Of a DNA stretch of 64,000 nucleotides, positions 1-64,000 are shown in pieces. How positions within the stretch are numbered: the first letter of the stretch is position 1; every line of letters begins with the position of its first letter. Below the pieces are notes generated by a model. It worked only from the letters and a program-made list of their open reading frames with translations. It made no database searches and was not told where the DNA came from. The DNA comes from Saprospiraceae bacterium (lineage in GTDB: Bacteria; Bacteroidota; Bacteroidia; Chitinophagales; Saprospiraceae): assembly GCA_030729925.1 (NCBI GenBank), contig JANQWK010000099.1, positions 1 through 64,000 on the forward strand. Reading direction: 5' to 3'. The position numbers were made by a program, and so were the translations under genes.

Positions 1-57
1 AAGGTGACTTGCACCTAGATTACCCCTATTAATACCCCGACAACCCAAAAAGTAACC
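1..57 (+). repeat. Dispersed palindromic repeat, copy 1 (cut by window edge)
   Basis: Only the right arm (AAGGTGACTTGCACCT, positions 1-16) and the AC-rich tail ending in GTAACC are inside the window. The tail matches those of the copies at 40961 and 63444. It lies directly 3' of the OmpA-family gene that ends at 65 on the minus strand. The left arm should lie just outside the window. Confidence 0.75.
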
Positions 58-64
58 CAACCCC

Positions 65-2098
65 CTACTCCAACGTAAAAATTTTAATCTCTACTCTTCT
101 GTTGGCTTCTTTGGGTCGGTCGTTTTTGATTTCGCCTTTGCCTTCGATATAGACCTGATCTACTTTGGTGTCGCGGGCCTTGAGAAAACGGGCGATGTTG
201 CGGGCCCGTTCTTCGGAGAGCTTGAGGTTGTAGATGTCTTCGCCGATGTCGTCGGCAAAACCGATGATTTCAACGCGGGTGATTTGTTTGTCGCGCAGAC
301 TTTCCAAAAATTGCTGGATGAGGGATTGCTGGTTGACTTCGATTTGGTCATTGTCGAAGTTAAAAAAGACGGTATGGGAGTAGGTTCGGGGTTGTAGCAC
401 CGGTTCGGCGGGTTCAGGGGGCAAGGGCAGACTGTCCCGCTCCAGGTTGACGGGACGGTCGTTTTTGAGGCGCTTATCGTCCCGGGGAGGGGCAGTGGCA
501 TAGCCCAGCCGGGCGTAAATGGAGTTGAGGGTGATGTCCAAGGGGTACAGGGTTTTGTTGTCCCATTCCGGAATAACAAATTCCTGCTGGTACGGACGGT
601 AAGCGTCTTTGTCAATGGTGATCCGGAGGGTGTCGCCTGCAGGGACACAGAGGAAAAAACGACCGTAAGGATCCGTGAGGATGGGGTCGCGGCCTTCTAT
701 CTGAACCCGGCTGGGCAAGGCAATGTCAATGAGCGAGTCGCGGACTATGCCTTCGACAAAGGTGACTGCTTCGCTGTACAGGGGCTGCTCCATCTCAAAG
801 GCATAGAGGTCAAGCGCACCGTAGCCCCCAGGCCGGTCAGAGGACAAATATCCTTTTTTGCCGTCGGCAGTTAGAAAAAAGCCAAATTCACTGTGCCCCG
901 AGTTGACGGGTAGTCCGAGATTGATGGGTTTGCTCCACCGGCCGTCGGGCTGCAACCAACTGGTAAAGATGTCGTGCTCACCGTAACCGAGGTGACCGTC
1001 AGAGGAGAAGTACAGACTTTTGCCGTCGTTGGTGAGGAAAGGGGATTCTTCGTTGCCAGGGGTGTTGACTTCCGGCCCGAGGTTGACAGGGGTGTTCCAG
1101 GTGCCGTCCGTGTTGATGGTGCTGTACCAGAGATCCGTACCCCCCTGACCGCCCGGCCGGTTGCTGGCAAAGTACAGGGTGCGACCGTCACAACTGACCG
1201 ATACCTGCGATTCCCAGTCTTCGGTGTTGATGTCGCCAATGACAGGTCGGATAGACCCAATGATCATGCCATCCACATCGGCTTCCCAGATGTCGCAGTA
1301 GCCCAACACGTCCCTGCGGTTACAAGCGGTAAAAAACATCTTTCGGCCGTTGCGAACCATCGTAAAACGGCCTTCGTCGGCCGGGGTGTTGAAGTTGCGG
1401 AAGGGTTCGCCCTTGCTCCAGCCATCCACACGGGCGGCGCTGATGAAGAGGTTTTCGTTGGAACGGGCATCGTCCCGATGGGTGTAAAAAAGGAGCTGCT
1501 GGTTGTTGGACAGAAAGGGAAAATACTCGTCACCGGCAGTATTAATTTGCGCTCCGAGGTTATATACCCGGGCAGTGCTGGCCAGACGGGTAGAGTCTAG
1601 CATCACCCTACAAGCCCGTACGTCAAATGGCAATTGAGCAATATATTTGGCTTCTACCTCCAACTCTACTTCTCCGTTAGCTCCAAATTCGATGAAGTCG
1701 TTCTGCTGCAGGTTCTGAAAGACGGTAAAATATCCCAACGCTTTGTTGAAGTTGGCCGAACGGTAGTGGGTCTGGGCAAGTTCATAATAGAGAATGCGCG
1801 AAAAATAGGGATCCTTCGCCAACAGGTATTCGTAGTGAAAGGCCGCCTGCTCGTAGTCACCCAGTAATTGATAGGCAGCTCCCAAACCCCGATGAGCCGC
1901 AGACAGCCCGGGCTGCAAGTCCAAACTGCGCTGGTACCAACGGATGGCCTTCTCATACGTTTTTTCGAGCATGAAGGTCTCGGCCTTCTGAAAGGCTTTT
2001 ACCGCCGGTACCTGAGCCTGGTCAAGCCGAATCTGGGCTGTCGCAGCAAAAGTGGCGAACAGCAATAATACTGTCCATACCTGTGTGTGTTTTCTCAT
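65..2098 (-). CDS. PorE-like OmpA-family protein (TPR, PD40 propeller, OmpA C-terminal domain)
   Basis: Exported protein of 677 residues that probably anchors an outer-membrane assembly to peptidoglycan. A signal peptide (about residues 1-22, ending TAQ) is followed by TPR repeats (about 32-130), five PD40-type propeller blades with the motif LYFASNRPGG-x-GG-x-DLW (about 190-440), a carboxypeptidase-regulatory-like beta domain (about 455-530) and an OmpA_C domain (about 570-677) with the usual NLKLSEERA and NRRVEI motifs. This order and length match PorE of Porphyromonas gingivalis, a T9SS component, but the architecture is widely expanded in Bacteroidota, so a T9SS role is only inferred. It is the last gene of the operon, 18 bp after the TPR lipoprotein. 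Confidence 0.85.
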   Translation of the reverse strand: MRKHTQVWTVLLLFATFAATAQIRLDQAQVPAVKAFQKAETFMLEKTYEKAIRWYQRSLDLQPGLSAAHRGLGAAYQLLGDYEQAAFHYEYLLAKDPYFSRILYYELAQTHYRSANFNKALGYFTVFQNLQQNDFIEFGANGEVELEVEAKYIAQLPFDVRACRVMLDSTRLASTARVYNLGAQINTAGDEYFPFLSNNQQLLFYTHRDDARSNENLFISAARVDGWSKGEPFRNFNTPADEGRFTMVRNGRKMFFTACNRRDVLGYCDIWEADVDGMIIGSIRPVIGDINTEDWESQVSVSCDGRTLYFASNRPGGQGGTDLWYSTINTDGTWNTPVNLGPEVNTPGNEESPFLTNDGKSLYFSSDGHLGYGEHDIFTSWLQPDGRWSKPINLGLPVNSGHSEFGFFLTADGKKGYLSSDRPGGYGALDLYAFEMEQPLYSEAVTFVEGIVRDSLIDIALPSRVQIEGRDPILTDPYGRFFLCVPAGDTLRITIDKDAYRPYQQEFVIPEWDNKTLYPLDITLNSIYARLGYATAPPRDDKRLKNDRPVNLERDSLPLPPEPAEPVLQPRTYSHTVFFNFDNDQIEVNQQSLIQQFLESLRDKQITRVEIIGFADDIGEDIYNLKLSEERARNIARFLKARDTKVDQVYIEGKGEIKNDRPKEANRRVEIKIFTLE

Positions 2099-2116
2099 GT
2101 GATGACTCCGTTTTTG

Positions 2117-3091
2117 CTATTTTCCGCTACCCAACCTGGACAGTTCCGCCTCTGCCGCAAGGTATCCAAAAGCAGGCCAATAGGCTGTTTCGAGCATTTG
2201 CTGAAAAACTCCAATGGCTTGGGTGGTGTCTCCGTTGTACAGGTACCAATTGCCTACCCCGTAACCCTGGGTAACCAAAGTAAGCAACTTATCTGAAACA
2301 GGTACCGCCGGGTCGAGGTTCAAGAGCTCCGCCGCTTCTTTTTGTCCGGCATACATCAGCAGACGGTTGAAGTAGGCATCGTTTTCGATGATTTCCATGC
2401 CCGGATATATAAGTTCGAGCAGGGCCGCTGCTTCGGTTTCCCGTCCCAGTCTGCGGTAGGTCATGTAGAGCCAGTCGGTGACGGCTACGATAAGATCGGG
2501 GTTGTTGGCGTACAACTGACAGTTTTCAAACAGCTCCGCCGCCCGGTCAAATTCTCCACGGAGGTAATGGGCCAAAGCCCAGTGGTAGTAAATGTTGAAC
2601 TGCAAATTGGACAGCGGGATGTTGAGCTTGTTGGGCAGTCCGTCCGGCTCTATCGTGACCGGCATATTGACCGCAATCCGGGCCGCCTGCTCAAAGTCTT
2701 GAATGGCTTTGCCGGTTTGCCGGATGGTAAGGTAACGGTGACCCCGGTGCCGGTACAATTCAGCCGAGCCGGGAAAACGGGCCAGTCCATCGCTGAAGAT
2801 GTCAATGGCTTCGTTGTAGCGGCCCATATAAGCCACACGCCTGCCATACCAGATGAGGTTTTCGACCCGGGTGGTGTCAGCCTGCCAATCGCGCAAGGCC
2901 AGGTTGAGCAGACTGTCTTTTTGCCGATAGGCTTCCGGACTGTCTTCCGGGGCAAAATAGACGGTTCCGTTCAGCCCAATCGCTTCCGGCAGTCGCTCCG
3001 GGGCTTCGTTTTCCCCGGCAGGGGCTTCCTTAGGACTACAGGACAGTGCCAACATGGCCAGTACGCCTGTGATCATCGCGTATTTTTTCAT
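2117..3091 (-). CDS. TPR-repeat lipoprotein
   Basis: A 324-residue protein with a lipoprotein signal (ML-ALSC, Cys18), so probably membrane-anchored on the periplasmic or surface side. Helical TPR-like repeats run from about residue 70 to the C terminus (for example GRYNEAIDIFSDGLARFPGS and the adjacent repeat). No catalytic motif is visible. The ATG overlaps the TGA of the upstream deacylase (ATGA at 3088-3091), which implies translational coupling. TPR proteins usually act as scaffolds; a role with the neighbouring peptidases or the PorE-like protein is inference from position only. Confidence 0.8.
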   Translation of the reverse strand: MKKYAMITGVLAMLALSCSPKEAPAGENEAPERLPEAIGLNGTVYFAPEDSPEAYRQKDSLLNLALRDWQADTTRVENLIWYGRRVAYMGRYNEAIDIFSDGLARFPGSAELYRHRGHRYLTIRQTGKAIQDFEQAARIAVNMPVTIEPDGLPNKLNIPLSNLQFNIYYHWALAHYLRGEFDRAAELFENCQLYANNPDLIVAVTDWLYMTYRRLGRETEAAALLELIYPGMEIIENDAYFNRLLMYAGQKEAAELLNLDPAVPVSDKLLTLVTQGYGVGNWYLYNGDTTQAIGVFQQMLETAYWPAFGYLAAEAELSRLGSGK

Positions 3092-4638
3092 TGTGGGTTG
3101 TTTTTTGTCAGCATAATCCCGCTGCGGGTTTCCGAAAAAATGCCCTTCTCCAGGGCGGGTTGACCGTTGACCAGCACCAGGTCCATACCCTCCGAGTACT
3201 GGTGCGGAGCCGGAAAGTCGGCTTTGGTGCGAAGGGCCGCAGGGTCAAAAACCAACACGTCGGCTTTCATACCCGCTGCAATTTTGCCCCGATCCCGGAT
3301 CCCGAGCGTGGCCGCCGGCAAACCGCTCATCTTGTGGATGGCCGCTTCCAGCGACAAAAGTCCTTCTCCCAATACGTAGGATTCGATAATTTTGGTAAAA
3401 GAACCGTACCCGCGAGGATGGTTCATGGTAGGACTTCCGTCCGAGGAAACCATCACCCGGGGATCCTGAATGAGGCGTTTCATAAGGGTCTCGTCCATGA
3501 CAAAATAAGCGCCTGAAGCTCCGGTGGGACCGATATCCAGCAAAACCTCTTCAAAAGGCCGGTTTTGCTCCTCCGACAGCTGTTCCAATGTTTTGCCGGT
3601 ATAAGGCTCCGTCCCCAGCAGGGTAGCTCCCGGTCCGTTGCGGGCAATGACCTTGCTGCGCAAAAAATCGAGCAGCTCCGTCCTTTTTTGAACCTTCACC
3701 GCTTCGTAGTCATTGGGAGCTTTTGCCCATTCGGGAAAAAGGATCCCAATGCCGGTATAACTGGCCGTGTAGGGATAAACGTCGGCACTTACCGGATAGG
3801 GGGTATTGGCCTGATCCAACAGGCTGAGCAGTTCTTCCGCCCTGGCAGTGCCCTTGCCATACACCGATTTCAGGTGCGCCACGTGCACCTTGCAGTGCTG
3901 TCCCTGCGCAAGGAGTTCGGCGATTGAGGCATTGAGGGCGTCATCGTCTTCATTGCGCACATGACTCATGATCATGCCATCGTACTTCCCCACTGTTTTG
4001 GCCAACAAGGCCAGTTCTTCCGCTCCGGCAAAAGTCCCGGGTATGTACTCCAGCCCGGTACTCATCCCGAAACAGCCCTTTTGCAGGGCGTCTTCCAGCA
4101 GTCGGTTCATCTTGTCGAGTGCCTGTGGAGAAAGATCGGTAACAAGGCCTTCGCCCGATAAAGTCCGCAGGGTGCCGTGCCCCACGAAGGGAATAATATT
4201 GACTGCAGGCCGGGAACTTGCCGCATCGGCATACCAGTCTGCAATATCTTCATAATCAGGACTCGATCCATCCTGGCCCAAACTGATGCTGGTAACCCCC
4301 ATGGCTAAAAAGTTGCGGAAAGGGGCATCGCGGGTCACATTGCCATGGGCGTGTACATCAACAAAGCCCGGACAAACCACTTTTCCACTCGCATCTACCA
4401 TGCGGGTACTGACAATTTTGCCGGTATCCACCTTACCCACAAATACCAGTTGGTCTCCCTCGATCAGGACATCCAGGTTGCTGCCCGGCGCACCGCTGCC
4501 GTCAATGACCGTTCCGCCCCGAATCAGGACATCGAAACGGGTATCGGGCTGGGTAGCGAGGAAGTCGGAAAAAGCGCGCGAAGCGGGATCCTGGCAGCCG
4601 AATACCAGCAGCAATGCGACGGGCAACAAATATCTCAT
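3088..4638 (-). CDS. N-acyl-D-amino-acid deacylase family lipoprotein
   Basis: A 516-residue zinc amidohydrolase of the D-aminoacylase group (COG3653 type), which releases D-amino acids from N-acyl or peptide-like substrates. The lipobox VFGC (Cys15) predicts membrane anchoring. The barrel begins with the metal motif HAH at residues 96-98 (GFVDVHAHG). Further ligand regions are SHVRNEDD, VHVAHLKS and the SSDGSPTMNHPRGYG stretch typical of the family. The start overlaps the stop of the S9 peptidase by four bases (4635-4638). Exact substrate is unknown; placement among peptidases suggests processing of D-residue-containing peptides, which is inference. Confidence 0.85.
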   Translation of the reverse strand: MRYLLPVALLLVFGCQDPASRAFSDFLATQPDTRFDVLIRGGTVIDGSGAPGSNLDVLIEGDQLVFVGKVDTGKIVSTRMVDASGKVVCPGFVDVHAHGNVTRDAPFRNFLAMGVTSISLGQDGSSPDYEDIADWYADAASSRPAVNIIPFVGHGTLRTLSGEGLVTDLSPQALDKMNRLLEDALQKGCFGMSTGLEYIPGTFAGAEELALLAKTVGKYDGMIMSHVRNEDDDALNASIAELLAQGQHCKVHVAHLKSVYGKGTARAEELLSLLDQANTPYPVSADVYPYTASYTGIGILFPEWAKAPNDYEAVKVQKRTELLDFLRSKVIARNGPGATLLGTEPYTGKTLEQLSEEQNRPFEEVLLDIGPTGASGAYFVMDETLMKRLIQDPRVMVSSDGSPTMNHPRGYGSFTKIIESYVLGEGLLSLEAAIHKMSGLPAATLGIRDRGKIAAGMKADVLVFDPAALRTKADFPAPHQYSEGMDLVLVNGQPALEKGIFSETRSGIMLTKNNPQ

Positions 4639-6743
4639 GGTTGTAATTTTCGGTTAAAGAAATCTAATGAGGCTCGGAAAGCTGCCACCCAGTTGCGGTG
4701 CAACAAAAAGCTGTGTACTTCATCCGGGAAAATGAGCTGTTCGAACTCCACCCCCTGTGCACGCAGACTTTCTGCCAAATCCACCGTCTCCGAAAACGGC
4801 ACATTGCGGTCGTCGTCGCCGTGAATGAGCAGTACCGGTGCCCGCCAGTCCTTGATATAAGCCAGGGGCGAAGCATCAAAAGCCAGTTTTGCAAAGTCCG
4901 GCCGTGCCTCAGGGTTATAATCCGGAACAAAATTTTTGATGACGACATTCCAGTCGTGTACCCCGTGAATGTCCACGCCTGCGGCAAAAAGATCAGGTGC
5001 TTTGGCCAAGCCCATGGCGGTCAGGTAACCACCGTAGGAACCGCCCCACAGACCTATTTTGCCCGGATCCACATCCGGGCGGTTTTTGAGGTACAGGCCG
5101 GCACCCAGTACGTCGTTGAACTCGCTGGCTCCGGTAGCCCCATAGTTAAGCGCTTCCCGGAACTCCATCCCATAGCCGATGCCACTGCGGTAATTGACCG
5201 ACAACACCACGTAGCCCTGGTCGGCCAACCACTGGTTCATGGCATAAGAATGGTGGTAATAGCTTCTGTGGTGGAAGCCCAACAGCATTTGTCTTCGCGA
5301 ACCGCCATGGAAAAAGAGTAGTGCGGGGTACTTTTGACCTGCTTTGCGGTTTTTGGGCAAAAACAACTGCCCGTGGATGCGCATCCCGTCTGCCGCCGAA
5401 AAAATGACCTGCTCCGGCTCTACGAGTTTGCCGAGCGGAAAGTCGGCCGGCATGGCATCCGGAGCCAGGGCTGCCGGGGCATTGTTTTTGAGCATTGCGG
5501 CATAAGCCGGGTGGGTGCCGGTAGCCGCCAGGAAAGTTACCTGTCCACTGCCCGCCGTCACCACCGGTAGCCATTCTATGCCTTTGCCGCGGGTCACCTG
5601 GGAAATGCTGCTTCCGTCCAAACTGGCCTTCCAGATGTGCTGGCGATCTATATCGTCCCTGTTACAAGAGTAGTACATGTTTTTCCCGTCAGGGGACAAG
5701 TGCACATACTGCACTTCGTGTTCACCCGGCGAAAGGTTGACCGGCACCGCTCCGGGCTTCGCTGCTACGCTGTAGAGCTGGGTCCAGCCCGCTCCTTCCC
5801 AGGGGAAAACGATTCGGTTGCCTGCTCCCCAGAAAATTTGGTTCGCAGCCGCGATCTCCTTGAATACGCTGCCCCTTCCGGTGTTAGCCCGCCAGATTTC
5901 CTGTGCGCTGCCCGAACGCGCATCGGCCACCCAGAGGCTGAAGGGATACCCCTCCCGCCTAGGCTCGAAAGGCAGGTTGCTCCGGCGGTTGGGAAATCGG
6001 AGGAAGGCGATGGAGCGACCATCGGGCGACCAGGCCGGATGGTTGTCTTTGTCCACACTGGGATTCAGGTAGCGAAGTGCGCTGCTGTCAAAATCATACA
6101 CCCCCACAAAAGCGTGATCTCCCCGACTACTCACAAACGCCAGTTGGGTCGAAAGGGGACTCCAGCGCAGACTTCCTGCACTGCCCCGGATGGTGAAAGC
6201 CTGTCGGCTCGACTGCTCTCCGATCATCTCTCGCACCCACACTTGTCCGCCCTTCACATAAGCCAGGCGTTTGCCATCGGGCGAAAAAACGGGTTCTCGA
6301 CCGGCATCCAATCGGCTCGACTTCCCGTCGGCGATCGTCAGCAACCAGATCTCCTGTTTTGCGCCGTCCGGGATAAGATCGGGATTGGGGATCTCCCCCC
6401 TGCGATTAGGCGCTGCCCCCCGCACATAGACAATTTTTTTCCCGTCAGGGGAAAACGAAAGCGACGTAATCTCCTGTCCGTCATCACCCTTCCAGGCAGT
6501 CAATTGCCGGCCTTTGAAGTCGGGCCCTTCCGCCAGCCAGATATTCCGCTCGCCTTCGACATTATACACCCAGGCCACCTGGTCGCCCACGGGTGCCGCC
6601 ACCAAATCCGTCGGAAAGGGAGCACTCATCACGGCCTCTATCGAAAAAGATCCCTGAGCAAGGGCAGGGAGCTGACTCAGGGCCAGCAAGAAAAGAATCA
6701 AAACACGTGGCATAAAGCTCATATAAAGTGAAATTTTGAGCAT
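4635..6743 (-). CDS. S9 family serine peptidase (acylaminoacyl/dipeptidyl peptidase type)
   Basis: Exported prolyl-oligopeptidase-family enzyme of about 702 residues. A signal peptide ends at ALAQ, then comes a TolB/PD40-type beta-propeller (repeats such as SFSPDGKKIVYV, PVFSPDGKRLAYV, PAWSPDGRSIAFL) and a C-terminal alpha/beta hydrolase. The triad is visible as Ser in GGSYGGY (about residue 569), Asp in LLIHGDDDRNVP and His in DEVHSF. I chose the ATG at 6743; an ATG at 6713 gives the cleaner signal peptide start MPRVLILF. It is the second S9 gene of the operon, only 6 bp after the first, and is translationally coupled to the downstream deacylase. Confidence 0.9.
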   Translation of the reverse strand: MLKISLYMSFMPRVLILFLLALSQLPALAQGSFSIEAVMSAPFPTDLVAAPVGDQVAWVYNVEGERNIWLAEGPDFKGRQLTAWKGDDGQEITSLSFSPDGKKIVYVRGAAPNRRGEIPNPDLIPDGAKQEIWLLTIADGKSSRLDAGREPVFSPDGKRLAYVKGGQVWVREMIGEQSSRQAFTIRGSAGSLRWSPLSTQLAFVSSRGDHAFVGVYDFDSSALRYLNPSVDKDNHPAWSPDGRSIAFLRFPNRRSNLPFEPRREGYPFSLWVADARSGSAQEIWRANTGRGSVFKEIAAANQIFWGAGNRIVFPWEGAGWTQLYSVAAKPGAVPVNLSPGEHEVQYVHLSPDGKNMYYSCNRDDIDRQHIWKASLDGSSISQVTRGKGIEWLPVVTAGSGQVTFLAATGTHPAYAAMLKNNAPAALAPDAMPADFPLGKLVEPEQVIFSAADGMRIHGQLFLPKNRKAGQKYPALLFFHGGSRRQMLLGFHHRSYYHHSYAMNQWLADQGYVVLSVNYRSGIGYGMEFREALNYGATGASEFNDVLGAGLYLKNRPDVDPGKIGLWGGSYGGYLTAMGLAKAPDLFAAGVDIHGVHDWNVVIKNFVPDYNPEARPDFAKLAFDASPLAYIKDWRAPVLLIHGDDDRNVPFSETVDLAESLRAQGVEFEQLIFPDEVHSFLLHRNWVAAFRASLDFFNRKLQP

Positions 6744-6749
6744 AAACAA

Positions 6750-8768
6750 TTATTTTTCAGGAGCTTCTTCGCGGGCATAAGTCGTGCCCAGTGCATAGCG
6801 GGCAAACCACTCCAGTTCTACATTAATTTTGTGCAGGCGGTGTCGCAACTCCCTCCAGCCATGGGGCTCCCGCGGAGCAATGTACAGATGGGTAGGCACA
6901 TTCAGGCTTTTCAGGGCGCGCAGCAACTCCTGTGACTGTGGATACGGAACCCGCGGATCGGCGCCCCCCACCATGATCAGGGTAGGCGTAGTCACCTTGT
7001 GGATATCCTTGAGCGGGGAATTGTTCCAATACACATCAATCGGGGCATCTTTTTGCCAGGGGCTTCCTCCGAACCAAGGTGTTCGGTAAGTGCGCACATC
7101 ACTTTGGCCATACATAGAAATCCAGTTGACCGCTCCGGCACCTGAAGAAGCTGCTTTGAAGCGATCGGTGAACGTAATCAGTTTGTTGGTCATGTGTCCG
7201 CCGGCACTCCAGCCCATTTTCACCAACTTGTCCGGATCCACCATACCCTGGGCGATCAGATAATCTATACCTGCCATCACATCCAGGTGGGCCTGTTTGA
7301 AATAGCCGCCCACCATCTCGCGGAGGAAGGCATCGCCATAACCGGTACTGCCCCGATAATTGGGTTTCAAGACAAAATAGCCCTGTGCATTCAGGACGGG
7401 CGTATAACTCGTAAAGCCCCTGGAAAAGCCAAACTGGTCGGAAGCTGCGGGTCCGCCGTGGGTCTGTACCACGAGCGGGTAGCGTTTGCCGGGCTCATAG
7501 CCGAGCGGGTAGTACAACAAGCCCTCAACGGTAACGCCGTCCTGGCCTTTCCAGCTGATTTTTTCCTGTCGGGTAATGGCGTAAGTCGCGGTAAAATCCG
7601 CAAAATGTCGGGTCAGCTGTTGGAGCGGTTTACCCGGCTCCAGCAGGTACAATTCGCCCGGACTATCCATGCGGTTAATGCCCACCACGTGTTTGTTGAC
7701 AGCCGGCTGATAATCCCAGGCAGACAAGGAATGTTCGCCGTTGGTCAGCTGGCTCAGTTGACGGGTTTGCAATTCGTACTGGTACAACTGCGACTCGGCA
7801 CCTTTATTCGTCAACAGAAAAATAGACTTGCCATCGGCCGACCAGAGCGCACGGTTTACCTCGTAGGGAAACTGCCCGTCTTTCAGCGGCACCGCTGCCT
7901 TGCTACCCGCTGCAGTCCCCTGCACAAACACCTTATCGTTGTAGTAAAAATCAAAATTTTCATTGGCGAAGGACGTAAACAAAAAGCGCTGGTTGTCCGG
8001 CGCAATACTGGGGCCGTCCTCTGCAATCGCGTTTTGGGTCAAGGCACGCGCATTCGAACCATCGGCTTGCATGATCCAGATTTCACCTTTGGGCGCGTCA
8101 TCGTAGAGTGGATTTGGGCCGCGCTGATGCAGGATCACCTGGCCATCGGGCGACAGATCGTAGCCCAGCACCGAAAAATCTCCGGAAGTCACCCGAGTCC
8201 GCTCCCCGGTAGCCACCTCTATTTTCCAAAGATGCCGCTGCTGATAATCCTCGTCGAAAGCATACACATCGTCCTGCAGTTCCTCTCTGCGCTTCTGTTC
8301 CGCTGTTTTTTCCTCAGAAGCCATAAAATAAATAAAACGGCCATCGGGCGACCATTCCATGGATCCGACACCAGTGGGATGCTGGCTCAATTGGCGCCCC
8401 TCGCCTCCGGCCAAAGGCAGCAGAAAAATTTGGTTTTGTTTATTGCCATGGCGGCGACTCAGAAAAGCCAGGGTCTGACCATCGGGCGACCAATTGGGGT
8501 CGCTTTCTCCCTCGGGGCTGAACGTAAGCTGTCGGGAAGCAGCATTGGCTTCGGTGGACACTAACCAGATATGGCCAATCTGGCGATTGGCTTTCCAGTC
8601 GCTTTCCGTAAACACATACGCCACCCGGCTCCCATCCGGCGACAAGTGCGGATTGCCCACAGCGGGAACATTCAAAAAGTCCACAATGGACATCGGTTTT
8701 TGTGCCTGGAGCACGCTGAACAACAGCAGCAGCCCCATCATCGGCAACAGTTGAGTTTTTCGTAACAT
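6750..8768 (-). CDS. S9 family serine peptidase (prolyl oligopeptidase type)
   Basis: First gene of the minus-strand operon. The 672-residue exported protein starts at the ATG at 8768 (MLRKTQLLPMMG), whose signal peptide ends LQAQ; reading further upstream gives an unlikely charged N terminus. The propeller half has PD40 repeats (HLSPDGSRVAYVF, PNWSPDGQTLAFLS, MEWSPDGRFIYFM). The hydrolase half carries Ser521 in GWSAGG, Asp in VGGADPRVP and His in REPHGWREL. Substrates are expected to be short peptides in the periplasm or medium. The next S9 gene follows after 6 bp; the two paralogues are clearly divergent, so this is an old duplication or independent recruitment. Confidence 0.9.
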   Translation of the reverse strand: MLRKTQLLPMMGLLLLFSVLQAQKPMSIVDFLNVPAVGNPHLSPDGSRVAYVFTESDWKANRQIGHIWLVSTEANAASRQLTFSPEGESDPNWSPDGQTLAFLSRRHGNKQNQIFLLPLAGGEGRQLSQHPTGVGSMEWSPDGRFIYFMASEEKTAEQKRREELQDDVYAFDEDYQQRHLWKIEVATGERTRVTSGDFSVLGYDLSPDGQVILHQRGPNPLYDDAPKGEIWIMQADGSNARALTQNAIAEDGPSIAPDNQRFLFTSFANENFDFYYNDKVFVQGTAAGSKAAVPLKDGQFPYEVNRALWSADGKSIFLLTNKGAESQLYQYELQTRQLSQLTNGEHSLSAWDYQPAVNKHVVGINRMDSPGELYLLEPGKPLQQLTRHFADFTATYAITRQEKISWKGQDGVTVEGLLYYPLGYEPGKRYPLVVQTHGGPAASDQFGFSRGFTSYTPVLNAQGYFVLKPNYRGSTGYGDAFLREMVGGYFKQAHLDVMAGIDYLIAQGMVDPDKLVKMGWSAGGHMTNKLITFTDRFKAASSGAGAVNWISMYGQSDVRTYRTPWFGGSPWQKDAPIDVYWNNSPLKDIHKVTTPTLIMVGGADPRVPYPQSQELLRALKSLNVPTHLYIAPREPHGWRELRHRLHKINVELEWFARYALGTTYAREEAPEK

Positions 8769-9070
8769 AAAAGTTGGTTTGTATTCGGAATTAGAAAAGT
8801 AATTCAGGTTAAAAGTAAGCATTTCTCCGGCTTTCCCTTCGGGAAAAAACAACAAATCCCTCCCTTCATAGCCCGGTTTTTTACATAAAAGCTAAAAAAA
8901 TTCCATTAATATTTTGATCTTAGCACAATATTTGCGGTCACTCACATCTGAAATTTCCATCTTACCTTACATAATGAACCGTACAGGTTGAGCAGTGCTG
9001 GTTCGTCCAGGCTGAGCCGCCCGTACCAAGCGATGTTGTTTTCAATCTAATTTAACAAAGTTTTATCCGT
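8769..9070. promoter_or_regulatory. Divergent intergenic region between peptidase operon and amidohydrolase genes
   Basis: About 300 bases without a gene, AT-rich around 8880-8950 and GC-richer from 8980 to 9040. It must contain promoters for both the minus-strand peptidase operon and the plus-strand amidohydrolase pair. I found only near-matches to the Bacteroidota -7 box (AATATTTG near 8930), so no promoter is assigned. The plus-strand leader between that AT-rich core and the ATG at 9071 would be long (over 100 bases), and I recognise no riboswitch in it. Confidence 0.4.
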
Positions 9071-12000
9071 ATGAAAAAACTATTACTTTCCCTGATCGCC
9101 CTGGTCATTTTGGGAAACTTCAGCCACGCGCAGGAGACCTTTCCCCGGAATGACGCTGCGGACGAGCGCCCTTCGGCATTTGCTTTTACCAATGCCACCA
9201 TTCATGTGGATCACCAAAAGCAGTTGACCCAGGCTACCCTGCTGGTCAAGGATGGCAAGGTGGTACAGGTGGGCAACAATGTCACCATCCCCAAAGGCTA
9301 CCAGGTGGTGGACCTGAAAGGAAAAACGGTTTACCCGGGCTTTATTGACATCTACAGCAACTACGGCATGCCCGAGGTAAGTCGTGGCGGTGGTGGATTC
9401 GGAGCGCGGTCAACCATTGGCCCGGGCAATCCAAGCGCCTACAATGCCAACGACGCGATCAAGTCGCAGTACGACGCTTTCCAAGAGTTCAAAACCGATG
9501 AAAAAACCGCTAAAAAGTTGCGCGACGTGGGCTTTGGTGCGGTAATGACCTTCAAGGCCGATGGTATTGCAAGGGGATCTTCTACTTTTGTGACCCTCGG
9601 AGAGGGCAGGTCCAACGAGGTCATGCTGGCACCAAAGGCAGCGGCCATGTATTCTTTCGACAAGGGCAGCAGCCGTCAGGCTTATCCTTCCTCGCTGATT
9701 GGCAGCATTTCGCTGTTGCGTCAGACTTACTTCGATGCTTCCTGGTACAAGAGCTTAAAAGACAAGCCTTTTGCTGATAATGGCCTGGATGCCTGGAACG
9801 CCAACCAGTCCCTGCCCCAGATTTTTGAGGCCAATAGCTGGATCAATGCCCTGAGAGCCGACAAAATCGGTGATGAGTTTGGGGTGCAGTACATCATCAA
9901 AGGCGGCGGCGATGCTTACCAGCGTGCACAAGCCCTCAAGCAGAGCAATGCAACGGTTGTGGTTCCCCTCAACTATCCGGCAGCGTACGATGTTGAAGAC
10001 CCACTCGATGCCTACAATGTCACCCTGGCACAAATGAAACACTGGGAACTGGCACCGGCCAACCTCGCTCACCTCGAGAAAAACGGGGTTCCTTTTGCCA
10101 TTACGGCAGCCGGTTTGCAAAATCCAGGTGATTTTCTGAAAAATTTGAGAAAAGCACACCACTATGGTCTTTCAAAAACCGCTGCGCTCAAAGGCCTGAC
10201 AACCACACCGGCACAGTTGCTCAATATGGGCGACAAGGTGGGACACCTCAACCCGGGCGCCGTGGCCAACTTTTTCATCGCAGATGGAGATATCTTTGAA
10301 GAGAAAACCCAAATCCACGAAAACTGGATCCAGGGCAAAGGATACATGGTCAAGGGAACTGCTCCTGCCGACCTGAGCGGCAAATATACCCTCAGCTTCA
10401 ATGGTGAGACGCATGCCCTCGAGATTTCGGGCGAACCCGGCAAACAACAGGCCAAAATCGTGGCAGGTGATGCTTCTATCGAGGTAAGCCTGAAAGTGGA
10501 TGGCGCTGTCGTCGGCATGCACTTCAGCAAAACCAAAGACGGAGAGAAAATCACCCTCACCGGCTGGCAGCAAGACAACAACCTGAGCGGTACGGGCCGA
10601 TTGGAAGATGGCACTTTCGTGTCCTGGAATGCGGCATATACCGCAGCAGCTGAGGCCGCAGCAGCCAAACCGGCAGCCGCCGCTGCGGAAGCACCCCAAA
10701 CCGGAGAGGTTATTTATCCTTTTGTTTCTTACGGCTCCGCCCAAAAACCACAACAGGAGACCATCCTGTTCAAAAATGCTACCGTGTGGACCATGGAGGC
10801 AGAGGGCGTGCTTACCAATACAGACGTACTCATTCAAAACGGAAAAATCCAAAAAATCGGCAAAAATCTGAGCGCCAACGGTGCACGGGTGATTGATGCC
10901 ACCGGCAAACACCTGACCCCCGGTATCATTGACGAACACTCTCATATCGGCGGTGCAGCGATCAACGAAGGCGGTGTCAACAATTCTTCTATGGTGCGCA
11001 TGTACGACGTGGTGGATTCTGAAGATCAGGAAATCTACCGCGCCCTCTCCGGCGGGGTTACTGCTATCCAGTTGCTCCACGGCTCAGCCAACCCGGTAGG
11101 CGGACAATCCGCCCTGCTCAAGTTGCGCTGGGGTGCTACCCCCGATGAACTGCCTATTCAGGGCGCCGATGGGTTTATTAAGTTCGCCCTCGGCGAAAAC
11201 GTAAAAAGACAACGCAACTCGGATCCCGTGCGCTACCCACGCACCCGTATGGGGGTAGAGCAAGTGTATGTGGATGGTTTTACCAATGCCCAAGCCTACG
11301 AACAGGAATGGAAGCGGTACAATAGTCTGTCCGCTGCCGAAAAAGCCAATACCCCGGCTCCAAGAAGAGACCTTGTGATGGACGCGATGGTCGAGATCCT
11401 CAACTCCAAACGCTTCATTACCTGCCACTCCTATGTGCAATCCGAGATCAATATGTTTATGAAGGTCGCCGAAAGATTCAACTTCCGCGTCAATACCTTC
11501 ACCCACATCCTGGAAGGATATAAAGTGGCTGATATCATGGCAGAACACGGCGTAGGGGGCTCTACTTTCTCCGACTGGTGGTCTTACAAGTGGGAGGTGC
11601 GCTATGCTATCCCCTACGGCTCGACTTTGATGTCTCGCGAGGGCGTACTGACAGCCGTCAACTCAGACAACGCCGAACTGATGCGCCGCCTCAATCAGGA
11701 GGCCGCAAAAGCAGTCAAATACGGCGGACTTGATGAGTACGATGCCATGAAAATGGCTACCATCAACCCCGCTAAACTTCTCCACCTCGATGACCGCATG
11801 GGCAGCATCAAAGTGGGCAAAGACGGCGACGTGGTACTCTGGTCCGATCATCCGCTTTCCATCTATGCTCGTGCCGAGAAAACAGTCGTGGACGGAACGG
11901 TTTATTTCGATGTCGAAAAAGACCAGGAAATGAAGCTTGCGATCGAGAAAGAACGCGCGCGCCTGATCCAAAAGATGCTTGGCGAAAAGGCAGGCGGAGC

Positions 12001-12082
12001 TTCCATGCAACGACCAACCGGCCGCATGCGCCCACGTTTCGACTGCGAAGATGAGTTTACCTACACCGGTAGCAATTATTAA
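9071..12082 (+). CDS. Exported tandem amidohydrolase (two barrels, the first degenerate)
   Basis: A 1003-residue protein with a signal peptide ending SHAQ. It contains two amidohydrolase units joined by a beta-rich segment (about 430-525) and an Ala-rich linker (near residues 525-545). The second unit has an intact metal motif, His623 and His625 in IIDEHSHIG, plus later ligands in ITCHSY, FTHILEG and NSDNAEL, and the closing strand VLWSDHPLS typical of imidazolonepropionase-like enzymes. In the first unit the matching positions are Tyr95 and Asn97 (FIDIYSNYG), so it cannot bind metal in the usual way. The following gene is another barrel of the same type 20 bp downstream. Substrate unknown; a link to peptide degradation is inferred from the divergent peptidase operon. 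Confidence 0.85.
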   Translation: MKKLLLSLIALVILGNFSHAQETFPRNDAADERPSAFAFTNATIHVDHQKQLTQATLLVKDGKVVQVGNNVTIPKGYQVVDLKGKTVYPGFIDIYSNYGMPEVSRGGGGFGARSTIGPGNPSAYNANDAIKSQYDAFQEFKTDEKTAKKLRDVGFGAVMTFKADGIARGSSTFVTLGEGRSNEVMLAPKAAAMYSFDKGSSRQAYPSSLIGSISLLRQTYFDASWYKSLKDKPFADNGLDAWNANQSLPQIFEANSWINALRADKIGDEFGVQYIIKGGGDAYQRAQALKQSNATVVVPLNYPAAYDVEDPLDAYNVTLAQMKHWELAPANLAHLEKNGVPFAITAAGLQNPGDFLKNLRKAHHYGLSKTAALKGLTTTPAQLLNMGDKVGHLNPGAVANFFIADGDIFEEKTQIHENWIQGKGYMVKGTAPADLSGKYTLSFNGETHALEISGEPGKQQAKIVAGDASIEVSLKVDGAVVGMHFSKTKDGEKITLTGWQQDNNLSGTGRLEDGTFVSWNAAYTAAAEAAAAKPAAAAAEAPQTGEVIYPFVSYGSAQKPQQETILFKNATVWTMEAEGVLTNTDVLIQNGKIQKIGKNLSANGARVIDATGKHLTPGIIDEHSHIGGAAINEGGVNNSSMVRMYDVVDSEDQEIYRALSGGVTAIQLLHGSANPVGGQSALLKLRWGATPDELPIQGADGFIKFALGENVKRQRNSDPVRYPRTRMGVEQVYVDGFTNAQAYEQEWKRYNSLSAAEKANTPAPRRDLVMDAMVEILNSKRFITCHSYVQSEINMFMKVAERFNFRVNTFTHILEGYKVADIMAEHGVGGSTFSDWWSYKWEVRYAIPYGSTLMSREGVLTAVNSDNAELMRRLNQEAAKAVKYGGLDEYDAMKMATINPAKLLHLDDRMGSIKVGKDGDVVLWSDHPLSIYARAEKTVVDGTVYFDVEKDQEMKLAIEKERARLIQKMLGEKAGGASMQRPTGRMRPRFDCEDEFTYTGSNY

Positions 12083-12102
12083 TTGATCCTTGAAAATCGA
12101 AG

Positions 12103-13437
12103 ATGATGAAAATATTTCAAGCGCTGCTTTTTATTGTCCTGACTTCTCTGAGTACAGGTACAGCCTTGGCTCAGACACAGGTTATTCCGGCAAAGGCACA
12201 GTCCGCGCCCGTTTTGCTCAAGGGCGCAAAAGCCCATCTCGGCAATGGTACCGTGATTGACAATGCGGTGATTGCCTTCGACCAGGGCAAAATTACCCTG
12301 GTGGGTCCCGCCGCTTCTACTTCCGTGGACGAAAGTAAGTACGATGTTTACGATGTGAGCGGCAAACAGATCTATCCCGGCTTTATTATCGCCAATACCC
12401 AGCTGGGACTCGTGGAGACCAGCTCCCTGGATGATACCCGCGATGCCGCCGAAACCGGCGAAAACAACGCCAACGTGCGCAGTATTGTAGCTTACAACAC
12501 AGATTCTGAGTTGATCCCAACCATGCGTTTCAACGGCATCCTGATGGCTCAGGCTACCCCACAAGGGGGATTGATCAGCGGTAATTCCGCTATCGTGCAA
12601 CTCGATGCCTGGAACTGGGAGGATGCGGCTTACAAAGTGGACGATGCCATGCACATGAGCTGGCCGGACAAGATGCTTCGCCCCCGATGGTGGATGGGCG
12701 AGTCCGGTACGCGGGCAAACCCAGACTACGAGGCTACCGTGCAGCAGGTGCGCGATCTTTTTACGGCTGCTATCAGCTATCAGACACCCGCCGAAGGACA
12801 GCCTACTAACCTTAGACTGGAGGCGATGAAAGGACTTTTTGATGGCAGCAAAGCGCTGCATATCCACGTGTCCAACGCCAAGTCTATCATCGAAAGCGTT
12901 ACGGTCGCAAAGTCTTTCGGGGTAAAACGCGTTGTGGTCGTCGGCGGCGAACAGGCACACCTGATTACCAGCTTCCTGAAGGACAACAATGTGCCCGTGA
13001 TCCTCACCGGCATCCACGAGCTACCCGCTCAGGACCACGAGGATACCGTTCTGCCCTTTAAGTTGCCCAAAATGCTGTACGATGCAGGGGTGACTTTCGG
13101 GATTTCCAATGGCGGAGGTTATGCCGACCGAAACCTGGGTTTTGCTACCGGTACAGCCGTAGCGCACGGACTACCCTACGATCAGGGTATTCATGCAATC
13201 ACCGGCGGTATGGCAAAAATTTTGGGTATTGACCAGACCGTGGGTACGCTAGAGCAAGGAAAGGATGCTACCCTGTTTGTGAGCAGCGGCGATGCCCTCG
13301 ATATGCGCGGCAACAACGTAGAACTTGCTTTCATCATGGGCAAAAGTATCCAGATCAATGCCCGCCAGCAGTTCCTGTACAAAAAGTATGCAGACAAATA
13401 CGAACAGCCCGTTAATCTCGTGAAAGAGAAAAACTAA
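12103..13437 (+). CDS. Exported amidohydrolase-like protein lacking the HxH metal site
   Basis: A 444-residue protein with a signal peptide (ending TALAQ) and the full amidohydrolase outline: a small beta-sandwich start (VLLKGAKAHLGNGTVIDNAV), GKQIYPGF before the first barrel strand, and the closing GTLEQGKDATLFV. However, the two histidines expected after GFI are Asn98 and Gln100 (IIANTQLG), and the catalytic Asp region reads FGISNGGGYADRN. It therefore looks like a pseudoenzyme or an enzyme with altered chemistry. It follows the tandem amidohydrolase by 20 bp and may form a complex with it, which is inference from order and shared fold. Confidence 0.8.
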   Translation: MMKIFQALLFIVLTSLSTGTALAQTQVIPAKAQSAPVLLKGAKAHLGNGTVIDNAVIAFDQGKITLVGPAASTSVDESKYDVYDVSGKQIYPGFIIANTQLGLVETSSLDDTRDAAETGENNANVRSIVAYNTDSELIPTMRFNGILMAQATPQGGLISGNSAIVQLDAWNWEDAAYKVDDAMHMSWPDKMLRPRWWMGESGTRANPDYEATVQQVRDLFTAAISYQTPAEGQPTNLRLEAMKGLFDGSKALHIHVSNAKSIIESVTVAKSFGVKRVVVVGGEQAHLITSFLKDNNVPVILTGIHELPAQDHEDTVLPFKLPKMLYDAGVTFGISNGGGYADRNLGFATGTAVAHGLPYDQGIHAITGGMAKILGIDQTVGTLEQGKDATLFVSSGDALDMRGNNVELAFIMGKSIQINARQQFLYKKYADKYEQPVNLVKEKN

Positions 13438-13451
13438 TGGCTGTCGGGCGG

Positions 13452-13487
13452 AGTACCTGTGCCGAACAGTGTTTCGGTACAGGTACT
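13452..13487 (+). terminator. Hairpin between convergent genes, probable terminator
   Basis: A 15-bp stem (AGTACCTGTGCCGAA with TTCGGTACAGGTACT, loop of 6) lies in the 60-bp gap between the ends of the amidohydrolase gene and the BNR lipoprotein. Its single non-Watson-Crick pair is a G-U on the plus strand, which favours that direction. The following T-tract is weak (TCTCCCCTCTTT). Confidence 0.6.
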
Positions 13488-13497
13488 TCTCCCCTCT

Positions 13498-14826
13498 TTA
13501 TCGCACTTCTACCAGCGCCGTCCATATACTTAGCTTTCCCTTTTCATAACGGGTCCATACCGGCCGCACGGTTCCGTTCCACGCAGCAATGTTGTTGTAA
13601 TCTCCAAAAAAAAGGGTTGAATAGGGCAAAAAAGGCCGCTGGCTGATCCGAATGTTGAAAAAATTATTGCCCCCGTCTTTGGATACGGCAAGGTAAACGT
13701 CCGTATGGTCGTCCGAATGGTTGCGGCGGTCGTAATAGACTACGTACAGATACCCGCTTACGGGATCTACCGTTGCCCAGGGTAAAAAATTGTGCCTGCC
13801 CGGCGCATCGTCGTTGATCCGCAAGGGTTCACTCCAGTGCTCGCCCCGATCCGAGGAACGGCTCACCCAGATGTCCGTGTCTGTCTCCCCGTTGCGCTGA
13901 TCGGCCCAAACCACGTAAAGGTTGCCGCTAAACTTCCCGTTGCTGTGGTCACAGACCGTCACCGGCAGTCCATTGCTGCGGTTCAGGCCAGGAATACGGA
14001 AGTTCCAGCCCCCCGGTTGAGCAGCTACCAAGACATCCTCCTCCAACCAGGTTTGCCCCCCGTCGAAGGAGCGGTCAAACAGGATTTGTTCGTCAAAGGC
14101 CCAGGAAATATAAATCTCCCCGGCAGGTCCCACCGCAGGCACCGATCCTTCCGCGGTTTGGTCGTCGCTGATACAATTTCCCTCCTGTCGGCTGATCTTC
14201 ACCGGGTCCGACCAAGACTCCCCGCCGTCGGTCGAGCGGGCAAACAAAATCCGCGACCGATGCCCTGGATCTTTGCTCCCGTAGCGATCGTATTCTGTCC
14301 AACTGAGGTACAAATGGTTGTTCAGGGGGTTGACCGCCCCCCAGGGCTTGTCCTGGTCCTTTGGAGGAGCGTAACCCGCAAAGCTGCCGTCTGACCAGGA
14401 CTGTCCCCCATCGGACGACTTCTGGATCACGATCCTGTCCAACAGCGAAGTATCACCCCAGTTTTTCCCGGAGGGATCCGACAAATGGAGGTAAAAAAAA
14501 TTGCCGGCGTAATCCGCCAACAATACCGGATCCCCCCAAACGCCGTGAGCGGATGATAGCGTGGACAGCTCCCAACTCCTGCCGCCATCCGTAGAACGCG
14601 CCACGTGGTTGAGTACTGCCCCCACCACCATCTCCTTCGGATTCAGCGGATTGATCGCAATGCTCGGCTCACAGGGCCCAATCCCCCCGCTTTTTTCTAT
14701 GATTTTCACCTCGGGATAGGTATTCACCGCAAAATCCGGGAGCTTTGCGAACCAAGGGCTACAAGCCAGACCTACCCACACGACCAGCCCCGCCAGGAAT
14801 ACCCCTACTGGTATTGGCCGCCTCAT
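13498..14826 (-). CDS. BNR/Asp-box repeat lipoprotein (sialidase-fold)
   Basis: A 442-residue protein with a lipobox (GLAC) near residue 22. At least six Asp-box motifs are visible (STDGGRSWE, SSDGGQSWS, STDGGESWS, SFDGGQTWL, SSDRGEHWS, SKDGGNNFF), giving a sialidase-type six-bladed propeller. Asp boxes are structural; I did not identify the arginine triad and catalytic Tyr/Glu needed to call a true sialidase, so the substrate is open. The start codon overlaps the stop of the PHP-domain gene by one base (TGATG at 14826), so the two are probably co-translated. The signal suggests a membrane-anchored periplasmic or surface location. Confidence 0.8.
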   Translation of the reverse strand: MRRPIPVGVFLAGLVVWVGLACSPWFAKLPDFAVNTYPEVKIIEKSGGIGPCEPSIAINPLNPKEMVVGAVLNHVARSTDGGRSWELSTLSSAHGVWGDPVLLADYAGNFFYLHLSDPSGKNWGDTSLLDRIVIQKSSDGGQSWSDGSFAGYAPPKDQDKPWGAVNPLNNHLYLSWTEYDRYGSKDPGHRSRILFARSTDGGESWSDPVKISRQEGNCISDDQTAEGSVPAVGPAGEIYISWAFDEQILFDRSFDGGQTWLEEDVLVAAQPGGWNFRIPGLNRSNGLPVTVCDHSNGKFSGNLYVVWADQRNGETDTDIWVSRSSDRGEHWSEPLRINDDAPGRHNFLPWATVDPVSGYLYVVYYDRRNHSDDHTDVYLAVSKDGGNNFFNIRISQRPFLPYSTLFFGDYNNIAAWNGTVRPVWTRYEKGKLSIWTALVEVR

Positions 14827-16010
14827 CAGGGCAGGGCAATTGGCTGCGTCCAGGCCATCTCCTTGTCGCCCGGCTTAAATGGATTGTGTTTGTCCTTCGA
14901 GGAAGTAATCCGCGCACGAACCAAGCGATCCCCGGGACGGAAGGCATAAGTCGCCGAATTGCCGTTTATGGTTTCTCGAAGCTCCGTAGCCTCGTCTTCA
15001 ACGCCTGCGGCTAAAAAAGCAATGGTGTAGGTCACTCCCGGAGCCGGCAGGATCTCAAGTCGGATACCGGTTTCGCTCACCTCGTAGGCCGACAACTCCA
15101 CCCCGGTGCTCGCATAAAAATCGCCGGCTTCCAGGGCGGCGATTAAGGCATCGGGAGTCAGTTTGTCTGCCCGTACCTGCACCCAGCCCCTTCCTGCATT
15201 GCTGTACTCCGGACCAAAACTGTGGTAATTGTGGCTGTCGTCGGTCGCCAACCCATACATCAAGGGCTTGCCCACCCGCAAGTAATGCAGGTTGATCTCG
15301 TCCCACATCGCCTCCGTACCCTGCCGGGTGCTATCGCCGTAATTGTGCACCAAAGGATGTCCGTTGTACACCTCGAAAAAGCGCTCGTTTTTCAGCTCCT
15401 TCATCACTGCTGCGTCTATTGCCCAACCGAAATTGGGGTGGTTGATATGGGGAAACATTGGTTGGCCACTGGCGGCGCGGCGCGCCATCACGGCATCAAT
15501 ATTGTTTTGCATCACTTCCAGCAGGGAATTGCCAGAAGCGGCCGGGATCAGGGAATCCACATTGGTCACGTTGATATGAACCGGTTTGCCTTCAAACCTG
15601 CTGGTAAGCTCCTCGCTTTTCAAGATCAAAAAACTATCCGGGCGTTCAAACAAGGAACGGTACACGTCCAGGGTCTGCAGCCGAACCTCCAGCGCAGTAC
15701 TGTCCTCCCTGTATTGCACCCACTCCGGACCAAACTGTCCCAGATAAGCCTCAAAAGCACCCCGGCGGATCGGATTGTTCGGAATTTTCACCCACTTTTC
15801 CCCCTCCTGGAGGATGTTGTGGTCGGACAAACCCACAAAATGATACCCCTGGTCGGCGTACCACTGCATGATCACTTCCGGAAACTCATCGCCATCGCTC
15901 CACAGCGAATGCGTATGCAAATTGCCCTTGAACCAGCGATCAGGGGCGGAGGCGTCATCGGGCACACAGGCCACTAACGACAAAAGAGCAAGTACAATTA
16001 AAGTTCTCAC
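14826..16010 (-). CDS. PHP-domain metallo-phosphoesterase-like lipoprotein
   Basis: A 394-residue protein read from a GTG at 16010, which gives a clean lipoprotein signal (LSLVAC, Cys15). The PHP metal motif HTHS is at residues 32-35 (GNLHTHSLWSDG) and is followed by GLSDHN about 30 residues later and by PHINHPNFGW, both typical of the PHP superfamily (histidinol phosphatase, polymerase PHP and related phosphoesterases). A C-terminal beta domain ends the protein. It is exported, so a role on extracellular phosphoesters is likely, but the substrate is not predictable. It is paired with the BNR lipoprotein by a TGATG overlap. Confidence 0.8.
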   Translation of the reverse strand: MRTLIVLALLSLVACVPDDASAPDRWFKGNLHTHSLWSDGDEFPEVIMQWYADQGYHFVGLSDHNILQEGEKWVKIPNNPIRRGAFEAYLGQFGPEWVQYREDSTALEVRLQTLDVYRSLFERPDSFLILKSEELTSRFEGKPVHINVTNVDSLIPAASGNSLLEVMQNNIDAVMARRAASGQPMFPHINHPNFGWAIDAAVMKELKNERFFEVYNGHPLVHNYGDSTRQGTEAMWDEINLHYLRVGKPLMYGLATDDSHNYHSFGPEYSNAGRGWVQVRADKLTPDALIAALEAGDFYASTGVELSAYEVSETGIRLEILPAPGVTYTIAFLAAGVEDEATELRETINGNSATYAFRPGDRLVRARITSSKDKHNPFKPGDKEMAWTQPIALP

Positions 16011-16149
16011 AGGCTCAATTTTTTGGAATAAAGAATTAAATAACAAGAAGGAAAATACAATCCCGGGCAACTGTTTCCAAAATTTGCAATTTATCCCTAC
16101 ATTAAAGTCTCAATTTACGGTTTTCACCACAACTTTAAACATATCCAAT

Positions 16150-19100
16150 ATGAACAACCAACCAAAGCGCTTCCTTCGCGCCGGAATAGCGGTACTCGCT
16201 CTTTTCGGCCTGAACGGAGCATTACCTGCTCAAACCGGTGCCGGAGTGCCGGATAAAGTAGTGCAGAACCTGGAATACCGGAATATCGGTCCTACCAGGG
16301 GAGGCCGGGTAACCACCGTGGCCGGAGCAGCCGATCAGGAGGGTACCTTTTATATGGGTGCTACCGGAGGCGGCGTATGGAAAACGACCGATTACGGCAG
16401 TTCCTGGAAAAATACCAGCGACGGCTATTTTACCAGTCCCTCTATTGGCGCTATCCGCGTTGCGCCTTCCAACAATGATATCGTCTATGTGGGTACCGGC
16501 TCCGATGGGATCCGAAGCAACGTCATCATTGGCAAGGGCATGTACCGATCCGCCAATGCCGGCAAAACCTGGGACTTCATCGGCTTGGAAAAAACCTACC
16601 AGATAGGTGCCGTAGAAGTGCACCCCGAAAATCCGGACCTGGTATATGTTGCCGCCATAGGCAATCCGTTTGGCCCCAACCCCGAGCGCGGCGTATATCG
16701 CACCAAAGACGGCGGAAAGACCTGGGAACAGGTACTTTTTGTGTCTGATCAACTGGGTGCAGCCGACCTGGAGTTTTCTCCCAACGACCCCAACACCCTG
16801 TATGCCACCCTCTGGTACGGTGAGCGCAAGCCCTGGACCATCATCTCCGGCGGAGAAAAAATGGGCGGTGTTTATAAATCTACCGACGGCGGAGATACCT
16901 GGAAAAAATTGGAAGCAGGACTGCCCTCTGGCTTGTTTGGCAAGGCCGACCTGGCTGTTTCGGCAGCCGCACCCGATCGGGTATATGTATTGATCGAGGC
17001 TCCTGAAGGCGAAGGCGGTGTGTATCGCTCCGATGACCGGGGCGAAAACTTTTCTCTGGTCAGCACTTTTGCCCCCCTGCTCGACCGCCCCTTCTACTAT
17101 TGTAACCTGGATGCCGATCCCAACAACGCCGACCTGCTCTTTGGCAGCTCTACCCAGTTTTGGGTATCTTCCGATGCCGGAAAGAATTGGAAGCGGACTT
17201 CTACCCCCCACGGCGACAACCACGATATCTGGATCCACCCCAAAGACTCCCGGGTGTGGGTTCAATCCAATGATGGCGGCGCCAATGTGACCCGCGATGG
17301 CGGAAAAACCTGGTCCACCCAGGAAAATCAATCCACCGCAGAACTCTATCAGGTAGAAGTGGACGATCAGTTCCCCTACTGGCTTTATGCCGGTCAGCAG
17401 GACAACTCCACCATCGCCATCCCCAGCCTGCCTCCCTATGACCCCACCGCAGGTCCCAGCCAGTTCTGGACAGCTGTAGGAGGCTGCGAAACAGGGCCGG
17501 TTGTGCCCAAACCGGGCGACCCGGATATCGTGTATGCCAACTGCAAAGGCCGCTTTGGGGTCTATAACAAGCGTACCGGTCAGGAACAACAATATTATGT
17601 AGGAGCCACCAACATCTACGGGCACAACCCGAAAGACCTCAAGTTCCGCTTCCAACGGGTAGCACCCATCCACGTTTCTCCGCACAACCCCGATGTCGTG
17701 TACCACACCTCCCAGTACGTCCACAAAACCATGGACGATGGAAAAACCTGGGAAATCATTTCGCCGGATCTTACCGCCAATGAACCCGACAAACAGGTCA
17801 TTTCCGGAGCACCCATCACCCGGGATGTCACCGGAGAAGAGTTTTACAGCACCATCTACGATATCATGGAGTCACCCGTTAAAGCCGGTGTGATCTGGGT
17901 AGGCGCCAACGATGGCCCCGTGCATGTGACCCAGGACGGCGGAAAAAATTGGGCCAATGTCACCCCGGCCGACCTGGCACCCGGCGGTAGAATTGACTGT
18001 GTAGAGGCTTCCCCACACCAGGCCGGCAAGGCTTATTTCTGCTCGCTGCGCTACCAATTGGACGATTTCCGCCCCTATATCTATAAAACCGAAGATTACG
18101 GCAAAACCTGGACCCTGCTGACCACCGGAACAAACGGCATTCCAGCCGATTATCCGGTGCGCGTGGTGCGCGAGGATCCGAGCAGAGCAGGATTGCTGTA
18201 TGCAGGTACCGAATTCGGAATGTTCATTTCCTTCGACGATGGCAAAAATTGGCAGCCCTTCCAGCAAAATCTGCCTATTACCCCCATCACCGATATCAAG
18301 GTGCACAAACAAGATCTGGCCATCTCCACGATGGGGCGGGGCTTCTGGATACTCGATGACCTTACCCAGCTGCACCAGCTCAATACTACCGCAGCTACCG
18401 GCAATACCCTGTTCAAACCACGCGATACGTATCGCTTGCGCTACCGACCCGATAACGATATCCCTACTTACCCGGAGGCAGGAGTTATTATTGACTACTA
18501 CCTCGCCAAAGATGCTCAACTGCTGCAACTGGATATCCTGGACGGCAACCAGCAAGTCATCCGCTCCTTTGTGTCTTCCGAAGAAGGCTTGCAGCAAGGC
18601 GACCGCATCCCCGATATGGCGACCGGTTTCTTCGACCAGGGCGTAAACCCCTCGCTCAAAACCAGTACCGGAAGCCACAGACTGCGTTGGGACATGCGTC
18701 ACTTCCGAGCATGGACATCCGGCAGAGGCGGTCGTTATAACGGTGGCCCGCTCGTGGCACCCGGCACTTACACCGCAAGACTCCATATTGACGGGCAAAG
18801 TTTCGAACAAAGCTTCAAAGTACTGATAGATCCCAGACTCGAAGACAATGGCGTGACCGCCGGAGATCTCGAATTCCAGGAAGAACTTTCCCTGCAAATC
18901 CGCAACCTCAGCTCAGTGGCCAATCGCCTGGCACAACAGGTACGCGAAAAAGCCAAACAGTCCACCGATCCGAAAGACAAACAGACCCTCGATCGGATCA
19001 ACAATGAACTCAATACCGAAAAAGGACGCTACATGCAACCCATGCTGCTCGACCAGATCAATTACCTCAATAGCATGCTCAACCAGGCCGACCAAAGACC

Positions 19101-19200
19101 CGGTAAAGATGCTGTTGATCGCTTCGGCGAACTCAAAGGCTGGTACGACCGACTGCAGTCCGATTTCGATGCCGTGGACAAAACAAGTTCACAAGATTAA
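16150..19200 (+). CDS. Exported sortilin/VPS10-type BNR propeller protein
   Basis: A 1016-residue protein starting at ATG 16150 with a signal peptide ending LPAQ. More than ten Asp-box motifs (TKDGGKTWEQV, STDGGDTWKKL, TRDGGKTWSTQ, TQDGGKNWANV, TEDYGKTWTLL, SFDDGKNWQPF) form two consecutive beta-propellers in about residues 40-770. They are followed by a beta domain and a helical C-terminal tail (about 900-1016) rich in Gln and Lys. This architecture is common in Bacteroidota and is annotated as VPS10/sortilin-like or glycosyl hydrolase BNR repeat-containing; no enzymatic activity is established for it that I can point to. A reading frame open further upstream (from 15868) would overlap the divergent gene and is not used. 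A strong terminator follows. Confidence 0.85.
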   Translation: MNNQPKRFLRAGIAVLALFGLNGALPAQTGAGVPDKVVQNLEYRNIGPTRGGRVTTVAGAADQEGTFYMGATGGGVWKTTDYGSSWKNTSDGYFTSPSIGAIRVAPSNNDIVYVGTGSDGIRSNVIIGKGMYRSANAGKTWDFIGLEKTYQIGAVEVHPENPDLVYVAAIGNPFGPNPERGVYRTKDGGKTWEQVLFVSDQLGAADLEFSPNDPNTLYATLWYGERKPWTIISGGEKMGGVYKSTDGGDTWKKLEAGLPSGLFGKADLAVSAAAPDRVYVLIEAPEGEGGVYRSDDRGENFSLVSTFAPLLDRPFYYCNLDADPNNADLLFGSSTQFWVSSDAGKNWKRTSTPHGDNHDIWIHPKDSRVWVQSNDGGANVTRDGGKTWSTQENQSTAELYQVEVDDQFPYWLYAGQQDNSTIAIPSLPPYDPTAGPSQFWTAVGGCETGPVVPKPGDPDIVYANCKGRFGVYNKRTGQEQQYYVGATNIYGHNPKDLKFRFQRVAPIHVSPHNPDVVYHTSQYVHKTMDDGKTWEIISPDLTANEPDKQVISGAPITRDVTGEEFYSTIYDIMESPVKAGVIWVGANDGPVHVTQDGGKNWANVTPADLAPGGRIDCVEASPHQAGKAYFCSLRYQLDDFRPYIYKTEDYGKTWTLLTTGTNGIPADYPVRVVREDPSRAGLLYAGTEFGMFISFDDGKNWQPFQQNLPITPITDIKVHKQDLAISTMGRGFWILDDLTQLHQLNTTAATGNTLFKPRDTYRLRYRPDNDIPTYPEAGVIIDYYLAKDAQLLQLDILDGNQQVIRSFVSSEEGLQQGDRIPDMATGFFDQGVNPSLKTSTGSHRLRWDMRHFRAWTSGRGGRYNGGPLVAPGTYTARLHIDGQSFEQSFKVLIDPRLEDNGVTAGDLEFQEELSLQIRNLSSVANRLAQQVREKAKQSTDPKDKQTLDRINNELNTEKGRYMQPMLLDQINYLNSMLNQADQRPGKDAVDRFGELKGWYDRLQSDFDAVDKTSSQD

Positions 19201-19221
19201 CGTTACTTCCCTATTCTAGCT

Positions 19222-19259
19222 GCCGGGGCGGGATTGTTTCCCACCCCGGCCATTTTTTT
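19222..19259 (+). terminator. Rho-independent terminator
   Basis: An 11-bp GC-rich stem (GCCGGGGCGGG with CCCACCCCGGC, one mismatch, loop of 7) is followed by CATTTTTTT. It lies 21 bp after the stop of the BNR propeller gene and just before the M1 peptidase gene, so it ends the upstream transcript. Confidence 0.85.
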
Positions 19260-19276
19260 AGCCATAATTTTCGACC

Positions 19277-20908
19277 ATGACTCAACCACATCCCCCCTAC
19301 AGACTACGATTCCTCTGTTGGACGGCGCTACTGCTCCTGTTCGCATTCCCAAGTTTTGCCCAACAAGATCTCCCCTGGCTCCGCCAAATGGATATCCGGA
19401 ATTATGTCTTTCAACTGGAACTGACCGATGAAAGCGATCTCATCCGGGGAAAAGCCAACATCGAAATGCGCTTCCTGCAAGATCTACAGAGCATCAACCT
19501 CGACCTCTACGCCCGACAAGACAATGGAAAAGGGATGCTCGTCACCGCAGTAAGCGATCAACAAGGCAATGCCCTGGCTTTTTCGCAAAGCGGTCATACG
19601 CTAAGCATCGTTTTTCCGCAGGCTCAACCCGCAAAAAGCATACAAACCCTCCATATCGAGTATGAAGGGATACCCGAAGACGGACTCATCATCTCTACCA
19701 ATAAACACGGCAGTCGCACCTTTTTTGGCGACAATTGGCCCAACCGCGCCCACCACTGGCTGCCCGGCATAGACCATCCCTCGGATAAGGCCACCGTGGC
19801 TTTCCAAGTCACCGCCCCCCAACACTACCAGGTGATCGGTACAGGGGTTCTCCTGGAGGAATCTAACCTCCCCAATGATCGAAAATACTACCATTGGAAA
19901 ACCGACCGACCCCTACCCCTGAAAGTCGCCGTGATCGGAGCCGCTCCCTTTTCCGTGGCCTACACCGGATCGGTTGACCATATCCCCGTCTCCAGCTGGG
20001 TATTCCCGGAAGTGCGGGACATCGGCTTCAGGCAGTATTTTCCCGCCAGGGATATCCTTGCCTTTTTTCACGAAAACCTGGCTCCCTACCCCTTTGAAAA
20101 ATTGGCCAACGTGCAGTCCAAAACCCGCTACGGCGGCATGGAAAATGCCGGCAATATTTTTTACTACGAGGCTTCCGCAGCTACTGACAATGACATCGAA
20201 GGCCTCCTGGCTCATGAAATCGCCCACCAGTGGTTCGGCAACACCGCTTCCGAAAAAAACTGGTACCACGTTTGGCTGAGCGAAGGGTTTGCTACCTATT
20301 TTACCCACTATTACTTTGAACAAACCTACGGCGATGCCCGGTACCGCGAAGGATTGGCGGAAGACCGCAAAAGGATCATCCAATACGCCAAACGCAACCT
20401 GAAACCCATTGTCAATACCGAAATAAACGATTTTAATCAGGTACTCAATACCAATTCCTACCAGAAGGGTTCCTGGGTGCTGCACATGCTGCGCGAAAAA
20501 ATCGGTACCGCTGCCTTTATCCAGGGCGTGCAAACCTATTACGAGCGCTTCAAATTTGGCAATGCCCTTACAGCAGATCTACAGGCCGTGATGGAAGAAG
20601 TCTCCGGGCAAAACCTGGAACCGTTTTTCCAGCAGTGGGTGTTCCAGGCCGGACATCCCCAACTCAAAATCAGCTACCAAAACAATCCCTCCGGATTTGC
20701 CGAAATCGTGGTCGAACAGGTACAGGAAGGTAACTTCGAGGTAACGATCGAAATCGCCGTACACGATGCCACTACCAAGAGTACAGCTACCGTGAGTATT
20801 CCGCTCAAAGACAAAAAAAACGTGTATCCCGTCATGGGGATCAGCAATATCAGCTCCCTGGAGCCAGATCCCAATACCAAATTGCTGTTCGAAGTTATCG
20901 AACCCTAA
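19277..20908 (+). CDS. M1 family zinc aminopeptidase
   Basis: An exported 543-residue gluzincin aminopeptidase. A signal peptide (ending PSFAQ) precedes the beta-saddle N-terminal domain. The catalytic domain has GGMENAG (the exopeptidase GxMEN motif) and the zinc site H313-E-I-A-H317 with the third ligand Glu336 in LSEGFATYF. The proton-donor Tyr is expected in the NTNSYQKGSWVLHML region. It lacks the long C-terminal helical domain of PepN, as is usual in the shorter bacterial M1 enzymes. Its role is to remove N-terminal residues from peptides outside the cytoplasm, in keeping with the peptidases around it. Confidence 0.92.
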   Translation: MTQPHPPYRLRFLCWTALLLLFAFPSFAQQDLPWLRQMDIRNYVFQLELTDESDLIRGKANIEMRFLQDLQSINLDLYARQDNGKGMLVTAVSDQQGNALAFSQSGHTLSIVFPQAQPAKSIQTLHIEYEGIPEDGLIISTNKHGSRTFFGDNWPNRAHHWLPGIDHPSDKATVAFQVTAPQHYQVIGTGVLLEESNLPNDRKYYHWKTDRPLPLKVAVIGAAPFSVAYTGSVDHIPVSSWVFPEVRDIGFRQYFPARDILAFFHENLAPYPFEKLANVQSKTRYGGMENAGNIFYYEASAATDNDIEGLLAHEIAHQWFGNTASEKNWYHVWLSEGFATYFTHYYFEQTYGDARYREGLAEDRKRIIQYAKRNLKPIVNTEINDFNQVLNTNSYQKGSWVLHMLREKIGTAAFIQGVQTYYERFKFGNALTADLQAVMEEVSGQNLEPFFQQWVFQAGHPQLKISYQNNPSGFAEIVVEQVQEGNFEVTIEIAVHDATTKSTATVSIPLKDKKNVYPVMGISNISSLEPDPNTKLLFEVIEP

Positions 20909-20921
20909 AAACCCCTCAGCC

Positions 20922-20950
20922 GGGCAGGACAAAATTAACATGTCCTGCCC
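20922..20950 (+). terminator. Intergenic hairpin, possible terminator
   Basis: A perfect 10-bp stem GGGCAGGACA / TGTCCTGCCC with a loop of 9 lies 14 bp after the M1 peptidase stop. No T-tract follows, so it may be a processing or attenuating hairpin rather than a classical terminator. Confidence 0.4.
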
Positions 20951-21077
20951 AGCTAAATTCCCCCTCCCCAAAGCCCCTTTGCTACAAGAAATGTGAGATT
21001 TAACAACTCGAATACAGCATTTTCAAACATATTTACTGAACTTTGGCTCCTACCCGTTAATTCCTAAAAAATTTTAT

Positions 21078-24000
21078 ATGAGATTTTTTAATCTGCTCGT
21101 CCTCCTGACTTTTTTGACATCGTCACCCATTTTTTCACAAACTTTGGTGGAAAATTCCCTGACGTACAAAAAAGTAGAAGGACTAAAAAAGAACCAGTTC
21201 AAGTTTACCCGGGGCGAATTTCTCAAAGCATCCCGCACTCTTGACCCGGAAATAGACCGACTGGTTCCTAAGCGCATAGCCAATAAAGCGATCCTGGATA
21301 TCCAGTCCAAAGAGATCCAATCCTTCCTCAATCGCCCCGCCAAAGCACTCGAAATGAACCTTCCTATGCCTGGCGGCAAAACAATAGCACTCGATCTCTA
21401 CGAGGTGGATTTGTTTGCAGAGGGGTTCAAAATCACCCTCTCCGATCCTTCCAAAGAAGCAGCCCCCGAACTCAAAGGCAGACACTACCGGGGAGCCATC
21501 CGCGATGATGCGACTTCCATGGTGGCCATCAGCGTGTATGAAAATGAAGTGGCCGGTCTGATCTCAGGACTGGATGGCAACTTTGTACTCACCGCGTTCG
21601 ACCCGGATGTGGTGGCAGCCAAAGGCAAACACCTCATCTACGAAATAGATATTCAGGAAGACCGACAGGCGTTCCAGTGCGATACCAAAAATGACGACGC
21701 CTACGTTTTTTCCACTGAAGAGATTACCGACAAACTGGAATTCCGCAATAGTTCCGTGGGTTGCGTGGATTTGTATATCGAGGTGGACTACGAGATTACC
21801 CAGACCCGGGGATCCGTAGCCAACGCGACTACGTTCATTACCAATATTTTCAACCAGTCCGCCATCATCTTCGAAAATGAAGGGATTGATTTCTCCATCT
21901 CGGAGATGTTTGTGTGGAACAGTGCAAGCCCATATACCAGCTTGGGGTCTTCTTTCGACAAATTGACCAGCTTCGGCAATACCCGCACGACCTTCAACGG
22001 CGACCTGGCTATTCTGATAGACTACAGTTCTTCAGGTGTCGCTTGGCTCAATACCCTCTGTGTTTCGAACAGTTATTACCGGATGAGTTACGCCGGTATC
22101 TTCAACAGCTACCAAAATTATCCCAATTATTCTTGGGCAGTTAATGTGTTTACCCACGAAATCGGACACAACCTCGGCTCTCCGCACACCCATAGCTGCG
22201 CATGGAATGGCAATGGTACGGCGATTGATGGTTGTGCAGGCTTTACCGAGGATGGCAGTTGCCCACTGCCCGGAAATCCCGCAGGTGGCGGTACTCAGAT
22301 GAGCTATTGTCATAATACTTCTGTAGGGGTCAATTTTTCACTGGGATTTGGTGCACAACCCGGTGCGTTGATCAGAAGCCGCGTAGAAACTTGCTTGGAC
22401 TGCAGTACTACTCCTCCCGCTCCTACTTGTTCGGACGGGGTCCAAAATGGAGATGAAACCGGCATAGATTGCGGTGGCGCAACTTGCCCGACCTGCGCTA
22501 CGTGTAGCGATGGGATCCAAAACCAAGGCGAAACAAGCGTAGATTGCGGCGGGCCTAATTGCCCAGCTTGCCCAACCTGTAACGATGGGATCCAAAATCA
22601 AAGCGAAACCGGCGTGGATTGCGGCGGGCCTAATTGTGCTCCCTGTACCACCTGTAATGATGGTATCCTCAACGGCCAGGAAACCTCCGTGGACTGCGGC
22701 GGCCCAGATTGCCCAGCTTGTCCAACTTGCGAAGACGGTATCCAAAATGGTCAGGAAACCGGTGTGGATTGCGGTGGACCTAATTGCCCCGCTTGCCCTA
22801 CTTGCGACGATGGCATCCAAAACCAAGGCGAAACCGGCGTGGATTGCGGCGGGCCTAATTGCCCCGCTTGCCCGACTTGCGATGATGGCATCCAAAACCA
22901 AGGCGAAACGGAAGTGGATTGCGGCGGGCCTAATTGCCCCGCTTGCCCGACTTGCGAAGATGGTATCCAAAACCAGGGCGAAACGGAAGTGGATTGCGGC
23001 GGGCCTAATTGCCCGACTTGCCCAACTTGCGAAGACGGCATCCAAAATGGTCAGGAAACCGGCATTGACTGCGGTGGTCCCGATTGTGAAAGCTGTCCAC
23101 CACCCTGCTACGCACCCACCGGACTGTTTGCCGATGAAATCCAAAGCAATCGGGTGAAACTCAACTGGACAGCCTCGGAAGGAGCTGTTACTTACCAGGT
23201 ACAAATTCGCCTGCAAGAACAAGAAAACTGGTATAATTTCACTACTGAAAGTACGAATATTGTGATACGCGGCACCTCAGCCGGCACCGTATATGAGTGG
23301 CGGGTAGGTACCAAGTGCGAACGCATAGATAGCGAATGGTCAGCCAGCTGCTTCTTTACCGGCGGCGATGTGAATTCCAGCGAATGTACGCCTACCGAAC
23401 CCAGCTGCGAAGATGGGGTTCAAAATGGACAAGAAACCGGCGTGGATTGCGGCGGTCCCGATTGCCCGGCTTGCCCTACTTGTAACGACGGCATCCAAAA
23501 TGGTCAGGAAACCGGCGTGGACTGCGGTGGCCCTGCCTGCGAGGCCTGCGATCCAACTTGTAATGATGGCATCCGCAATGGACAAGAGACCGGCGTGGAC
23601 TGCGGTGGACCCGATTGTGAACCTTGTCAGGTGTCCTGCGAAGATGGCATCCAAAATGGACAAGAAACCGGTGTGGACTGCGGTAGCCCCGATTGCCCGG
23701 CTTGCCCGACTTGTACCGACGGCATCCAGAACGGTCAGGAAACCGGTGTGGACTGCGGTGGCCCTACTTGCCCGGTATGCCCGACTTGCACCGATGGCAT
23801 CCAGAATGGTCAGGAGACGGGAATTGACTGTGGCGGCCCCGATTGCGCTGCCTGTCCACCAGATTCCTGCCCTACCCCCGAAGGCTTGTTTGCCGATAAT
23901 ATCCAAAGCAACCGGGTTCGACTCAACTGGACGCCTTCCGAAAACGCAGCGTCTTACCGCGTTCAGGTTCGCGTAAACGGACAGGAAAACTGGTACACCT

Positions 24001-25631
24001 TTACCAGTGGCGTGGCTTATATCACCATACGCGGTACTGCTTCCGGCACGACCTACGACTGGAGGGTGCAAGGTATCTGCGAGGGTACCGATGGTAGTTG
24101 GTCAAGCCTCTGCTCCTTTACCGGCGGTGATCCCGATTCCGGCGATTGCAGAGCTACTGAGCCCACCTGCGAGGATGGCATCCAAAACGGTCAGGAAACC
24201 GGCGTAGATTGCGGCGGCCCCGATTGTCAACCCTGCGACACCACACCTCCAACACCAACCTGCGAGGATGGTATCCAAAACGGTCAGGAAACCGGCGTGG
24301 ATTGCGGCGGTCCCGATTGCCAACCCTGCGATACCACACCTCCAACACCAACCTGCGAGGATGGTATCCAAAACGGCCAGGAAACCGGCGTGGATTGCGG
24401 TGGTCCCGATTGCCCAGCGTGCCCTACTTGTAACGACGGCATCCAAAACGGTCAGGAAACCGGCGTAGATTGCGGTGGCCCCGATTGTGCAGCGTGCCCG
24501 CCAGACCTTTGTCCTACCCCTACAGGATTATTTGCCGATGGCATCTCCAGAACCGGCGTACGACTCAACTGGGAAGCTGTTGCCGAAGCGGAAAGATATA
24601 AACTCCAGATTCGCCGACAAGGCGATCCCAACTGGATCAATTACAATAGTCAAGTTACTGTTCTTTCCCTCCGAGGAGCATTGCCCGGTATTACCTACGA
24701 GTGGAGGGTCAGCAGCGATTGCGGCGAGGAGGAAAGCGCATGGTCTGCCGCTTGTACTTTCATCGGAGGAGATGCTAACAGCGGTTCCAACTGCGAACAG
24801 GGCGGAGATCAAGCTACCTGCGAAGACGGGGTACAGAATGGCGAAGAAACCGGCGTGGATTGCGGCGGCCCCGATTGCCCAGCTTGTGATCCCGTAGCAC
24901 CTACCTGCGAGGATGGCGTACAAAACGGACAGGAAACCGGCATTGACTGCGGCGGTCCCGATTGCCCGGCTTGCGACACGCCACCCGCACCAACTTGCGA
25001 GGATGGCATCCAAAACGGACAGGAAACCGGCATTGACTGCGGCGGTCCCGATTGTGAACCCTGTCAGGCAGCAGGCTGCGAAATCCCCGCCAATCTGGTG
25101 GCTGATCAGATCCGACGCAGCAGTGCCCGACTCAACTGGATGGAAGTGGACGGAGCACTTACTTATAACCTGCGACTGCGCATTGCAGGAAGTTCCCGCT
25201 GGTTCGACTTTACCACTCCCAATACGTCTGCCAGTATCCGCGGACTTATCTTTGGCCGAGTCTATGAGTGGGAAGTAGCCGCTGTGTGCGCCGGCGATGA
25301 AACATCCGACTGGTCCGGTACTTGTACCTTCAGGGTCGGTTACGAAGATAGCAGCAGTTGTGGCCCCGGTGGCAGCGCATACGTTCCGCAAGGACTTCAG
25401 GTATGGCCCAACCCCGCTACAGAAGCCATCAATGTGTCGGTCAACTTCCCAGGACAACGCAACCTCGTACTGCGCATCATTGACATGACAGGCAGCGTAG
25501 TGAACAGGATCCCGATCGAGGACGGCGCTCACGTCGTCAACGTGCCGATTTCACAACTATCCAAAGGGATGTACTTCCTGAGTATCTCCAATCCGGAAGT
25601 CAGAGAAATCACAAGATTTGTGGTGCAGTAA
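21078..25631 (+). CDS. Secreted metalloprotease with cysteine-rich repeats, Fn3-like domains and T9SS sorting domain
   Basis: A 1517-residue secreted protein. Order: signal peptide (about 1-21), propeptide-like region, reprolysin-like zinc protease domain with H360-E-I-G-H364-N-L-G-S-P-H370 (about 220-450), then alternating blocks of a 25-residue, four-cysteine repeat (consensus CEDGIQNGQETGVDCGG plus PDCPACPT) and fibronectin III-like domains starting at PTGLFAD or a similar motif. The block sizes are 9, 6, 4 and 3 repeats, each followed by one Fn3-like domain. The last 80 residues form a type-A T9SS sorting domain (GLQVWPNPATEAINV ... KGMYFLSI). It is therefore exported through the T9SS and held on the surface or released. 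The repeats are Asp/Asn/Gly-rich and may bind calcium (inference). It is followed by a bidirectional terminator. Confidence 0.92.
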   Translation: MRFFNLLVLLTFLTSSPIFSQTLVENSLTYKKVEGLKKNQFKFTRGEFLKASRTLDPEIDRLVPKRIANKAILDIQSKEIQSFLNRPAKALEMNLPMPGGKTIALDLYEVDLFAEGFKITLSDPSKEAAPELKGRHYRGAIRDDATSMVAISVYENEVAGLISGLDGNFVLTAFDPDVVAAKGKHLIYEIDIQEDRQAFQCDTKNDDAYVFSTEEITDKLEFRNSSVGCVDLYIEVDYEITQTRGSVANATTFITNIFNQSAIIFENEGIDFSISEMFVWNSASPYTSLGSSFDKLTSFGNTRTTFNGDLAILIDYSSSGVAWLNTLCVSNSYYRMSYAGIFNSYQNYPNYSWAVNVFTHEIGHNLGSPHTHSCAWNGNGTAIDGCAGFTEDGSCPLPGNPAGGGTQMSYCHNTSVGVNFSLGFGAQPGALIRSRVETCLDCSTTPPAPTCSDGVQNGDETGIDCGGATCPTCATCSDGIQNQGETSVDCGGPNCPACPTCNDGIQNQSETGVDCGGPNCAPCTTCNDGILNGQETSVDCGGPDCPACPTCEDGIQNGQETGVDCGGPNCPACPTCDDGIQNQGETGVDCGGPNCPACPTCDDGIQNQGETEVDCGGPNCPACPTCEDGIQNQGETEVDCGGPNCPTCPTCEDGIQNGQETGIDCGGPDCESCPPPCYAPTGLFADEIQSNRVKLNWTASEGAVTYQVQIRLQEQENWYNFTTESTNIVIRGTSAGTVYEWRVGTKCERIDSEWSASCFFTGGDVNSSECTPTEPSCEDGVQNGQETGVDCGGPDCPACPTCNDGIQNGQETGVDCGGPACEACDPTCNDGIRNGQETGVDCGGPDCEPCQVSCEDGIQNGQETGVDCGSPDCPACPTCTDGIQNGQETGVDCGGPTCPVCPTCTDGIQNGQETGIDCGGPDCAACPPDSCPTPEGLFADNIQSNRVRLNWTPSENAASYRVQVRVNGQENWYTFTSGVAYITIRGTASGTTYDWRVQGICEGTDGSWSSLCSFTGGDPDSGDCRATEPTCEDGIQNGQETGVDCGGPDCQPCDTTPPTPTCEDGIQNGQETGVDCGGPDCQPCDTTPPTPTCEDGIQNGQETGVDCGGPDCPACPTCNDGIQNGQETGVDCGGPDCAACPPDLCPTPTGLFADGISRTGVRLNWEAVAEAERYKLQIRRQGDPNWINYNSQVTVLSLRGALPGITYEWRVSSDCGEEESAWSAACTFIGGDANSGSNCEQGGDQATCEDGVQNGEETGVDCGGPDCPACDPVAPTCEDGVQNGQETGIDCGGPDCPACDTPPAPTCEDGIQNGQETGIDCGGPDCEPCQAAGCEIPANLVADQIRRSSARLNWMEVDGALTYNLRLRIAGSSRWFDFTTPNTSASIRGLIFGRVYEWEVAAVCAGDETSDWSGTCTFRVGYEDSSSCGPGGSAYVPQGLQVWPNPATEAINVSVNFPGQRNLVLRIIDMTGSVVNRIPIEDGAHVVNVPISQLSKGMYFLSISNPEVREITRFVVQ
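22435..25066 (+). repeat. Coding 75-bp minisatellite-like repeats, 22 units in four blocks
   Basis: Four blocks at about 22435-23099 (9 units), 23403-23858 (6), 24164-24500 (4) and 24816-25066 (3) encode the cysteine-rich repeat of the metalloprotease. The basic unit is 25 codons; units with a TTPP, PVAP or PPAP linker are a few codons longer. Neighbouring units are nearly identical in DNA (for example around 22800-22990), which suggests recent unit duplication. Confidence 0.9.
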
Positions 25632-25648
25632 CGCATCGCTGAAGCCAT

Positions 25649-25691
25649 AAAAAAGAAAAGCGTGTACAATTGTTACACGCTTTTCTTTTTT
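25649..25691. terminator. Bidirectional terminator between convergent genes
   Basis: A perfect 18-bp inverted repeat (AAAAAAGAAAAGCGTGTA at 25649-25666 with its complement at 25674-25691, loop of 7). Read on either strand it ends in a T-rich run. It also contains the last codons (KKKSV) and the TAA of the minus-strand gene that ends at 25673. Confidence 0.85.
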
Positions 25692-26362
25692 AAAGCCGAC
25701 CCATCGCTGATCAGCACATAATTCCCTCCCGTATCCAGTCGGATTCCCTTCGGAAAAACTTCCAAAAATACCTTTTCGAAATATTCCAGCGACCGGGATC
25801 GGTCTGCCAGGGTCGTTGCCAAACGATTGAACAGCAACACGCCGGATGCACTCAGGCACTTCTTCAATTGCAACAAAAATGCTGCCGACTCAAAACGCTC
25901 AGGAACCTGATCATCCTGAAACACATCCATGCAAATCAGATCAAAGGTCTCCATACAGGTCGCTGCATAAATTTCAGCATCTGCCTGATAGACCAAAACT
26001 TTACTTTCCAGATCCGGCAAAACATAGGTTTCCGCCAATTGTACGATTACCGGATCAATCTCTACGGCAGTGTAATGAAAGCGCTTGTCAAACTTCCGCT
26101 CCAACATATACGGAATACTTCCCAAGCCCAAACCCAGAAGCAGCACCTCCGTACCCTCCAGTAACTCCCAATCCAATTGCGCAAAGGTCTGGGAAAAATT
26201 ATCGTACAAATCCCCATACGAATAAATCGCATTTGCCGTGCAAAGCTGGAACCTCCCGTTGCGAATAACCACCGTAAGTTCCTCGTTGAATGGACTCGAA
26301 GCACGTACCACCGGAACATCTGCTATCCGGCTCCACCAACGCTGCCACCAGGATATCTGCAT
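25673..26362 (-). CDS. Spermidine-synthase-like methyltransferase-fold protein
   Basis: A 229-residue cytosolic protein with a Rossmann class I methyltransferase fold. The nucleotide-binding glycine loop is VLLLGLGLGSIPYML (about residues 73-87), followed by the acidic strand end AVEIDP and a DLICMDVFQDDQVP segment that matches spermidine-synthase-like proteins. The N-terminal tetramerisation hairpin of true SpeE is abbreviated, so polyamine synthesis is not certain; many such short homologues have unknown substrates. It starts 5 bp after the GlmU-like gene, so the two are probably co-transcribed. The 3' end is embedded in a terminator hairpin. Confidence 0.75.
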   Translation of the reverse strand: MQISWWQRWWSRIADVPVVRASSPFNEELTVVIRNGRFQLCTANAIYSYGDLYDNFSQTFAQLDWELLEGTEVLLLGLGLGSIPYMLERKFDKRFHYTAVEIDPVIVQLAETYVLPDLESKVLVYQADAEIYAATCMETFDLICMDVFQDDQVPERFESAAFLLQLKKCLSASGVLLFNRLATTLADRSRSLEYFEKVFLEVFPKGIRLDTGGNYVLISDGSALKKKSV

Positions 26363-26367
26363 AGACC

Positions 26368-27570
26368 TTACTTTTCCCAGCTCCGATGTAGCGAGGTATC
26401 TTCAAAAATCTTCATCACAACCAGCCTGTCTTCCGCTGAAAAACGAACCTCCTTGCGCGACATCACCCGCTCCATCATCTCAAAAGCCTTACCCATCTCA
26501 TGGGTCTCCCAACGCTGCGCTCCACCCCAGGCAAAAGAAGGAATGTACTTCGGCTGCAACTCCGTACCAAAAATATTGGCTCCTACCCCTACAACCGTCC
26601 CCGTGTTGAACGCCGTATGAATCCCACATTTGACATGATCCCCCATAAACAAACCCACAAACTGAAGATCCGTTTCCTCGTAATCCTGCAAGGCATCATT
26701 CCACAAACGGACAGTAGAATAGTTGTTTTTCATATTCGAACAGGAAGTGCCCGCACCCAGGTTGCACCACTCCCCAATGACAGAATTGCCCAAATACCCA
26801 TCGTGCGACTTGTTTGAGTTGCCCCAAAAAACGACATTGTTCAACTCCCCCCCAACTTTCGAACCCGGTCCCAACGTAGTCGCGCCATAAATTTTTGATC
26901 CCATCTTGATAACTGCACCGTCCATCACCGCCACAGGTCCGCGCAACATACTCCCCTCCAACAATTTGGCACCCTTTCCAATATAAATCGGCCCCGTGGT
27001 AGCATTCAGGATACAACACTCCACCTCCGCACCATCCTCCACAAACACCTGTTCTGAGCCCATCACCTGGTTCGTGCGAGAAAGCAAACGCGATCGCCGC
27101 CCTCGCGTCAGTACCTCAAAATCCGAGCGAATCGCCTCGTCATTCAAACCAAAAATGTCCCAAAGATGGTCTAACTTCAAAAAAGATGTGTTCTGAATGT
27201 CAAATCCCGCTATTTCGCTGATGTCCTCGTCGTTGACCAGCTTGTCCAATTGCGTAGCATCCAGCTTGGCGACAATCAGCTCCTCCCCCCGCAAATAAGC
27301 CTCGTTGAAACCCATCTGGCGAATCAACGTGCACAATTGCTCCGATGGCATCACCGATCCATTGATCACAAAGTTGGTATCCCCACGCTCAATCGGAAAT
27401 TTTTCCGCCAAATAATCCTGAGTAATATAACTGACCTTGCAGCCCATCCATTGCTCCCATTTTTCCTTAATGGTGAGCATCCCCACCCTGAGTTCGCAAA
27501 CGGGACGGGTGTAAGTAAATGGTAATAACCGGTCTCTGATTTCGTTGTCGAAAAGAATAATATGTTCCAT
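26368..27570 (-). CDS. GlmU-like sugar nucleotidyltransferase / hexapeptide-repeat protein
   Basis: A 400-residue cytosolic protein. The N-terminal half resembles a nucleotidyltransferase (IILFDNEIRDRLLPFTYTRP, then GMLTIKEKWEQW), although the canonical pyrophosphorylase signature is altered as in other Bacteroidota members of this family. From about residue 195 left-handed beta-helix hexapeptide repeats follow (IYIGKGAKLLEGSMLRGPVA, VIKMGSKIYG) with a C-terminal GLFMGDHVKCGIHTAFNTG region typical of acyltransferases. It likely makes or modifies a nucleotide sugar for the cell envelope; which one is unknown. The downstream spermidine-synthase-like gene begins 5 bp later. Confidence 0.8.
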   Translation of the reverse strand: MEHIILFDNEIRDRLLPFTYTRPVCELRVGMLTIKEKWEQWMGCKVSYITQDYLAEKFPIERGDTNFVINGSVMPSEQLCTLIRQMGFNEAYLRGEELIVAKLDATQLDKLVNDEDISEIAGFDIQNTSFLKLDHLWDIFGLNDEAIRSDFEVLTRGRRSRLLSRTNQVMGSEQVFVEDGAEVECCILNATTGPIYIGKGAKLLEGSMLRGPVAVMDGAVIKMGSKIYGATTLGPGSKVGGELNNVVFWGNSNKSHDGYLGNSVIGEWCNLGAGTSCSNMKNNYSTVRLWNDALQDYEETDLQFVGLFMGDHVKCGIHTAFNTGTVVGVGANIFGTELQPKYIPSFAWGGAQRWETHEMGKAFEMMERVMSRKEVRFSAEDRLVVMKIFEDTSLHRSWEK

Positions 27571-27606
27571 GGAATAATGGGGTTTACCGGATTTTTTGTG
27601 TAACGC

Positions 27607-27644
27607 AAAAGAGCCTCTCCCAGACGTTTGGAAGAGACTCTTTT
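27607..27644 (-). terminator. Terminator of rpmE2
   Basis: A 16-bp stem (AAAAGAGTCTCTTCCA with TGGGAGAGGCTCTTTT on the minus strand, loop of 6). Its two non-canonical pairs are U-G wobbles only on the minus strand, which shows the functional direction. It is followed by TTTTGCG and lies between rpmE2 and the GlmU-like gene. Confidence 0.65.
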
Positions 27645-27671
27645 AATGGAAACGATGAAATCTTTTCCGGA

Positions 27672-27932
27672 TTATGATTTCTGCGAAAATTTCGCAAACT
27701 TCTTGTTAAATTTATCAATACGGCCAGATGTATCCACAAACTTCATCTTACCAGTGAAGAAAGGATGTGAAAAACTGGAAATCTCCAACTTTACTACAGG
27801 ATACTCTTTTCCGTCTTCCCAAACAACAGTCTCGTTCGAACGAGCACATGATTTACCTAACCAGGATTCGTCGCAAGAAATATCTCTAAAAACAACAATC
27901 CTATAGCTCGAAGGGTGGATGTCTTTTTTCAT
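27672..27932 (-). CDS. rpmE2: 50S ribosomal protein L31 type B
   Basis: An 86-residue ribosomal protein beginning [15 protein letters not shown] and ending with the [20 protein letters not shown] segment that defines type-B L31. It lacks the CxxC zinc ribbon of the zinc-binding L31 form (the cysteines present are C20 and C29, not paired as CxxC), as expected for type B. Bacteroidota commonly carry only this form. The gene is monocistronic, with its own promoter at 27960-27992 and a terminator at 27607-27644. Confidence 0.95.
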
Positions 27933-27959
27933 AGCTGTTTATACCTTTATTTTGGCCAG

Positions 27960-27992
27960 CAAAGATACGATATTAAATTAATTTTGAAACAA
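27960..27992 (-). promoter_or_regulatory. Bacteroidota-type promoter of rpmE2
   Basis: On the minus strand a perfect -7 box TATCTTTG (27960-27967) is preceded, after a 22-base spacer, by TTG within TTTTTG (-33 element, 27990-27992). The box is about 30 bases from the rpmE2 start codon. Confidence 0.7.
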
Positions 27993-28025
27993 AAATCCTG
28001 TTTTTTCCCCAAAAAGGGGAGCCGA

Positions 28026-28757
28026 TTAAAACCTGGAGTCAATATAATAGGGCAACATGGCTCTCCAAGTAGGCCAATCGTGCGGCATATCGGGACCCCA
28101 AATATCCAATTCATGCGGAATGCCTTTTTCGCCAAGCACCCGGCTCAGCGCTGCAGCAGCTTCCGGTTGTTCGTACGAACCGGATCCGGAAAGGATGTGG
28201 ATATGGTTTGCCCTGCGCAACTGGGGCAACCAGGTGTTGTCGTTGAGGTTCGCCAGGTACTGCATCGGAGAATTAAAATAGACATCGTCGTCGTAGTATC
28301 CTTTGGTGTAGGTGGACAGGTCGTAGTTGCCACTCATCGCTATGGTACCGTGTAAAATATCGGGACGCTTGAAATACAAATTCGCGGCATGCAAAGCTCC
28401 CAGCGATGCTCCCGCCGTGATGATGGGGGTTTCTGTGCTGGTTTTGTGGTGGATAAAGGGCACCACCTCGTTAAATACATACTGATTGAATTGCTGGTGG
28501 CGGATAGATTTAGCCCTGGGGTGCATATAGCGGTTGAGCCAGCTCTCCGAGTTGATGCTGTTGATGGAAAATACCTTGATTTTTCCGCCGTCTATGTGCG
28601 GACGCAAGGCATCTATCAGCAGAAAGCGCTCGTATTCTAAATAGTCTGCGGCAGCAGTGGGCAACAAGAGCAGCGCAAAGCCGTAATACCCGTACACTAC
28701 GGTTTGCATTTCCCGATTTAAGGCCGGACTATACCAGGAGTGGATTTCGCGATTCAT
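28026..28757 (-). CDS. Alpha/beta-hydrolase esterase (esterase D-like family)
   Basis: A 243-residue cytosolic protein without a signal peptide. It has the putative esterase fold, with the nucleophile elbow GASLGALHA (about residue 115) and the conserved HDWPTWR at the C terminus providing His. The N-terminal strand segment MQTVVYGYYGFALLLLPTAA and SESWLNRYMHP are typical of short Bacteroidota homologues. The natural ester is unknown. It follows the homocysteine methyltransferase gene by 21 bp and may be the last gene of the ECF/FecR transcription unit. Confidence 0.75.
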   Translation of the reverse strand: MNREIHSWYSPALNREMQTVVYGYYGFALLLLPTAAADYLEYERFLLIDALRPHIDGGKIKVFSINSINSESWLNRYMHPRAKSIRHQQFNQYVFNEVVPFIHHKTSTETPIITAGASLGALHAANLYFKRPDILHGTIAMSGNYDLSTYTKGYYDDDVYFNSPMQYLANLNDNTWLPQLRRANHIHILSGSGSYEQPEAAAALSRVLGEKGIPHELDIWGPDMPHDWPTWRAMLPYYIDSRF

Positions 28758-28778
28758 AAGCTACAATTGATAAGATTT

Positions 28779-29717
28779 TTACAGGGTTTTTAGCTCAGCC
28801 GCAAGTTGTGCAATGAAAGCAGGGTCTGTTCTGCAACATCCTCCTACAATGATAGGTCCCTGCTTCACCCAGCCGATCACGGTCTCCGCTAAATTTACTG
28901 CTTTGTGCTGATCTATCCAACATTTATTGGTACTATCCCAGCTTTCTCCCCGATTGGGATAAGCCAGCAGGGGCTTTTGGGTATGGTTGGCCATGTTGGC
29001 CAAAACCTGACCCGCAAGATCCGCGTTACAGCAGTTGACGCCAACAGCCAATACCGCATCTGACTGGTCGGCAAGGCGGAGGGCTTCCAATAAGGGCTCC
29101 CCACTGACCAAAGTGTCCGCAGTGCTGCAGCTCCAACTCAGCAGGGCGGGAATATCTTTGTACTTTTCCAGGAGTTCCAGATAGACCGCTGTTTCTACCA
29201 GATTGGGACAGGTTTCAAAGGCGAGGAAGTCTGGGCTTGCAGCCAAAAAAGCACATAGCCGCTCTTCGTGAAAATGGTATAGCGCTGCCTTGTTCACGGG
29301 ATAGTTTCCGGTATATTCAGCTCCATTGGCCAGGTAGGCGCCGTAAGGTCCAACCGATGCCCCAACGAGCGGGGTGTCCTCCAGAGACGGTCTGTCTGCT
29401 ATCCAATTATTCCTGGCCTCCATAGCCAGCCCAACCCCTTTTTCCAGGGTGGCAAGTGCCGCAGGTTTGTCCAGACCGTATCGCATAAAACCCGCTACAC
29501 TGGCCTGGTAAGTGCCACTCAGGATGAGATCCGCCCCTGCATTCAAATAGTCGGTGTGTACCTGCCGGACCAGCTCGGGATGCTCGATCAAAGCACGGGC
29601 AGACCATAACTCATGGTTCAAATCCAATCCATAGCGTTCCAGCTCTGTGGCAAATCCTCCATCCAAAATCAATACCTGCCGTTTGGCCAACAGCCTTTGC
29701 AAATCATTCATGCGCAT
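28779..29717 (-). CDS. mmuM: Homocysteine S-methyltransferase
   Basis: A 312-residue cobalamin-independent methyltransferase that makes methionine from homocysteine, usually with S-methylmethionine as donor. The barrel begins LILDGGFATELERYG, and the zinc-binding cysteines are visible in VGVNCCNAD and GGCCRTDP near the C terminus. I take the ATG at 29717, which overlaps the stop of the STN/repeat gene by one base (TGATG); an ATG at 29711 is also possible. The coupling to an ECF/FecR signalling gene is unusual for this enzyme. Whether this homologue prefers S-methylmethionine or another donor cannot be told from sequence. Confidence 0.88.
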   Translation of the reverse strand: MRMNDLQRLLAKRQVLILDGGFATELERYGLDLNHELWSARALIEHPELVRQVHTDYLNAGADLILSGTYQASVAGFMRYGLDKPAALATLEKGVGLAMEARNNWIADRPSLEDTPLVGASVGPYGAYLANGAEYTGNYPVNKAALYHFHEERLCAFLAASPDFLAFETCPNLVETAVYLELLEKYKDIPALLSWSCSTADTLVSGEPLLEALRLADQSDAVLAVGVNCCNADLAGQVLANMANHTQKPLLAYPNRGESWDSTNKCWIDQHKAVNLAETVIGWVKQGPIIVGGCCRTDPAFIAQLAAELKTL

Positions 29718-31369
29718 CAAAATCTTAGTCCGGCATTAAATCCAATCCAGAATTTCCGGTTGAGCCCCTGCTCGTCCGTCTCCTCGTACAAGGTATAGGG
29801 CACAAAAGCAGAACCATAGGTATCCGTTTCGGGGTCATACCTGCGGGAAAACATGAGATTGGCGGTAGGTCCCGCAAAAATGCCAAAGCGCCGACCCAAA
29901 CCTGCCTCCAGAAGGCAGCGAAATTGGTTCAACAGGTGCAAGTCATCAAACCACGGCCGGTCTTCCCGAATCTGTGCGCTGAGCAGTTCCAAATTGAGCA
30001 AATACCGTTTTCCCAGACGGGGAGCCGTACCAATTCCATAACCCAATCCCCAAAGATTGCCCTCCTTCCCGCTTCGCAGGCCGAGGTAAAAAATATTGTA
30101 AAACACCCGGGCTCCCGGCTTGATCGCTACCCCAGTGGTCAATAGTTCCCCCGTTGCAATTTCTATGCGATTGTAACCATTTTTGACCAAAGTCAAAAAA
30201 CCAAAAGGCATTCCCCCACTCACCGTTTCCGATATGTTCACCAATCCAAATTGAAATCCCCGAAGGACCGTTGAACGATTGAGCAACAGACTCATCTGCG
30301 CTTTTTCGACCTCCCTGGCGTGGTTAAACAGCAAGGCCAGCTGGGTGCGCACATCCCCCAATGCGATGTTGGTCAGCCCCGATACCTGTAAACCCGCAAC
30401 GTTGCCGGCGCTCCGGTTAAACAACCCGGCAGCCTGCAAACCGGCCACATTGCCCGAAGAGAGGTTAAACCCACCGGTCAGCTGCACAGCCGGACCACCA
30501 CCCGAATGGTTAAATAAAGTTGCAACCTGAATCCCGTCCACCTTGCCCCGACTCACATTAAAGACACCCGCAAACTGCATCCCCTGAACACTGCCATTGA
30601 CCATATTACCCACACCCGCCAATTGAAGCCCTACCACGTTTTTACGGATATGGTTGAGCAATCCACCTACCTCAAAGCCATTGACCCCGCCGTTGGTGCC
30701 CCAAACAACATTGACCGACAAGCGATTGGTCATGCGCTGACTGTTGAAAGCGTTGGTCCCTACAAATGGCAATAACGAAACCTGTGCCAAACGACTTTTT
30801 CCCTTCGATATGACCAATGCTATGCGCCGCAAGGGGTCGCGGACATCCCCGGCTACTACAACGGGAGCCGGCGTAGGTACCAAAGGCAATAAGTCGTTGA
30901 ATGGCGGCGGTCGCTTCATCAGGATCGCCAAACGTTCTGCAGCATCCGGTACCGGATACAGCGGCGACAACTGTGGCACCTCCGATGCCAAAGGCAGCAC
31001 CGGTAAAGTCCGAAAAGTGATTTTAGACAAGCGCCGCACATTTTTTTTCCGAAGGACAAATTGCGATTCTATTCGCGCAAAGGTGACCCCTACTTTATCT
31101 AACAGTTGTTCCAGTGCCACTTCAAATGTTGCACCGGCTGCCTGATGGGTCACTTTCCTGTCCACCGCAATAAAATCACTGCTATAGCTGAAATTTACTC
31201 CGTATGTACGCGAGATATCCGACAGTACCTCCTCCAGCTGGGCTTCTCGATAATCCCAATGGGCCAACGGACTCGCTTGGGCAAACAAAAATTGCCCTAC
31301 GATACCTACCAACGCCAATACTGCCAAGAGTCGGGTCAAAAACATAAGTGGCCGTGCTTTGGGCTTCAT
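29717..31369 (-). CDS. STN-domain protein with LA_2272-type surface repeats
   Basis: A 550-residue exported protein. After a signal peptide (MKPKARPLMFLTRLL..., ending FAQ) comes an STN domain (about 30-110; HWDYREAQLEEVLSDISRTY ... FSYSSDFIAVDRKV), the domain that contacts FecR in TonB-dependent signalling receptors. A linker (about 110-190) leads to roughly ten repeats of about 20 residues with the pattern GLQxAGxFNxxxGxVxG, which match LA_2272 surface repeats, and then a beta-strand-rich C terminus ending in phenylalanine (GFNAGLRF), as in outer-membrane barrels. No TonB plug or receptor barrel is present. The ATG at 31369 overlaps the FecR stop (ATGA). This strongly suggests it is the partner of the upstream ECF/FecR pair (inference). 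Confidence 0.82.
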   Translation of the reverse strand: MKPKARPLMFLTRLLAVLALVGIVGQFLFAQASPLAHWDYREAQLEEVLSDISRTYGVNFSYSSDFIAVDRKVTHQAAGATFEVALEQLLDKVGVTFARIESQFVLRKKNVRRLSKITFRTLPVLPLASEVPQLSPLYPVPDAAERLAILMKRPPPFNDLLPLVPTPAPVVVAGDVRDPLRRIALVISKGKSRLAQVSLLPFVGTNAFNSQRMTNRLSVNVVWGTNGGVNGFEVGGLLNHIRKNVVGLQLAGVGNMVNGSVQGMQFAGVFNVSRGKVDGIQVATLFNHSGGGPAVQLTGGFNLSSGNVAGLQAAGLFNRSAGNVAGLQVSGLTNIALGDVRTQLALLFNHAREVEKAQMSLLLNRSTVLRGFQFGLVNISETVSGGMPFGFLTLVKNGYNRIEIATGELLTTGVAIKPGARVFYNIFYLGLRSGKEGNLWGLGYGIGTAPRLGKRYLLNLELLSAQIREDRPWFDDLHLLNQFRCLLEAGLGRRFGIFAGPTANLMFSRRYDPETDTYGSAFVPYTLYEETDEQGLNRKFWIGFNAGLRF

Positions 31370-32358
31370 CGCGGGCAACCCGCTCCGGAAATGCGGTACA
31401 CCCCGTTTTGCTGAACTTCGTATTTTAAATCCATCGCCAGCGCAATCGCATCCAAGATATCCGTGACGCGTGGCGTGACAAAGGTACCGTAAAAATGGCA
31501 ATTTAGGATAGCGGGGTGGTCAACCTCAATCTCAATGCCAAAATGCTGCTCCAGGTCATGGACAACATCGGCCATGCGGGTATCCGAAAATACAAGGGTA
31601 TCCGATTTCCAGGACAACATATTGGCTTCCCGAATTTTCACCTCCTCCAAAATCGCCTGCTCCTTGTCGTATTTTCCGGCCATGCCGGCTGTCAATACCA
31701 TGGGCACAAGCACTTCGTCTGCTTTCCCCCAACTTACCGCCCCTTCTACCACAAACAATTGCTGCTCGGGTTCATCCGCATAAGCCCGCACGAGAAAACT
31801 CGTGCCCAGCACCCGAACCTGGGTTTCGCCACAAGCAATGATAAACGGGCGCGTCACCTGGCGCGTCACCTCAAAAAAAGCCTCCCCCGACAGCCGCACC
31901 CTTCGCTCGCGATCCGTTTCCACAAATTCCAGCCTGCTGCTGCCATTTAAGGTAACCACAGAACCATCCGATAACTCAAGGATCCTTTTTTCCGAAGGAG
32001 CAGTTTCCACCAAAAGTGTTGGCATCGCCACAGGTTCCACCACAAATTGCCGCAGCAGAAAAGCAAATACCACCAGAAAAAGCAAAGCAGCCGCCAACCA
32101 TAACAAGGGATGACGATGCAGGCGCAAACGGGGTTTGTCCACCGCAATACTTTGCTCCAGTCGCGCCCATGCTGCCGAAACATCTACCGGGGACGAAGGC
32201 GCGCTACTGCTGATCTCCCAAACCGCTTCCATGTCCTTCAGCAAGGTTCGGTTAGCCGCATCCTCCGACAACCAGGCACGCAGCTGTTGTTCTTCTCCGG
32301 GGGAAATATTTCCGGACAAGCGCTTAGCAATCAGATCGGTATAAAAATCCTGGTTCAT
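31366..32358 (-). CDS. FecR family anti-sigma factor
   Basis: A 330-residue inner-membrane protein. A cytosolic N-terminal helical segment (about 1-80; sigma-binding) is followed by one membrane helix (LLWLAAALLFLVVFAFLL, about 88-106), the periplasmic FecR domain (LELSDGSVVTLNGSSRLEF ... GEAFFEVTRQVTRPFII ... VLGTSFLVRAY) and a C-terminal STN-like DUF4974 domain (LVFSDTRMADVVHDLEQHFG). The ATG at 32358 is preferred over a TTG 15 bases upstream. It lies 48 bp after the ECF sigma gene and overlaps the STN/repeat gene by four bases. It should hold the sigma factor inactive until a signal arrives from the outer membrane. Confidence 0.92.
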   Translation of the reverse strand: MNQDFYTDLIAKRLSGNISPGEEQQLRAWLSEDAANRTLLKDMEAVWEISSSAPSSPVDVSAAWARLEQSIAVDKPRLRLHRHPLLWLAAALLFLVVFAFLLRQFVVEPVAMPTLLVETAPSEKRILELSDGSVVTLNGSSRLEFVETDRERRVRLSGEAFFEVTRQVTRPFIIACGETQVRVLGTSFLVRAYADEPEQQLFVVEGAVSWGKADEVLVPMVLTAGMAGKYDKEQAILEEVKIREANMLSWKSDTLVFSDTRMADVVHDLEQHFGIEIEVDHPAILNCHFYGTFVTPRVTDILDAIALAMDLKYEVQQNGVYRISGAGCPR

Positions 32359-32406
32359 GATCCCCTTTTTCAATTAAAGTATGATGCAAAATCAGGCAGG
32401 CTACCC

Positions 32407-32961
32407 CTATTCGGGCTTGTGCACATACCCATACATTTTTTCGCGAAGCAGACGCAAGGCCTTGCCCATTTGGTTTTCTACGGTCTTCACCGAAATCTCC
32501 AACGCATCGGCAATTTCCTGGTAACTCATCCCTTCAAATCGGCTCAAGCGGAAGATCAAGCCGCAGCGCTCCGGCAAAGATCCTATCGCCTGCTCGACCA
32601 ACAGCTGCAGTTCCCCATCCAACAATAAGTGATCCGGCTTTTCGGCGGCAGGCGCAGCCTGATCCAACGGCAGTTCATCGGAAAAAGAGATTTTCCTGCT
32701 GCGCAAAAAACCCAAAGCCTGATTCAGCGCCATCTTGCGGAGGTACGGCACCAGCGAAAAGCGGATGTCTATGTCGTGCCGCTTGTCCCAAAACCGAATA
32801 AAAACCTCCTGCGCCAGATCCTCTGCCACGGCAGTATCATTGACCACCCGCACAATCGTATGCAAAACCAGCGGATATACCGCCTCAAAAATTTGCTTCA
32901 AAGCCCGGGTGTCGTTTTTTTTCAGTGCCGACAGTAGCCTTTCCTCTTCTTTTGGTGTCAT
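32407..32961 (-). CDS. ECF RNA polymerase sigma-70 factor (FecI-like, Bacteroidota type)
   Basis: A 184-residue sigma factor. Region 2 is seen at VAEDLAQEVFIRFWDKR (about 46-62) and the region 4 helix-turn-helix at FEGMSYQEIADALEISVKTV (about 140-160), separated by a variable linker. This is the size and layout of the ECF group that works with FecR in Bacteroidota. It heads the minus-strand unit ECF-FecR-STN/repeat-mmuM-esterase. It is probably autoregulated, as usual for this group, but I did not identify its own promoter motif in the 139-bp divergent gap. Confidence 0.92.
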   Translation of the reverse strand: MTPKEEERLLSALKKNDTRALKQIFEAVYPLVLHTIVRVVNDTAVAEDLAQEVFIRFWDKRHDIDIRFSLVPYLRKMALNQALGFLRSRKISFSDELPLDQAAPAAEKPDHLLLDGELQLLVEQAIGSLPERCGLIFRLSRFEGMSYQEIADALEISVKTVENQMGKALRLLREKMYGYVHKPE

Positions 32962-33100
32962 ACCACAAAAATCCTGGTTTTACCCCGTGCCAAAGCGAGG
33001 CTTGCTCAATTTACCCGGCAAAATTATTATTCCAAACCTTGATTGCCGATATTTGATTAATTTTAACGCTCGTAAATTTAATGATCATTAATCTGTCTGT

Positions 33101-33715
33101 ATGTTTTTAATAAATATTTATCTGCGCTTCGCGCTAATGGCGGTCCTCATAATTGGTGGATCCATCCTCGCTACCCTGGTCAGCTTTTGGTATGCCCTGC
33201 CCTTTATCCTTATCGGGATCACCCTCCTCGTGGGATACCTGCTGCTGGGAACCGTTCAGTCGGCCGCCAACCTGATGCAGGCCGGAGATTTTGAAAAAAC
33301 CGAGCAACGACTCAACCTTACCTTCTTCCCCAAGTGGTTGTATTCCACTAACCGCGCCTACTATTTTATGATCAAAGGCTCTATCGCCCTGGCCAACAAG
33401 AATATGGAGGAAGGCGAAGCCCTGCTTAAAAAGGCACAGGAAATTGACCTGCCCAGCGACAATGAACGCGCCATGCTGGAACTGCAACTGGCTAATATCA
33501 ATGCCAATAAAAACAAATGGAAACAGGCGCAAATCCATTTTCGCAACGCCAAACAGTTCAAGGTTACCGAACCCGCTATCAAAGAACAACTCAAACAGTT
33601 TGAAAAAGCGCTCCAAAATCTCGGACAGTCCCAGTCCGTGTCGAGAATGGGCGGTATGAAAGGGAGTATGATGATCCGCCCAGGCGGCAAAAGAAAGCGC
33701 CCAAAAATGAGATAA
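33101..33715 (+). CDS. Small membrane protein with TPR-like region
   Basis: A 204-residue protein of unrecognised specific function. Two membrane helices at the N terminus (about 4-27 and 32-50; AVLIIGGSILATLVSFWYAL and ILIGITLLVGYLLLG) are followed by a cytosolic helical region with TPR-like pairs (about 50-170; YYFMIKGSIALANKNMEEGE) and a basic Met/Gly-rich tail (MGGMKGSMMIRPGGKRKRP). It is transcribed divergently from the ECF sigma gene. A possible promoter is TTTG then TAAATTTA upstream of the start. The basic tail could bind nucleic acid or phospholipid, which is speculation. Confidence 0.7.
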   Translation: MFLINIYLRFALMAVLIIGGSILATLVSFWYALPFILIGITLLVGYLLLGTVQSAANLMQAGDFEKTEQRLNLTFFPKWLYSTNRAYYFMIKGSIALANKNMEEGEALLKKAQEIDLPSDNERAMLELQLANINANKNKWKQAQIHFRNAKQFKVTEPAIKEQLKQFEKALQNLGQSQSVSRMGGMKGSMMIRPGGKRKRPKMR

Positions 33716-33747
33716 ATTCCTTTTTTTGAAAAAAGTCTTTCGAAAAA

Positions 33748-33817
33748 GGTTACGTTAAGTACCTCTAAAGGAATTAATTAGGGTCAGGTGGAAGTCACCT
33801 TAAGGTGGCTTCCACCT
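33748..33817 (-). repeat. Dispersed palindromic repeat, copy 4 (inverted orientation)
   Basis: The palindrome AGGTGGAAGTCACCTT (33786-33801) / AAGGTGGCTTCCACCT (33802-33817) has its tail on the left, starting at GGTTAC (33748), so it is inverted relative to the other copies. It lies in the convergent gap between the small TPR membrane-protein gene and the BtuB-like gene. It differs from copies 2 and 3 at paired positions that keep the stem. Confidence 0.75.
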
Positions 33818-33917
33818 TTACTAAAAAAATCGGTTTTTTCCAAAATTTTCTTCGTCATCTTCCGGACAAATATGGACTTTTCCCGATTTTCCCTCCTTCC
33901 CCTATCATTTTGGCAAA

Positions 33918-35810
33918 CTAAAAACTCCACTGCACCCCAAACAGCAGGTTGCGCCCCAGGGAGGTAAATCCATAAACCTCCTGAAACTGCTGGTTACCCA
34001 TATTCTTGAGATCGAGATAGGTTTTTATTTTCCCCGGCAGGGGTTCCCAGGAAACATAGACATTCAGCAGGTTGTAAGCAGATAGTTCGACCGATTCCGC
34101 CGTGTAAAAGTTGGCGGGATTGAAAAACAAGTCCTGCCGATCTCCTATGTGCTGCCATTGTACGTCAAGGTTCCAGCGCCGACCCACCTGGTAGTTAATG
34201 CCCAAAGCCCACTGGTGTTCCGGCCGCCTGAACAGGTTGTTGTAGGTGGTATCCCGACCCGCCGCAAGGGGTGTCCGCACCTGCCCGTTCAGCCAGTTCC
34301 AGTTGACCCGAACCCGAACCCGCTCGTGTACGCGGGCCTGCGCATCCAGCTCCATCCCCCGGTCTTCCTGCCTGCTTTGGTTGAAAAACCCTTTGAAGTA
34401 GTCGTAGGCAATCAGGTTGCTAATGTCCCGCCGAAAATAGGCTACCTGGATGTAGAGCGGGTCGCCCGGAAAGGCATATTGAATCCCACTTTCAAACGAT
34501 TGACTGAGCTGTGGCTCAAGTGCGGGGTTGGCCCCAAATTGTCCGTAGAGCTGCGACAGGTTGGGCGCCTTGAATCCCGTGGTGTAACTGCCAAACAGCC
34601 GCCAGTCCTCGCTAAAATGGTAGTTGGCCGCAAAACTGACATTGTGGTTCCAGCCAAAACTGCTGTGGCGATTGACCCTGTACCCCGCTTCCGCGGAAAA
34701 AGGTCCCTTGCGCCGGAGCAGTGCACTTAGATACCCACTCCAAATATGGGCATCCGGATCGGCCTCCTGTGCCAAGGGATCTATCATTTTCAGGCGCTGC
34801 CCGTGGATACCCCCCATCCATTGCACCCAGTCTCCCGGAAGATACGACAACCACAAATCAAGCTGCTGCAGATAACCCCTGAAATCCGATACCCCCCATG
34901 CCGTTTCAAAGCGCCTGTCGGTATCCATGTGGCTGAGGTTCAACTTCCCCTCCAGCTTGTCCTTCTTGTAAGCCGCCGTCAACCCAGTATGGAACAACCC
35001 CGAAGCATAGGTGTTAGCAGCATCCGTAAATGCTCCGTCGTCAAAATCTCCCTCAAATTGCTGATCTCGGACGAATCCCCTGAAATTCAAGGCCTCCGTA
35101 GCTCGAAACCCCAGATCCACCCCCAACGAGCGCTGGGTAAATCCGTCGCGGTCAAATACCAGAGTCGGATCCTGATCCAACGCTTCCGACAAACCCTCCG
35201 TGCCACGGGATTCAAGGTCTGCTTTGTAATCAAAACGCCCCAAACGGCCGCGGACACCCCCGCCGGCCTGATAGCTGTTCAGCGAACCCCAACCCCCGCG
35301 AAGGTACCCGGCCAAAGGCTCCGCACTCGCCCCACGCGTCACCAGGTTAATCACCCCGCTGACGGCGTCCGACCCGTAAAGGGTAGAATGACTCCCCTTG
35401 AGAATTTCTATCCGCTCAAACTGACCCGCATTCAACAGGCGAAGATCTATCGCTCCCCCTACCCCCGATGCGTCCAACAAGGGCTGTCCATCAATCAAAA
35501 TTAAAGTAAACTCACTCCCCGCTCCCCGGATGTACAAACTTTTATCTTTGCCGGGGTTGCTGTATGCACCATTGACCAAAATCCCGGCCTCCTCCTGCAG
35601 AATCTGCGCCAGGTCCTTGCCGCTTTGCCGCTCCAATACCTCCCGCGAAATGATCGTGACCGGCTTGACCGTGGATCGCATGGCAACGGGTGTCTTGGAG
35701 TGCACCACCACGACCTCCTCCAATGCTATCGTATCCGCCTGCTGACTATGCGATAACTGCCAAAAAAATACTTGAAAAAATACCATGAAACATCGAATGG
35801 TTCGGCTCAT
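33918..35810 (-). CDS. btuB: TonB-dependent outer-membrane receptor, BtuB-like (cobalamin/corrinoid)
   Basis: A 630-residue outer-membrane receptor. A signal peptide (ending SHSQ) precedes a TonB-box-like segment (ALEEVVVVHSK), a plug domain (about 45-155; SLYIRGAGSEFTLILIDGQP ... RIEILKGSHSTLYGSDAVSG) and a 22-strand-type barrel ending in FGVQWSF. The assignment to B12 rests on the cobalamin riboswitch in its leader (35941-36100) together with a plug resembling BtuB. It should import cobalamin or a related corrinoid with TonB energy. The start codon lies in a hairpin (35806-35838) that may be the switch output. No BtuF/C/D genes are nearby in the window. Confidence 0.88.
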   Translation of the reverse strand: MSRTIRCFMVFFQVFFWQLSHSQQADTIALEEVVVVHSKTPVAMRSTVKPVTIISREVLERQSGKDLAQILQEEAGILVNGAYSNPGKDKSLYIRGAGSEFTLILIDGQPLLDASGVGGAIDLRLLNAGQFERIEILKGSHSTLYGSDAVSGVINLVTRGASAEPLAGYLRGGWGSLNSYQAGGGVRGRLGRFDYKADLESRGTEGLSEALDQDPTLVFDRDGFTQRSLGVDLGFRATEALNFRGFVRDQQFEGDFDDGAFTDAANTYASGLFHTGLTAAYKKDKLEGKLNLSHMDTDRRFETAWGVSDFRGYLQQLDLWLSYLPGDWVQWMGGIHGQRLKMIDPLAQEADPDAHIWSGYLSALLRRKGPFSAEAGYRVNRHSSFGWNHNVSFAANYHFSEDWRLFGSYTTGFKAPNLSQLYGQFGANPALEPQLSQSFESGIQYAFPGDPLYIQVAYFRRDISNLIAYDYFKGFFNQSRQEDRGMELDAQARVHERVRVRVNWNWLNGQVRTPLAAGRDTTYNNLFRRPEHQWALGINYQVGRRWNLDVQWQHIGDRQDLFFNPANFYTAESVELSAYNLLNVYVSWEPLPGKIKTYLDLKNMGNQQFQEVYGFTSLGRNLLFGVQWSF

Positions 35811-35838
35811 TTTTTGTGTGTTGTGGTTAAAAAATGAG
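35806..35838 (-). promoter_or_regulatory. Hairpin covering the btuB start codon (possible riboswitch expression platform)
   Basis: In the mRNA, CTCATTTTTT (35838-35829) can pair perfectly over 10 bp with AAAAAATGAG (35815-35806), which contains the start codon and the A-rich ribosome-entry region. The loop is 13 bases. I see no terminator with a T-run in the leader, so translational control is the more likely output. Confidence 0.55.
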
Positions 35839-35940
35839 GCTGAACGGCAAGAGCATGACAGGAATGGGCACGGACAGATCAGCGACCTACCCGGGAAGAT
35901 TGCACATCCTTGACTTTTCCTCCGAAAGCCTGAATGAAAA

Positions 35941-36100
35941 TCGCCTGGCAGGTCTTCTGACTCGCTTCACTTCAGACGCCTTCCCATTTCGATCCGAAAC
36001 AGTGGCTACGATTGCCTGAAGCTGGTTGGAAGCTCACAGCAGCGGGGACTGTCCCGGATTTACACCGGGTTCCCTTTTAAGATACCGCAAAACAGCATCA
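35941..36100 (-). ncRNA. Cobalamin riboswitch (B12 element)
   Basis: Read on the minus strand, the leader holds in order AAAAGGGAA (near 36078-36070), GGTGTAAATCCGGGACAG, a GCCACTG motif (36006-36000), GGGAAGGCG, and the B12 box AGTCAGAAGACCTGCC (35962-35947). These are the conserved blocks of the AdoCbl-type riboswitch. It sits 131 bases upstream of the BtuB-like start codon and should repress uptake when cobalamin is plentiful. End points are approximate. Confidence 0.92.
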
Positions 36101-36185
36101 CCAGAACAACATCAAACCTACGTCATTTTCCCAGAAACCCCAACTTCCGTTTTTCAAGATCATGTTGGTAACTACACGGAAAAGG

Positions 36186-37955
36186 TCAGGATGCGACCCG
36201 AAGACGTTTTGATAAGAAATTGGAAATCAATAATAAAGATAGAAATAATGCGATCCTGGCTATGAGGTCGCCCCACTTGACATAAAAGGTGATCTGGTCG
36301 TTGAACTGTATTTGTCCTTTGATGGCAGTGGCTTCATTGTAGCGGGTGGCCTGCAGGATGTCGCCCCGCTGGTTGATGAAGGCAGAAATACCAGTGTTCG
36401 CCGAACGCGCAATGGCCCTGCGGTTTTCAATGGCGCGCAAACTGGCAAAGTACAAGTGCTGGCGGTGCCCCGCCGTATTGTCCCACCAGCCGTCATTGGT
36501 GACGATAAAGGCGGCTTCGGCTCCTTTTTGGGTGTAACCGGTGAAAAATTCACCAAAAACAGATTCATAACAGATCACTGGGGCAATTTTTCCGGCAGGG
36601 CCGGCAAAAACGCTCCGCTCTGGCTGCGTGGCTACCCCGGCAGTAGTGCCTCCGAGTTTATCCACGAGGGGCTCAAACATGAAGAGCAGTTCTTTGTACG
36701 GAAAGCTTTCCGGTCCTGGTACCAACTTGGATTTTTTGTAAATTGGAACTTCCTGACTGCTGCCGTCCAATTGCAAGGCAATATTTGAGCGCTCCCAGCG
36801 CAGGGTGTCCCCCCAATTATTGATGGTCGTCCGCACGTAAGGCGAATGGGCTTCTCCCTTGCGGAAAATGGTATAGGCGTTGGCTCCCGTGACCAGACGC
36901 AGACGGGGATAATTACTCAAAAAAGCCTGCAAGCGCTGCATTTCCGGATATTGGGTGAGCTCGTGGGTCTCGTAGTCCCCCAAACTGGACTCCGGAAATA
37001 CCAGGTAGTCTGTCTGAGCATCTACCTGCGCCTCCGACAGCTCCAAAAAGCGCTCTATCTGCAAAGCTGCCGGGATGGTGAATTTTTCGTAGTGCGGCTC
37101 GTAGTTGGGCTGTACCACAACTACTTCTACCGATGCTCCGCGCTCCTCGTAATTGTGATACATCAGCGCCGACAATATCATGGGCAACACAGCCAGCAGC
37201 CCGGCTCGAACCAAAGGTGCTGCAAATGGCTGTTGCGCTTGTCTGCGAACCAACCCTACAAAAAGCAAATAATTGATCAACAATATCCAAAGGGTCCCCC
37301 CAAACACTCCCGTGTAGGCATACCATTGCACCAGCATCGGGTACTCGGCAAAACTATTGCCCAGCGTGAGCCAGGGCCAGGTGAGTTCCCATTGGTGGTG
37401 CAAATACTCAAAGGTGATCCAAAAGCTAATGAAACCGGCATAAGCAATGCGCGGCAGATAGGGTTTTACGAAGTGGAACAGCATAAAAGGCAGGGTCATC
37501 AGAAAGGCATTGACCATGATGGCAAACACCCCGGCTCCGAGCGCAGAGTTGCCTACCCAGTAGGTCGCTACGATGTTCCATACCAAAAAAGCATGGTAAC
37601 TGAATTGGTACAGTTGTCGGGAGCCGCCCGGACGACCGGTTAGTCGGGATTCCAAGAGCAACAAGGGCACAAATCCGACAAACATCAACCAGGGAACCGG
37701 CAAAATGTCCGGAAATCCAACGCCCAGCAGGATCCCGGATAGGGTACTCCACCCAAAATTGCGCAAAAAATCAGGGCCGGCGGCCAACTTGGGAAATACC
37801 AATAGCGCCAGAAAAAACCAGGAACTCAGGTAAAAAACTAAGGTGCGGTACCCCCAAAGTTCATCGGCCATGTAAAGGGTATAGAGATCATAACCCATCC
37901 AGGCTGTCAGCAATCCGCTGACCACGATCCCCCAGTTTCTGATGTTTGCGTTCAC
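36186..37955 (-). CDS. lnt: Apolipoprotein N-acyltransferase
   Basis: A 589-residue inner-membrane enzyme that adds the third acyl chain to lipoproteins. About eight hydrophobic helices fill residues 8-265. The nitrilase-like periplasmic domain follows with the catalytic triad visible as Glu322 (VFPESS), Lys410 (KKSKLVPG) and Cys462 (VICYESVFGE). A final membrane helix (about 563-580) ends the protein. The start is a GTG at 37955, 4 bp after the PaiB-like stop, so the gene belongs to the metG-paiB-lnt unit. It is longer than E. coli Lnt (512) at the N terminus. Many lipoproteins in this window are plausible substrates. Confidence 0.93.
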   Translation of the reverse strand: MNANIRNWGIVVSGLLTAWMGYDLYTLYMADELWGYRTLVFYLSSWFFLALLVFPKLAAGPDFLRNFGWSTLSGILLGVGFPDILPVPWLMFVGFVPLLLLESRLTGRPGGSRQLYQFSYHAFLVWNIVATYWVGNSALGAGVFAIMVNAFLMTLPFMLFHFVKPYLPRIAYAGFISFWITFEYLHHQWELTWPWLTLGNSFAEYPMLVQWYAYTGVFGGTLWILLINYLLFVGLVRRQAQQPFAAPLVRAGLLAVLPMILSALMYHNYEERGASVEVVVVQPNYEPHYEKFTIPAALQIERFLELSEAQVDAQTDYLVFPESSLGDYETHELTQYPEMQRLQAFLSNYPRLRLVTGANAYTIFRKGEAHSPYVRTTINNWGDTLRWERSNIALQLDGSSQEVPIYKKSKLVPGPESFPYKELLFMFEPLVDKLGGTTAGVATQPERSVFAGPAGKIAPVICYESVFGEFFTGYTQKGAEAAFIVTNDGWWDNTAGHRQHLYFASLRAIENRRAIARSANTGISAFINQRGDILQATRYNEATAIKGQIQFNDQITFYVKWGDLIARIALFLSLLLISNFLSKRLRVAS

Positions 37956-37959
37956 AGAC

Positions 37960-38589
37960 TTATGTTTTGGGTTGGGAATATTTTTTCATAGCCTCGGCAA
38001 GGGCCATATCCAAAGGATTGCCCGATGCTTCCAAAGCTGCTATCACCCGACGGAAATCCGTTTCATTTCGGTTTTGACTCAATTTAAAAGACGCTTCCAC
38101 CGATGCTACCTGCATCCGAAATCCAATGATGCCCCGCATTTGCGCCGAAAAGGACTTGGCATCCATCTGCCCGGCATAAAATCGCGGATCTCTGCCCTCC
38201 TCGTACTGGTCCACCATGGTGCTCAGGTGAGCTCGCAAGTCGTCTCCTTCCAAAATCGAAGCCCTGCCCCGCACATGCACTGCGATGTAATTCCAGGTGG
38301 GCACGTTTTCATGGGTGTACCACGAAGAAGAAACATATCCGTGCGGCCCCTGAAATATGGCCAACAGCGGCTCATCTCCTCCGACAAGCGCACCCGCAAT
38401 CTCGTTGCCCCGGGCAACATGTCCTTCCAGGAAAAACACACCCGGCTGGGGTTCTGCCCAAAGCAATGGGATATGCGCAGCAACCATTTTGCCAAAGGCG
38501 CGACCTACCAGCGTTGCAAAAGAATGCTCCTGTACAATCTCGCGGACATCCGCAAACGACCTCGGTTGGAACAGGACAGGTACGTACAT
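37960..38589 (-). CDS. FMN-binding PaiB-family protein
   Basis: A 209-residue member of the PaiB (FMN-binding negative transcriptional regulator) family with a split-barrel flavin-binding fold. Typical segments are the N-terminal MYVPVLFQ, HIPLLW, GHVARGNE, the FQGPHGYVSSSWY block and PTWNYIAVHVRG. Family members in Bacillus were named as repressors of protease and sporulation genes, but for most homologues the function is unproven and an enzymatic role is equally possible. It sits between metG (7 bp upstream) and lnt (4 bp downstream), an arrangement that says little about function. Confidence 0.85.
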   Translation of the reverse strand: MYVPVLFQPRSFADVREIVQEHSFATLVGRAFGKMVAAHIPLLWAEPQPGVFFLEGHVARGNEIAGALVGGDEPLLAIFQGPHGYVSSSWYTHENVPTWNYIAVHVRGRASILEGDDLRAHLSTMVDQYEEGRDPRFYAGQMDAKSFSAQMRGIIGFRMQVASVEASFKLSQNRNETDFRRVIAALEASGNPLDMALAEAMKKYSQPKT

Positions 38590-38596
38590 ATCAACG

Positions 38597-40723
38597 TTAT
38601 CTGACTACAAAACCATTCCCCCAGTCCGGACTGGCCGGCGACACAAAGGTCAGTTTGCCCTCCGTATTTTCCGCCATCAAAATCATACCTTCCGACATAA
38701 TCCCCCGCAATTTGCGCGGAGCCAGGTTGGCCACTAATACAATCTGCTGACCCACCACTTCTTCCGGGGTGTAATATTCGGCAATCCCCGACACGACGGT
38801 TCGTTTTTCCATGCCCAGGTCAATAGACAGTTTCAGCAATTTATCCGCTTTTTCAACTTTCTCTGCAGCCGTAATGGTTCCCGTGCGCAGGTCTATTTTT
38901 GCGAAAGCGTCATAATCAATGGCCTCCTTCAAAGGCACCCGCTCTTCCTGTTTTTCCTCTTGCATAATCGCTTCTAATTTAGCTTTTTGTTCCTGAATCA
39001 GTTCCATTCGCACAGGATCCTTTCTATCCTGAATCTTTGCAAATAAAATGAAAGGTTCTCCGATAATATGGCCTGTCGGCAAAAGAGAGCCGCCCGAACG
39101 CAGTACATCCAGCGCTGTTGCCAGCATGCCGGGCGCCAGGGGAGGCAAGCCAAATAGCTGTCGAACCTTTGCCGCAGAAAACGGAATGAAAGGCTCCATC
39201 AGGATGCTCAACAGACCACAAATTTGCAGGCTGGCAAACATACATGCTGCAATCCGCGGATCAGCCGGGTCTTCTTTCCAGATTTTCCAGGGCGATACGT
39301 CCTGTAAATAACCATTGCCGTAGGACGACAGTTCCATCAGGGTCTGCACAGCCGCTTTAAAACTGAAAGCCTCCAGCTCGTGGCGGAGTTTTTCGACAAT
39401 TTCCAGCACTTTTGGATGTGCATCGGCCAGCTCTACCCCGGTAACCGGCACCTTGCCTTCGAAATATTTGTGGGTCAGTACAGCCACCCGATTGATAAAA
39501 TTGCCCAGGTTGTCCGCCAGCTCTTTATCGTGAAATTCGACAAATTCATCCCATTTGAAATCGCTGTCTCGGTTTTCAGGCATATTCCGAATCAAGACAT
39601 AGCGCAAAGCATCCTCCTTATTGGGAAAATCCCGGAAGGTCTCGAGGTAGTCGTGCTGCTCGATCCCCCAGCCTCGCGACTTGGAAAATTTTTGTCCCTC
39701 GAAGTTCAAAAACTGATTCGCGGGAACGTTCCTCGGAAGCGCAAACTCGCCATGTGCCTTTAACATAGCCGGAAAGACGATACAGTGAAAAACGATGTTG
39801 TCCTTGCCAATAAAATGGATCAACTCCACCTGATCCCCCTTCCAATAGGCTTCCCAATCCACCCCTTGCTCAGCTGCCCACTGACGGGTAGCCGAAATAT
39901 AGCCAATTGGCGCATCAAACCATACGTACAGCACCTTTCCCTGCGCATCCGGCAGGGGTACAGCAATACCCCAGCTGAGGTCGCGGGTAATAGACCGGGG
40001 CTGGAGTCCTTCGTCGAGCCACGACAAACACTGTCCGATTACATGCTTCTTCCAGGTGCGGGGATCGTGGTGTTGCACCCCATCCAGAACACCTTCACTG
40101 ATCCACTCCCGCAGCCAGCCGGCATGCTTATCGAGCTTGAAATACCAGTGCTTCGTGGGCTTCAGAACAGGTCGTTGTCCACTCAGCGTAGAAACCGGGT
40201 TGATCAGCTCCGTCGGCGACAGATCCGATCCGCAACTCTCACACTGATCGCCAAAGGCTGAGTCATACCCGCATTTCGGACAAGTCCCCTGGATATAGCG
40301 ATCCGCCAAAAACTGATCATACGCCTCGTCGTAGTATTGCTCGATCACCTGCTCCTCAAACTCATCACCCTTCTCGTACAAACGCATGAAAAAATCCTGG
40401 GAAGTCCGATGGTGCAGCTCCGCACTCGTTCTGTGATAATAGTCAAATGAAATCCCCAATTTCTCAAAGGTATCCTTGTTGAGCCGATGGTACTTGTCAA
40501 TGATTTCCTGCGGAGAAACCCCCTCCTTCTTCGCCCGGATCGTAATCGCCGCTCCGTGCTCGTCCGAACCACAAACCCACACCACATCCCTGCCCATCAG
40601 ACGCAAATAACGCACGTAGATGTCAGCCGGCAAATAAGCGCCCGCCAAATGCCCCAGGTGCAGGGCACCATTGGCATACGGCAAAGCAGAAGTGATCAGG
40701 TATTTCTTTTCCGAGTTCTCCAT
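38597..40723 (-). CDS. metG: Methionyl-tRNA synthetase
   Basis: A 708-residue class I aminoacyl-tRNA synthetase. It shows the HIGH-type motif HLGH in ALPYANGALHLGHLAG, a zinc knuckle CPKC-x9-CESC (about 145-162), the signature KFSKS (KMSKS variant common in Bacteroidota) near residue 340, an anticodon-binding helical domain and a C-terminal tRNA-binding OB domain (about 600-708; IDLRTGTITAAEKVEKADKL). I use ATG 40723 (MENSEKKYLIT), because the longer reading frame adds a non-conserved extension. It heads the unit metG-paiB-lnt. A -7-like TATATTCG lies upstream. Confidence 0.96.
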   Translation of the reverse strand: MENSEKKYLITSALPYANGALHLGHLAGAYLPADIYVRYLRLMGRDVVWVCGSDEHGAAITIRAKKEGVSPQEIIDKYHRLNKDTFEKLGISFDYYHRTSAELHHRTSQDFFMRLYEKGDEFEEQVIEQYYDEAYDQFLADRYIQGTCPKCGYDSAFGDQCESCGSDLSPTELINPVSTLSGQRPVLKPTKHWYFKLDKHAGWLREWISEGVLDGVQHHDPRTWKKHVIGQCLSWLDEGLQPRSITRDLSWGIAVPLPDAQGKVLYVWFDAPIGYISATRQWAAEQGVDWEAYWKGDQVELIHFIGKDNIVFHCIVFPAMLKAHGEFALPRNVPANQFLNFEGQKFSKSRGWGIEQHDYLETFRDFPNKEDALRYVLIRNMPENRDSDFKWDEFVEFHDKELADNLGNFINRVAVLTHKYFEGKVPVTGVELADAHPKVLEIVEKLRHELEAFSFKAAVQTLMELSSYGNGYLQDVSPWKIWKEDPADPRIAACMFASLQICGLLSILMEPFIPFSAAKVRQLFGLPPLAPGMLATALDVLRSGGSLLPTGHIIGEPFILFAKIQDRKDPVRMELIQEQKAKLEAIMQEEKQEERVPLKEAIDYDAFAKIDLRTGTITAAEKVEKADKLLKLSIDLGMEKRTVVSGIAEYYTPEEVVGQQIVLVANLAPRKLRGIMSEGMILMAENTEGKLTFVSPASPDWGNGFVVR

Positions 40724-41136
40724 GATGGTAAATTTGTACGCTGTTTTGTTTAACCCTGCGAATATACGCATTTGTCAACGTATTCCACATCTGCCCATCC
40801 AAAGCCAAGCCCAACACCCCAAATCACCTTAACCCAAAAAACATCTTAAATCATTACCTGCAATCAAAATAATATCCAATCAGCCTACACAAGCGCTCAT
40901 TTTATTAAAAAAATAATTGTTTTTTCATTCAAAATTACTGAAAACCAAAGATTTAAGTACAGGTGCAAGGCACCTTAAAGTGCCTTGCACCTGATTACCC
41001 TTGTTAATACCCTCAACACCCCCAAAAGTAACCACCATCTTTAAGTTTTTGATAAATGATTTTTTCCGACAGGAATACCCAGGCAGTCCCCAAAAAAAAT
41101 GATTAATTTTCGACCCAAACAAGGCCGAAAACGTAC
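40724..41136. other. Divergent intergenic region holding repeat copy 2
   Basis: About 410 bases between metG (minus) and the DUF1015 gene (plus). Apart from the palindromic repeat at 40961-41033 and a near-consensus -7 (TATATTCG on the minus strand close to metG) I see only AT-rich DNA with A-runs around 40880-40930. No convincing small gene or structured RNA was recognised. Confidence 0.5.
40961..41033 (+). repeat. Dispersed palindromic repeat, copy 2
   Basis: AGGTGCAAGGCACCTT (40961-40976) faces AAAGTGCCTTGCACCT (40977-40992): a 16-bp inverted repeat with one mismatch, in which each arm is itself a small palindrome around AAG or CTT. The tail GATTACCCTTGTTAATACCC ... AAAAGTAACC runs to 41033 and matches copies 1 and 3. 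Confidence 0.85.
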
Positions 41137-42258
41137 ATGCAGATTCTACCCTTCAAAGCTGTTTATCCGAACTACGATTACCTCAGTTCGCCCGCTTCTT
41201 TTTTCGCGACCGTGAAAGAAGAGTACGATGATTATTATCGCAGCGGCTTTTTCCTCAGCCATTCGCAAAAGGCGATTTATGTGTATCAAATTACGAGGGG
41301 CGAACAGTGCAGCACGGGGATCATCGCCGGAGTGCACATCAGCGAATACCTCAACCACAACCTGAAACGGCACGAGGATACGATCGCCGATAAGGAGCAA
41401 AAACAGATACAGTTGCTGCTCAAGCGAAAAGCTTCAGTAAAACCGGTTTTGCTGACCTATCCCACCGTGGAGGAAATAGATGACTTCCTGTCGGATTGGG
41501 TAGCTACCCAACCGGTTTTTTTCGAAATTCCGATCCCGGAAAAACAAGAAGTGCACCGTTTCTGGACGATCGAAAACGAGGCCGATGTCGCCCGCATTCA
41601 ACAATTGTTCGATCAGCAGGTGGCCTGCACCTATATCGCCGATGGGCACCACAGAAGTTCCGCCATGGCGACGCTTTACCACAAACTCCACAACCGCCGA
41701 CCCCAAGCTTTTGAGCTGCTGCTCTGCGCCTTGTTCCCGGCTTCCCAAATCAAAATATGGGACTACAACCGGGTACTGGACGATCTTAACGGGGTAAGTC
41801 CTACCCGATTTATGGCCGGCCTCTCTACCGTGGCCGATATTCTCCCCCGATCGGCGCCTTTTAAACCCGAAAGGGTGCACCAGCTTGCTATGTGCATCCA
41901 CCGCGAATGGTACGAGCTGAACTGGAAACCCGCCGTCCTGGAAGCCTACCAAACAAAAGGAGTGATCCTGGATGTGCAGTTGCTCGATGAGAAAATTCTG
42001 CGCGACCTGCTCGGAATTGCGGATGTCCGCCGGGAACCAGGAATTACCTACATCGAAGGCCCCCAGGGATTGGAAGGCATTCGCCGAAAACTTGTGCACA
42101 GCGACAATGGCGTGGCTTTCTGCTTGTATCCGGTCGCGTTCGGGGATTTTGTGCAAATGGCCGAATCCGACCAAATCATGCCCCCAAAGTCCACTTGGTT
42201 CGAACCCAGACTGGTCAACGGCATCCTGGCCTATGATTTTCACCACGAATTACAGTAA
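41137..42258 (+). CDS. DUF1015 family protein
   Basis: A 373-residue cytosolic protein of the DUF1015 family. It starts MQILPFKAVYPN and contains the family's diagnostic YIADGHHRSSA (about residues 166-176), which resembles the active-site region of ParB/sulfiredoxin-related nucleases and kinases. Family members are often near serine biosynthesis genes and have been linked to a serine-kinase-like fold; nothing of that pathway is next to it here. The following amidohydrolase gene starts 17-32 bp downstream, so they may be co-transcribed. Biochemical role unknown. Confidence 0.82.
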   Translation: MQILPFKAVYPNYDYLSSPASFFATVKEEYDDYYRSGFFLSHSQKAIYVYQITRGEQCSTGIIAGVHISEYLNHNLKRHEDTIADKEQKQIQLLLKRKASVKPVLLTYPTVEEIDDFLSDWVATQPVFFEIPIPEKQEVHRFWTIENEADVARIQQLFDQQVACTYIADGHHRSSAMATLYHKLHNRRPQAFELLLCALFPASQIKIWDYNRVLDDLNGVSPTRFMAGLSTVADILPRSAPFKPERVHQLAMCIHREWYELNWKPAVLEAYQTKGVILDVQLLDEKILRDLLGIADVRREPGITYIEGPQGLEGIRRKLVHSDNGVAFCLYPVAFGDFVQMAESDQIMPPKSTWFEPRLVNGILAYDFHHELQ

Positions 42259-42290
42259 CTTGCAGCCTCATACCAATGCCTGATCCAACT

Positions 42291-43472
42291 ATGAAGATCG
42301 AAAAGTTTGCAGCAGACCTTATCCTGACCGTGAGCGGTTCCCCTCTGGAAAATTATGTCGTCGTGACCGACGAAAATGGAACCATCCTGAGTCTCGATCC
42401 CCTCGATCAACACGATCCCGCAAGTGTCAACCACCTAAAGGGCATCCTAACCCCGGGTTTTGTAAATACCCATTGCCACCTGGAGCTTTCTCACCTGAAA
42501 GGAGTAGCCGAAACAGGTACCGGACTGCTTCCCTTCCTCACTAAAGTGGTGTCCATGAGGGAAGTCCCCATGGAAGCGATCCTGGATGCGATCGAACAGG
42601 CCGACCGCGACATGTATGAGGCAGGTATCGTGGCCGTGGGCGATATTTCCAATAAGGCAGATACCCTCGCTACCAAACAAAAAAGTGCGATCCACTACCA
42701 TACTTTCGTGGAGATGTTCGATTTTCTGCAGGATCACCTGACCGTTCCTACCTTCGAACAGTACCGACAGGTGTTTGAACAACACGATGACCAAAACGGC
42801 AATAAAAAAAGCTGCGTGCCCCACGCGCCCTATACCGTTTCACCAGGCTTGTTTGCACTGATCAACGAACATAATCCGCAAGGGGTAACGGTAAGTATCC
42901 ACAACCAGGAAACACCCCATGAAAATGAACTTTTTCTGAATAAAGGGGGACAGTTTGTGGACTGGTTCCAGCGCTTCGGTTTTTCAACCACGCATTTCCA
43001 GCCTATCGGCAAAACTTCTATCCACTACGCGATCCAACACATGAACCCACAGCACCGAACGCTGTTTGTGCACAATACCCTCACCCAACCAGAGGATATC
43101 GCCGCCGCACATGCCTGGAACGATCAGGTATATTGGGCTACCTGCGCCAACGCCAATTTGTATATCGAAAATCGCTTGCCCAATTACCAGCATTTTATGG
43201 CCGCTGACGCGAAAATGACCATTGGAACCGATAGCCTGACGTCCAATTGGCAATTGTCTGTCCTGGAAGAAATGAAGACCATCGCCCGCTATCAGTCGTA
43301 TATCCCTTTCGAAACCCTGCTCCGCTGGGCTACCCTCAACGGGGCCGCCGCACTGGGTTACGAGAAACAACTGGGCAGCATCGAACCCGGCAAGCAACCC
43401 GGATTGCTCCTGCTGGATCTGGATAAAAGTCTTCAACTGACACCACATACCCGGGTCAAAAGACTGATCTAA
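42291..43472 (+). CDS. Amidohydrolase of the cytosine/aminodeoxyfutalosine deaminase group
   Basis: A 393-residue cytosolic metallohydrolase. Metal and substrate residues are clear: NTHCHLELSH (HxH), PHAPYTVSP, SIHNQET, LFVHNT and the final GTDSLTSNW. This pattern fits the TRZ/ATZ deaminase group, which includes S-adenosylhomocysteine and aminodeoxyfutalosine deaminases. A role in futalosine-type menaquinone synthesis is one possibility but needs the other mqn genes, which are not in the window. An ATG 15 bases upstream (42276) is also possible. Its stop overlaps the stop of the convergent GSCFA gene (CTAA at 43469-43472). Confidence 0.8.
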   Translation: MKIEKFAADLILTVSGSPLENYVVVTDENGTILSLDPLDQHDPASVNHLKGILTPGFVNTHCHLELSHLKGVAETGTGLLPFLTKVVSMREVPMEAILDAIEQADRDMYEAGIVAVGDISNKADTLATKQKSAIHYHTFVEMFDFLQDHLTVPTFEQYRQVFEQHDDQNGNKKSCVPHAPYTVSPGLFALINEHNPQGVTVSIHNQETPHENELFLNKGGQFVDWFQRFGFSTTHFQPIGKTSIHYAIQHMNPQHRTLFVHNTLTQPEDIAAAHAWNDQVYWATCANANLYIENRLPNYQHFMAADAKMTIGTDSLTSNWQLSVLEEMKTIARYQSYIPFETLLRWATLNGAAALGYEKQLGSIEPGKQPGLLLLDLDKSLQLTPHTRVKRLI

Positions 43473-44443
43473 CCCAGCCTGATCCGCTCGGCAGACCAAT
43501 CCGCTTCCGGCAGTAAAGCTGCCAATTCCAGCCACCGTTGACGGAGTTGGTCCAAGTGCTTGCGATGGGCTTCCGTTTCCGGAAAAAAAGGCCGATGCGA
43601 AAGTCCCGCCAACAGACTTCCTATGGCTTTGTTCAAAGCACGGGTTTCTGCCCTCATCAAACCCTCCTCAAAGCGACTCCAGATATACGATATGGCCTGC
43701 TCCCCCGGATGGATCATGTCCGTTGCATAAAACCGATAGTCCCGCAGTTCGTCCATCATGATCTCATACGCCGGAAAATAATACACCTGTTCCTCGTTCC
43801 GACACAAGTGCTCTGCCAGCAAGTGCAAACGCGCCTTGCTGCGCTGATTGTCCACAAAACCGTCCGATTTGTGCCGCACAGGACTTACCGTCACCAAAAT
43901 TTTAATACCCGGATTGACCGCCCGAAGTTCTGCCAACAACATCTCCCAATCGGTCAACAAAGACTCGAGGTTGGGCAAGTGCCGCTCAAAAAAAGTGCCC
44001 GGCACCTTGTGACAGTTGCTTACCACCCGATCGTCCGATACCAGCCGATACACAAAAGCCGTACCGAAGGTCAATACTATCCAGTCGGCGCACCGCAAGC
44101 GCTCCCCCGCCCGATGTATCGCAGCATTCATCCCTTCCAAAGCCAAATCCCGGTCGGGATGACTGTACCGACTATGAAAATCCCAACTGTGCCAAAGCTC
44201 CTGGTGCAGAAAAAGATCTTCTACCTGTATCAAAGCCCCCGAAAGCAACCGCCTGATCCCCGATGCCATGCTCAAAGGGTTATAGACAATCCCAAAAGGA
44301 TTCTCCTCCCAGACATACTTCAATGCATGCAGCCGCTGCCCGATATGTTCAATAAAACAGGAACCCAACCCAATCAACCGCTGGGTGTGTGAAATTTTTT
44401 CAGGAAAATCCGGCAGCAATACCGGTGTTCTAAACTGATCCAT
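43469..44443 (-). CDS. GSCFA domain protein (SGNH-like hydrolase fold)
   Basis: A 324-residue cytosolic protein carrying the motif that names the family, GLGSCFIEHIG, near residue 27. The later blocks VLTFGTAFVYRL, ILVTVSPVRHKSDG and YFPAYEIMMDELRDYRFYATDMIHPG (given here in pieces of the family pattern) resemble an SGNH/GDSL hydrolase, with Ser in the first block and Asp/His in the last. It is found across Bacteroidota, often next to cell-wall genes, but its substrate is not known. It ends in a tail-to-tail overlap with the deaminase-like gene and is divergent from the unknown 443-residue gene. Confidence 0.85.
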   Translation of the reverse strand: MDQFRTPVLLPDFPEKISHTQRLIGLGSCFIEHIGQRLHALKYVWEENPFGIVYNPLSMASGIRRLLSGALIQVEDLFLHQELWHSWDFHSRYSHPDRDLALEGMNAAIHRAGERLRCADWIVLTFGTAFVYRLVSDDRVVSNCHKVPGTFFERHLPNLESLLTDWEMLLAELRAVNPGIKILVTVSPVRHKSDGFVDNQRSKARLHLLAEHLCRNEEQVYYFPAYEIMMDELRDYRFYATDMIHPGEQAISYIWSRFEEGLMRAETRALNKAIGSLLAGLSHRPFFPETEAHRKHLDQLRQRWLELAALLPEADWSAERIRLG

Positions 44444-44500
44444 ATCCCGACAATTTCCAGGCTAAAGCATCGCCTGGCACGCATTCTCAAAATTAAGTGC

Positions 44501-44508
44501 TAATTTTG
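44501..44508 (+). promoter_or_regulatory. Candidate -7 promoter element
   Basis: A perfect TAnnTTTG box (TAATTTTG), 55 bases upstream of the 443-residue gene. The -33 region is poor (CTGG at 44474-44477), so the call is tentative. Confidence 0.4.
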
Positions 44509-44563
44509 TTAAATTATATCTTAATCCCCTTGTTCACAATATGCACCGCCAATATTTTACAGC

Positions 44564-45895
44564 ATGGGAATACTAAATCGCCTGTTTGGAAGTCCAATCC
44601 CCCCAGCCGCCAAGCCCGATATTACCTTCGGCAGGTACAGCGACACCTACAAGGAAGCCTCCAAATACGAAGCCTGGGATCAGGCGCTCGATGCCTTCGA
44701 AGCCGGAGATTACCTGGATTCCTATCAGTTTTTCTTTACCTACCTGCGCGATGACCACGAGGACAATGTGCGCTTTCACACCGAAGATGGCACCCTGCAC
44801 TTCGAACTGTTCCAAGGCTCCCGAAAAATCACCGGTTTTGCCGACAGGCAGATCCTCAAAGCAGAAGCAAAGATAGCCAAAGCTGCATCCCTGAATGTGG
44901 GGTTTATGCGGCGCCTGCTCGAAAAAAATTTTCACCTCAAATACAGTAAGTTTGCACTGGATCCCGACAACAACATCGTCATCCTTTTCGATACTTTTGC
45001 CGTTGACGGTTCACCCTATAAGTTATATTACGCCCTGAAGGAACTGGCTACCAATGCCGACAAACAGGACGATCTCCTGCTCGATGAGTTTTCTATCCTC
45101 CAACCCATAGACACCTCCCACATTTTTCCACTCCCCTACCCGGAAAAAGAAGCGAAATACGATTTTTTGCAAACACAACTGACCCAGGTGCTCCACGAAC
45201 TCGATCAACTGGATGAAGATCGGGAGAGTTTTCCCGGAGGGACAGCCTACCTGCTGCTGGATGTGGTCTATAAAACAGATTACCTGCTCAAACCAGAGGG
45301 CTACCTGATGGAAACCCTGGAACGGGTACACCGAAAATATTTTGAGGAAGACGGGCAAACGACACGACAAAAAAATAGCCGACTCAGAAAGGAAATGGAA
45401 CAGCTCCTAAAAAGGTCCAAAGAGGATTATTTCAAGGAGTTTTACCGGGTAGTCGCTACTTTCGGCATTACCAATCCCATCAACCACGACCGAGTGCTGA
45501 GCTTTATTGATTCAGAACTCAACCAGATGGACTGGTATCGCGATAATGGTTTCCCCGCTGTGGCGTTGGCAATCCCCGGTTATATCATAGGCTATTGCTT
45601 GTTTAATTACGCCCTGCCCAAACCCGATCGCGAACTGTTCCACCTGTTCTACGAAATTACCGAAGCGCCATTTTTTAAGACATTAGGCTTCCAAGACAGC
45701 CTGTACGATCCCGATTCCGGTAAATTCGACCAAAAAGCGATCCGCAAGGCGATTGACCAAATAGTAACCAACAACCGAAAAAGGTTTCCCAACCTGCAGG
45801 CGAATACTGCTACCCTCGATTTTTCCAACCTGACCGCCTTTTGCCGCTCTTTCCTGCTGATGGTCCGCAACATGGATATGGTCAAATTGACCTGA
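44564..45895 (+). CDS. Conserved protein of unknown function
   Basis: A 443-residue cytosolic protein that I do not recognise. It has no signal peptide, membrane helix or catalytic motif that stands out. The first 170 residues alternate short strands and helices in a pattern like small YbjN/secretion-chaperone folds (weak inference). The middle (about 230-330) is charged and helical (RLRKEMEQLLKRSKEDYFKE). The last third is hydrophobic-helical (VALAIPGYIIGYCLF) and may be globular. It is followed after 58 bp by the paaD-like gene on the same strand and may be part of that unit. A candidate -7 box lies at 44501. Confidence 0.65.
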   Translation: MGILNRLFGSPIPPAAKPDITFGRYSDTYKEASKYEAWDQALDAFEAGDYLDSYQFFFTYLRDDHEDNVRFHTEDGTLHFELFQGSRKITGFADRQILKAEAKIAKAASLNVGFMRRLLEKNFHLKYSKFALDPDNNIVILFDTFAVDGSPYKLYYALKELATNADKQDDLLLDEFSILQPIDTSHIFPLPYPEKEAKYDFLQTQLTQVLHELDQLDEDRESFPGGTAYLLLDVVYKTDYLLKPEGYLMETLERVHRKYFEEDGQTTRQKNSRLRKEMEQLLKRSKEDYFKEFYRVVATFGITNPINHDRVLSFIDSELNQMDWYRDNGFPAVALAIPGYIIGYCLFNYALPKPDRELFHLFYEITEAPFFKTLGFQDSLYDPDSGKFDQKAIRKAIDQIVTNNRKRFPNLQANTATLDFSNLTAFCRSFLLMVRNMDMVKLT

Positions 45896-45953
45896 ACAAA
45901 TGCACACAACCTTTAATGGGTACAATAGGTTATGTTTATAAACAAATAAGGCT

Positions 45954-46433
45954 ATGGAAGCGATCTGGAAAATACTGGAAGAAGTGAACGACCCGGAAAT
46001 ACCCGTGCTCAGCGTCATTGATCTCGGTATCGTGCGCGAAGTAGCAATGGACGAACAGGGTCGGCTCGTAGTGTCTATCACGCCTACCTACTCCGGCTGC
46101 CCGGCAATGGATATGATCGCCGTACATATCAAGTCCGTGCTACAGGATCATGGTTATGAGGAGGTCATCATCAAAACCGTACTGGAGCCGGCTTGGACGA
46201 CCGACTGGATGAGCGAAGCCGGACGGCAAAAATTACTGGCATACGGGATTGCTCCTCCCGTGCGCGGTACTGTGGATAAAAACGCCCTCTTTGCCGAGGG
46301 ACCAAGCGTCAAATGCCCACAATGCGGTTCGTCCCATACACAAATGCTGAGCCAGTTCGGCTCCACCGCCTGCAAAGCCCTCTACCAGTGCCAAAGCTGT
46401 ATGGAGCCTTTCGATTATTTCAAATGCCACTAA
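45954..46433 (+). CDS. paaD: PaaD-like protein (phenylacetyl-CoA epoxidase subunit PaaD family)
   Basis: A 159-residue protein with an N-terminal DUF59/MIP18 domain (WKILEEVNDPEIPVLSVIDL ... ITPTYSGCPAMDMI; the conserved Cys is in SGCP) and a C-terminal zinc ribbon CPQCGSS and CQSCMEPF. This two-part layout is that of PaaD, which is needed for the metal centre of the phenylacetyl-CoA epoxidase. The MIP18 half is shared with iron-sulfur assembly factors. The next gene, 12 bp downstream, is a PaaG-like isomerase, but paaABCE are absent from the window, so the pathway may be split or the genes may serve another purpose. Confidence 0.85.
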   Translation: MEAIWKILEEVNDPEIPVLSVIDLGIVREVAMDEQGRLVVSITPTYSGCPAMDMIAVHIKSVLQDHGYEEVIIKTVLEPAWTTDWMSEAGRQKLLAYGIAPPVRGTVDKNALFAEGPSVKCPQCGSSHTQMLSQFGSTACKALYQCQSCMEPFDYFKCH

Positions 46434-46445
46434 CCTGACACGACC

Positions 46446-47222
46446 ATGGAGTTTATTCAATTCGAACAAAGCAACCACATCGCCCGCATCCGCTTCAACA
46501 AACCGGGAAAATACAATAGTTTTCACCGGGCTATGGCCTTGGAGGTACAGGAAGCGCTGAGGCAATGCCACGAGGATCCCGAGGTTCGGGTAGTCCTGAT
46601 CACCGGAGAGGGAAAGGCTTTTTGCGCCGGACAGGACCTACAGGAACTTACCGGCGATAATCCTCCCGGATTCCACACCATTCTCTCCGAACATTTTAAT
46701 CCGATCATTCAATTGATCCGCGATATCGAAAAACCCGTGGTGGCAGCTGTCAATGGCGTGGCGGCAGGGGCAGGAGCCAATATCGCACTGGCCTGCGATT
46801 TTGTGGTGGCCAAAAATTCGGCCAGCTTTATCCAGGCTTTCAGCAAAATAGGATTGGTTCCCGATAGTGGGGGCACTTTTTTCCTGCCCAGACTGATTGG
46901 TCTGCCCCGGGCAACGGCACTGATGATGTTGGGTGATCGGATAGAAGCTGCTGCCGCGGTCCAGATCGGAATGATCTATAAGGCTTTCCCGGACGACCAG
47001 TTCGTTCAGGGCGTAGAAGACCTGTTGGCCCAACTGGCAGCCATGCCTACCCGCGCACTCGGTCTGACGAAACGGGCACTCAACCACTCCCTGCTCAATG
47101 ACCTCGGTGCACAGTTGTCCATAGAAGAAGAGCTACAGATTCAGGCCGGTCAAACCGAAGATTACCGGGAAGGCGTACAGGCTTTCCTCGAAAAAAGATT
47201 GCCCGTTTTTAAAGGAGCCTGA
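46446..47222 (+). CDS. paaG: Enoyl-CoA hydratase/isomerase family protein, PaaG-like
   Basis: A 258-residue crotonase-fold enzyme. It shows the CoA-binding loop GKAFCAGQDLQEL (about 57-69), the oxyanion-hole segment AAVNGVAAGAGANIALACD and the catalytic-loop region KIGLVPDSGGTFFLPRL with the Asp typical of PaaG-type ring-expanding isomerases. With the paaD-like gene 12 bp upstream, the likely role is isomerisation of ring-epoxide phenylacetyl-CoA. A general enoyl-CoA hydratase/isomerase is the alternative. The meaB gene starts 3 bp after its stop, suggesting one transcript. Confidence 0.82.
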   Translation: MEFIQFEQSNHIARIRFNKPGKYNSFHRAMALEVQEALRQCHEDPEVRVVLITGEGKAFCAGQDLQELTGDNPPGFHTILSEHFNPIIQLIRDIEKPVVAAVNGVAAGAGANIALACDFVVAKNSASFIQAFSKIGLVPDSGGTFFLPRLIGLPRATALMMLGDRIEAAAAVQIGMIYKAFPDDQFVQGVEDLLAQLAAMPTRALGLTKRALNHSLLNDLGAQLSIEEELQIQAGQTEDYREGVQAFLEKRLPVFKGA

Positions 47223-47225
47223 GCC

Positions 47226-48263
47226 ATGAGCGACTCCCCGATCAATCCCCGATTCAACAAGGATTGGAAGCGCAGTAAAGCATTGCTTCCGGCAGCCGAG
47301 TATATCGCCGGCATCCGGGCGGGCGACCGGGTGATGCTCAGCCGCGCTATTACCGTGGTGGAAAGCCAACAGGAGTCCCATCTGCCCATCGCAAAAGCAA
47401 TCGTGGAGGCTTGTTTGCCCCTCAGCGGCCAATCGTTCCGAATAGGAATCACGGGGGCTCCCGGGGCGGGAAAAAGTACCCTCATCGAACAACTTGGCCA
47501 GCAGCTCATCCAACAGGGACACCACATCGCCGTGCTGGCGGTTGATCCCAGCAGCCAGATTAGCCAGGGCAGTATCCTGGGAGATAAAACCCGGATGACA
47601 AGCCTCTCTACCCACGAACAAGCTTTTATACGCCCGTCCCCCGCAGGGTCATCACTGGGCGGAGTCGCCCAAAAAACCCGGGAGACCATACTCCTCTGCG
47701 AGGCAGCCGGCTTCGATACCATCCTGGTGGAAACCGTAGGGGTAGGACAGTCAGAGGTCGCCGTGCATTCTATGGTGGATTTTTTTCTTCTCCTGCTGCT
47801 CCCCGGCGCAGGCGATGAACTCCAAGGCATCAAACGGGGAATCGTAGAAATGGCAGACCTGATCTTGGTCAATAAAGCAGACCGGGAAAGGATAGAACTG
47901 GCCAACAAAGCCCGACAGGCCTATAACAATGCCCTTCACCTCTTTCCGCCAAAAGGCAATGGCTGGACACCAACGGCATTAACCTGTTCCGCCCTGGAAA
48001 ACAAAGGCCTCGACCAATTACAGGCATCCATCCGCAAATTCCAGGAACTGACCCGCAACAATGGTTCCCTGGCCGCAAAACGACACGGACAAGCCCGCTA
48101 CTGGCTGTACCAAACCATTGACGAACACCTCCGCAGCTTGTTTTTTAACCATCCGGACATCAAAACCCAACTGCCCTTGTTCGAACAGGCCGTTCTCGAC
48201 AACCAGCGCTCTCCCTTCGAAGCAGCCCATGCCCTGATCCGAATGTTTGCCCCAAAACCCTGA
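47226..48263 (+). CDS. meaB: Methylmalonyl-CoA mutase-associated GTPase MeaB
   Basis: A 345-residue G3E-family GTPase that protects and reloads B12-dependent methylmalonyl-CoA mutase. Motifs visible are Walker A GAPGAGKST (about 80-88), DPSSQISQGSILGDKTRM (switch region), LVETVGVGQSE (DxxG-like switch) and NKADRE (base recognition). The C-terminal arm is the dimerisation segment. It follows the paaG-like gene by 3 bp. Its client, the mutase, is not in the window. The B12 link is of interest given the corrinoid receptor at 33918. Confidence 0.92.
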   Translation: MSDSPINPRFNKDWKRSKALLPAAEYIAGIRAGDRVMLSRAITVVESQQESHLPIAKAIVEACLPLSGQSFRIGITGAPGAGKSTLIEQLGQQLIQQGHHIAVLAVDPSSQISQGSILGDKTRMTSLSTHEQAFIRPSPAGSSLGGVAQKTRETILLCEAAGFDTILVETVGVGQSEVAVHSMVDFFLLLLLPGAGDELQGIKRGIVEMADLILVNKADRERIELANKARQAYNNALHLFPPKGNGWTPTALTCSALENKGLDQLQASIRKFQELTRNNGSLAAKRHGQARYWLYQTIDEHLRSLFFNHPDIKTQLPLFEQAVLDNQRSPFEAAHALIRMFAPKP

Positions 48264-48364
48264 ATTCTTAACGAAAATCGTTTGTTTACCGGCGTTCACC
48301 GATTTCTGCTTGGCTTTACCTAAATTTGCAGGTAATTTTATAAAAAAATTAAAACTCCCTAATT

Positions 48365-48952
48365 ATGCGATCTCTTACCATCACTGTTGTACTCATCGTT
48401 ATCGGACTGTTCGTGCTGATGAGCGGCTGCAACACCTACAATTCCTTCGTGGATCTCGAAGAGGAAGTCGAAAATGCCTGGGGGAAAGTCCAAAGTGCTT
48501 ACCAGCGCCGGGCAGACCTGATTCCCAACCTCGTCAATACCGTCAAAGGAGTAGCAGACTTCGAACAGGAAACCCTCACAGAAGTGGCCAACGCCCGAGC
48601 AAGAGCAACCAGTATCAATATTGATCCGTCCAATATTTCAGCAGATCAGCTCAAGTCTTTCCAGGAGGCACAGTCCGGATTGTCACAGTCGCTGGGTCGC
48701 CTGCTGATGGTGTCGGAAAATTACCCCGAACTAAAAGCCAATCAGAGTTTTGCAGAACTGCAAACCCAGTTGGAAGGTACCGAGAACCGCATCAAAGTAG
48801 AAAGAGATCGGTTCAACGATACCGCAACCGCTTACAACAAGAAAATTCGCCGCTTCCCGGCCAGCTTCTTCGCAACGATCTTTGGATTTGACCAAAAAGC
48901 TCAGTTCGAAGCTCAGGCAGGTGCAGAGCAGGCACCACAGGTACAGTTTTAA
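48365..48952 (+). CDS. LemA family protein
   Basis: A 195-residue membrane-anchored protein of the LemA family. An N-terminal hydrophobic segment ends in a lipobox-like FVLMSGC (Cys about 21). It is followed by the long helical domain with the family signature NSFVDLEEEVENAWGKVQ and RRADLIPNLVNTVKGVA. Function is not established; in many genomes LemA sits with TPM-domain genes, as it does here (next two genes at 10 bp and 33 bp). A perfect -7 box TAAATTTG (48321-48328) lies 36 bases upstream of the start. Confidence 0.93.
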   Translation: MRSLTITVVLIVIGLFVLMSGCNTYNSFVDLEEEVENAWGKVQSAYQRRADLIPNLVNTVKGVADFEQETLTEVANARARATSINIDPSNISADQLKSFQEAQSGLSQSLGRLLMVSENYPELKANQSFAELQTQLEGTENRIKVERDRFNDTATAYNKKIRRFPASFFATIFGFDQKAQFEAQAGAEQAPQVQF

Positions 48953-48961
48953 CCCCAACAC

Positions 48962-49390
48962 ATGCAAAGGTTTTTCAGCAAAGAGGAAGAAGCGAGAATT
49001 ATTCAGGCTATTGAACAGGCCGAAAAACAGACATCCGGAGAGATACGGGTTCACCTGGAAAGCCATGCTTATGCCAAACCCCTGGTTGCCGCAGTACAGA
49101 CCTTCAACCGCCTGAAGATGTACGAGACCAAAGCCAGAAATGCTGTACTCATTTTTATTGTGCCCAGCGCCCGCGCTTTCGCGATCATCGGCGATAAAGG
49201 GATAGATGCAGCAGTGGGTAGCGATTTTTGGCAGCAGGAAAAGGATCTGCTCCAACAGCATTTCCGGCAACAACAGTTTTGCGAGGGCGTATGCAAGGTC
49301 ATCGAACAGATCGGAGAAAAACTGAAAGCGCATTTTCCCTATGAGTCAGATGACCAGAACGAGCTGCCCGATAAACTTTCTTATAATTAA
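48962..49390 (+). CDS. TPM domain protein, short form
   Basis: A 142-residue protein consisting of a single TPM domain (FSKEEEARIIQAIEQAEKQT, then SGEIRVHLES, VLIFIVPSARAFAIIGDKGI). It has no signal peptide, so its domain is probably on the cytosolic side, unlike the next gene's product. TPM domains are found in thylakoid phosphatase and photosystem assembly proteins; bacterial roles are unclear. It lies 9 bp after lemA. Confidence 0.85.
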   Translation: MQRFFSKEEEARIIQAIEQAEKQTSGEIRVHLESHAYAKPLVAAVQTFNRLKMYETKARNAVLIFIVPSARAFAIIGDKGIDAAVGSDFWQQEKDLLQQHFRQQQFCEGVCKVIEQIGEKLKAHFPYESDDQNELPDKLSYN

Positions 49391-49423
49391 TTCGGATTGC
49401 CCGCAATCCTAACCATCTTTTAC

Positions 49424-50269
49424 ATGCCCGTACGACGCCTGCTTCTTACTTATATCGCCTTCTGGATGCTGCTCCCCGGCAGTCTGGGCTATTTGTCAGC
49501 CCAGACTGCCATCCCGGCGCGGCCGGTTCCTCCAAGACTGGTCAATGACTTCGCCGGGATGCTCTCCGAACAGGAACAGGCAGCGCTGGAACGCAAATTG
49601 GTGGCCTATGATGATAGTACGAGTACCCAGATTACGATCGTGACGATCCGCTCCCTCGATGGCGCAGATTACTTCGATTTTTCGATGCAACTGGCTTCTC
49701 AGTGGGGAATCGGACAAGACGATAAAGACAACGGTATCCTGCTTTTTGCGTCGCTCGAAGACCGCAAGATGGGCTTCCAGACCGGCTACGGGGTAGAGGG
49801 ATTTCTGCCGGATGCCCTCGCAAGACGGATTATTGAGACCATCCTGAAACCCGCTTTCCGAGCCGAACGTTATTACGAAGGACTGGATAAGGCCACCGAT
49901 GTCGTGATGCAGTTGGGATCAGGTGAGTACGAAGCAACCCAAGAGAAGCGTTCCGCTCGGGGTGGCCGCACGATGTTTGTTGTCCTACTCGCCATTTTTT
50001 TGATGCTGTTCGTCATCAGCTCCAGCCAAAAGTACAAAGGCGATGATGATGATGATAACGATGGCGGATACTGGCGCCAGGGACGCTATGGCAAAAGCCA
50101 TCGGCGCAACCACAGCGGATGGGGAGGTGGATGGATGATTTTCCCAAGTGGCGGACGCAGCCATGGAGGAGGTGGCGGCGGTGGCTGGTTTGGCGACAGC
50201 GACGGAGGAGGTTTTGGCGGGTTTGGAGGGGGAGACTTCGGCGGTGGCGGTGCCTGGGGCGATTGGTAA
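49424..50269 (+). CDS. Exported TPM domain protein with Gly-rich C terminus (YgcG-like)
   Basis: A 281-residue protein read from ATG 49424, giving a signal peptide (MPVRRLLLTYIAFWML..., ending LSAQ). The TPM domain spans about 30-165 (VNDFAGMLSEQEQAALERKL, TQITIVTIRSL, DNGILLFASLEDRKM, GYGVEGFLPDALA). One membrane helix (FVVLLAIFLMLFVISS, about 185-200) leads to an acidic stretch (GDDDDDNDGG) and a Gly/Trp/Ser-rich tail ending GGGGAWGDW. This layout is typical of the YgcG family that accompanies LemA. It is the last gene of the lemA unit; the convergent ATP-grasp gene ends 4 bp away. Confidence 0.88.
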   Translation: MPVRRLLLTYIAFWMLLPGSLGYLSAQTAIPARPVPPRLVNDFAGMLSEQEQAALERKLVAYDDSTSTQITIVTIRSLDGADYFDFSMQLASQWGIGQDDKDNGILLFASLEDRKMGFQTGYGVEGFLPDALARRIIETILKPAFRAERYYEGLDKATDVVMQLGSGEYEATQEKRSARGGRTMFVVLLAIFLMLFVISSSQKYKGDDDDDNDGGYWRQGRYGKSHRRNHSGWGGGWMIFPSGGRSHGGGGGGGWFGDSDGGGFGGFGGGDFGGGGAWGDW

Positions 50270-50273
50270 AGCG

Positions 50274-51347
50274 CTAAGACAGCAACCTTTTCAGTTGGCG
50301 GAAGTACCTTCGGGCATCCCACAACACTTCTATCATTTTCCGGGGAGATAAATACGGTACTCCTAAACGGTGGTTTTTTCGGGCAATATCTGCCACAAGC
50401 TTCCAATGCTTGCCCAACTCGACAATAGCTCCGAAATAACTAATGCCCGCAGGATCGTAAATGTGAACAGGCTCGGAACAGACCCCGTTCACCTCTATGA
50501 TTTTTACACCCTCCCCCCGCTGTAGGGAGGCCACATCATCGCACTTGATGTCGAAGCGACCATAATTAAACCCATCCATTTGACTGGCTATGCCATCAAA
50601 GACCCGCAGCAATTCCGAATTGATGTGCACATTTCCGTTGATAAAGCGCGCCCCGCGGCAATGGTTGCCCACAATGCCCAAACCTACCCGCTGGCCAAAT
50701 GCCAGAATGTCGCCCATCATCGAGGCATAGTTTTGCTCCAGTACTTCCCACTGCAACAAGGCACGCGGATGGGCCGCAATCAGCTCTCGCAACACGTGCA
50801 CACCGTCGCCGGTAACCGTTAACAGTTCTTTTACCGTGAGGGAACTCACCCGCCCCGATGCTTCACCCGGCACTCGGTAATACAAGACCCCAAATTCCTG
50901 TCTGCCCCTCAGGTATTCTTGTGCAATGACCGGAATGGGAAACTGCTCCAGGTACTCCTGCAAACCCTTCTCATCTTCTATTTTTTTAACCAAAAATCCG
51001 CGGAAACCCATATCGGGCTTTACAACCAGCGGAAACCCAATGCCGGCAACGCGTAACTGCTCAGGTATCGAAGCGTAGTCGCGGGGATAATCAATCCGGA
51101 CAGATGTGGGTCGGAATGGCTCCGGTATGAGTTGAAGGGTATCAAATTTGGACTCAAAACCCAATCCCCCGGTAAAGATACCCGGATTCGCCGCCGTAAA
51201 AAAACAAGGATGGCCGTTGCGCGCACTCAGATAAGCCAACCACGGAGCCAAAGGCACATAAAACCAATTGGCCGACCAATACTCCCAGTTGGTCCAGACA
51301 ATCCATCTTTGCTGCCATCTCAGGCGCTGCCTTGCAAAAAAATTCAT
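50274..51347 (-). CDS. ATP-grasp domain protein (D-Ala-D-Ala ligase-like)
   Basis: A 357-residue cytosolic protein with an ATP-grasp fold. The ATP-binding lysines are in FPLVVKPDMGFRG, the hinge is IPVIAQEYL, and the metal-binding end is YGRFDIKCDD ... IIEVNGVCSEP, like D-alanine-D-alanine ligases and related carboxylate-amine ligases. An aromatic-rich N terminus (WIVWTNWEYWSANWFYVPLA) replaces the usual N-terminal domain. Substrates are unknown; no partner biosynthetic gene is adjacent. It is divergent from the deiodinase-like gene and convergent with the TPM gene. Confidence 0.75.
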   Translation of the reverse strand: MNFFARQRLRWQQRWIVWTNWEYWSANWFYVPLAPWLAYLSARNGHPCFFTAANPGIFTGGLGFESKFDTLQLIPEPFRPTSVRIDYPRDYASIPEQLRVAGIGFPLVVKPDMGFRGFLVKKIEDEKGLQEYLEQFPIPVIAQEYLRGRQEFGVLYYRVPGEASGRVSSLTVKELLTVTGDGVHVLRELIAAHPRALLQWEVLEQNYASMMGDILAFGQRVGLGIVGNHCRGARFINGNVHINSELLRVFDGIASQMDGFNYGRFDIKCDDVASLQRGEGVKIIEVNGVCSEPVHIYDPAGISYFGAIVELGKHWKLVADIARKNHRLGVPYLSPRKMIEVLWDARRYFRQLKRLLS

Positions 51348-51431
51348 CGGCCCAGGCTATAGGTGAAAAATAAAAGTTCCTTTACCCGAAAAAAAACGAA
51401 ATTAGTCAATCCTTAATTAATTCCAAGCTCT

Positions 51432-52094
51432 ATGCACACAGACAAACACCTGCCCTACACCGCTCCAGCGTATTCGCCCGAAACCGCCCTCCAAAGAAGC
51501 CGCGCTTTTTTGCACGATATGCAACAACGGCGATCCCTTCGCTTCTTTTCAGATCAGCCCGTACCTTTCGAAATCATCCAAAATATTGTCGCTACGGCAG
51601 CTACCGCCCCCTCAGGAGCGCACAAACAACCCTGGACTTTTTGCGTAGTCCAGAACCCGGAACTCAAAAAAGCCATTCGCATAGCCGCTGAAAAAGAAGA
51701 ATTCGACAATTACCACGGAAGGATGTCCGACGAATGGCTGGACGACCTGCGCGTGTTTGACACCAACTGGCACAAACCTTTTCTCGAGATCGCCCCGTAT
51801 CTGATTATTGTGTTCAAACAGTCCTGGGAAAAAGCCGGCACTGAAAAAAGAAAAAACTACTACGTCAATGAGTCTGTAGGCATAGCCGCCGGTTTCCTGA
51901 TTGCGGCCATCCACCAGGCCGGTCTGGTCACCCTGACCCACACGCCCAGTCCCATGAATTTCCTGCAACAGATCCTGGGCAGACCCGATAACGAAAAACC
52001 CTTTCTCCTTTTGCCGGTAGGCTATCCCGCCCCGGATGCAACCGTTCCCAATATCCAGCGCAAAGCCCTGGAAGAAGTCATGGTGATGTATTAA
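51432..52094 (+). CDS. Nitroreductase-fold flavoprotein, iodotyrosine deiodinase-like
   Basis: A 220-residue FMN enzyme closely resembling vertebrate iodotyrosine deiodinase in its core. RRSLRFFSDQPVP binds the FMN phosphate, TAPSGAHKQPW is the second flavin loop, and LLPVGYPAPDATVP is the C-terminal family motif. The residues that grip the substrate zwitterion in the human enzyme (Glu157, Tyr161, Lys182) are matched by Glu90, Tyr94 and Lys115 with identical spacing. Members of this group exist in Haliscomenobacter and other bacteria. The natural bacterial substrate is not known; reductive dehalogenation of halotyrosines is the activity to expect. Its stop overlaps the convergent SDR stop (TTAA). 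Confidence 0.88.
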   Translation: MHTDKHLPYTAPAYSPETALQRSRAFLHDMQQRRSLRFFSDQPVPFEIIQNIVATAATAPSGAHKQPWTFCVVQNPELKKAIRIAAEKEEFDNYHGRMSDEWLDDLRVFDTNWHKPFLEIAPYLIIVFKQSWEKAGTEKRKNYYVNESVGIAAGFLIAAIHQAGLVTLTHTPSPMNFLQQILGRPDNEKPFLLLPVGYPAPDATVPNIQRKALEEVMVMY

Positions 52095-52795
52095 GGTGTG
52101 CTTAGCGAAACGGGCAGTACCTTCCCGTTAAAAAATCGCTGCCCCTGCGTGGCAAAGTAGGCGATGAAACCCGCCATATCCGCACTGCTCAGCGGAGCCT
52201 GATAACCCGGGAAAGCCTCAGCCAACATCTCGGTCTGCACTGCACCCAGTGCCAGACAATTCACCGCTATCCCCTCTTCGGCGAGTTCCTCCGCCAAACA
52301 TTCCGTCAGGTTGGCCAGTGCCGCCTTGCTCGCACTGTAAGCCGATAAGCCCCTGAATTTTGAACTGCCCTGAAATCCCCCCATGCTGCTGATGTTGACA
52401 ATATGCGATTGCCGTCCCTCCCGAAGCAAAGGCACCAGTGTCCTGATCAAGGCCACGGGGCCAAAAAAATTGGTATCGAATACCTGGCGCCAATCCGCGT
52501 CAGACAGTTCCACAAAAGGTTTATTCACCAAGGCTCCCGCATTGTTGACCACCACATCTACCCCTCCCATCTGGCTTACCGCCGACAGCAAAGCCGACGC
52601 ATCGGGTCGGGACAAATCATAGGGTAGGTAAGAAAAATAACCAGCACCGGAAACCCCATCCAGCTCTTTGGCCAGTAGCTCCAGTTTTGCAGCATCCCGG
52701 GAAAGCACCAGCACCCGGTTGCCGGGATCTGAAGCTAATAACAAGGCCAGGTCATAACCAATACCCCTGCTCGCTCCCGTAATCACATAATTCAT
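52091..52795 (-). CDS. Short-chain dehydrogenase/reductase
   Basis: A 234-residue NAD(P)-dependent oxidoreductase of the classical SDR family. The cofactor motif is TGASRGIG (residues 5-12), followed by NNAG (about 92-95) and the catalytic ISSMGG ... YSASK (Ser, Tyr, Lys). I start at ATG 52795 (MNYVITG); an in-frame ATG four codons further upstream (52807) is possible. The substrate is unknown. It is tail-to-tail with the deiodinase-like gene, the stops sharing TTAA, and upstream of it lies the divergent mlaE gene. Confidence 0.88.
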   Translation of the reverse strand: MNYVITGASRGIGYDLALLLASDPGNRVLVLSRDAAKLELLAKELDGVSGAGYFSYLPYDLSRPDASALLSAVSQMGGVDVVVNNAGALVNKPFVELSDADWRQVFDTNFFGPVALIRTLVPLLREGRQSHIVNISSMGGFQGSSKFRGLSAYSASKAALANLTECLAEELAEEGIAVNCLALGAVQTEMLAEAFPGYQAPLSSADMAGFIAYFATQGQRFFNGKVLPVSLSTP

Positions 52796-52931
52796 AGTAC
52801 GATTCATTTTGCGCATCCCGCCTGTCGGCAAAATACCTTTGTTGGAAAAAAGCAAAACCTAAAAGCCCGGTAAAGTGTTGAGGAAAGGTCACACTTTATG
52901 GGGCAGTAGTCGCGAAGTTCGCAATTTGTAT

Positions 52932-52939
52932 TAATTTTG
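52932..52939 (+). promoter_or_regulatory. Candidate -7 promoter element of mlaE-mlaF
   Basis: TAATTTTG, a perfect TAnnTTTG match 37 bases before the chosen start codon at 52977. No clear TTG lies at the expected -33 distance. Confidence 0.4.
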
Positions 52940-52976
52940 CCCCCGAATGCTACTTCCTGCAAAAAAAAACGCTTGC

Positions 52977-53723
52977 ATGTTATTTAACTTCTTCTATCAT
53001 TTTGGCCGGTACCTGAAAATGATGAGCACCGCGCTCACAAGACCCGAAAAGGTTCGCATGTACTACAAGGAGACCACCCGCCAGATGATTGATATCGGTA
53101 TCGGTTCGTTGATCATTGTCGGATTGATTGCGATTTTCATCGGCGCCGTAACCGCCATTCAGTTTTCTTACCAGCTCGATGGCACCCTCGTGCCCCGCTG
53201 GTACATTGGATACATTGTGCGCGACAGTACCATCATCGAACTGGCTCCAACCATCACCTGCCTCGTACTTGCCGGTAAAGTAGGATCCAACATTGCTGCC
53301 GAAATCGGCGGTATGCGCCAAAAAGAACATATAGATGCCATGGAAATCATGGGAGTCAATACCGCCAATTTCCTGATTATGCCCAAAATCATAGCTGCAC
53401 TCATGGTTATTCCCATGCTTGTAGCCATCGGTGCTTTCATCAGTGTCATCGGAGGATATGCCGCAACCGTATTCACCGGATTGCTTTCAGACGCAGAATA
53501 CATCCAGGGCGTGCGCTCGTTCTTCGTCGAAAAGAATGTAGCCATGATGTTTGTCAAGGCACTTGTATTTGCTTTTATCCTCACCAGCGTATCTGCCTAT
53601 CAGGGCTACCACGTCAGAGGCGGCAGCATAGAACTCGGACAGGCCAGCACCAACGCTGTGGTGTATAGCGATATCCTGATCCTGCTTTCCGATTATATCC
53701 TGGCCGTATTTTTTACGCAGTAA
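52977..53723 (+). CDS. mlaE: ABC transporter permease, MlaE family
   Basis: A 248-residue inner-membrane permease of phospholipid-transport (Mla) ABC systems. Five to six hydrophobic helices are visible, starting at IIVGLIAIFIGAVTAIQF, with the family hallmark LAGKVGSNIAAEIGGMRQKEH (given without its first residues) and EIMGVNTANFLIMPKIIA in the middle. The ATG at 52977 is preferred over one at 52947, which adds a Lys/Asn-rich non-conserved stretch. The ATPase gene follows after 15 bp. The MlaD-type substrate-binding subunit is not in the window, which is not unusual in Bacteroidota. Confidence 0.93.
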   Translation: MLFNFFYHFGRYLKMMSTALTRPEKVRMYYKETTRQMIDIGIGSLIIVGLIAIFIGAVTAIQFSYQLDGTLVPRWYIGYIVRDSTIIELAPTITCLVLAGKVGSNIAAEIGGMRQKEHIDAMEIMGVNTANFLIMPKIIAALMVIPMLVAIGAFISVIGGYAATVFTGLLSDAEYIQGVRSFFVEKNVAMMFVKALVFAFILTSVSAYQGYHVRGGSIELGQASTNAVVYSDILILLSDYILAVFFTQ

Positions 53724-53738
53724 CCCCCTATTGTCCAA

Positions 53739-54500
53739 ATGATCCGAGCAACACATATATCCAAGTCCTTCGGCGACAAAGCTGTCCTCAACGACGTCTC
53801 TACAGAGTTTTATCCCGGTAAGACCAACCTGATCATCGGTCGAAGTGGTACGGGAAAAACCGTCCTGCTCAAACTGCTGGTAGGCTTGCTTAACCCAACC
53901 GAGGGTAATGTCTATTATGGGGATGCCGATTTTTTTCGACTCAACAAAAAGGAAAAACGACAAATCAGGATGAAAGTGGGCATGCTGTTCCAGTCCTCCG
54001 CCCTGTTCGACTCCATGTCGGTCGAGGAAAATATCCGCTTTCCCCTGGATATGTTCACCAATGATACTGCCAAAGAAAAAAACAAACGGGTGGACTATTG
54101 CCTCGAACGCGTCAACCTCACCGGGGTAAACCAACGGTACCCTTCCGAAATTAGCGGTGGAATGCAAAAACGGGTAGGGATCGCAAGGGCCATCGTGCTG
54201 GACCCGGAATACTTGTTCTGCGATGAACCCAATTCCGGCCTGGATCCCAAAACGGCTATCCTCATTGACGAACTCATCCGCAGCATCACCCTGGAAAAAA
54301 ATATCACGACCGTCATCAATACACACGATATGAATTCCGTGATGGAAATCGGTGAAAATATCATCCTCCTGCACCAAGGACAAATAGTTTGGCGCGGAAA
54401 TAAAGATGAAGTCCTCGAAACAGATCATGAAATTCTCCTGGATTTTATCTTTGCTTCGCCTTTCTTGCAAAGATTACGGGCCGCTGCATTGAATAAATAA
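53739..54500 (+). CDS. mlaF: ABC transporter ATPase, MlaF family
   Basis: A 253-residue ABC ATPase. Walker A is GRSGTGKT (about 34-41), the signature is ISGGMQKRVGIARA, Walker B is LFCDEPNSGLDP and the switch His is in INTHDMNSV. The SGGMQKR signature and the NSGLDP variant are typical of MlaF. It pairs with the MlaE permease 15 bp upstream to move phospholipids between the membranes, keeping outer-membrane asymmetry. The -33 element of the downstream tRNA promoter falls in its last codons. Confidence 0.93.
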   Translation: MIRATHISKSFGDKAVLNDVSTEFYPGKTNLIIGRSGTGKTVLLKLLVGLLNPTEGNVYYGDADFFRLNKKEKRQIRMKVGMLFQSSALFDSMSVEENIRFPLDMFTNDTAKEKNKRVDYCLERVNLTGVNQRYPSEISGGMQKRVGIARAIVLDPEYLFCDEPNSGLDPKTAILIDELIRSITLEKNITTVINTHDMNSVMEIGENIILLHQGQIVWRGNKDEVLETDHEILLDFIFASPFLQRLRAAALNK

Positions 54501-54519
54501 TCTTTTTAATCTATATTTG
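54489..54519 (+). promoter_or_regulatory. Promoter of tRNA-Leu
   Basis: TTG (54489-54491), a 20-base spacer and a perfect -7 box TATATTTG (54512-54519) end 12 bases before the mature tRNA. The -33 part overlaps the end of mlaF. Confidence 0.75.
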
Positions 54520-54531
54520 TGCCGCTTTAAT

Positions 54532-54615
54532 GCCCAGGTGGCGAAATTGGTAGACGTGCTAGCTTGAGGGGCTAGTGTTCGCAAGGACGTGCAGGTTCGA
54601 ATCCTGTCCTGGGCA
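54532..54615 (+). tRNA. tRNA-Leu (anticodon GAG)
   Basis: An 84-base class II tRNA. The acceptor stem GCCCAGG pairs with CCTGGGC (54608-54614). The anticodon stem CTAGC/GCTAG encloses the loop TTGAGGG with anticodon GAG. A long variable arm (TGTTCGCAAGGACGT) is typical of leucine tRNAs, and GCAGGTTCGAATCCTGT forms the T arm. The 3' CCA is not fully encoded (ACCT follows). Confidence 0.97.
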
Positions 54616-54669
54616 CCTGATTTCACTTGACTGACCAAAAGTTATGTCTTATCTTTAAACAAAAAGTCA

Positions 54670-55176
54670 GTGAGCAATTTCCCCCATATCTTCATCAGTC
54701 AGGCAGCCATGCTGCAAAAAGTGCTTCCCTTTATGGCGAATGCCACTCATTATGGAAAATTCCAACACGTGTGGGCCAGAACAGCTACGGAAACCGAAAG
54801 CATCCATACTTATACTTCCCAGGGAAAAGAGACGACCCGCATGGCTCAGCCAGGGGATTTTATCGTCAAAAACCGAACAACAGCTGCGGAGGAGTATGTA
54901 GTGGAGGCTGATAAATTTCACCAGCGCTATCAGTGGTTGCGCAATATTGCCGAAGGTTTGGACGAGTACCAGCCCAAGGGTACCGTACTGGCGTTGGAAT
55001 GTGATGCGGAGTTACAAAAACAATTGGCCTTGGGTTGTCCTTTTGAGTTTGAGGCCGCCTGGGGAGAGAACCAGACTGTTTATACCGGTGATTTTTTGGT
55101 GTGCCCGCCAGACAAAAGCGAGGTATATAAAATCAGTCCGGTAGAGTTTGCCCAGACCTACAGACCGCTACCCTGA
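54670..55176 (+). CDS. Small conserved protein of unknown function (PGDF motif)
   Basis: A 168-residue cytosolic protein, from a GTG at 54670, or 155 residues from the ATG at 54709 (MLQKVLPF). I do not recognise a characterised family. The centre has TRMAQPGDFIVKN, a PGD-turn motif found in several small Bacteroidota proteins, followed by EEYVVEADKFHQRYQWL and a C-terminal beta-rich half with CPFEFEAAWGENQTVYTGDF. It looks like a compact beta-barrel. Its TGA is directly followed by the ATG of the glycoside-hydrolase-like gene (TGAATG), so the two are probably co-translated. Confidence 0.65.
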   Translation: MSNFPHIFISQAAMLQKVLPFMANATHYGKFQHVWARTATETESIHTYTSQGKETTRMAQPGDFIVKNRTTAAEEYVVEADKFHQRYQWLRNIAEGLDEYQPKGTVLALECDAELQKQLALGCPFEFEAAWGENQTVYTGDFLVCPPDKSEVYKISPVEFAQTYRPLP

Positions 55177-56847
55177 ATGTGGCGGCTGCTCGTTGCCTGT
55201 TTGGCTTTATTGCCCGCTTTCGCCGCTGCCGACCCCGTATTCAAAGTCATTCCGCGAGATGAGGACTTTTCCGGCCAGCCTTTGGCCGATTTGCTGAAAC
55301 GACTGCAAAGCAACCGCGATCGCCTCTCCAATTTTTTGGGTATCCCCCCCTCAGCGGTTCCAATTCAGGTGGAAGTGTTTTCGGCCTTAGCCGCAAAAGC
55401 ATTGGCTACCCAGAATATGCAACCCGCTCATGCCGATCCGCTGAGTCGCACGCTCTACCTCGTCCAAAATGATTTTTGGGACGGCGTTTCCCTTCATGTC
55501 GAAAATGAATTTCTGATTGCAGAAATTATCGGAAAAAGTGGCTCCCGGTTGCTCGAAAAAGGACTGGCAACCTGGTTGGTTCCCAATTGGCAGGAAAAAG
55601 GCTTTTTGTACTGGGCACACCGAATTGCCGCGAGCCATAACTTACCACCACTGACAGCCCTGCTCGACAACGACCGCTTCCAATCGGGTTCACCCCTTGT
55701 ACATACCGCACTCGCAGGTGCATTTGTGTCTTTTTTAATAGATACCCGCGGCACACAACAACTGCTCGATTACTACAAAACGCCCGAGGCATTGTCCTAT
55801 CAGGCGCCATCCTTGGAAAAAGAGTTCCACGACTACCTGATGGATTGTGTCCCTTCGGAAAAAACAAAGCCCGTTCCCCTGGATAAAGGCTACTGGAAAG
55901 GATTCAATTTTGCCCACGAGGGCTACCAGATTTACAATGGCTATGGATCCAATCTGGCGAAGCAATCCCTGGAACACATGGCCACCACCGGAAGTAATGC
56001 CGTGGCCATTGTACCCTATACCTTTATGCGCGATCCGCAACTGCCCGTTCCACTCCCCTTCCCACAACGCGCCGGCAGCGAAAACGATGCCGCCGTGCTG
56101 GAAGCCGCTTTCCAGGCACGTATCCTCGGCATGAAAACCCTCCTCAAACCCCAAATATGGCTTCGCAATAGTTGGCCCGGCGATATACGGATGAGTAACC
56201 CGACGGATTGGCAACAGTTCATGAATTATTACCGCCAATGGATCGCCCATTATGCCCTACTCGCCGAAATGTACGATTTCGACGCTTTTTGTGTGGGTGT
56301 AGAACTGGTGGGAAGTACCCAAAACCAACCCGATCAATGGCGACAACTCATCCGGGATATCCGCATGCTGTACTCCGGATCCATCACTTATGCCGCCAAC
56401 TGGGGTACAGAATTTGAACAGCTCAGCTTTTGGGACGAACTCGACTATATCGGACTGGATTGCTATTACCCGCTGGGAAAAGAAACCCCCACCAGCGTCG
56501 CCGCACTGTCCCGCACCTTCCAACAGGTGTGCCAAAAAATCGAAAATATCAGCTGCCAATTCAACAAACCCGTACTACTCACCGAAATCGGATTCCGCAG
56601 CGTGACCCAACCCTGGGTCCATCCATACGCCGAACCCATGGGCCGACCAGCCAACCAGCAACACCAAATGATGTGCTATCAGGCCGTTTTGCAGGAACTG
56701 CAAAACCAATCCTGGTGCACAGGAATCCTCTGGTGGAAATGGCCCAGTTACCTCGATTACGGTGGACCGGACAATACCGGATTTAGTCCGGCCAACAAAC
56801 TCGCCGAACAACCCCTCCAACAAGGATTTGCCCAACTCCCCCATTGA
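55177..56847 (+). CDS. GH113-like glycoside hydrolase with an N-terminal degenerate peptidase-like domain
   Basis: A 556-residue exported protein (signal peptide ending FAAA). The C-terminal 330 residues resemble glycoside hydrolase family 113 (beta-mannanase-type TIM barrel), with probable acid/base Glu376 in GVELVGS and nucleophile Glu470 in LLTEIGFRS, and the barrel-end WWKWPSY. The N-terminal 230 residues follow the outline of MA-clan (gluzincin) peptidases, including LLEKGLATWL where those have the ExGLAxW helix, but the HExxH helix is missing (ENEFLIAEIIG in its place). It appears to be a pseudopeptidase fused to a hydrolase. It abuts the small PGDF protein gene. Confidence 0.75.
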   Translation: MWRLLVACLALLPAFAAADPVFKVIPRDEDFSGQPLADLLKRLQSNRDRLSNFLGIPPSAVPIQVEVFSALAAKALATQNMQPAHADPLSRTLYLVQNDFWDGVSLHVENEFLIAEIIGKSGSRLLEKGLATWLVPNWQEKGFLYWAHRIAASHNLPPLTALLDNDRFQSGSPLVHTALAGAFVSFLIDTRGTQQLLDYYKTPEALSYQAPSLEKEFHDYLMDCVPSEKTKPVPLDKGYWKGFNFAHEGYQIYNGYGSNLAKQSLEHMATTGSNAVAIVPYTFMRDPQLPVPLPFPQRAGSENDAAVLEAAFQARILGMKTLLKPQIWLRNSWPGDIRMSNPTDWQQFMNYYRQWIAHYALLAEMYDFDAFCVGVELVGSTQNQPDQWRQLIRDIRMLYSGSITYAANWGTEFEQLSFWDELDYIGLDCYYPLGKETPTSVAALSRTFQQVCQKIENISCQFNKPVLLTEIGFRSVTQPWVHPYAEPMGRPANQQHQMMCYQAVLQELQNQSWCTGILWWKWPSYLDYGGPDNTGFSPANKLAEQPLQQGFAQLPH

Positions 56848-56908
56848 GGACACATTTTTTCCCGAAGGGAGAACAAATTTTCAAAAAACCTGTTAACACT
56901 CCCGGTTA

Positions 56909-56939
56909 TTGCTTACATGAATACATAATCATATATTCG
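56909..56939 (+). promoter_or_regulatory. Promoter and probable operator of the arsR-family gene
   Basis: TTG (56909-56911), a 20-base spacer and TATATTCG (56932-56939) resemble a Bacteroidota promoter. The same stretch contains an imperfect inverted repeat, TGAATACAT (56918-56926) and ATATATTCG (56931-56939), of the kind bound by ArsR dimers. The -7 box is only 4 bases from the ATG, so the mRNA leader would be almost absent. Confidence 0.5.
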
Positions 56940-56943
56940 CAGT

Positions 56944-57261
56944 ATGGAAACAAACACGGCTACAATTACTCAAGCCACTGCTGAAAAGCTGGAAAGAATT
57001 GCTTATATCTTAAAAACCATCGCTCATCCCATGCGACTGGGAATCATCCACCTGTTGGAAAAACACCCCCGTCTGTCCGTATCGGAAATATGCGATATGC
57101 TGGGCAGCGAGCAGTCGCTTACCTCCCACCACCTCCAAAATATGCGTCTGAAGGGCATCCTTGCGGTCAAAAAAGAAGGACGCAGCATGTTGTATTCCCT
57201 CAAAGAACGGGATGTATCCCTCATTATCGAGTGCTTGGAACACTGTCAGTGCAATATGTAA
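56944..57261 (+). CDS. ArsR/SmtB family transcriptional regulator
   Basis: A 105-residue winged-helix dimeric repressor. The recognition region is LSVSEICDMLGSEQSLTSHH (about 52-71), followed by the wing VKKEGRSMLYSL. The C-terminal tail ECLEHCQCNM has three closely spaced cysteines, suggesting metal or thiol sensing through the C-terminal helix rather than through an ELCVCD motif (absent from helix 3, which has EICDML with one Cys). The gene stands alone with its own promoter/operator. No metal-efflux gene adjoins it, so the target may be the gene itself or the downstream sulfur genes (inference). Confidence 0.88.
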   Translation: METNTATITQATAEKLERIAYILKTIAHPMRLGIIHLLEKHPRLSVSEICDMLGSEQSLTSHHLQNMRLKGILAVKKEGRSMLYSLKERDVSLIIECLEHCQCNM

Positions 57262-57281
57262 ACGTTTAACCCCGTTTTTTC

Positions 57282-57312
57282 TTCGAAACATGAAGAAAAC
57301 AACATATATTTG
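57282..57312 (+). promoter_or_regulatory. Promoter upstream of the DUF983 gene
   Basis: TTCG (57282-57285, near TTTG), a 19-base spacer and a perfect -7 box TATATTTG (57305-57312), 20 bases before the ATG at 57333. Confidence 0.6.
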
Positions 57313-57332
57313 TTCGGTAAATAAAGTTACCG

Positions 57333-57713
57333 ATGTTGAAAAAAGGAACGAAAGCGCATAGTATATTTCTGGTAAAATGTCCTAAGTGCCAGGATGAGTA
57401 TTTGTTTGAAGAGCGGACTTTTTCTTTTCGGAAGTCCTTTCAAATGCGAAAGGCCTGTCCTCAGTGCCAGCAGGACTTTGAACCGGAGCCGGGTTTTTAC
57501 TATGGCGCCATGTTCATTTCCTACATCTTCATGGGCTGGTTTTGCATAGGCTTTGTCGCGCTCCTGCATTGGGTGCTGGACTTTAGTCTGGAATTTTCCT
57601 TTATCGCGCTAATTCTGGTGGTCGCCTTTTTCTTTGTCTATATTTTTAGGCTGGCCAGGTCTATTTGGTTGAGTTTAAATGTCAAATACGACCCCTCGAA
57701 ATCACGCAAATAA
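57333..57713 (+). CDS. DUF983 family zinc-ribbon membrane protein
   Basis: A 126-residue protein with an N-terminal zinc ribbon (KCPKCQDEYLF ... ACPQCQQDFEPEPGFYYGA) and two membrane helices (about 62-85 and 87-110). The CPxC ... CPxCxxDF pattern followed by a GxYYG-type turn is diagnostic for DUF983. The family is frequently found beside respiratory genes, but its role is unclear. It has its own promoter, and the Crp/Fnr-type regulator gene starts 30 bp later, so read-through into the sulfur genes is possible. Confidence 0.88.
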   Translation: MLKKGTKAHSIFLVKCPKCQDEYLFEERTFSFRKSFQMRKACPQCQQDFEPEPGFYYGAMFISYIFMGWFCIGFVALLHWVLDFSLEFSFIALILVVAFFFVYIFRLARSIWLSLNVKYDPSKSRK

Positions 57714-57743
57714 GGATCAAGTCTGTTTGTAAATTCCTACCGC

Positions 57744-58394
57744 ATGCAAGAACGAGAAACCATTCCAGATCTTTTGCGCAAATTCTATCCGATTTTGACA
57801 GAATCGCGTTTGCTCGAAGAAATTTCCGAATCGGGCGCAGTGGTATCTTATGAACCGAACGACCTCGTCATGGATTATGGCGCTTACGTGAAAACGATGC
57901 CGCTGATCTTGCAAGGCTCGATCAAAGTATCCCGGGAAGACGAAGAGGGCAACGAGCTGTTTTTGTACTACCTGGCTCCGGGTGAGACCTGTACCATGAC
58001 CTTCAGCTGTTGTATGGCCAACAAAAAAAGTGAGTTTCGGGCTGTCGCAGAAGAGGCCACCCGAATGATTGCCCTGCCTGTCCGGTTTATGGATCCCTGG
58101 ATGGCCAAGTATCCGGGATGGCGCAATTTTGTACTGACTTCTTACGACAACCGCATGCTGGAGCTTATCCGAACGATTGACAACATTGCCTTCAAGCGGA
58201 TGGACCAGCGGCTGATGGACTACCTGAGGGAGAAAGTCAGGGTCAGCGGATCTACGCATATTCTCACCACGCACCAAGATATTGCCTACGACCTCAATGC
58301 TTCCAGAGAAGCTGTATCGCGTTTGCTCAAAAAATTAGAGAAGGAAGGGGTTGTCAAATTAGGCAGAAACCACATTCAATTGGTTGAAAAATAA
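57744..58394 (+). CDS. Crp/Fnr family transcriptional regulator
   Basis: A 216-residue regulator with an N-terminal cyclic-nucleotide-binding-type beta roll (about 20-125; GSIKVSREDEEGNELFLYYL), a dimerisation helix and a C-terminal winged helix (about 150-216; TTHQDIAYDLNASREAVSRLL). The effector pocket lacks the GE-LALxxGxPRxAT signature of cAMP-binding CRP and instead has GETCTMTFSCCMANKKSEFRA, with a pair of cysteines, so the signal may be redox or a small molecule rather than cAMP (inference). It is 14 bp upstream of the sulfate permease gene, and probably controls the sulfur genes behind it. Confidence 0.88.
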   Translation: MQERETIPDLLRKFYPILTESRLLEEISESGAVVSYEPNDLVMDYGAYVKTMPLILQGSIKVSREDEEGNELFLYYLAPGETCTMTFSCCMANKKSEFRAVAEEATRMIALPVRFMDPWMAKYPGWRNFVLTSYDNRMLELIRTIDNIAFKRMDQRLMDYLREKVRVSGSTHILTTHQDIAYDLNASREAVSRLLKKLEKEGVVKLGRNHIQLVEK

Positions 58395-58408
58395 ACTTTT
58401 GGTTCAAC

Positions 58409-60136
58409 ATGGACATTAAAAATCTACTCCCGGTCACAGAATGGTTGCCTAAATACAACAAGATACAATTAAAAGGCGACCTTTCGGCGGGGGTTACAGT
58501 GGGGATCATGCTGATTCCTCAGGGTATGGCGTATGCTATGCTCGCTGGTTTACCTCCCATTTATGGTTTGTACGCTTCCATTGTACCGCTGCTGATCTAT
58601 GCGATGCTGGGCACGTCCAGGCAATTGGCCGTAGGTCCGGTAGCGATGGTTGCCCTGCTGATCCAAGCGGGGGTGAGTACGCTCGCGGAAGTAGGGTCGG
58701 AACAATACATTAGTCTGGCCATCAGTCTGGCGCTTATGGTGGGTATCATTCAGACCCTGATGGGGATTTTCAAATTGGGATTTTTGGTCAACTTTCTATC
58801 CCACCCGGTCGTTAGCGGTTTTACTTCCGCAGCAGCCCTCATCATTGGTTTTAGTCAGCTCAAACACCTGCTCGGATTTTCGATCCCAAAGGCCGATTAT
58901 ATCCACGAGATTTTGATCTATGCCCTCACCCATATTACCGAAACCAACCCGGCCACTTTTGCCGTCGGCATCGCGGCCATTGTACTCATTTTGGCCGCCA
59001 AACGCTTCAAATCGCCAATACCCGGTCCCCTGCTGGCAGTTCTTTTTGGAATCCTGGTCGTTTGGCTGGGACAGCTCGATCAACAGCAACAGGTGAAAAT
59101 TGTAGGAACGGTACCTAGCGGACTACCGGCACTTACCTTGCCGGTATTATCCTGGGAGGCCATACAAGCACTCCTACCCATTGCCCTCACCATCTCCTTC
59201 ATCGGATTCATGGAAAGTATCGCTGTGGCGAAGGCGGTGCAGGCCAAACACAAAAATTACAAAGTAGTTCCCAATCAGGAACTGCTTGCGCTCGGGATGG
59301 CCAATATCGGGGGAGCCTTTTTTCAGAGTTTTCCCACTACCGGAGGTTTTTCGCGGACAGCGGTCAACGACCAAAATGGCGCCCAGACAGGTATGGCCTC
59401 TGTGATCAGTGCGCTGTTGATTGCGCTGACAATCCTTTTTCTGACCCCCTTATTCTATTACCTGCCACAAGCCATCCTGGCTTCTGTAATCATGGTGGCC
59501 GTTTTTGGTTTGATAGATATCCACGAGCTACGCTACCTCTGGAAAACAGACCGGGCGGATTTTTTGATGCTCGTTGCTACCTTCTTCGGAACGCTCTTTA
59601 TCAATATCGAAGAGGGAATTCTCATCGGGGTTGTGCTGTCGCTGGGCTATCTGGTCTATCGCACCACACTTCCTCACGTGGCCATATTGGGCAAAATCCC
59701 CGGACAAACCCTGTACAAAAATATCCATCGCTTCGATGAACTCGAAGTTCGGAAAGATGTTCTTATCGTGCGCTTTGATGCCAGATTGTTTTTTGCCAAT
59801 GTCAATTATTTCAAAGAATTTACAGAGGAATGGATCTCCAAAAAAGGAGCATCGCTAAAAGCGTTTATCCTGGAAGCAGATAGCATCAACGGCATTGACA
59901 GCAGCGCCATCCATGCGTTGCATGATTTGCATCGGGACCTCAAATCCAAAGGGATTGAGTTTTATGTGAGTGGCCTCAAAGGTCCTGTGCGAGACAAATT
60001 GGGAAAGGCAGGTTTTATCGCCGAACTGGGAGAAGACCACTTTTTCATCCGCATTCAGCATGCAGTTGATCATTTTGACAACATACACCAGGGTGGAGAC
60101 CTGAAATCCTACACCCTGCAAACCAATAATCCCTGA
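58409..60136 (+). CDS. SulP family sulfate/anion permease with STAS domain
   Basis: A 575-residue inner-membrane permease. The N-terminal consensus SAGVTVGIMLIPQGMAYAML and the following LPPIYGLYAS are typical of SulP, with ten or more hydrophobic helices to about residue 420. The cytosolic STAS domain (about 440-560) contains ADSINGIDSSAIHALHDL. The neighbours, serine acetyltransferase and cysteine synthase, make sulfate or thiosulfate the probable substrate, although some SulP proteins carry bicarbonate. It is the second gene of the unit Crp-SulP-cysE-cysM. Confidence 0.92.
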   Translation: MDIKNLLPVTEWLPKYNKIQLKGDLSAGVTVGIMLIPQGMAYAMLAGLPPIYGLYASIVPLLIYAMLGTSRQLAVGPVAMVALLIQAGVSTLAEVGSEQYISLAISLALMVGIIQTLMGIFKLGFLVNFLSHPVVSGFTSAAALIIGFSQLKHLLGFSIPKADYIHEILIYALTHITETNPATFAVGIAAIVLILAAKRFKSPIPGPLLAVLFGILVVWLGQLDQQQQVKIVGTVPSGLPALTLPVLSWEAIQALLPIALTISFIGFMESIAVAKAVQAKHKNYKVVPNQELLALGMANIGGAFFQSFPTTGGFSRTAVNDQNGAQTGMASVISALLIALTILFLTPLFYYLPQAILASVIMVAVFGLIDIHELRYLWKTDRADFLMLVATFFGTLFINIEEGILIGVVLSLGYLVYRTTLPHVAILGKIPGQTLYKNIHRFDELEVRKDVLIVRFDARLFFANVNYFKEFTEEWISKKGASLKAFILEADSINGIDSSAIHALHDLHRDLKSKGIEFYVSGLKGPVRDKLGKAGFIAELGEDHFFIRIQHAVDHFDNIHQGGDLKSYTLQTNNP

Positions 60137-60166
60137 AAGCAAGCATAGCTCCCAAGGGAACTGCTT

Positions 60167-60988
60167 ATGAGAAAAGCGTTTATAGATAGTCTGTTTCAGG
60201 CTCACCAGGCTACAAGCCCCATGCCTCCGCCAACGATGGTCTTTGGCTGGCTGGAAGGACTCCTCAGGCTGTTATTCCCAGAGTTGTCCGATACCCGCTA
60301 TCCTTCTGCCCGAACCCTGGAACAACATTTCAACGCGCTCAATCTCGAATTGTACAATATTCTCGAGATCCTGGAACCCAGACTTCCCGCTCCCGCTAAG
60401 ACCATCGAAGATCATTTCCTCGATGAACTCCCTGCGCTCCGAGACCAACTCCTGCTCGATGCCAGGGCAATCCAGGAAGGCGATCCCGCCGCTTTCAATA
60501 CCGCCGAAGTCATCCGAACCTATCCCGGGTTCCTGGCAATTGCCGTCTATCGCATCGCACATGTTTTTTTCCGACAGGGCGTACCGCTGATCCCCCGCAT
60601 CCTGACTGAATATGCACATGCCAAAACCGGTGTGGATATCCATCCGGGAGCCAGCATCGGTGCGCGGTTTTGCATTGACCATGCCACCGGTATCGTCATT
60701 GGTGAAACCGTATCCATTGGTTCAGATGTCAAAATATACCAGGGCGTAACGCTCGGTGCACTCAGCGTAAAAAAAGAACTGGCCATGACCAAGCGCCATC
60801 CTACAATTGGCGACAGAGTGGTCATCTATTCGGGCGCAACAATACTCGGCGGACAAACCGTCATCGGACACGACAGTGTCATCGGAGGTAATGTTTGGCT
60901 CACCGAAAGCGTGCCCCCCTTCTCCCGCATCTACTACGACGCCCTGACCATCCAAAAAACGGGAAATCATCCTCCTTCTTCAACATAA
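60167..60988 (+). CDS. cysE: Serine O-acetyltransferase
   Basis: A 273-residue enzyme that acetylates serine to O-acetylserine, the carbon acceptor for sulfide. An alpha-helical N-terminal domain (about 1-140) precedes the left-handed beta-helix (about 150-260) with the catalytic stretch GVDIHPGASIGARFCIDHAT, GIVIGET and YQGVTLGALS. The N-terminal domain is long, as in the EpsC-like group found in Bacteroidota. It is followed 13 bp later by cysM, giving a complete two-step cysteine pathway behind the permease. Confidence 0.93.
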   Translation: MRKAFIDSLFQAHQATSPMPPPTMVFGWLEGLLRLLFPELSDTRYPSARTLEQHFNALNLELYNILEILEPRLPAPAKTIEDHFLDELPALRDQLLLDARAIQEGDPAAFNTAEVIRTYPGFLAIAVYRIAHVFFRQGVPLIPRILTEYAHAKTGVDIHPGASIGARFCIDHATGIVIGETVSIGSDVKIYQGVTLGALSVKKELAMTKRHPTIGDRVVIYSGATILGGQTVIGHDSVIGGNVWLTESVPPFSRIYYDALTIQKTGNHPPSST

Positions 60989-61001
60989 TCACACCGTCAT
61001 C

Positions 61002-61883
61002 ATGGCAAACATACCCGATCTGATTGGCAATACCCCTATGGTAGAACTTTCCTCGCTTTTCCCTGTCGGGAAAACTACTTTACTCGGCAAGCTCGAAGGA
61101 CATAACCCGGGAGGAAGCGTCAAGGATCGGGCAGCGTACAACATGATCAAAGCGGCGCTGGACAGGGGAGACATCAGGCGGGGAGATAAACTCGTAGAGG
61201 CGACCAGCGGTAATACCGGAATAGCCCTGGCCATGATCGCCAATGTTTTTGGACTTGAAATGCACCTGGTTATGCCCGAAGGTGCTACCCGAGAACGCAT
61301 AGAGACCATGAAAGCCTTTGGTGCAAAGGTGATCCTCACACCTCGTGAAAAAACCATAGAATATTCGCGGCAGGTAGCCGAAGAAATGGCAGCATCGGGT
61401 TATGTCATGCTGAATCAGTTTGCCAATGAGGACAACTGGAAGGCCCATTACTTGAGCACCGGTCCGGAAATCTGGCGCGATACGGAGGGGCAAGTAACCC
61501 ATTTTGTCGCTTCCATGGGAACCACAGGAACCATCATGGGGGTCTCAAAATACCTGAAAACACAAAACCCCAACATTCAGATTATCGGGGTGCAACCCGT
61601 TGAAGGCTCCAATATCCCCGGAATCCGACGCTGGTCGCCCGAGTACCTGCCCGCCATTTACCAGCCCGAATGGGTGGATACTATTGTGGACGTAAGTCAG
61701 GAAGAAGCTACGTACACGATGAAACGATTGGCCCGGGAAGCAGCCGTATTTGCCGGTGTAAGCAGCGGTGGTGCCGTAACAGCAGCGGGTCGGATCATGC
61801 AAAACATCACCCAACCCGCTGTTATGGTAGCTATTATTTGCGACAGAGGCGATCGCTACCTATCTGAAGGTCTGTTTAGCTAA
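61002..61883 (+). CDS. cysM: Cysteine synthase B
   Basis: A 293-residue PLP enzyme that joins sulfide, or for CysM types thiosulfate, to O-acetylserine. Lys41 in NPGGSVKDRA binds PLP, TSGNTGIALA forms the substrate loop, and GTTGTIMG holds the cofactor phosphate. The short length and the RRW-SPEYLPAIY segment fit CysM rather than CysK. It ends the sulfur unit; the convergent CsgG-like gene ends 9 bp further on. I see no terminator in the gap. Confidence 0.93.
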   Translation: MANIPDLIGNTPMVELSSLFPVGKTTLLGKLEGHNPGGSVKDRAAYNMIKAALDRGDIRRGDKLVEATSGNTGIALAMIANVFGLEMHLVMPEGATRERIETMKAFGAKVILTPREKTIEYSRQVAEEMAASGYVMLNQFANEDNWKAHYLSTGPEIWRDTEGQVTHFVASMGTTGTIMGVSKYLKTQNPNIQIIGVQPVEGSNIPGIRRWSPEYLPAIYQPEWVDTIVDVSQEEATYTMKRLAREAAVFAGVSSGGAVTAAGRIMQNITQPAVMVAIICDRGDRYLSEGLFS

Positions 61884-61892
61884 AAACAAAGC

Positions 61893-62828
61893 CTATTTTT
61901 CCTTAACAATATCGCCTTTCTGAAAATCGCTGCCCTCCAGTACTTCGCAAATGGCAGCCTTACCCTCTCCGATAGAAGTAACATCCACTACGCGGATCCG
62001 CCCAATCCGCTGATCAACAGTGCCTAGAGACAAGCCCGTATCGGGATCAATCAGTGCCGTTCCCTGGCGAAACACCTCGAACTCCTCGCCAACTTCCACA
62101 CCATCCTGGGCACCACTATTGATATACACTTGGTTGCCCTGCATCATAATCACCTTGGCAGACCAAACTGAAGCACTTGAAACCGATCCCATCAAGGCAA
62201 CCACGTCCTCCACAGCCTCTCTGGTAGCTTTTCCCACCAGGGAACCATCGAACTGATCCCTGTTGTCAAATCGGAAGCCCTTAATGCGCACCCCTCCCGA
62301 AACTGCCGTCTTCTCCCGGCGCACACTTTCCGCTTTTAAAATTTCGCCGGTACTGGTCTCCACAATCCGCAAATCAATGGCCGTCACTGCGGTCTGCTTA
62401 CCCACCCGGATACCCGTAGCCGGAATATTCACGCCCGTATTCGATCCTTTGAAACCAAACTCGGTGATGGTGCCAAAAACAGCCAGCTCTACCCCCAGTA
62501 CCTTCCCCATTGCCGCCGCAGATTCGGGCGTAACTACCCCCATAGCCCCAAGATCCTGCTCCCGCAGCAACTCATTGAGCCTGTCGCGTTCCAAAACAGT
62601 ATATTGCCCCGACTGAACCAGTTCGGTCACAATCATGTCGGTTAGTCCGTCGCTGACCGTCATTTGGTTAAACCAGGAAAAGCCGGACTGAGACATGTCC
62701 TGCAAGGGGAAAACGGCAATCCGCTTTTTCTTCATCTTATCCTGAGCCATTACGCCCTGAGGGAGCAAAAGCGGAAGACACAACAAAAAAAGCCAAAAGA
62801 ACCTGGACAAGCCACTGTGGGTAATCAT
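61893..62828 (-). CDS. CsgG/HfaB-family exported protein
   Basis: A 311-residue protein with a signal peptide (ending VMAQ, no lipobox). The CsgG-type domain spans about 34-210 (RIAVFPLQDM ... DGLTDMIVTELVQSGQYTVLERDRLNELL, quoted in parts; VFGTITEF; TAIDLRIVETSTGEIL). A C-terminal beta domain (about 225-311) has the form VYINSGAQDGVEVGEEFEVF, seen in other CsgG-related proteins. True CsgG forms the curli secretion pore, but no curli genes (csgA/B/E/F) are nearby and the lipid anchor is missing, so a different periplasmic or outer-membrane role is likely. It is 11 bp after the heme-binding gene. Confidence 0.85.
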   Translation of the reverse strand: MITHSGLSRFFWLFLLCLPLLLPQGVMAQDKMKKKRIAVFPLQDMSQSGFSWFNQMTVSDGLTDMIVTELVQSGQYTVLERDRLNELLREQDLGAMGVVTPESAAAMGKVLGVELAVFGTITEFGFKGSNTGVNIPATGIRVGKQTAVTAIDLRIVETSTGEILKAESVRREKTAVSGGVRIKGFRFDNRDQFDGSLVGKATREAVEDVVALMGSVSSASVWSAKVIMMQGNQVYINSGAQDGVEVGEEFEVFRQGTALIDPDTGLSLGTVDQRIGRIRVVDVTSIGEGKAAICEVLEGSDFQKGDIVKEK

Positions 62829-62839
62829 AGCAAAATGTT

Positions 62840-63304
62840 TTATTCCTTAAATGCCATTTCCTGCTTTTTAAACCAGTCTATCAGCAAAGCACGCTGCTCC
62901 TTGTTCAAGGCCGCATCTCCATGCATCCACGTATAAGAAGGCATGGGCATTTCCTGCTCCTCTACCATTTCATAACACTCCTCCATCTTGTGCGCCTTCC
63001 GCTTCGCCTCATACGTTTCCCATACCGAAAAATTAAGGTGCTTGCGACCATCCACAATGTGATCCTTGATCCACCAAGATACCGGAGCCACATTTGTGTA
63101 CCAGGGATAGGCCGTTTCATTCGAATGACAGTCATAGCAAGCCGTCTTGAGCAACTGGGAAACCTCCGCAGGAACCTCGACTACCGATAGGTAGTCTTCC
63201 CCCGCATTCACAGGTGGATTCGTTTTGTCAATCCTAAACAATTGTGCAATTACCAGGAAGCCCAGCAATCCATAAAGCGCAATTTTTACAATCCGGTTCT
63301 TCAT
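62840..63304 (-). CDS. c-type heme-binding domain protein (Haem_bd)
   Basis: A 154-residue membrane-anchored protein. An N-terminal hydrophobic segment (about 5-22; IALYGLLGFLVIAQL) keeps the remainder in the periplasm. The heme site is ACYDCHSNET (CxxCH) with distal Met candidates in EEQEMPMPSYTWMH, as in the haem_bd family of Bacteroidota. Likely a single-heme electron carrier or sensor; its partner is not evident. It has a clear promoter at 63358-63390 and shares a transcript with the CsgG-like gene. Confidence 0.9.
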   Translation of the reverse strand: MKNRIVKIALYGLLGFLVIAQLFRIDKTNPPVNAGEDYLSVVEVPAEVSQLLKTACYDCHSNETAYPWYTNVAPVSWWIKDHIVDGRKHLNFSVWETYEAKRKAHKMEECYEMVEEQEMPMPSYTWMHGDAALNKEQRALLIDWFKKQEMAFKE

Positions 63305-63357
63305 ACAATCGGGTTAATGATGTTGATGGTTTAGTTTATATAGCCTTTGGAAAGTTA

Positions 63358-63390
63358 CAAAATTATTTTTGCGGCGGGTAATTTGTCCAA
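63358..63390 (-). promoter_or_regulatory. Promoter of the heme-binding gene
   Basis: On the minus strand TTG (63390-63388, inside TTTTGG), a 22-base spacer and a perfect -7 box TAATTTTG (63365-63358) lie about 55 bases upstream of the ATG at 63304. Confidence 0.6.
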
Positions 63391-63443
63391 AAGTTTTGTG
63401 GCTTATCACCTATAAATCATTGATTTTCAATACTTAAAAACAC

Positions 63444-63516
63444 AGGTGCAAGGCACCTTAAAGTGCCTTGCACCTAGATTACCCCTATTAATCCCACAGC
63501 TTTTCAAAAGGTAACC
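63444..63516 (+). repeat. Dispersed palindromic repeat, copy 3
   Basis: AGGTGCAAGGCACCTT (63444-63459) faces AAAGTGCCTTGCACCT (63460-63475), identical to copy 2, with the tail AGATTACCCCTATTAATCCC ... AAAAGGTAACC to 63516. It sits between the heme-binding gene's promoter and the end of the DUF2202 gene. Confidence 0.85.
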
Positions 63517-63544
63517 ATCAGATAGGGATCCTATTTAGCAATAA

Positions 63545-64000
63545 TTAATGGCTACAGGCTTTACCATTTCCACCTTTGCAGTTACCTCCCTGACAATCGC
63601 CTTTACAGCCCTCTGTTTTGTGCTTACCATTGCCTTTATTTTGGCTTACGATGGCCTCAAAATCGGCCTGAGCCATTAATTGGGGCTGGTAACCTGAACC
63701 CAGTTGTCGGGTAAATGCCCTGAGGTGGTTGTGTGAAGCCTGCAACAAATTGCCGAGGGTTTGCCGGACACCCGCATCGGTTTCCTCGGACATCATATCC
63801 TTAAGGTCTATAATGTCTTTTTCCTCTATCCATGCCCCAACTTTGAGGGCCTCTTCAAGGGAAACCGTGCCCTGTGCGGTCAATTTGTCGTACAGTTCCT
63901 GCATCGCTGTCACTGAAAAAACGCCGGGTTGATCCTCGTTGAAGGCGGCAGGTAAAACATAGCCCTTTGTGTCAAAAATGGACTTCACCTCATTGATATG
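63545..64000 (-). CDS. DUF2202 family protein, 5' end outside the window
   Basis: The last 151 codons of a gene whose reading frame continues past the right edge (HINE precedes KSIFDTKG); a GTG at 63988 is not the true start. The visible part matches the C-terminal half of DUF2202 (ferritin-like helical) proteins: LYDKLTAQGTVSLEEALKVG, EEKDIIDLKDMM and SHNHLRAFTRQLG. It ends in an unusual tail rich in Gly, Lys and Cys (KTEGCKGDCQGGNCKGGNG, then KACSH), which could bind metal. Confidence 0.88.
   Translation of the reverse strand, partial: HINEVKSIFDTKGYVLPAAFNEDQPGVFSVTAMQELYDKLTAQGTVSLEEALKVGAWIEEKDIIDLKDMMSEETDAGVRQTLGNLLQASHNHLRAFTRQLGSGYQPQLMAQADFEAIVSQNKGNGKHKTEGCKGDCQGGNCKGGNGKACSH

Follow-up and report, generated by a model that had tools for sequence, protein, structure and literature searches.

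By comparison with relatives, an ECF sigma factor, a FecR anti-sigma factor and an outer-membrane protein bearing an STN domain form a conserved cassette, here encoded in the window, the 64,000-nucleotide stretch of DNA that was analyzed. In the outer-membrane partner, a GLQxAGxFN-repeat solenoid and a small barrel of 8 strands take the place of the plug and large barrel. The cassette, together with the mechanism proposed for it below, is probably a TonB-independent variant of cell-surface signaling (CSS). In the usual CSS model the receptor doubles as a TonB-driven importer; a system found in nature that retains STN and FecR, without plug and transport barrel, uncouples signaling from transport. 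New here is also a sequence motif resembling an ECF-type promoter, located upstream of fecR and of unlinked genes that resemble targets.

Gene organization

The three genes lie in a row on the minus strand (Table 1). Their coordinates match those of the original prediction, as do the junctions: FecR and the STN-repeat gene share an ATGA overlap at 31366-31369, and a TGATG at 29719-29715 joins the latter to a gene for homocysteine S-methyltransferase. The sigma factor was identified by profile search (TIGR02985, 135 bits, above the cut-off), and also matched Sigma70_r2 and r4_2 of Pfam. Reading of the sequence predicts a single membrane helix for FecR, and alignment places an STN-like domain at its C terminus.

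Table 1. Features of the gene row and its surroundings (positions in the window).
Feature	Position	Strand	Evidence
ECF sigma factor, 184 aa	32407..32961	-	TIGR02985, Sigma70_r2, r4_2
ECF-type promoter-like motif TAGGGG-N16-GCATC before fecR	32383..32409	-	de novo motif, locus counts
FecR-type anti-sigma factor, 330 aa	31366..32358	-	PF04773 4.7e-17, FecR_C 2.6e-13
STN / beta-solenoid / 8-stranded barrel protein, whole gene, 550 aa, ATG start	29717..31369	-	
STN (N0-like) domain, residues 34-109	31043..31270	-	Pfam STN 3e-4, below cut-off; fold matches
Linker, residues 110-191, mostly predicted disordered	30797..31042	-	AlphaFold2 pLDDT
GLQxAGxFN repeats, predicted beta-solenoid, residues ~192-397	30179..30796	-	AlphaFold2, structure comparison, repeat pattern
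8-stranded outer-membrane barrel, residues 398-550, G-L-R-F at end	29720..30178	-	structure comparison of model
Homocysteine S-methyltransferase, gene overlaps STN gene	28779..29717	-	NF007020 345 bits

Predicted structure of the STN-repeat protein

By sequence, the first domain scores below the Pfam threshold for STN (20.9 bits, gathering score 28.4). Its predicted fold resembles N0/STN structures, with matches spanning Z 9.3-10.3, including XcpQ (4e9j; Z 10.3, rmsd 2.1) and chain B of the PupR complex 6ovm (Z 9.4, rmsd 2.1). Comparison with PupB, PupA and a secretin N0 domain gave TMt values of 0.61-0.74, the highest for PupA (2a02). The first domain has a predicted STN fold, in agreement with the original claim, and the alternative that it is not STN did not hold. 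In the linker that follows, the AlphaFold2 model has pLDDT values below 50 at residues 112-148 and 150-189.

The repeats match the LA_2272 model NF047436 below its cut-off (E 3.4e-4, 20.4 bits, cut-off 25), and a profile search found no above-cut-off match to this model anywhere in the genome to which the window belongs. Repeats are indeed present, but the earlier count of about ten was a little high for strict copies, since a strict pattern gives 8 of them, spaced 15-16 residues apart. Matches to the predicted solenoid include left-handed helix enzymes (rmsd ~9.6) as well as tailspike proteins (rmsd 3.2-4.7), so that it may be of either hand; AlphaFold2 may over-predict solenoids from repeat sequences.

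The C terminus, described beforehand as barrel-like, was modeled as an 8-stranded, OmpA/OprF-like barrel, matching OprF (4rlc; Z 13.3, rmsd 3.0 over 122 residues) and NspA (1p4t; Z 13.0, rmsd 2.8 over 131 residues). Its loop between strands s7 and s8 is long and partly conserved. The model of an STN-less relative (L148) shows the same solenoid and barrel architecture. A larger barrel built from the repeats was considered and set aside, as the model and the VIA structure-comparison rows favor a solenoid plus 8 strands. The 12-stranded C-terminal translocator barrel of beta-helix autotransporters was not found, the barrel here having 8 strands and ~150 residues. Foldseek returned no match at E <= 0.001 for the models of the STN-repeat protein or L148, and a phmmer search of PDB sequences gave nothing meaningful.

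Absence of a plug and topology

A Pfam scan of the STN-repeat protein found neither Plug nor TonB barrel, in line with the absence of a plug noted earlier, whereas the neighboring receptor (33918-35810) scored 85.8 and 122.6 bits for these domains in the same scan; Pfam also missed the Plug in one of five STN-TBDR-size proteins (L055). As no plug was found, the cassette likely signals without transport. The modeled barrel, of ~150 residues and 8 strands, also looks too small for a transporter.

Since the repeats precede an 8-stranded barrel, both ends of which should be periplasmic, the solenoid most likely lies in the periplasm, as does the STN domain, and the barrel loops alone should face outside. 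The original prediction placed the repeats at the surface. Repeats outside the cell could bind a surface or ligand, with the signal running through the protein to FecR, and such a role would suit both the title of the repeat model ('LA_2272 family surface repeat') and the presence in many cassettes of genes for DUF2807, a domain whose annotation is putative adhesin. In the model, however, the repeats follow the STN domain, which must be in the periplasm if it is to meet FecR, and precede a barrel with an even number of strands; barrels of 8 strands are not known to have room for solenoid export. Exposure of the repeats at the cell surface was rejected on this topology, and we give little credence to sensing of this kind. 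What stands of the earlier proposal of an ECF/FecR pair with a non-transporting STN protein is the lack of a TonB-dependent receptor, the linkage to FecR and the STN fold.

Conservation in relatives

The cassette occurs in relatives from several families of Bacteroidota. Among the fetched loci with enough upstream DNA, FecR lies at most 300 bp upstream of 47 of the 51 STN-repeat genes, the exceptions being L054, L133, L135 and L146, which have none within this distance. The fusion is therefore conserved beside FecR, as the original prediction required. None of the 31 STN-less repeat genes is directly behind FecR. Sigma genes from STN-repeat cassettes and from STN-TBDR loci group separately (3 label changes, against 13.9 in shuffles), and FecR genes likewise cluster by partner type (3 vs 15.2).

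These data bear on the possibility that the STN-repeat protein is a mere target of the sigma factor, its STN domain a relic, with a TonB receptor signaling to FecR. Three STN-size TBDRs, paralogues of the usual type, do adjoin FecR in the genome of the window (on C16, C26 and C32), and relatives hold paralogue cassettes of a similar kind. Yet STN is retained in the proteins adjoining FecR and missing from those elsewhere, and FecR and sigma genes group by partner type; such a passive role is improbable.

Genes for OMP, DUF2807 and CarboxypepD_reg/Plug proteins usually accompany the cassette. The tie to homocysteine methyltransferase, real as an overlapping junction in the window, is not conserved: of the 51 loci with at least 1.2 kb of downstream DNA, a single one has this gene behind the STN-repeat gene, which rules the methyltransferase out as a member of the system. 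A same-strand esterase gene lies downstream in six fetched loci (L042, L116, L117, L130, L131 and the window, L057), and L042 and the window also have an upstream TPR gene in common. Between these shared flanking genes L042 carries OMP8, TBDRd and GIN, and the window the methyltransferase, which we therefore read as a local replacement.

A promoter-like motif before fecR

De novo motif discovery identified an ECF-type promoter-like motif, an A-tract followed by TAGGGG-N15/16-[GA]CATC, before fecR in 27 of 31 near-relative loci (family-f1/Aureispira). The window holds a single copy (0.19 expected by chance), with the -35 part at 32404-32409, the TAG of which doubles as the sigma stop codon, and the -10 part at 32383-32387. 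The motif was absent before all 24 FecR genes not adjoining an STN-repeat protein and, with its [GA]CATC -10 part, before fecR in all 17 other-family cassettes. Within near-relative cassettes it precedes none of 18 sigma genes, 26 GIN genes and 7 TBDRd genes, and the accompanying OMP8 in 2 of 29.

The motif is also found before unlinked copies of OMP, DUF2807 and CarboxypepD_reg/Plug genes. Of its 9 matches in the genome of the window, 6 are located 5-110 nt ahead of an ATG, whereas none of the 16 matches to the reversed pattern is so placed; the 110-nt limit was chosen after the sites had been seen. Motif matches (9) are fewer than those of the reversed pattern (16), and they are non-random in location alone. 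In other families the TAGGGG -35 is paired with a TTGTC -10, and TAGGGG precedes 11/17 cassette sigma genes, 7/8 TBDRd genes and 5/6 cassette repeat paralogues, but no stand-alone repeat genes (0/25). It also precedes 9/24 other FecR genes (reversed-string control, 4). On these sequence comparisons, the bipartite motif is a putative ECF-type promoter before fecR.

Barrel-assembly or envelope stress, instead of a defined ligand, might be the trigger of the TAGGGG/GCATC promoters: the barrel is of OmpA/OprF size, most of the candidate targets are secreted or belong to the outer membrane, and the STN-repeat protein is behind the same motif as FecR. The s7-s8 barrel loop would also suit a ligand, however, and we regard stress as a rather unlikely trigger.

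Proposed mechanism

For TonB-independent CSS by this cassette, the signal, the contact between STN and FecR and the promoter activity are as follows predicted. The barrel would anchor the STN-repeat protein in the outer membrane, with solenoid and linker extending into the periplasm, and the STN domain would dock at the C terminus of FecR, itself STN-like, and so shield FecR from cleavage. In FoxA/FoxR of Pseudomonas, a docked STN domain protects the anti-sigma factor from cleavage (PMC11637429). The STN domain would be released by an event at the outer membrane, whether ligand binding to the barrel loops or a shift in the state of the membrane; FecR would then be degraded and the freed sigma factor would transcribe from the motif promoters. 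Its targets would be fecR together with the STN-repeat gene, which would give feedback, and genes for small outer-membrane proteins, DUF2807 proteins and a CarboxypepD_reg/Plug protein.

How the STN domain of usual CSS crosses the periplasm to the anti-sigma factor is unclear, according to the Discussion of the same paper (PMC11637429); stalk and linker offer a simple route. More tentatively, at somewhat below an even chance, the cassette may represent a phylum-wide TonB-independent class, in which a small barrel with periplasmic stalk and linker carries STN to FecR and reads outer-membrane state or a loop ligand without transport; the TAGGGG -35 would be common with paralogous ECF/FecR systems, kept apart by the -10 ([GA]CATC vs [GT]TGTC). 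As the promoter motif supplies a reporter and a candidate target list, the system is directly testable.

Comparison with known systems

Literature searches, mostly of openly accessible papers, listed none that describes STN combined with LA_2272 repeats. The LA_2272 family (NF047436) has a similar repeat, and stand-alone, STN-less Bacteroidota relatives model as solenoid plus barrel; the protein described here differs in its score below the curated cut-off and in the added STN domain and FecR linkage. OprF and OmpA-type barrels have equal size and fold, but the periplasmic part is here an N-terminal STN domain and solenoid, with no OmpA C-terminal or other domain in Pfam.

In the PUMA3 system of Pseudomonas aeruginosa (VreA/VreR/VreI), too, the STN protein of an ECF/anti-sigma system is not a TonB-dependent receptor (PMC2729926). 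There, VreA is barrel-less and mostly soluble in the periplasm, with a TolA/TonB-like C terminus, whereas the partner modeled here has an 8-stranded barrel at residues 398-550 in place of such a domain.

Compared with FecIRA and FoxIRA CSS, a solenoid and 8-stranded barrel stand in for the plug and large TonB barrel, and transport is not expected: neither Pfam nor structure comparison of the C-terminal 153 residues revealed a plug and 22-strand TonB-dependent barrel. The cassette shares with these systems the ECF sigma factor beside a FecR-type anti-sigma factor with a C-terminal STN-like domain, the outer-membrane partner with an N-terminal STN domain, and the order of the genes.

Gene organization and genomic context of the cassette

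The ECF sigma factor and FecR of the window are clear members of their families in profile matches. The protein encoded next, in which an STN domain is joined to repeats, gave weak sequence matches to STN (20.9 bits), FecR_C and the LA_2272 repeat, all below the curated cut-offs. The same strand also encodes, two genes before the cassette, a TonB-dependent receptor with plug and barrel and without STN.

Coordinates of the cassette and of neighboring features in the window
Feature	Position	Strand	Remark
Gene order		minus	sigma, FecR, STN/repeat protein, methyltransferase, esterase
FecR	31366-32358	minus	
FecR start	32358	minus	ATG
FecR/STN gene junction	31366-31369	minus	ATGA overlap
STN gene/methyltransferase junction	29719-29715	minus	TGATG overlap
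Linker of STN/repeat protein	about 30797-31042	minus	
Promoter-like motif	32383-32409	minus	sole copy in window; 0.19 expected
TonB-dependent receptor	33918-35810	minus	

The own genome has five FecR matches. Three stand with an STN-bearing protein of receptor size (contigs C16, 889 aa; C32, 1144 aa; C26, 1164 aa), one belongs to the STN-repeat cassette (C99), and one is a lone 234-aa frame close to a contig end (C37). DUF2807 genes are present on C65 and C79, apart from FecR.

Many FecRs of STN-repeat cassettes (alignment A3) end in G-x-G-C or similar and have another cysteine within the C-terminal domain (N-C motif); the pair could possibly form a disulfide. Such ends are present in several FecRs linked to usual STN-bearing TonB-dependent receptors (STN-TBDRs) and absent in others.

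Predicted structure of the STN/repeat protein

The AlphaFold2 model, built from 16 sequences (alignment A1), has a mean pLDDT of 80.2 and a pTM of 0.56, with pLDDT below 50 at residues 112–148 and 150–189 and mostly above 80 in the C-terminal part, from about residue 210 on. Foldseek gave zero matches to this model at E ≤ 0.001; secretin N0 and PupA/PupB signaling domains were found at probability 1.00 (TMt 0.48–0.74). With VIA-align, residues 34–109 correspond to N0/STN domains (4e9j, Z 10.3, rmsd 2.1; 6ovm chain B, Z 9.4, rmsd 2.1), and residues 398–550 resemble 8-stranded barrels (6x9z, Z 13.4, rmsd 1.8; OprF, Z 13.3, rmsd 3.0; NspA, Z 13.0, rmsd 2.8; OmpA, Z 12.1, rmsd 3.3). Residues of about 217–390 resemble β-solenoids, LpxD/GlmU at Z about 13, though with an rmsd of about 9.6, and tailspike 6f7k at Z 11.6 and rmsd 4.7 over 213. 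AlphaFold2 can over-predict solenoids for repetitive sequence, which makes the solenoid the least secure part of the model. The STN-less relative L148, which belongs to another family, is likewise modeled (alignment A2, n = 20; pLDDT 89.0, pTM 0.73) as a solenoid (tailspike, Z 12.2, rmsd 3.2 over 194) and an 8-stranded barrel (OprF, Z 14.2, rmsd 2.9).

The STN/repeat protein ends in G-L-R-F, and F is the last residue in 54 of 86 repeat proteins. With eight strands, the last ending in the periplasm, the chain would enter the barrel from the periplasm, which should place the solenoid, the linker and the STN domain on the periplasmic side as well. The linker, otherwise variable, contains the short motif Q-x-[ST]-P-x-Y in 22 of the 31 STN-repeat proteins of near relatives (family f1 and Aureispira).

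Distribution and linkage to FecR

The A1 profile matched 163/199 family genomes and 184/395 phylum genomes at E ≤ 0.001, many rows being only the STN part of receptor-size frames (870 to 1250 residues). A single match covering both the STN and repeat parts was found in 56 of the 199 family genomes (list read by eye), and more are split. The loci fetched are a hand-picked subset of these lists, with strong matches favored (18 + 20 + 20 + 20 regions and five further loci), and by script count contain 55 repeat proteins with STN (STN+repeat) and 31 without it (STN-less). One STN-less relative of the repeat/barrel part (L039, 4752–6005) comes from a record titled Brachyspira, a spirochaete, and has no adjoining FecR.

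Among the 51 STN+repeat genes with at least 1.1 kb of upstream DNA, FecR lies upstream on the same strand within 300 bp in 47 and within 3 kb in 48 (1682 bp off in L133); L054, L135 and L146 have none within 3 kb upstream. FecR is directly upstream of 0 of the 31 STN-less genes; where it lies within 3 kb (L048, L137, L138, L143, L149), the STN-less gene is the second repeat gene of its locus and follows an STN+repeat gene. Among the same-strand genes downstream (n = 49, at least 2 kb), GIN/DUF2807 genes occur in 30 loci, small outer-membrane proteins (OMP8, PF13505-like) in 25 and CarboxypepD_reg/Plug proteins (TBDRd) in 15, and a methyltransferase in 1/51 loci.

In the distant relatives L048, L051 and L142, a CarboxypepD_reg_2 domain, below the Pfam cut-off in L048 and L142, lies between STN and the repeats. 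The usual STN-TBDRs of the family have this domain before the plug, and the common position suggests that the STN-repeat protein arose by exchange of the plug and barrel of an STN-TBDR for a solenoid and barrel.

Quick trees show clustering, to which kinship among the rows contributes and beyond which the shuffles demonstrate nothing. The STN label changes 7 times in the repeat-domain tree (84 rows, 2/86 being too short) vs 25.4 in shuffles, with 3 changes forced by starred branches. The partner label changes 3 times in the FecR tree vs 15.2 (74 rows: 49 beside STN-repeat, 17 beside STN-TBDR, 8 not counted) and 3 times in the sigma tree vs 13.9 (59 rows: 35, 16 and 8, respectively). The window FecR groups with L145, outside the main near-relative group.

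A promoter-like motif upstream of fecR

A search for dyads in the 300 nt upstream identified AGGGG-N16-GCATC before 15/29 near-relative fecR genes (at most 3 in shuffles). The pattern TAGGGG-N15..18-[GA]CATC precedes fecR in 27/31 near-relative loci, 0/17 other-family cassettes and 0/24 FecR genes that lack an STN-repeat neighbor; its reversed control gave 0 in all three sets. The spacer is 16 in 22 loci and 15 in 5, and an A or T run lies within 35 nt upstream in 26/27. The motif is lacking at four loci: L051; L035 and L041, which have near-matches; and L132, where a match lies farther off, at 236 nt upstream. Seven loci (L040, L120, L122, L126, L130, L131, L134) have the motif and no sigma gene found adjoining FecR, so the motif does not simply arise from the sigma stop codon. 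In L054 (5562–6482), the motif stands 67 nt before an STN-repeat gene of 306 aa that matches both parts only over short stretches and has no FecR close by. A promoter study of F. psychrophilum is PMC9723704.

In other families the dyad is TAGGGG-N15/16-TTGTC, seen ahead of sigma genes, TBDRd genes and the repeat paralogues of the cassettes. There, TAGGGG alone precedes sigma in 11/17 (reversed-string control 0; 7 with TTGTC), TBDRd in 7/8 (control 1; 4 with TTGTC), repeat paralogues in 5/6 (control 2; 5 with TTGTC), and fecR in 1/18, with 0/6 for GIN and 0/25 for stand-alone repeat genes. In near relatives, TAGGGG occurs at 9/24 FecR genes without an adjoining STN-repeat gene (control 4), followed by [GT]TGTC in 8/9; these loci (L223, L228, L231, L233, L235, L236, L238, L239, L240) point to a broader class of ECF/FecR promoters in this group. 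Genomes G017, G021 and G024 have [GA]CATC at the STN-repeat fecR and [GT]TGTC at another fecR, and G002 has CCATC vs GTGTC. As TAGGGG occurs in both fecR types with a differing -10, the -35 element appears common to a wider group of ECF/FecR systems; the -10 element may hold paralogous systems apart.

Candidate targets of the motif

In the own genome, TAGGGG-N15..17-RCATC has 9 matches vs 16 for the reversed control, and the count is thus not above chance. Their placement does differ from chance: six of the nine lie 5–110 nt ahead of an ATG that opens an ORF of at least 100 aa, vs 0/16 for the reversed pattern, the 110-nt limit having been picked after the sites were seen. One of these (L249), at 110 nt and inside another ORF, is probably a chance match. 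At the remaining five sites the genes that follow are fecR, an OMP8 homologue (C42), genes for a secreted protein of 212 aa and an ECF sigma (C60), and one for a secreted esterase-like protein (C12). OMP8, absent beside the window cassette, therefore occurs elsewhere with the same motif. The C60 sigma gene (L248, C60:163256; TAGGGG-GCATC 31 nt before the ATG) could be part of a sigma cascade.

A stricter pattern gave 16 matches in 11 relatives vs 6 for its reversed control. Of the 14 analyzed (L251 and L252, with spacer 18, were left out), 10 precede an ATG: fecR 3, GIN 3, TBDRd 1 and others 3; a further fecR site, L260, was missed by the script. The motif-bearing GIN and TBDRd copies lie on contigs other than those of the cassettes. 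Inside near-relative cassettes the motif is rare before OMP8 (2/29) and was found before 0/26 GIN, 0/7 TBDRd and 0/18 sigma genes.

Comparison with known signaling systems

Literature searches found no description of an ECF sigma/FecR/STN-repeat cassette. The protective FoxA/FoxR model (PMC11637429) fits best, in which STN would hold FecR when the signal is absent; that paper calls periplasm-spanning by the FoxA signaling domain unclear. In the STN/repeat protein, the linker and solenoid could span the periplasm, and the signal might be a ligand at the barrel loops or the state of the outer membrane. The usual TonB-dependent signaling systems are described in PMC9249621. For Leptospira ECF/FecR, PMC12155086 reports that no Leptospira TonB receptor has the N-terminal extension, and leaves the outer-membrane partner open. 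VreA (PMC2729926) is an STN protein as well, but differs in that it has no barrel.
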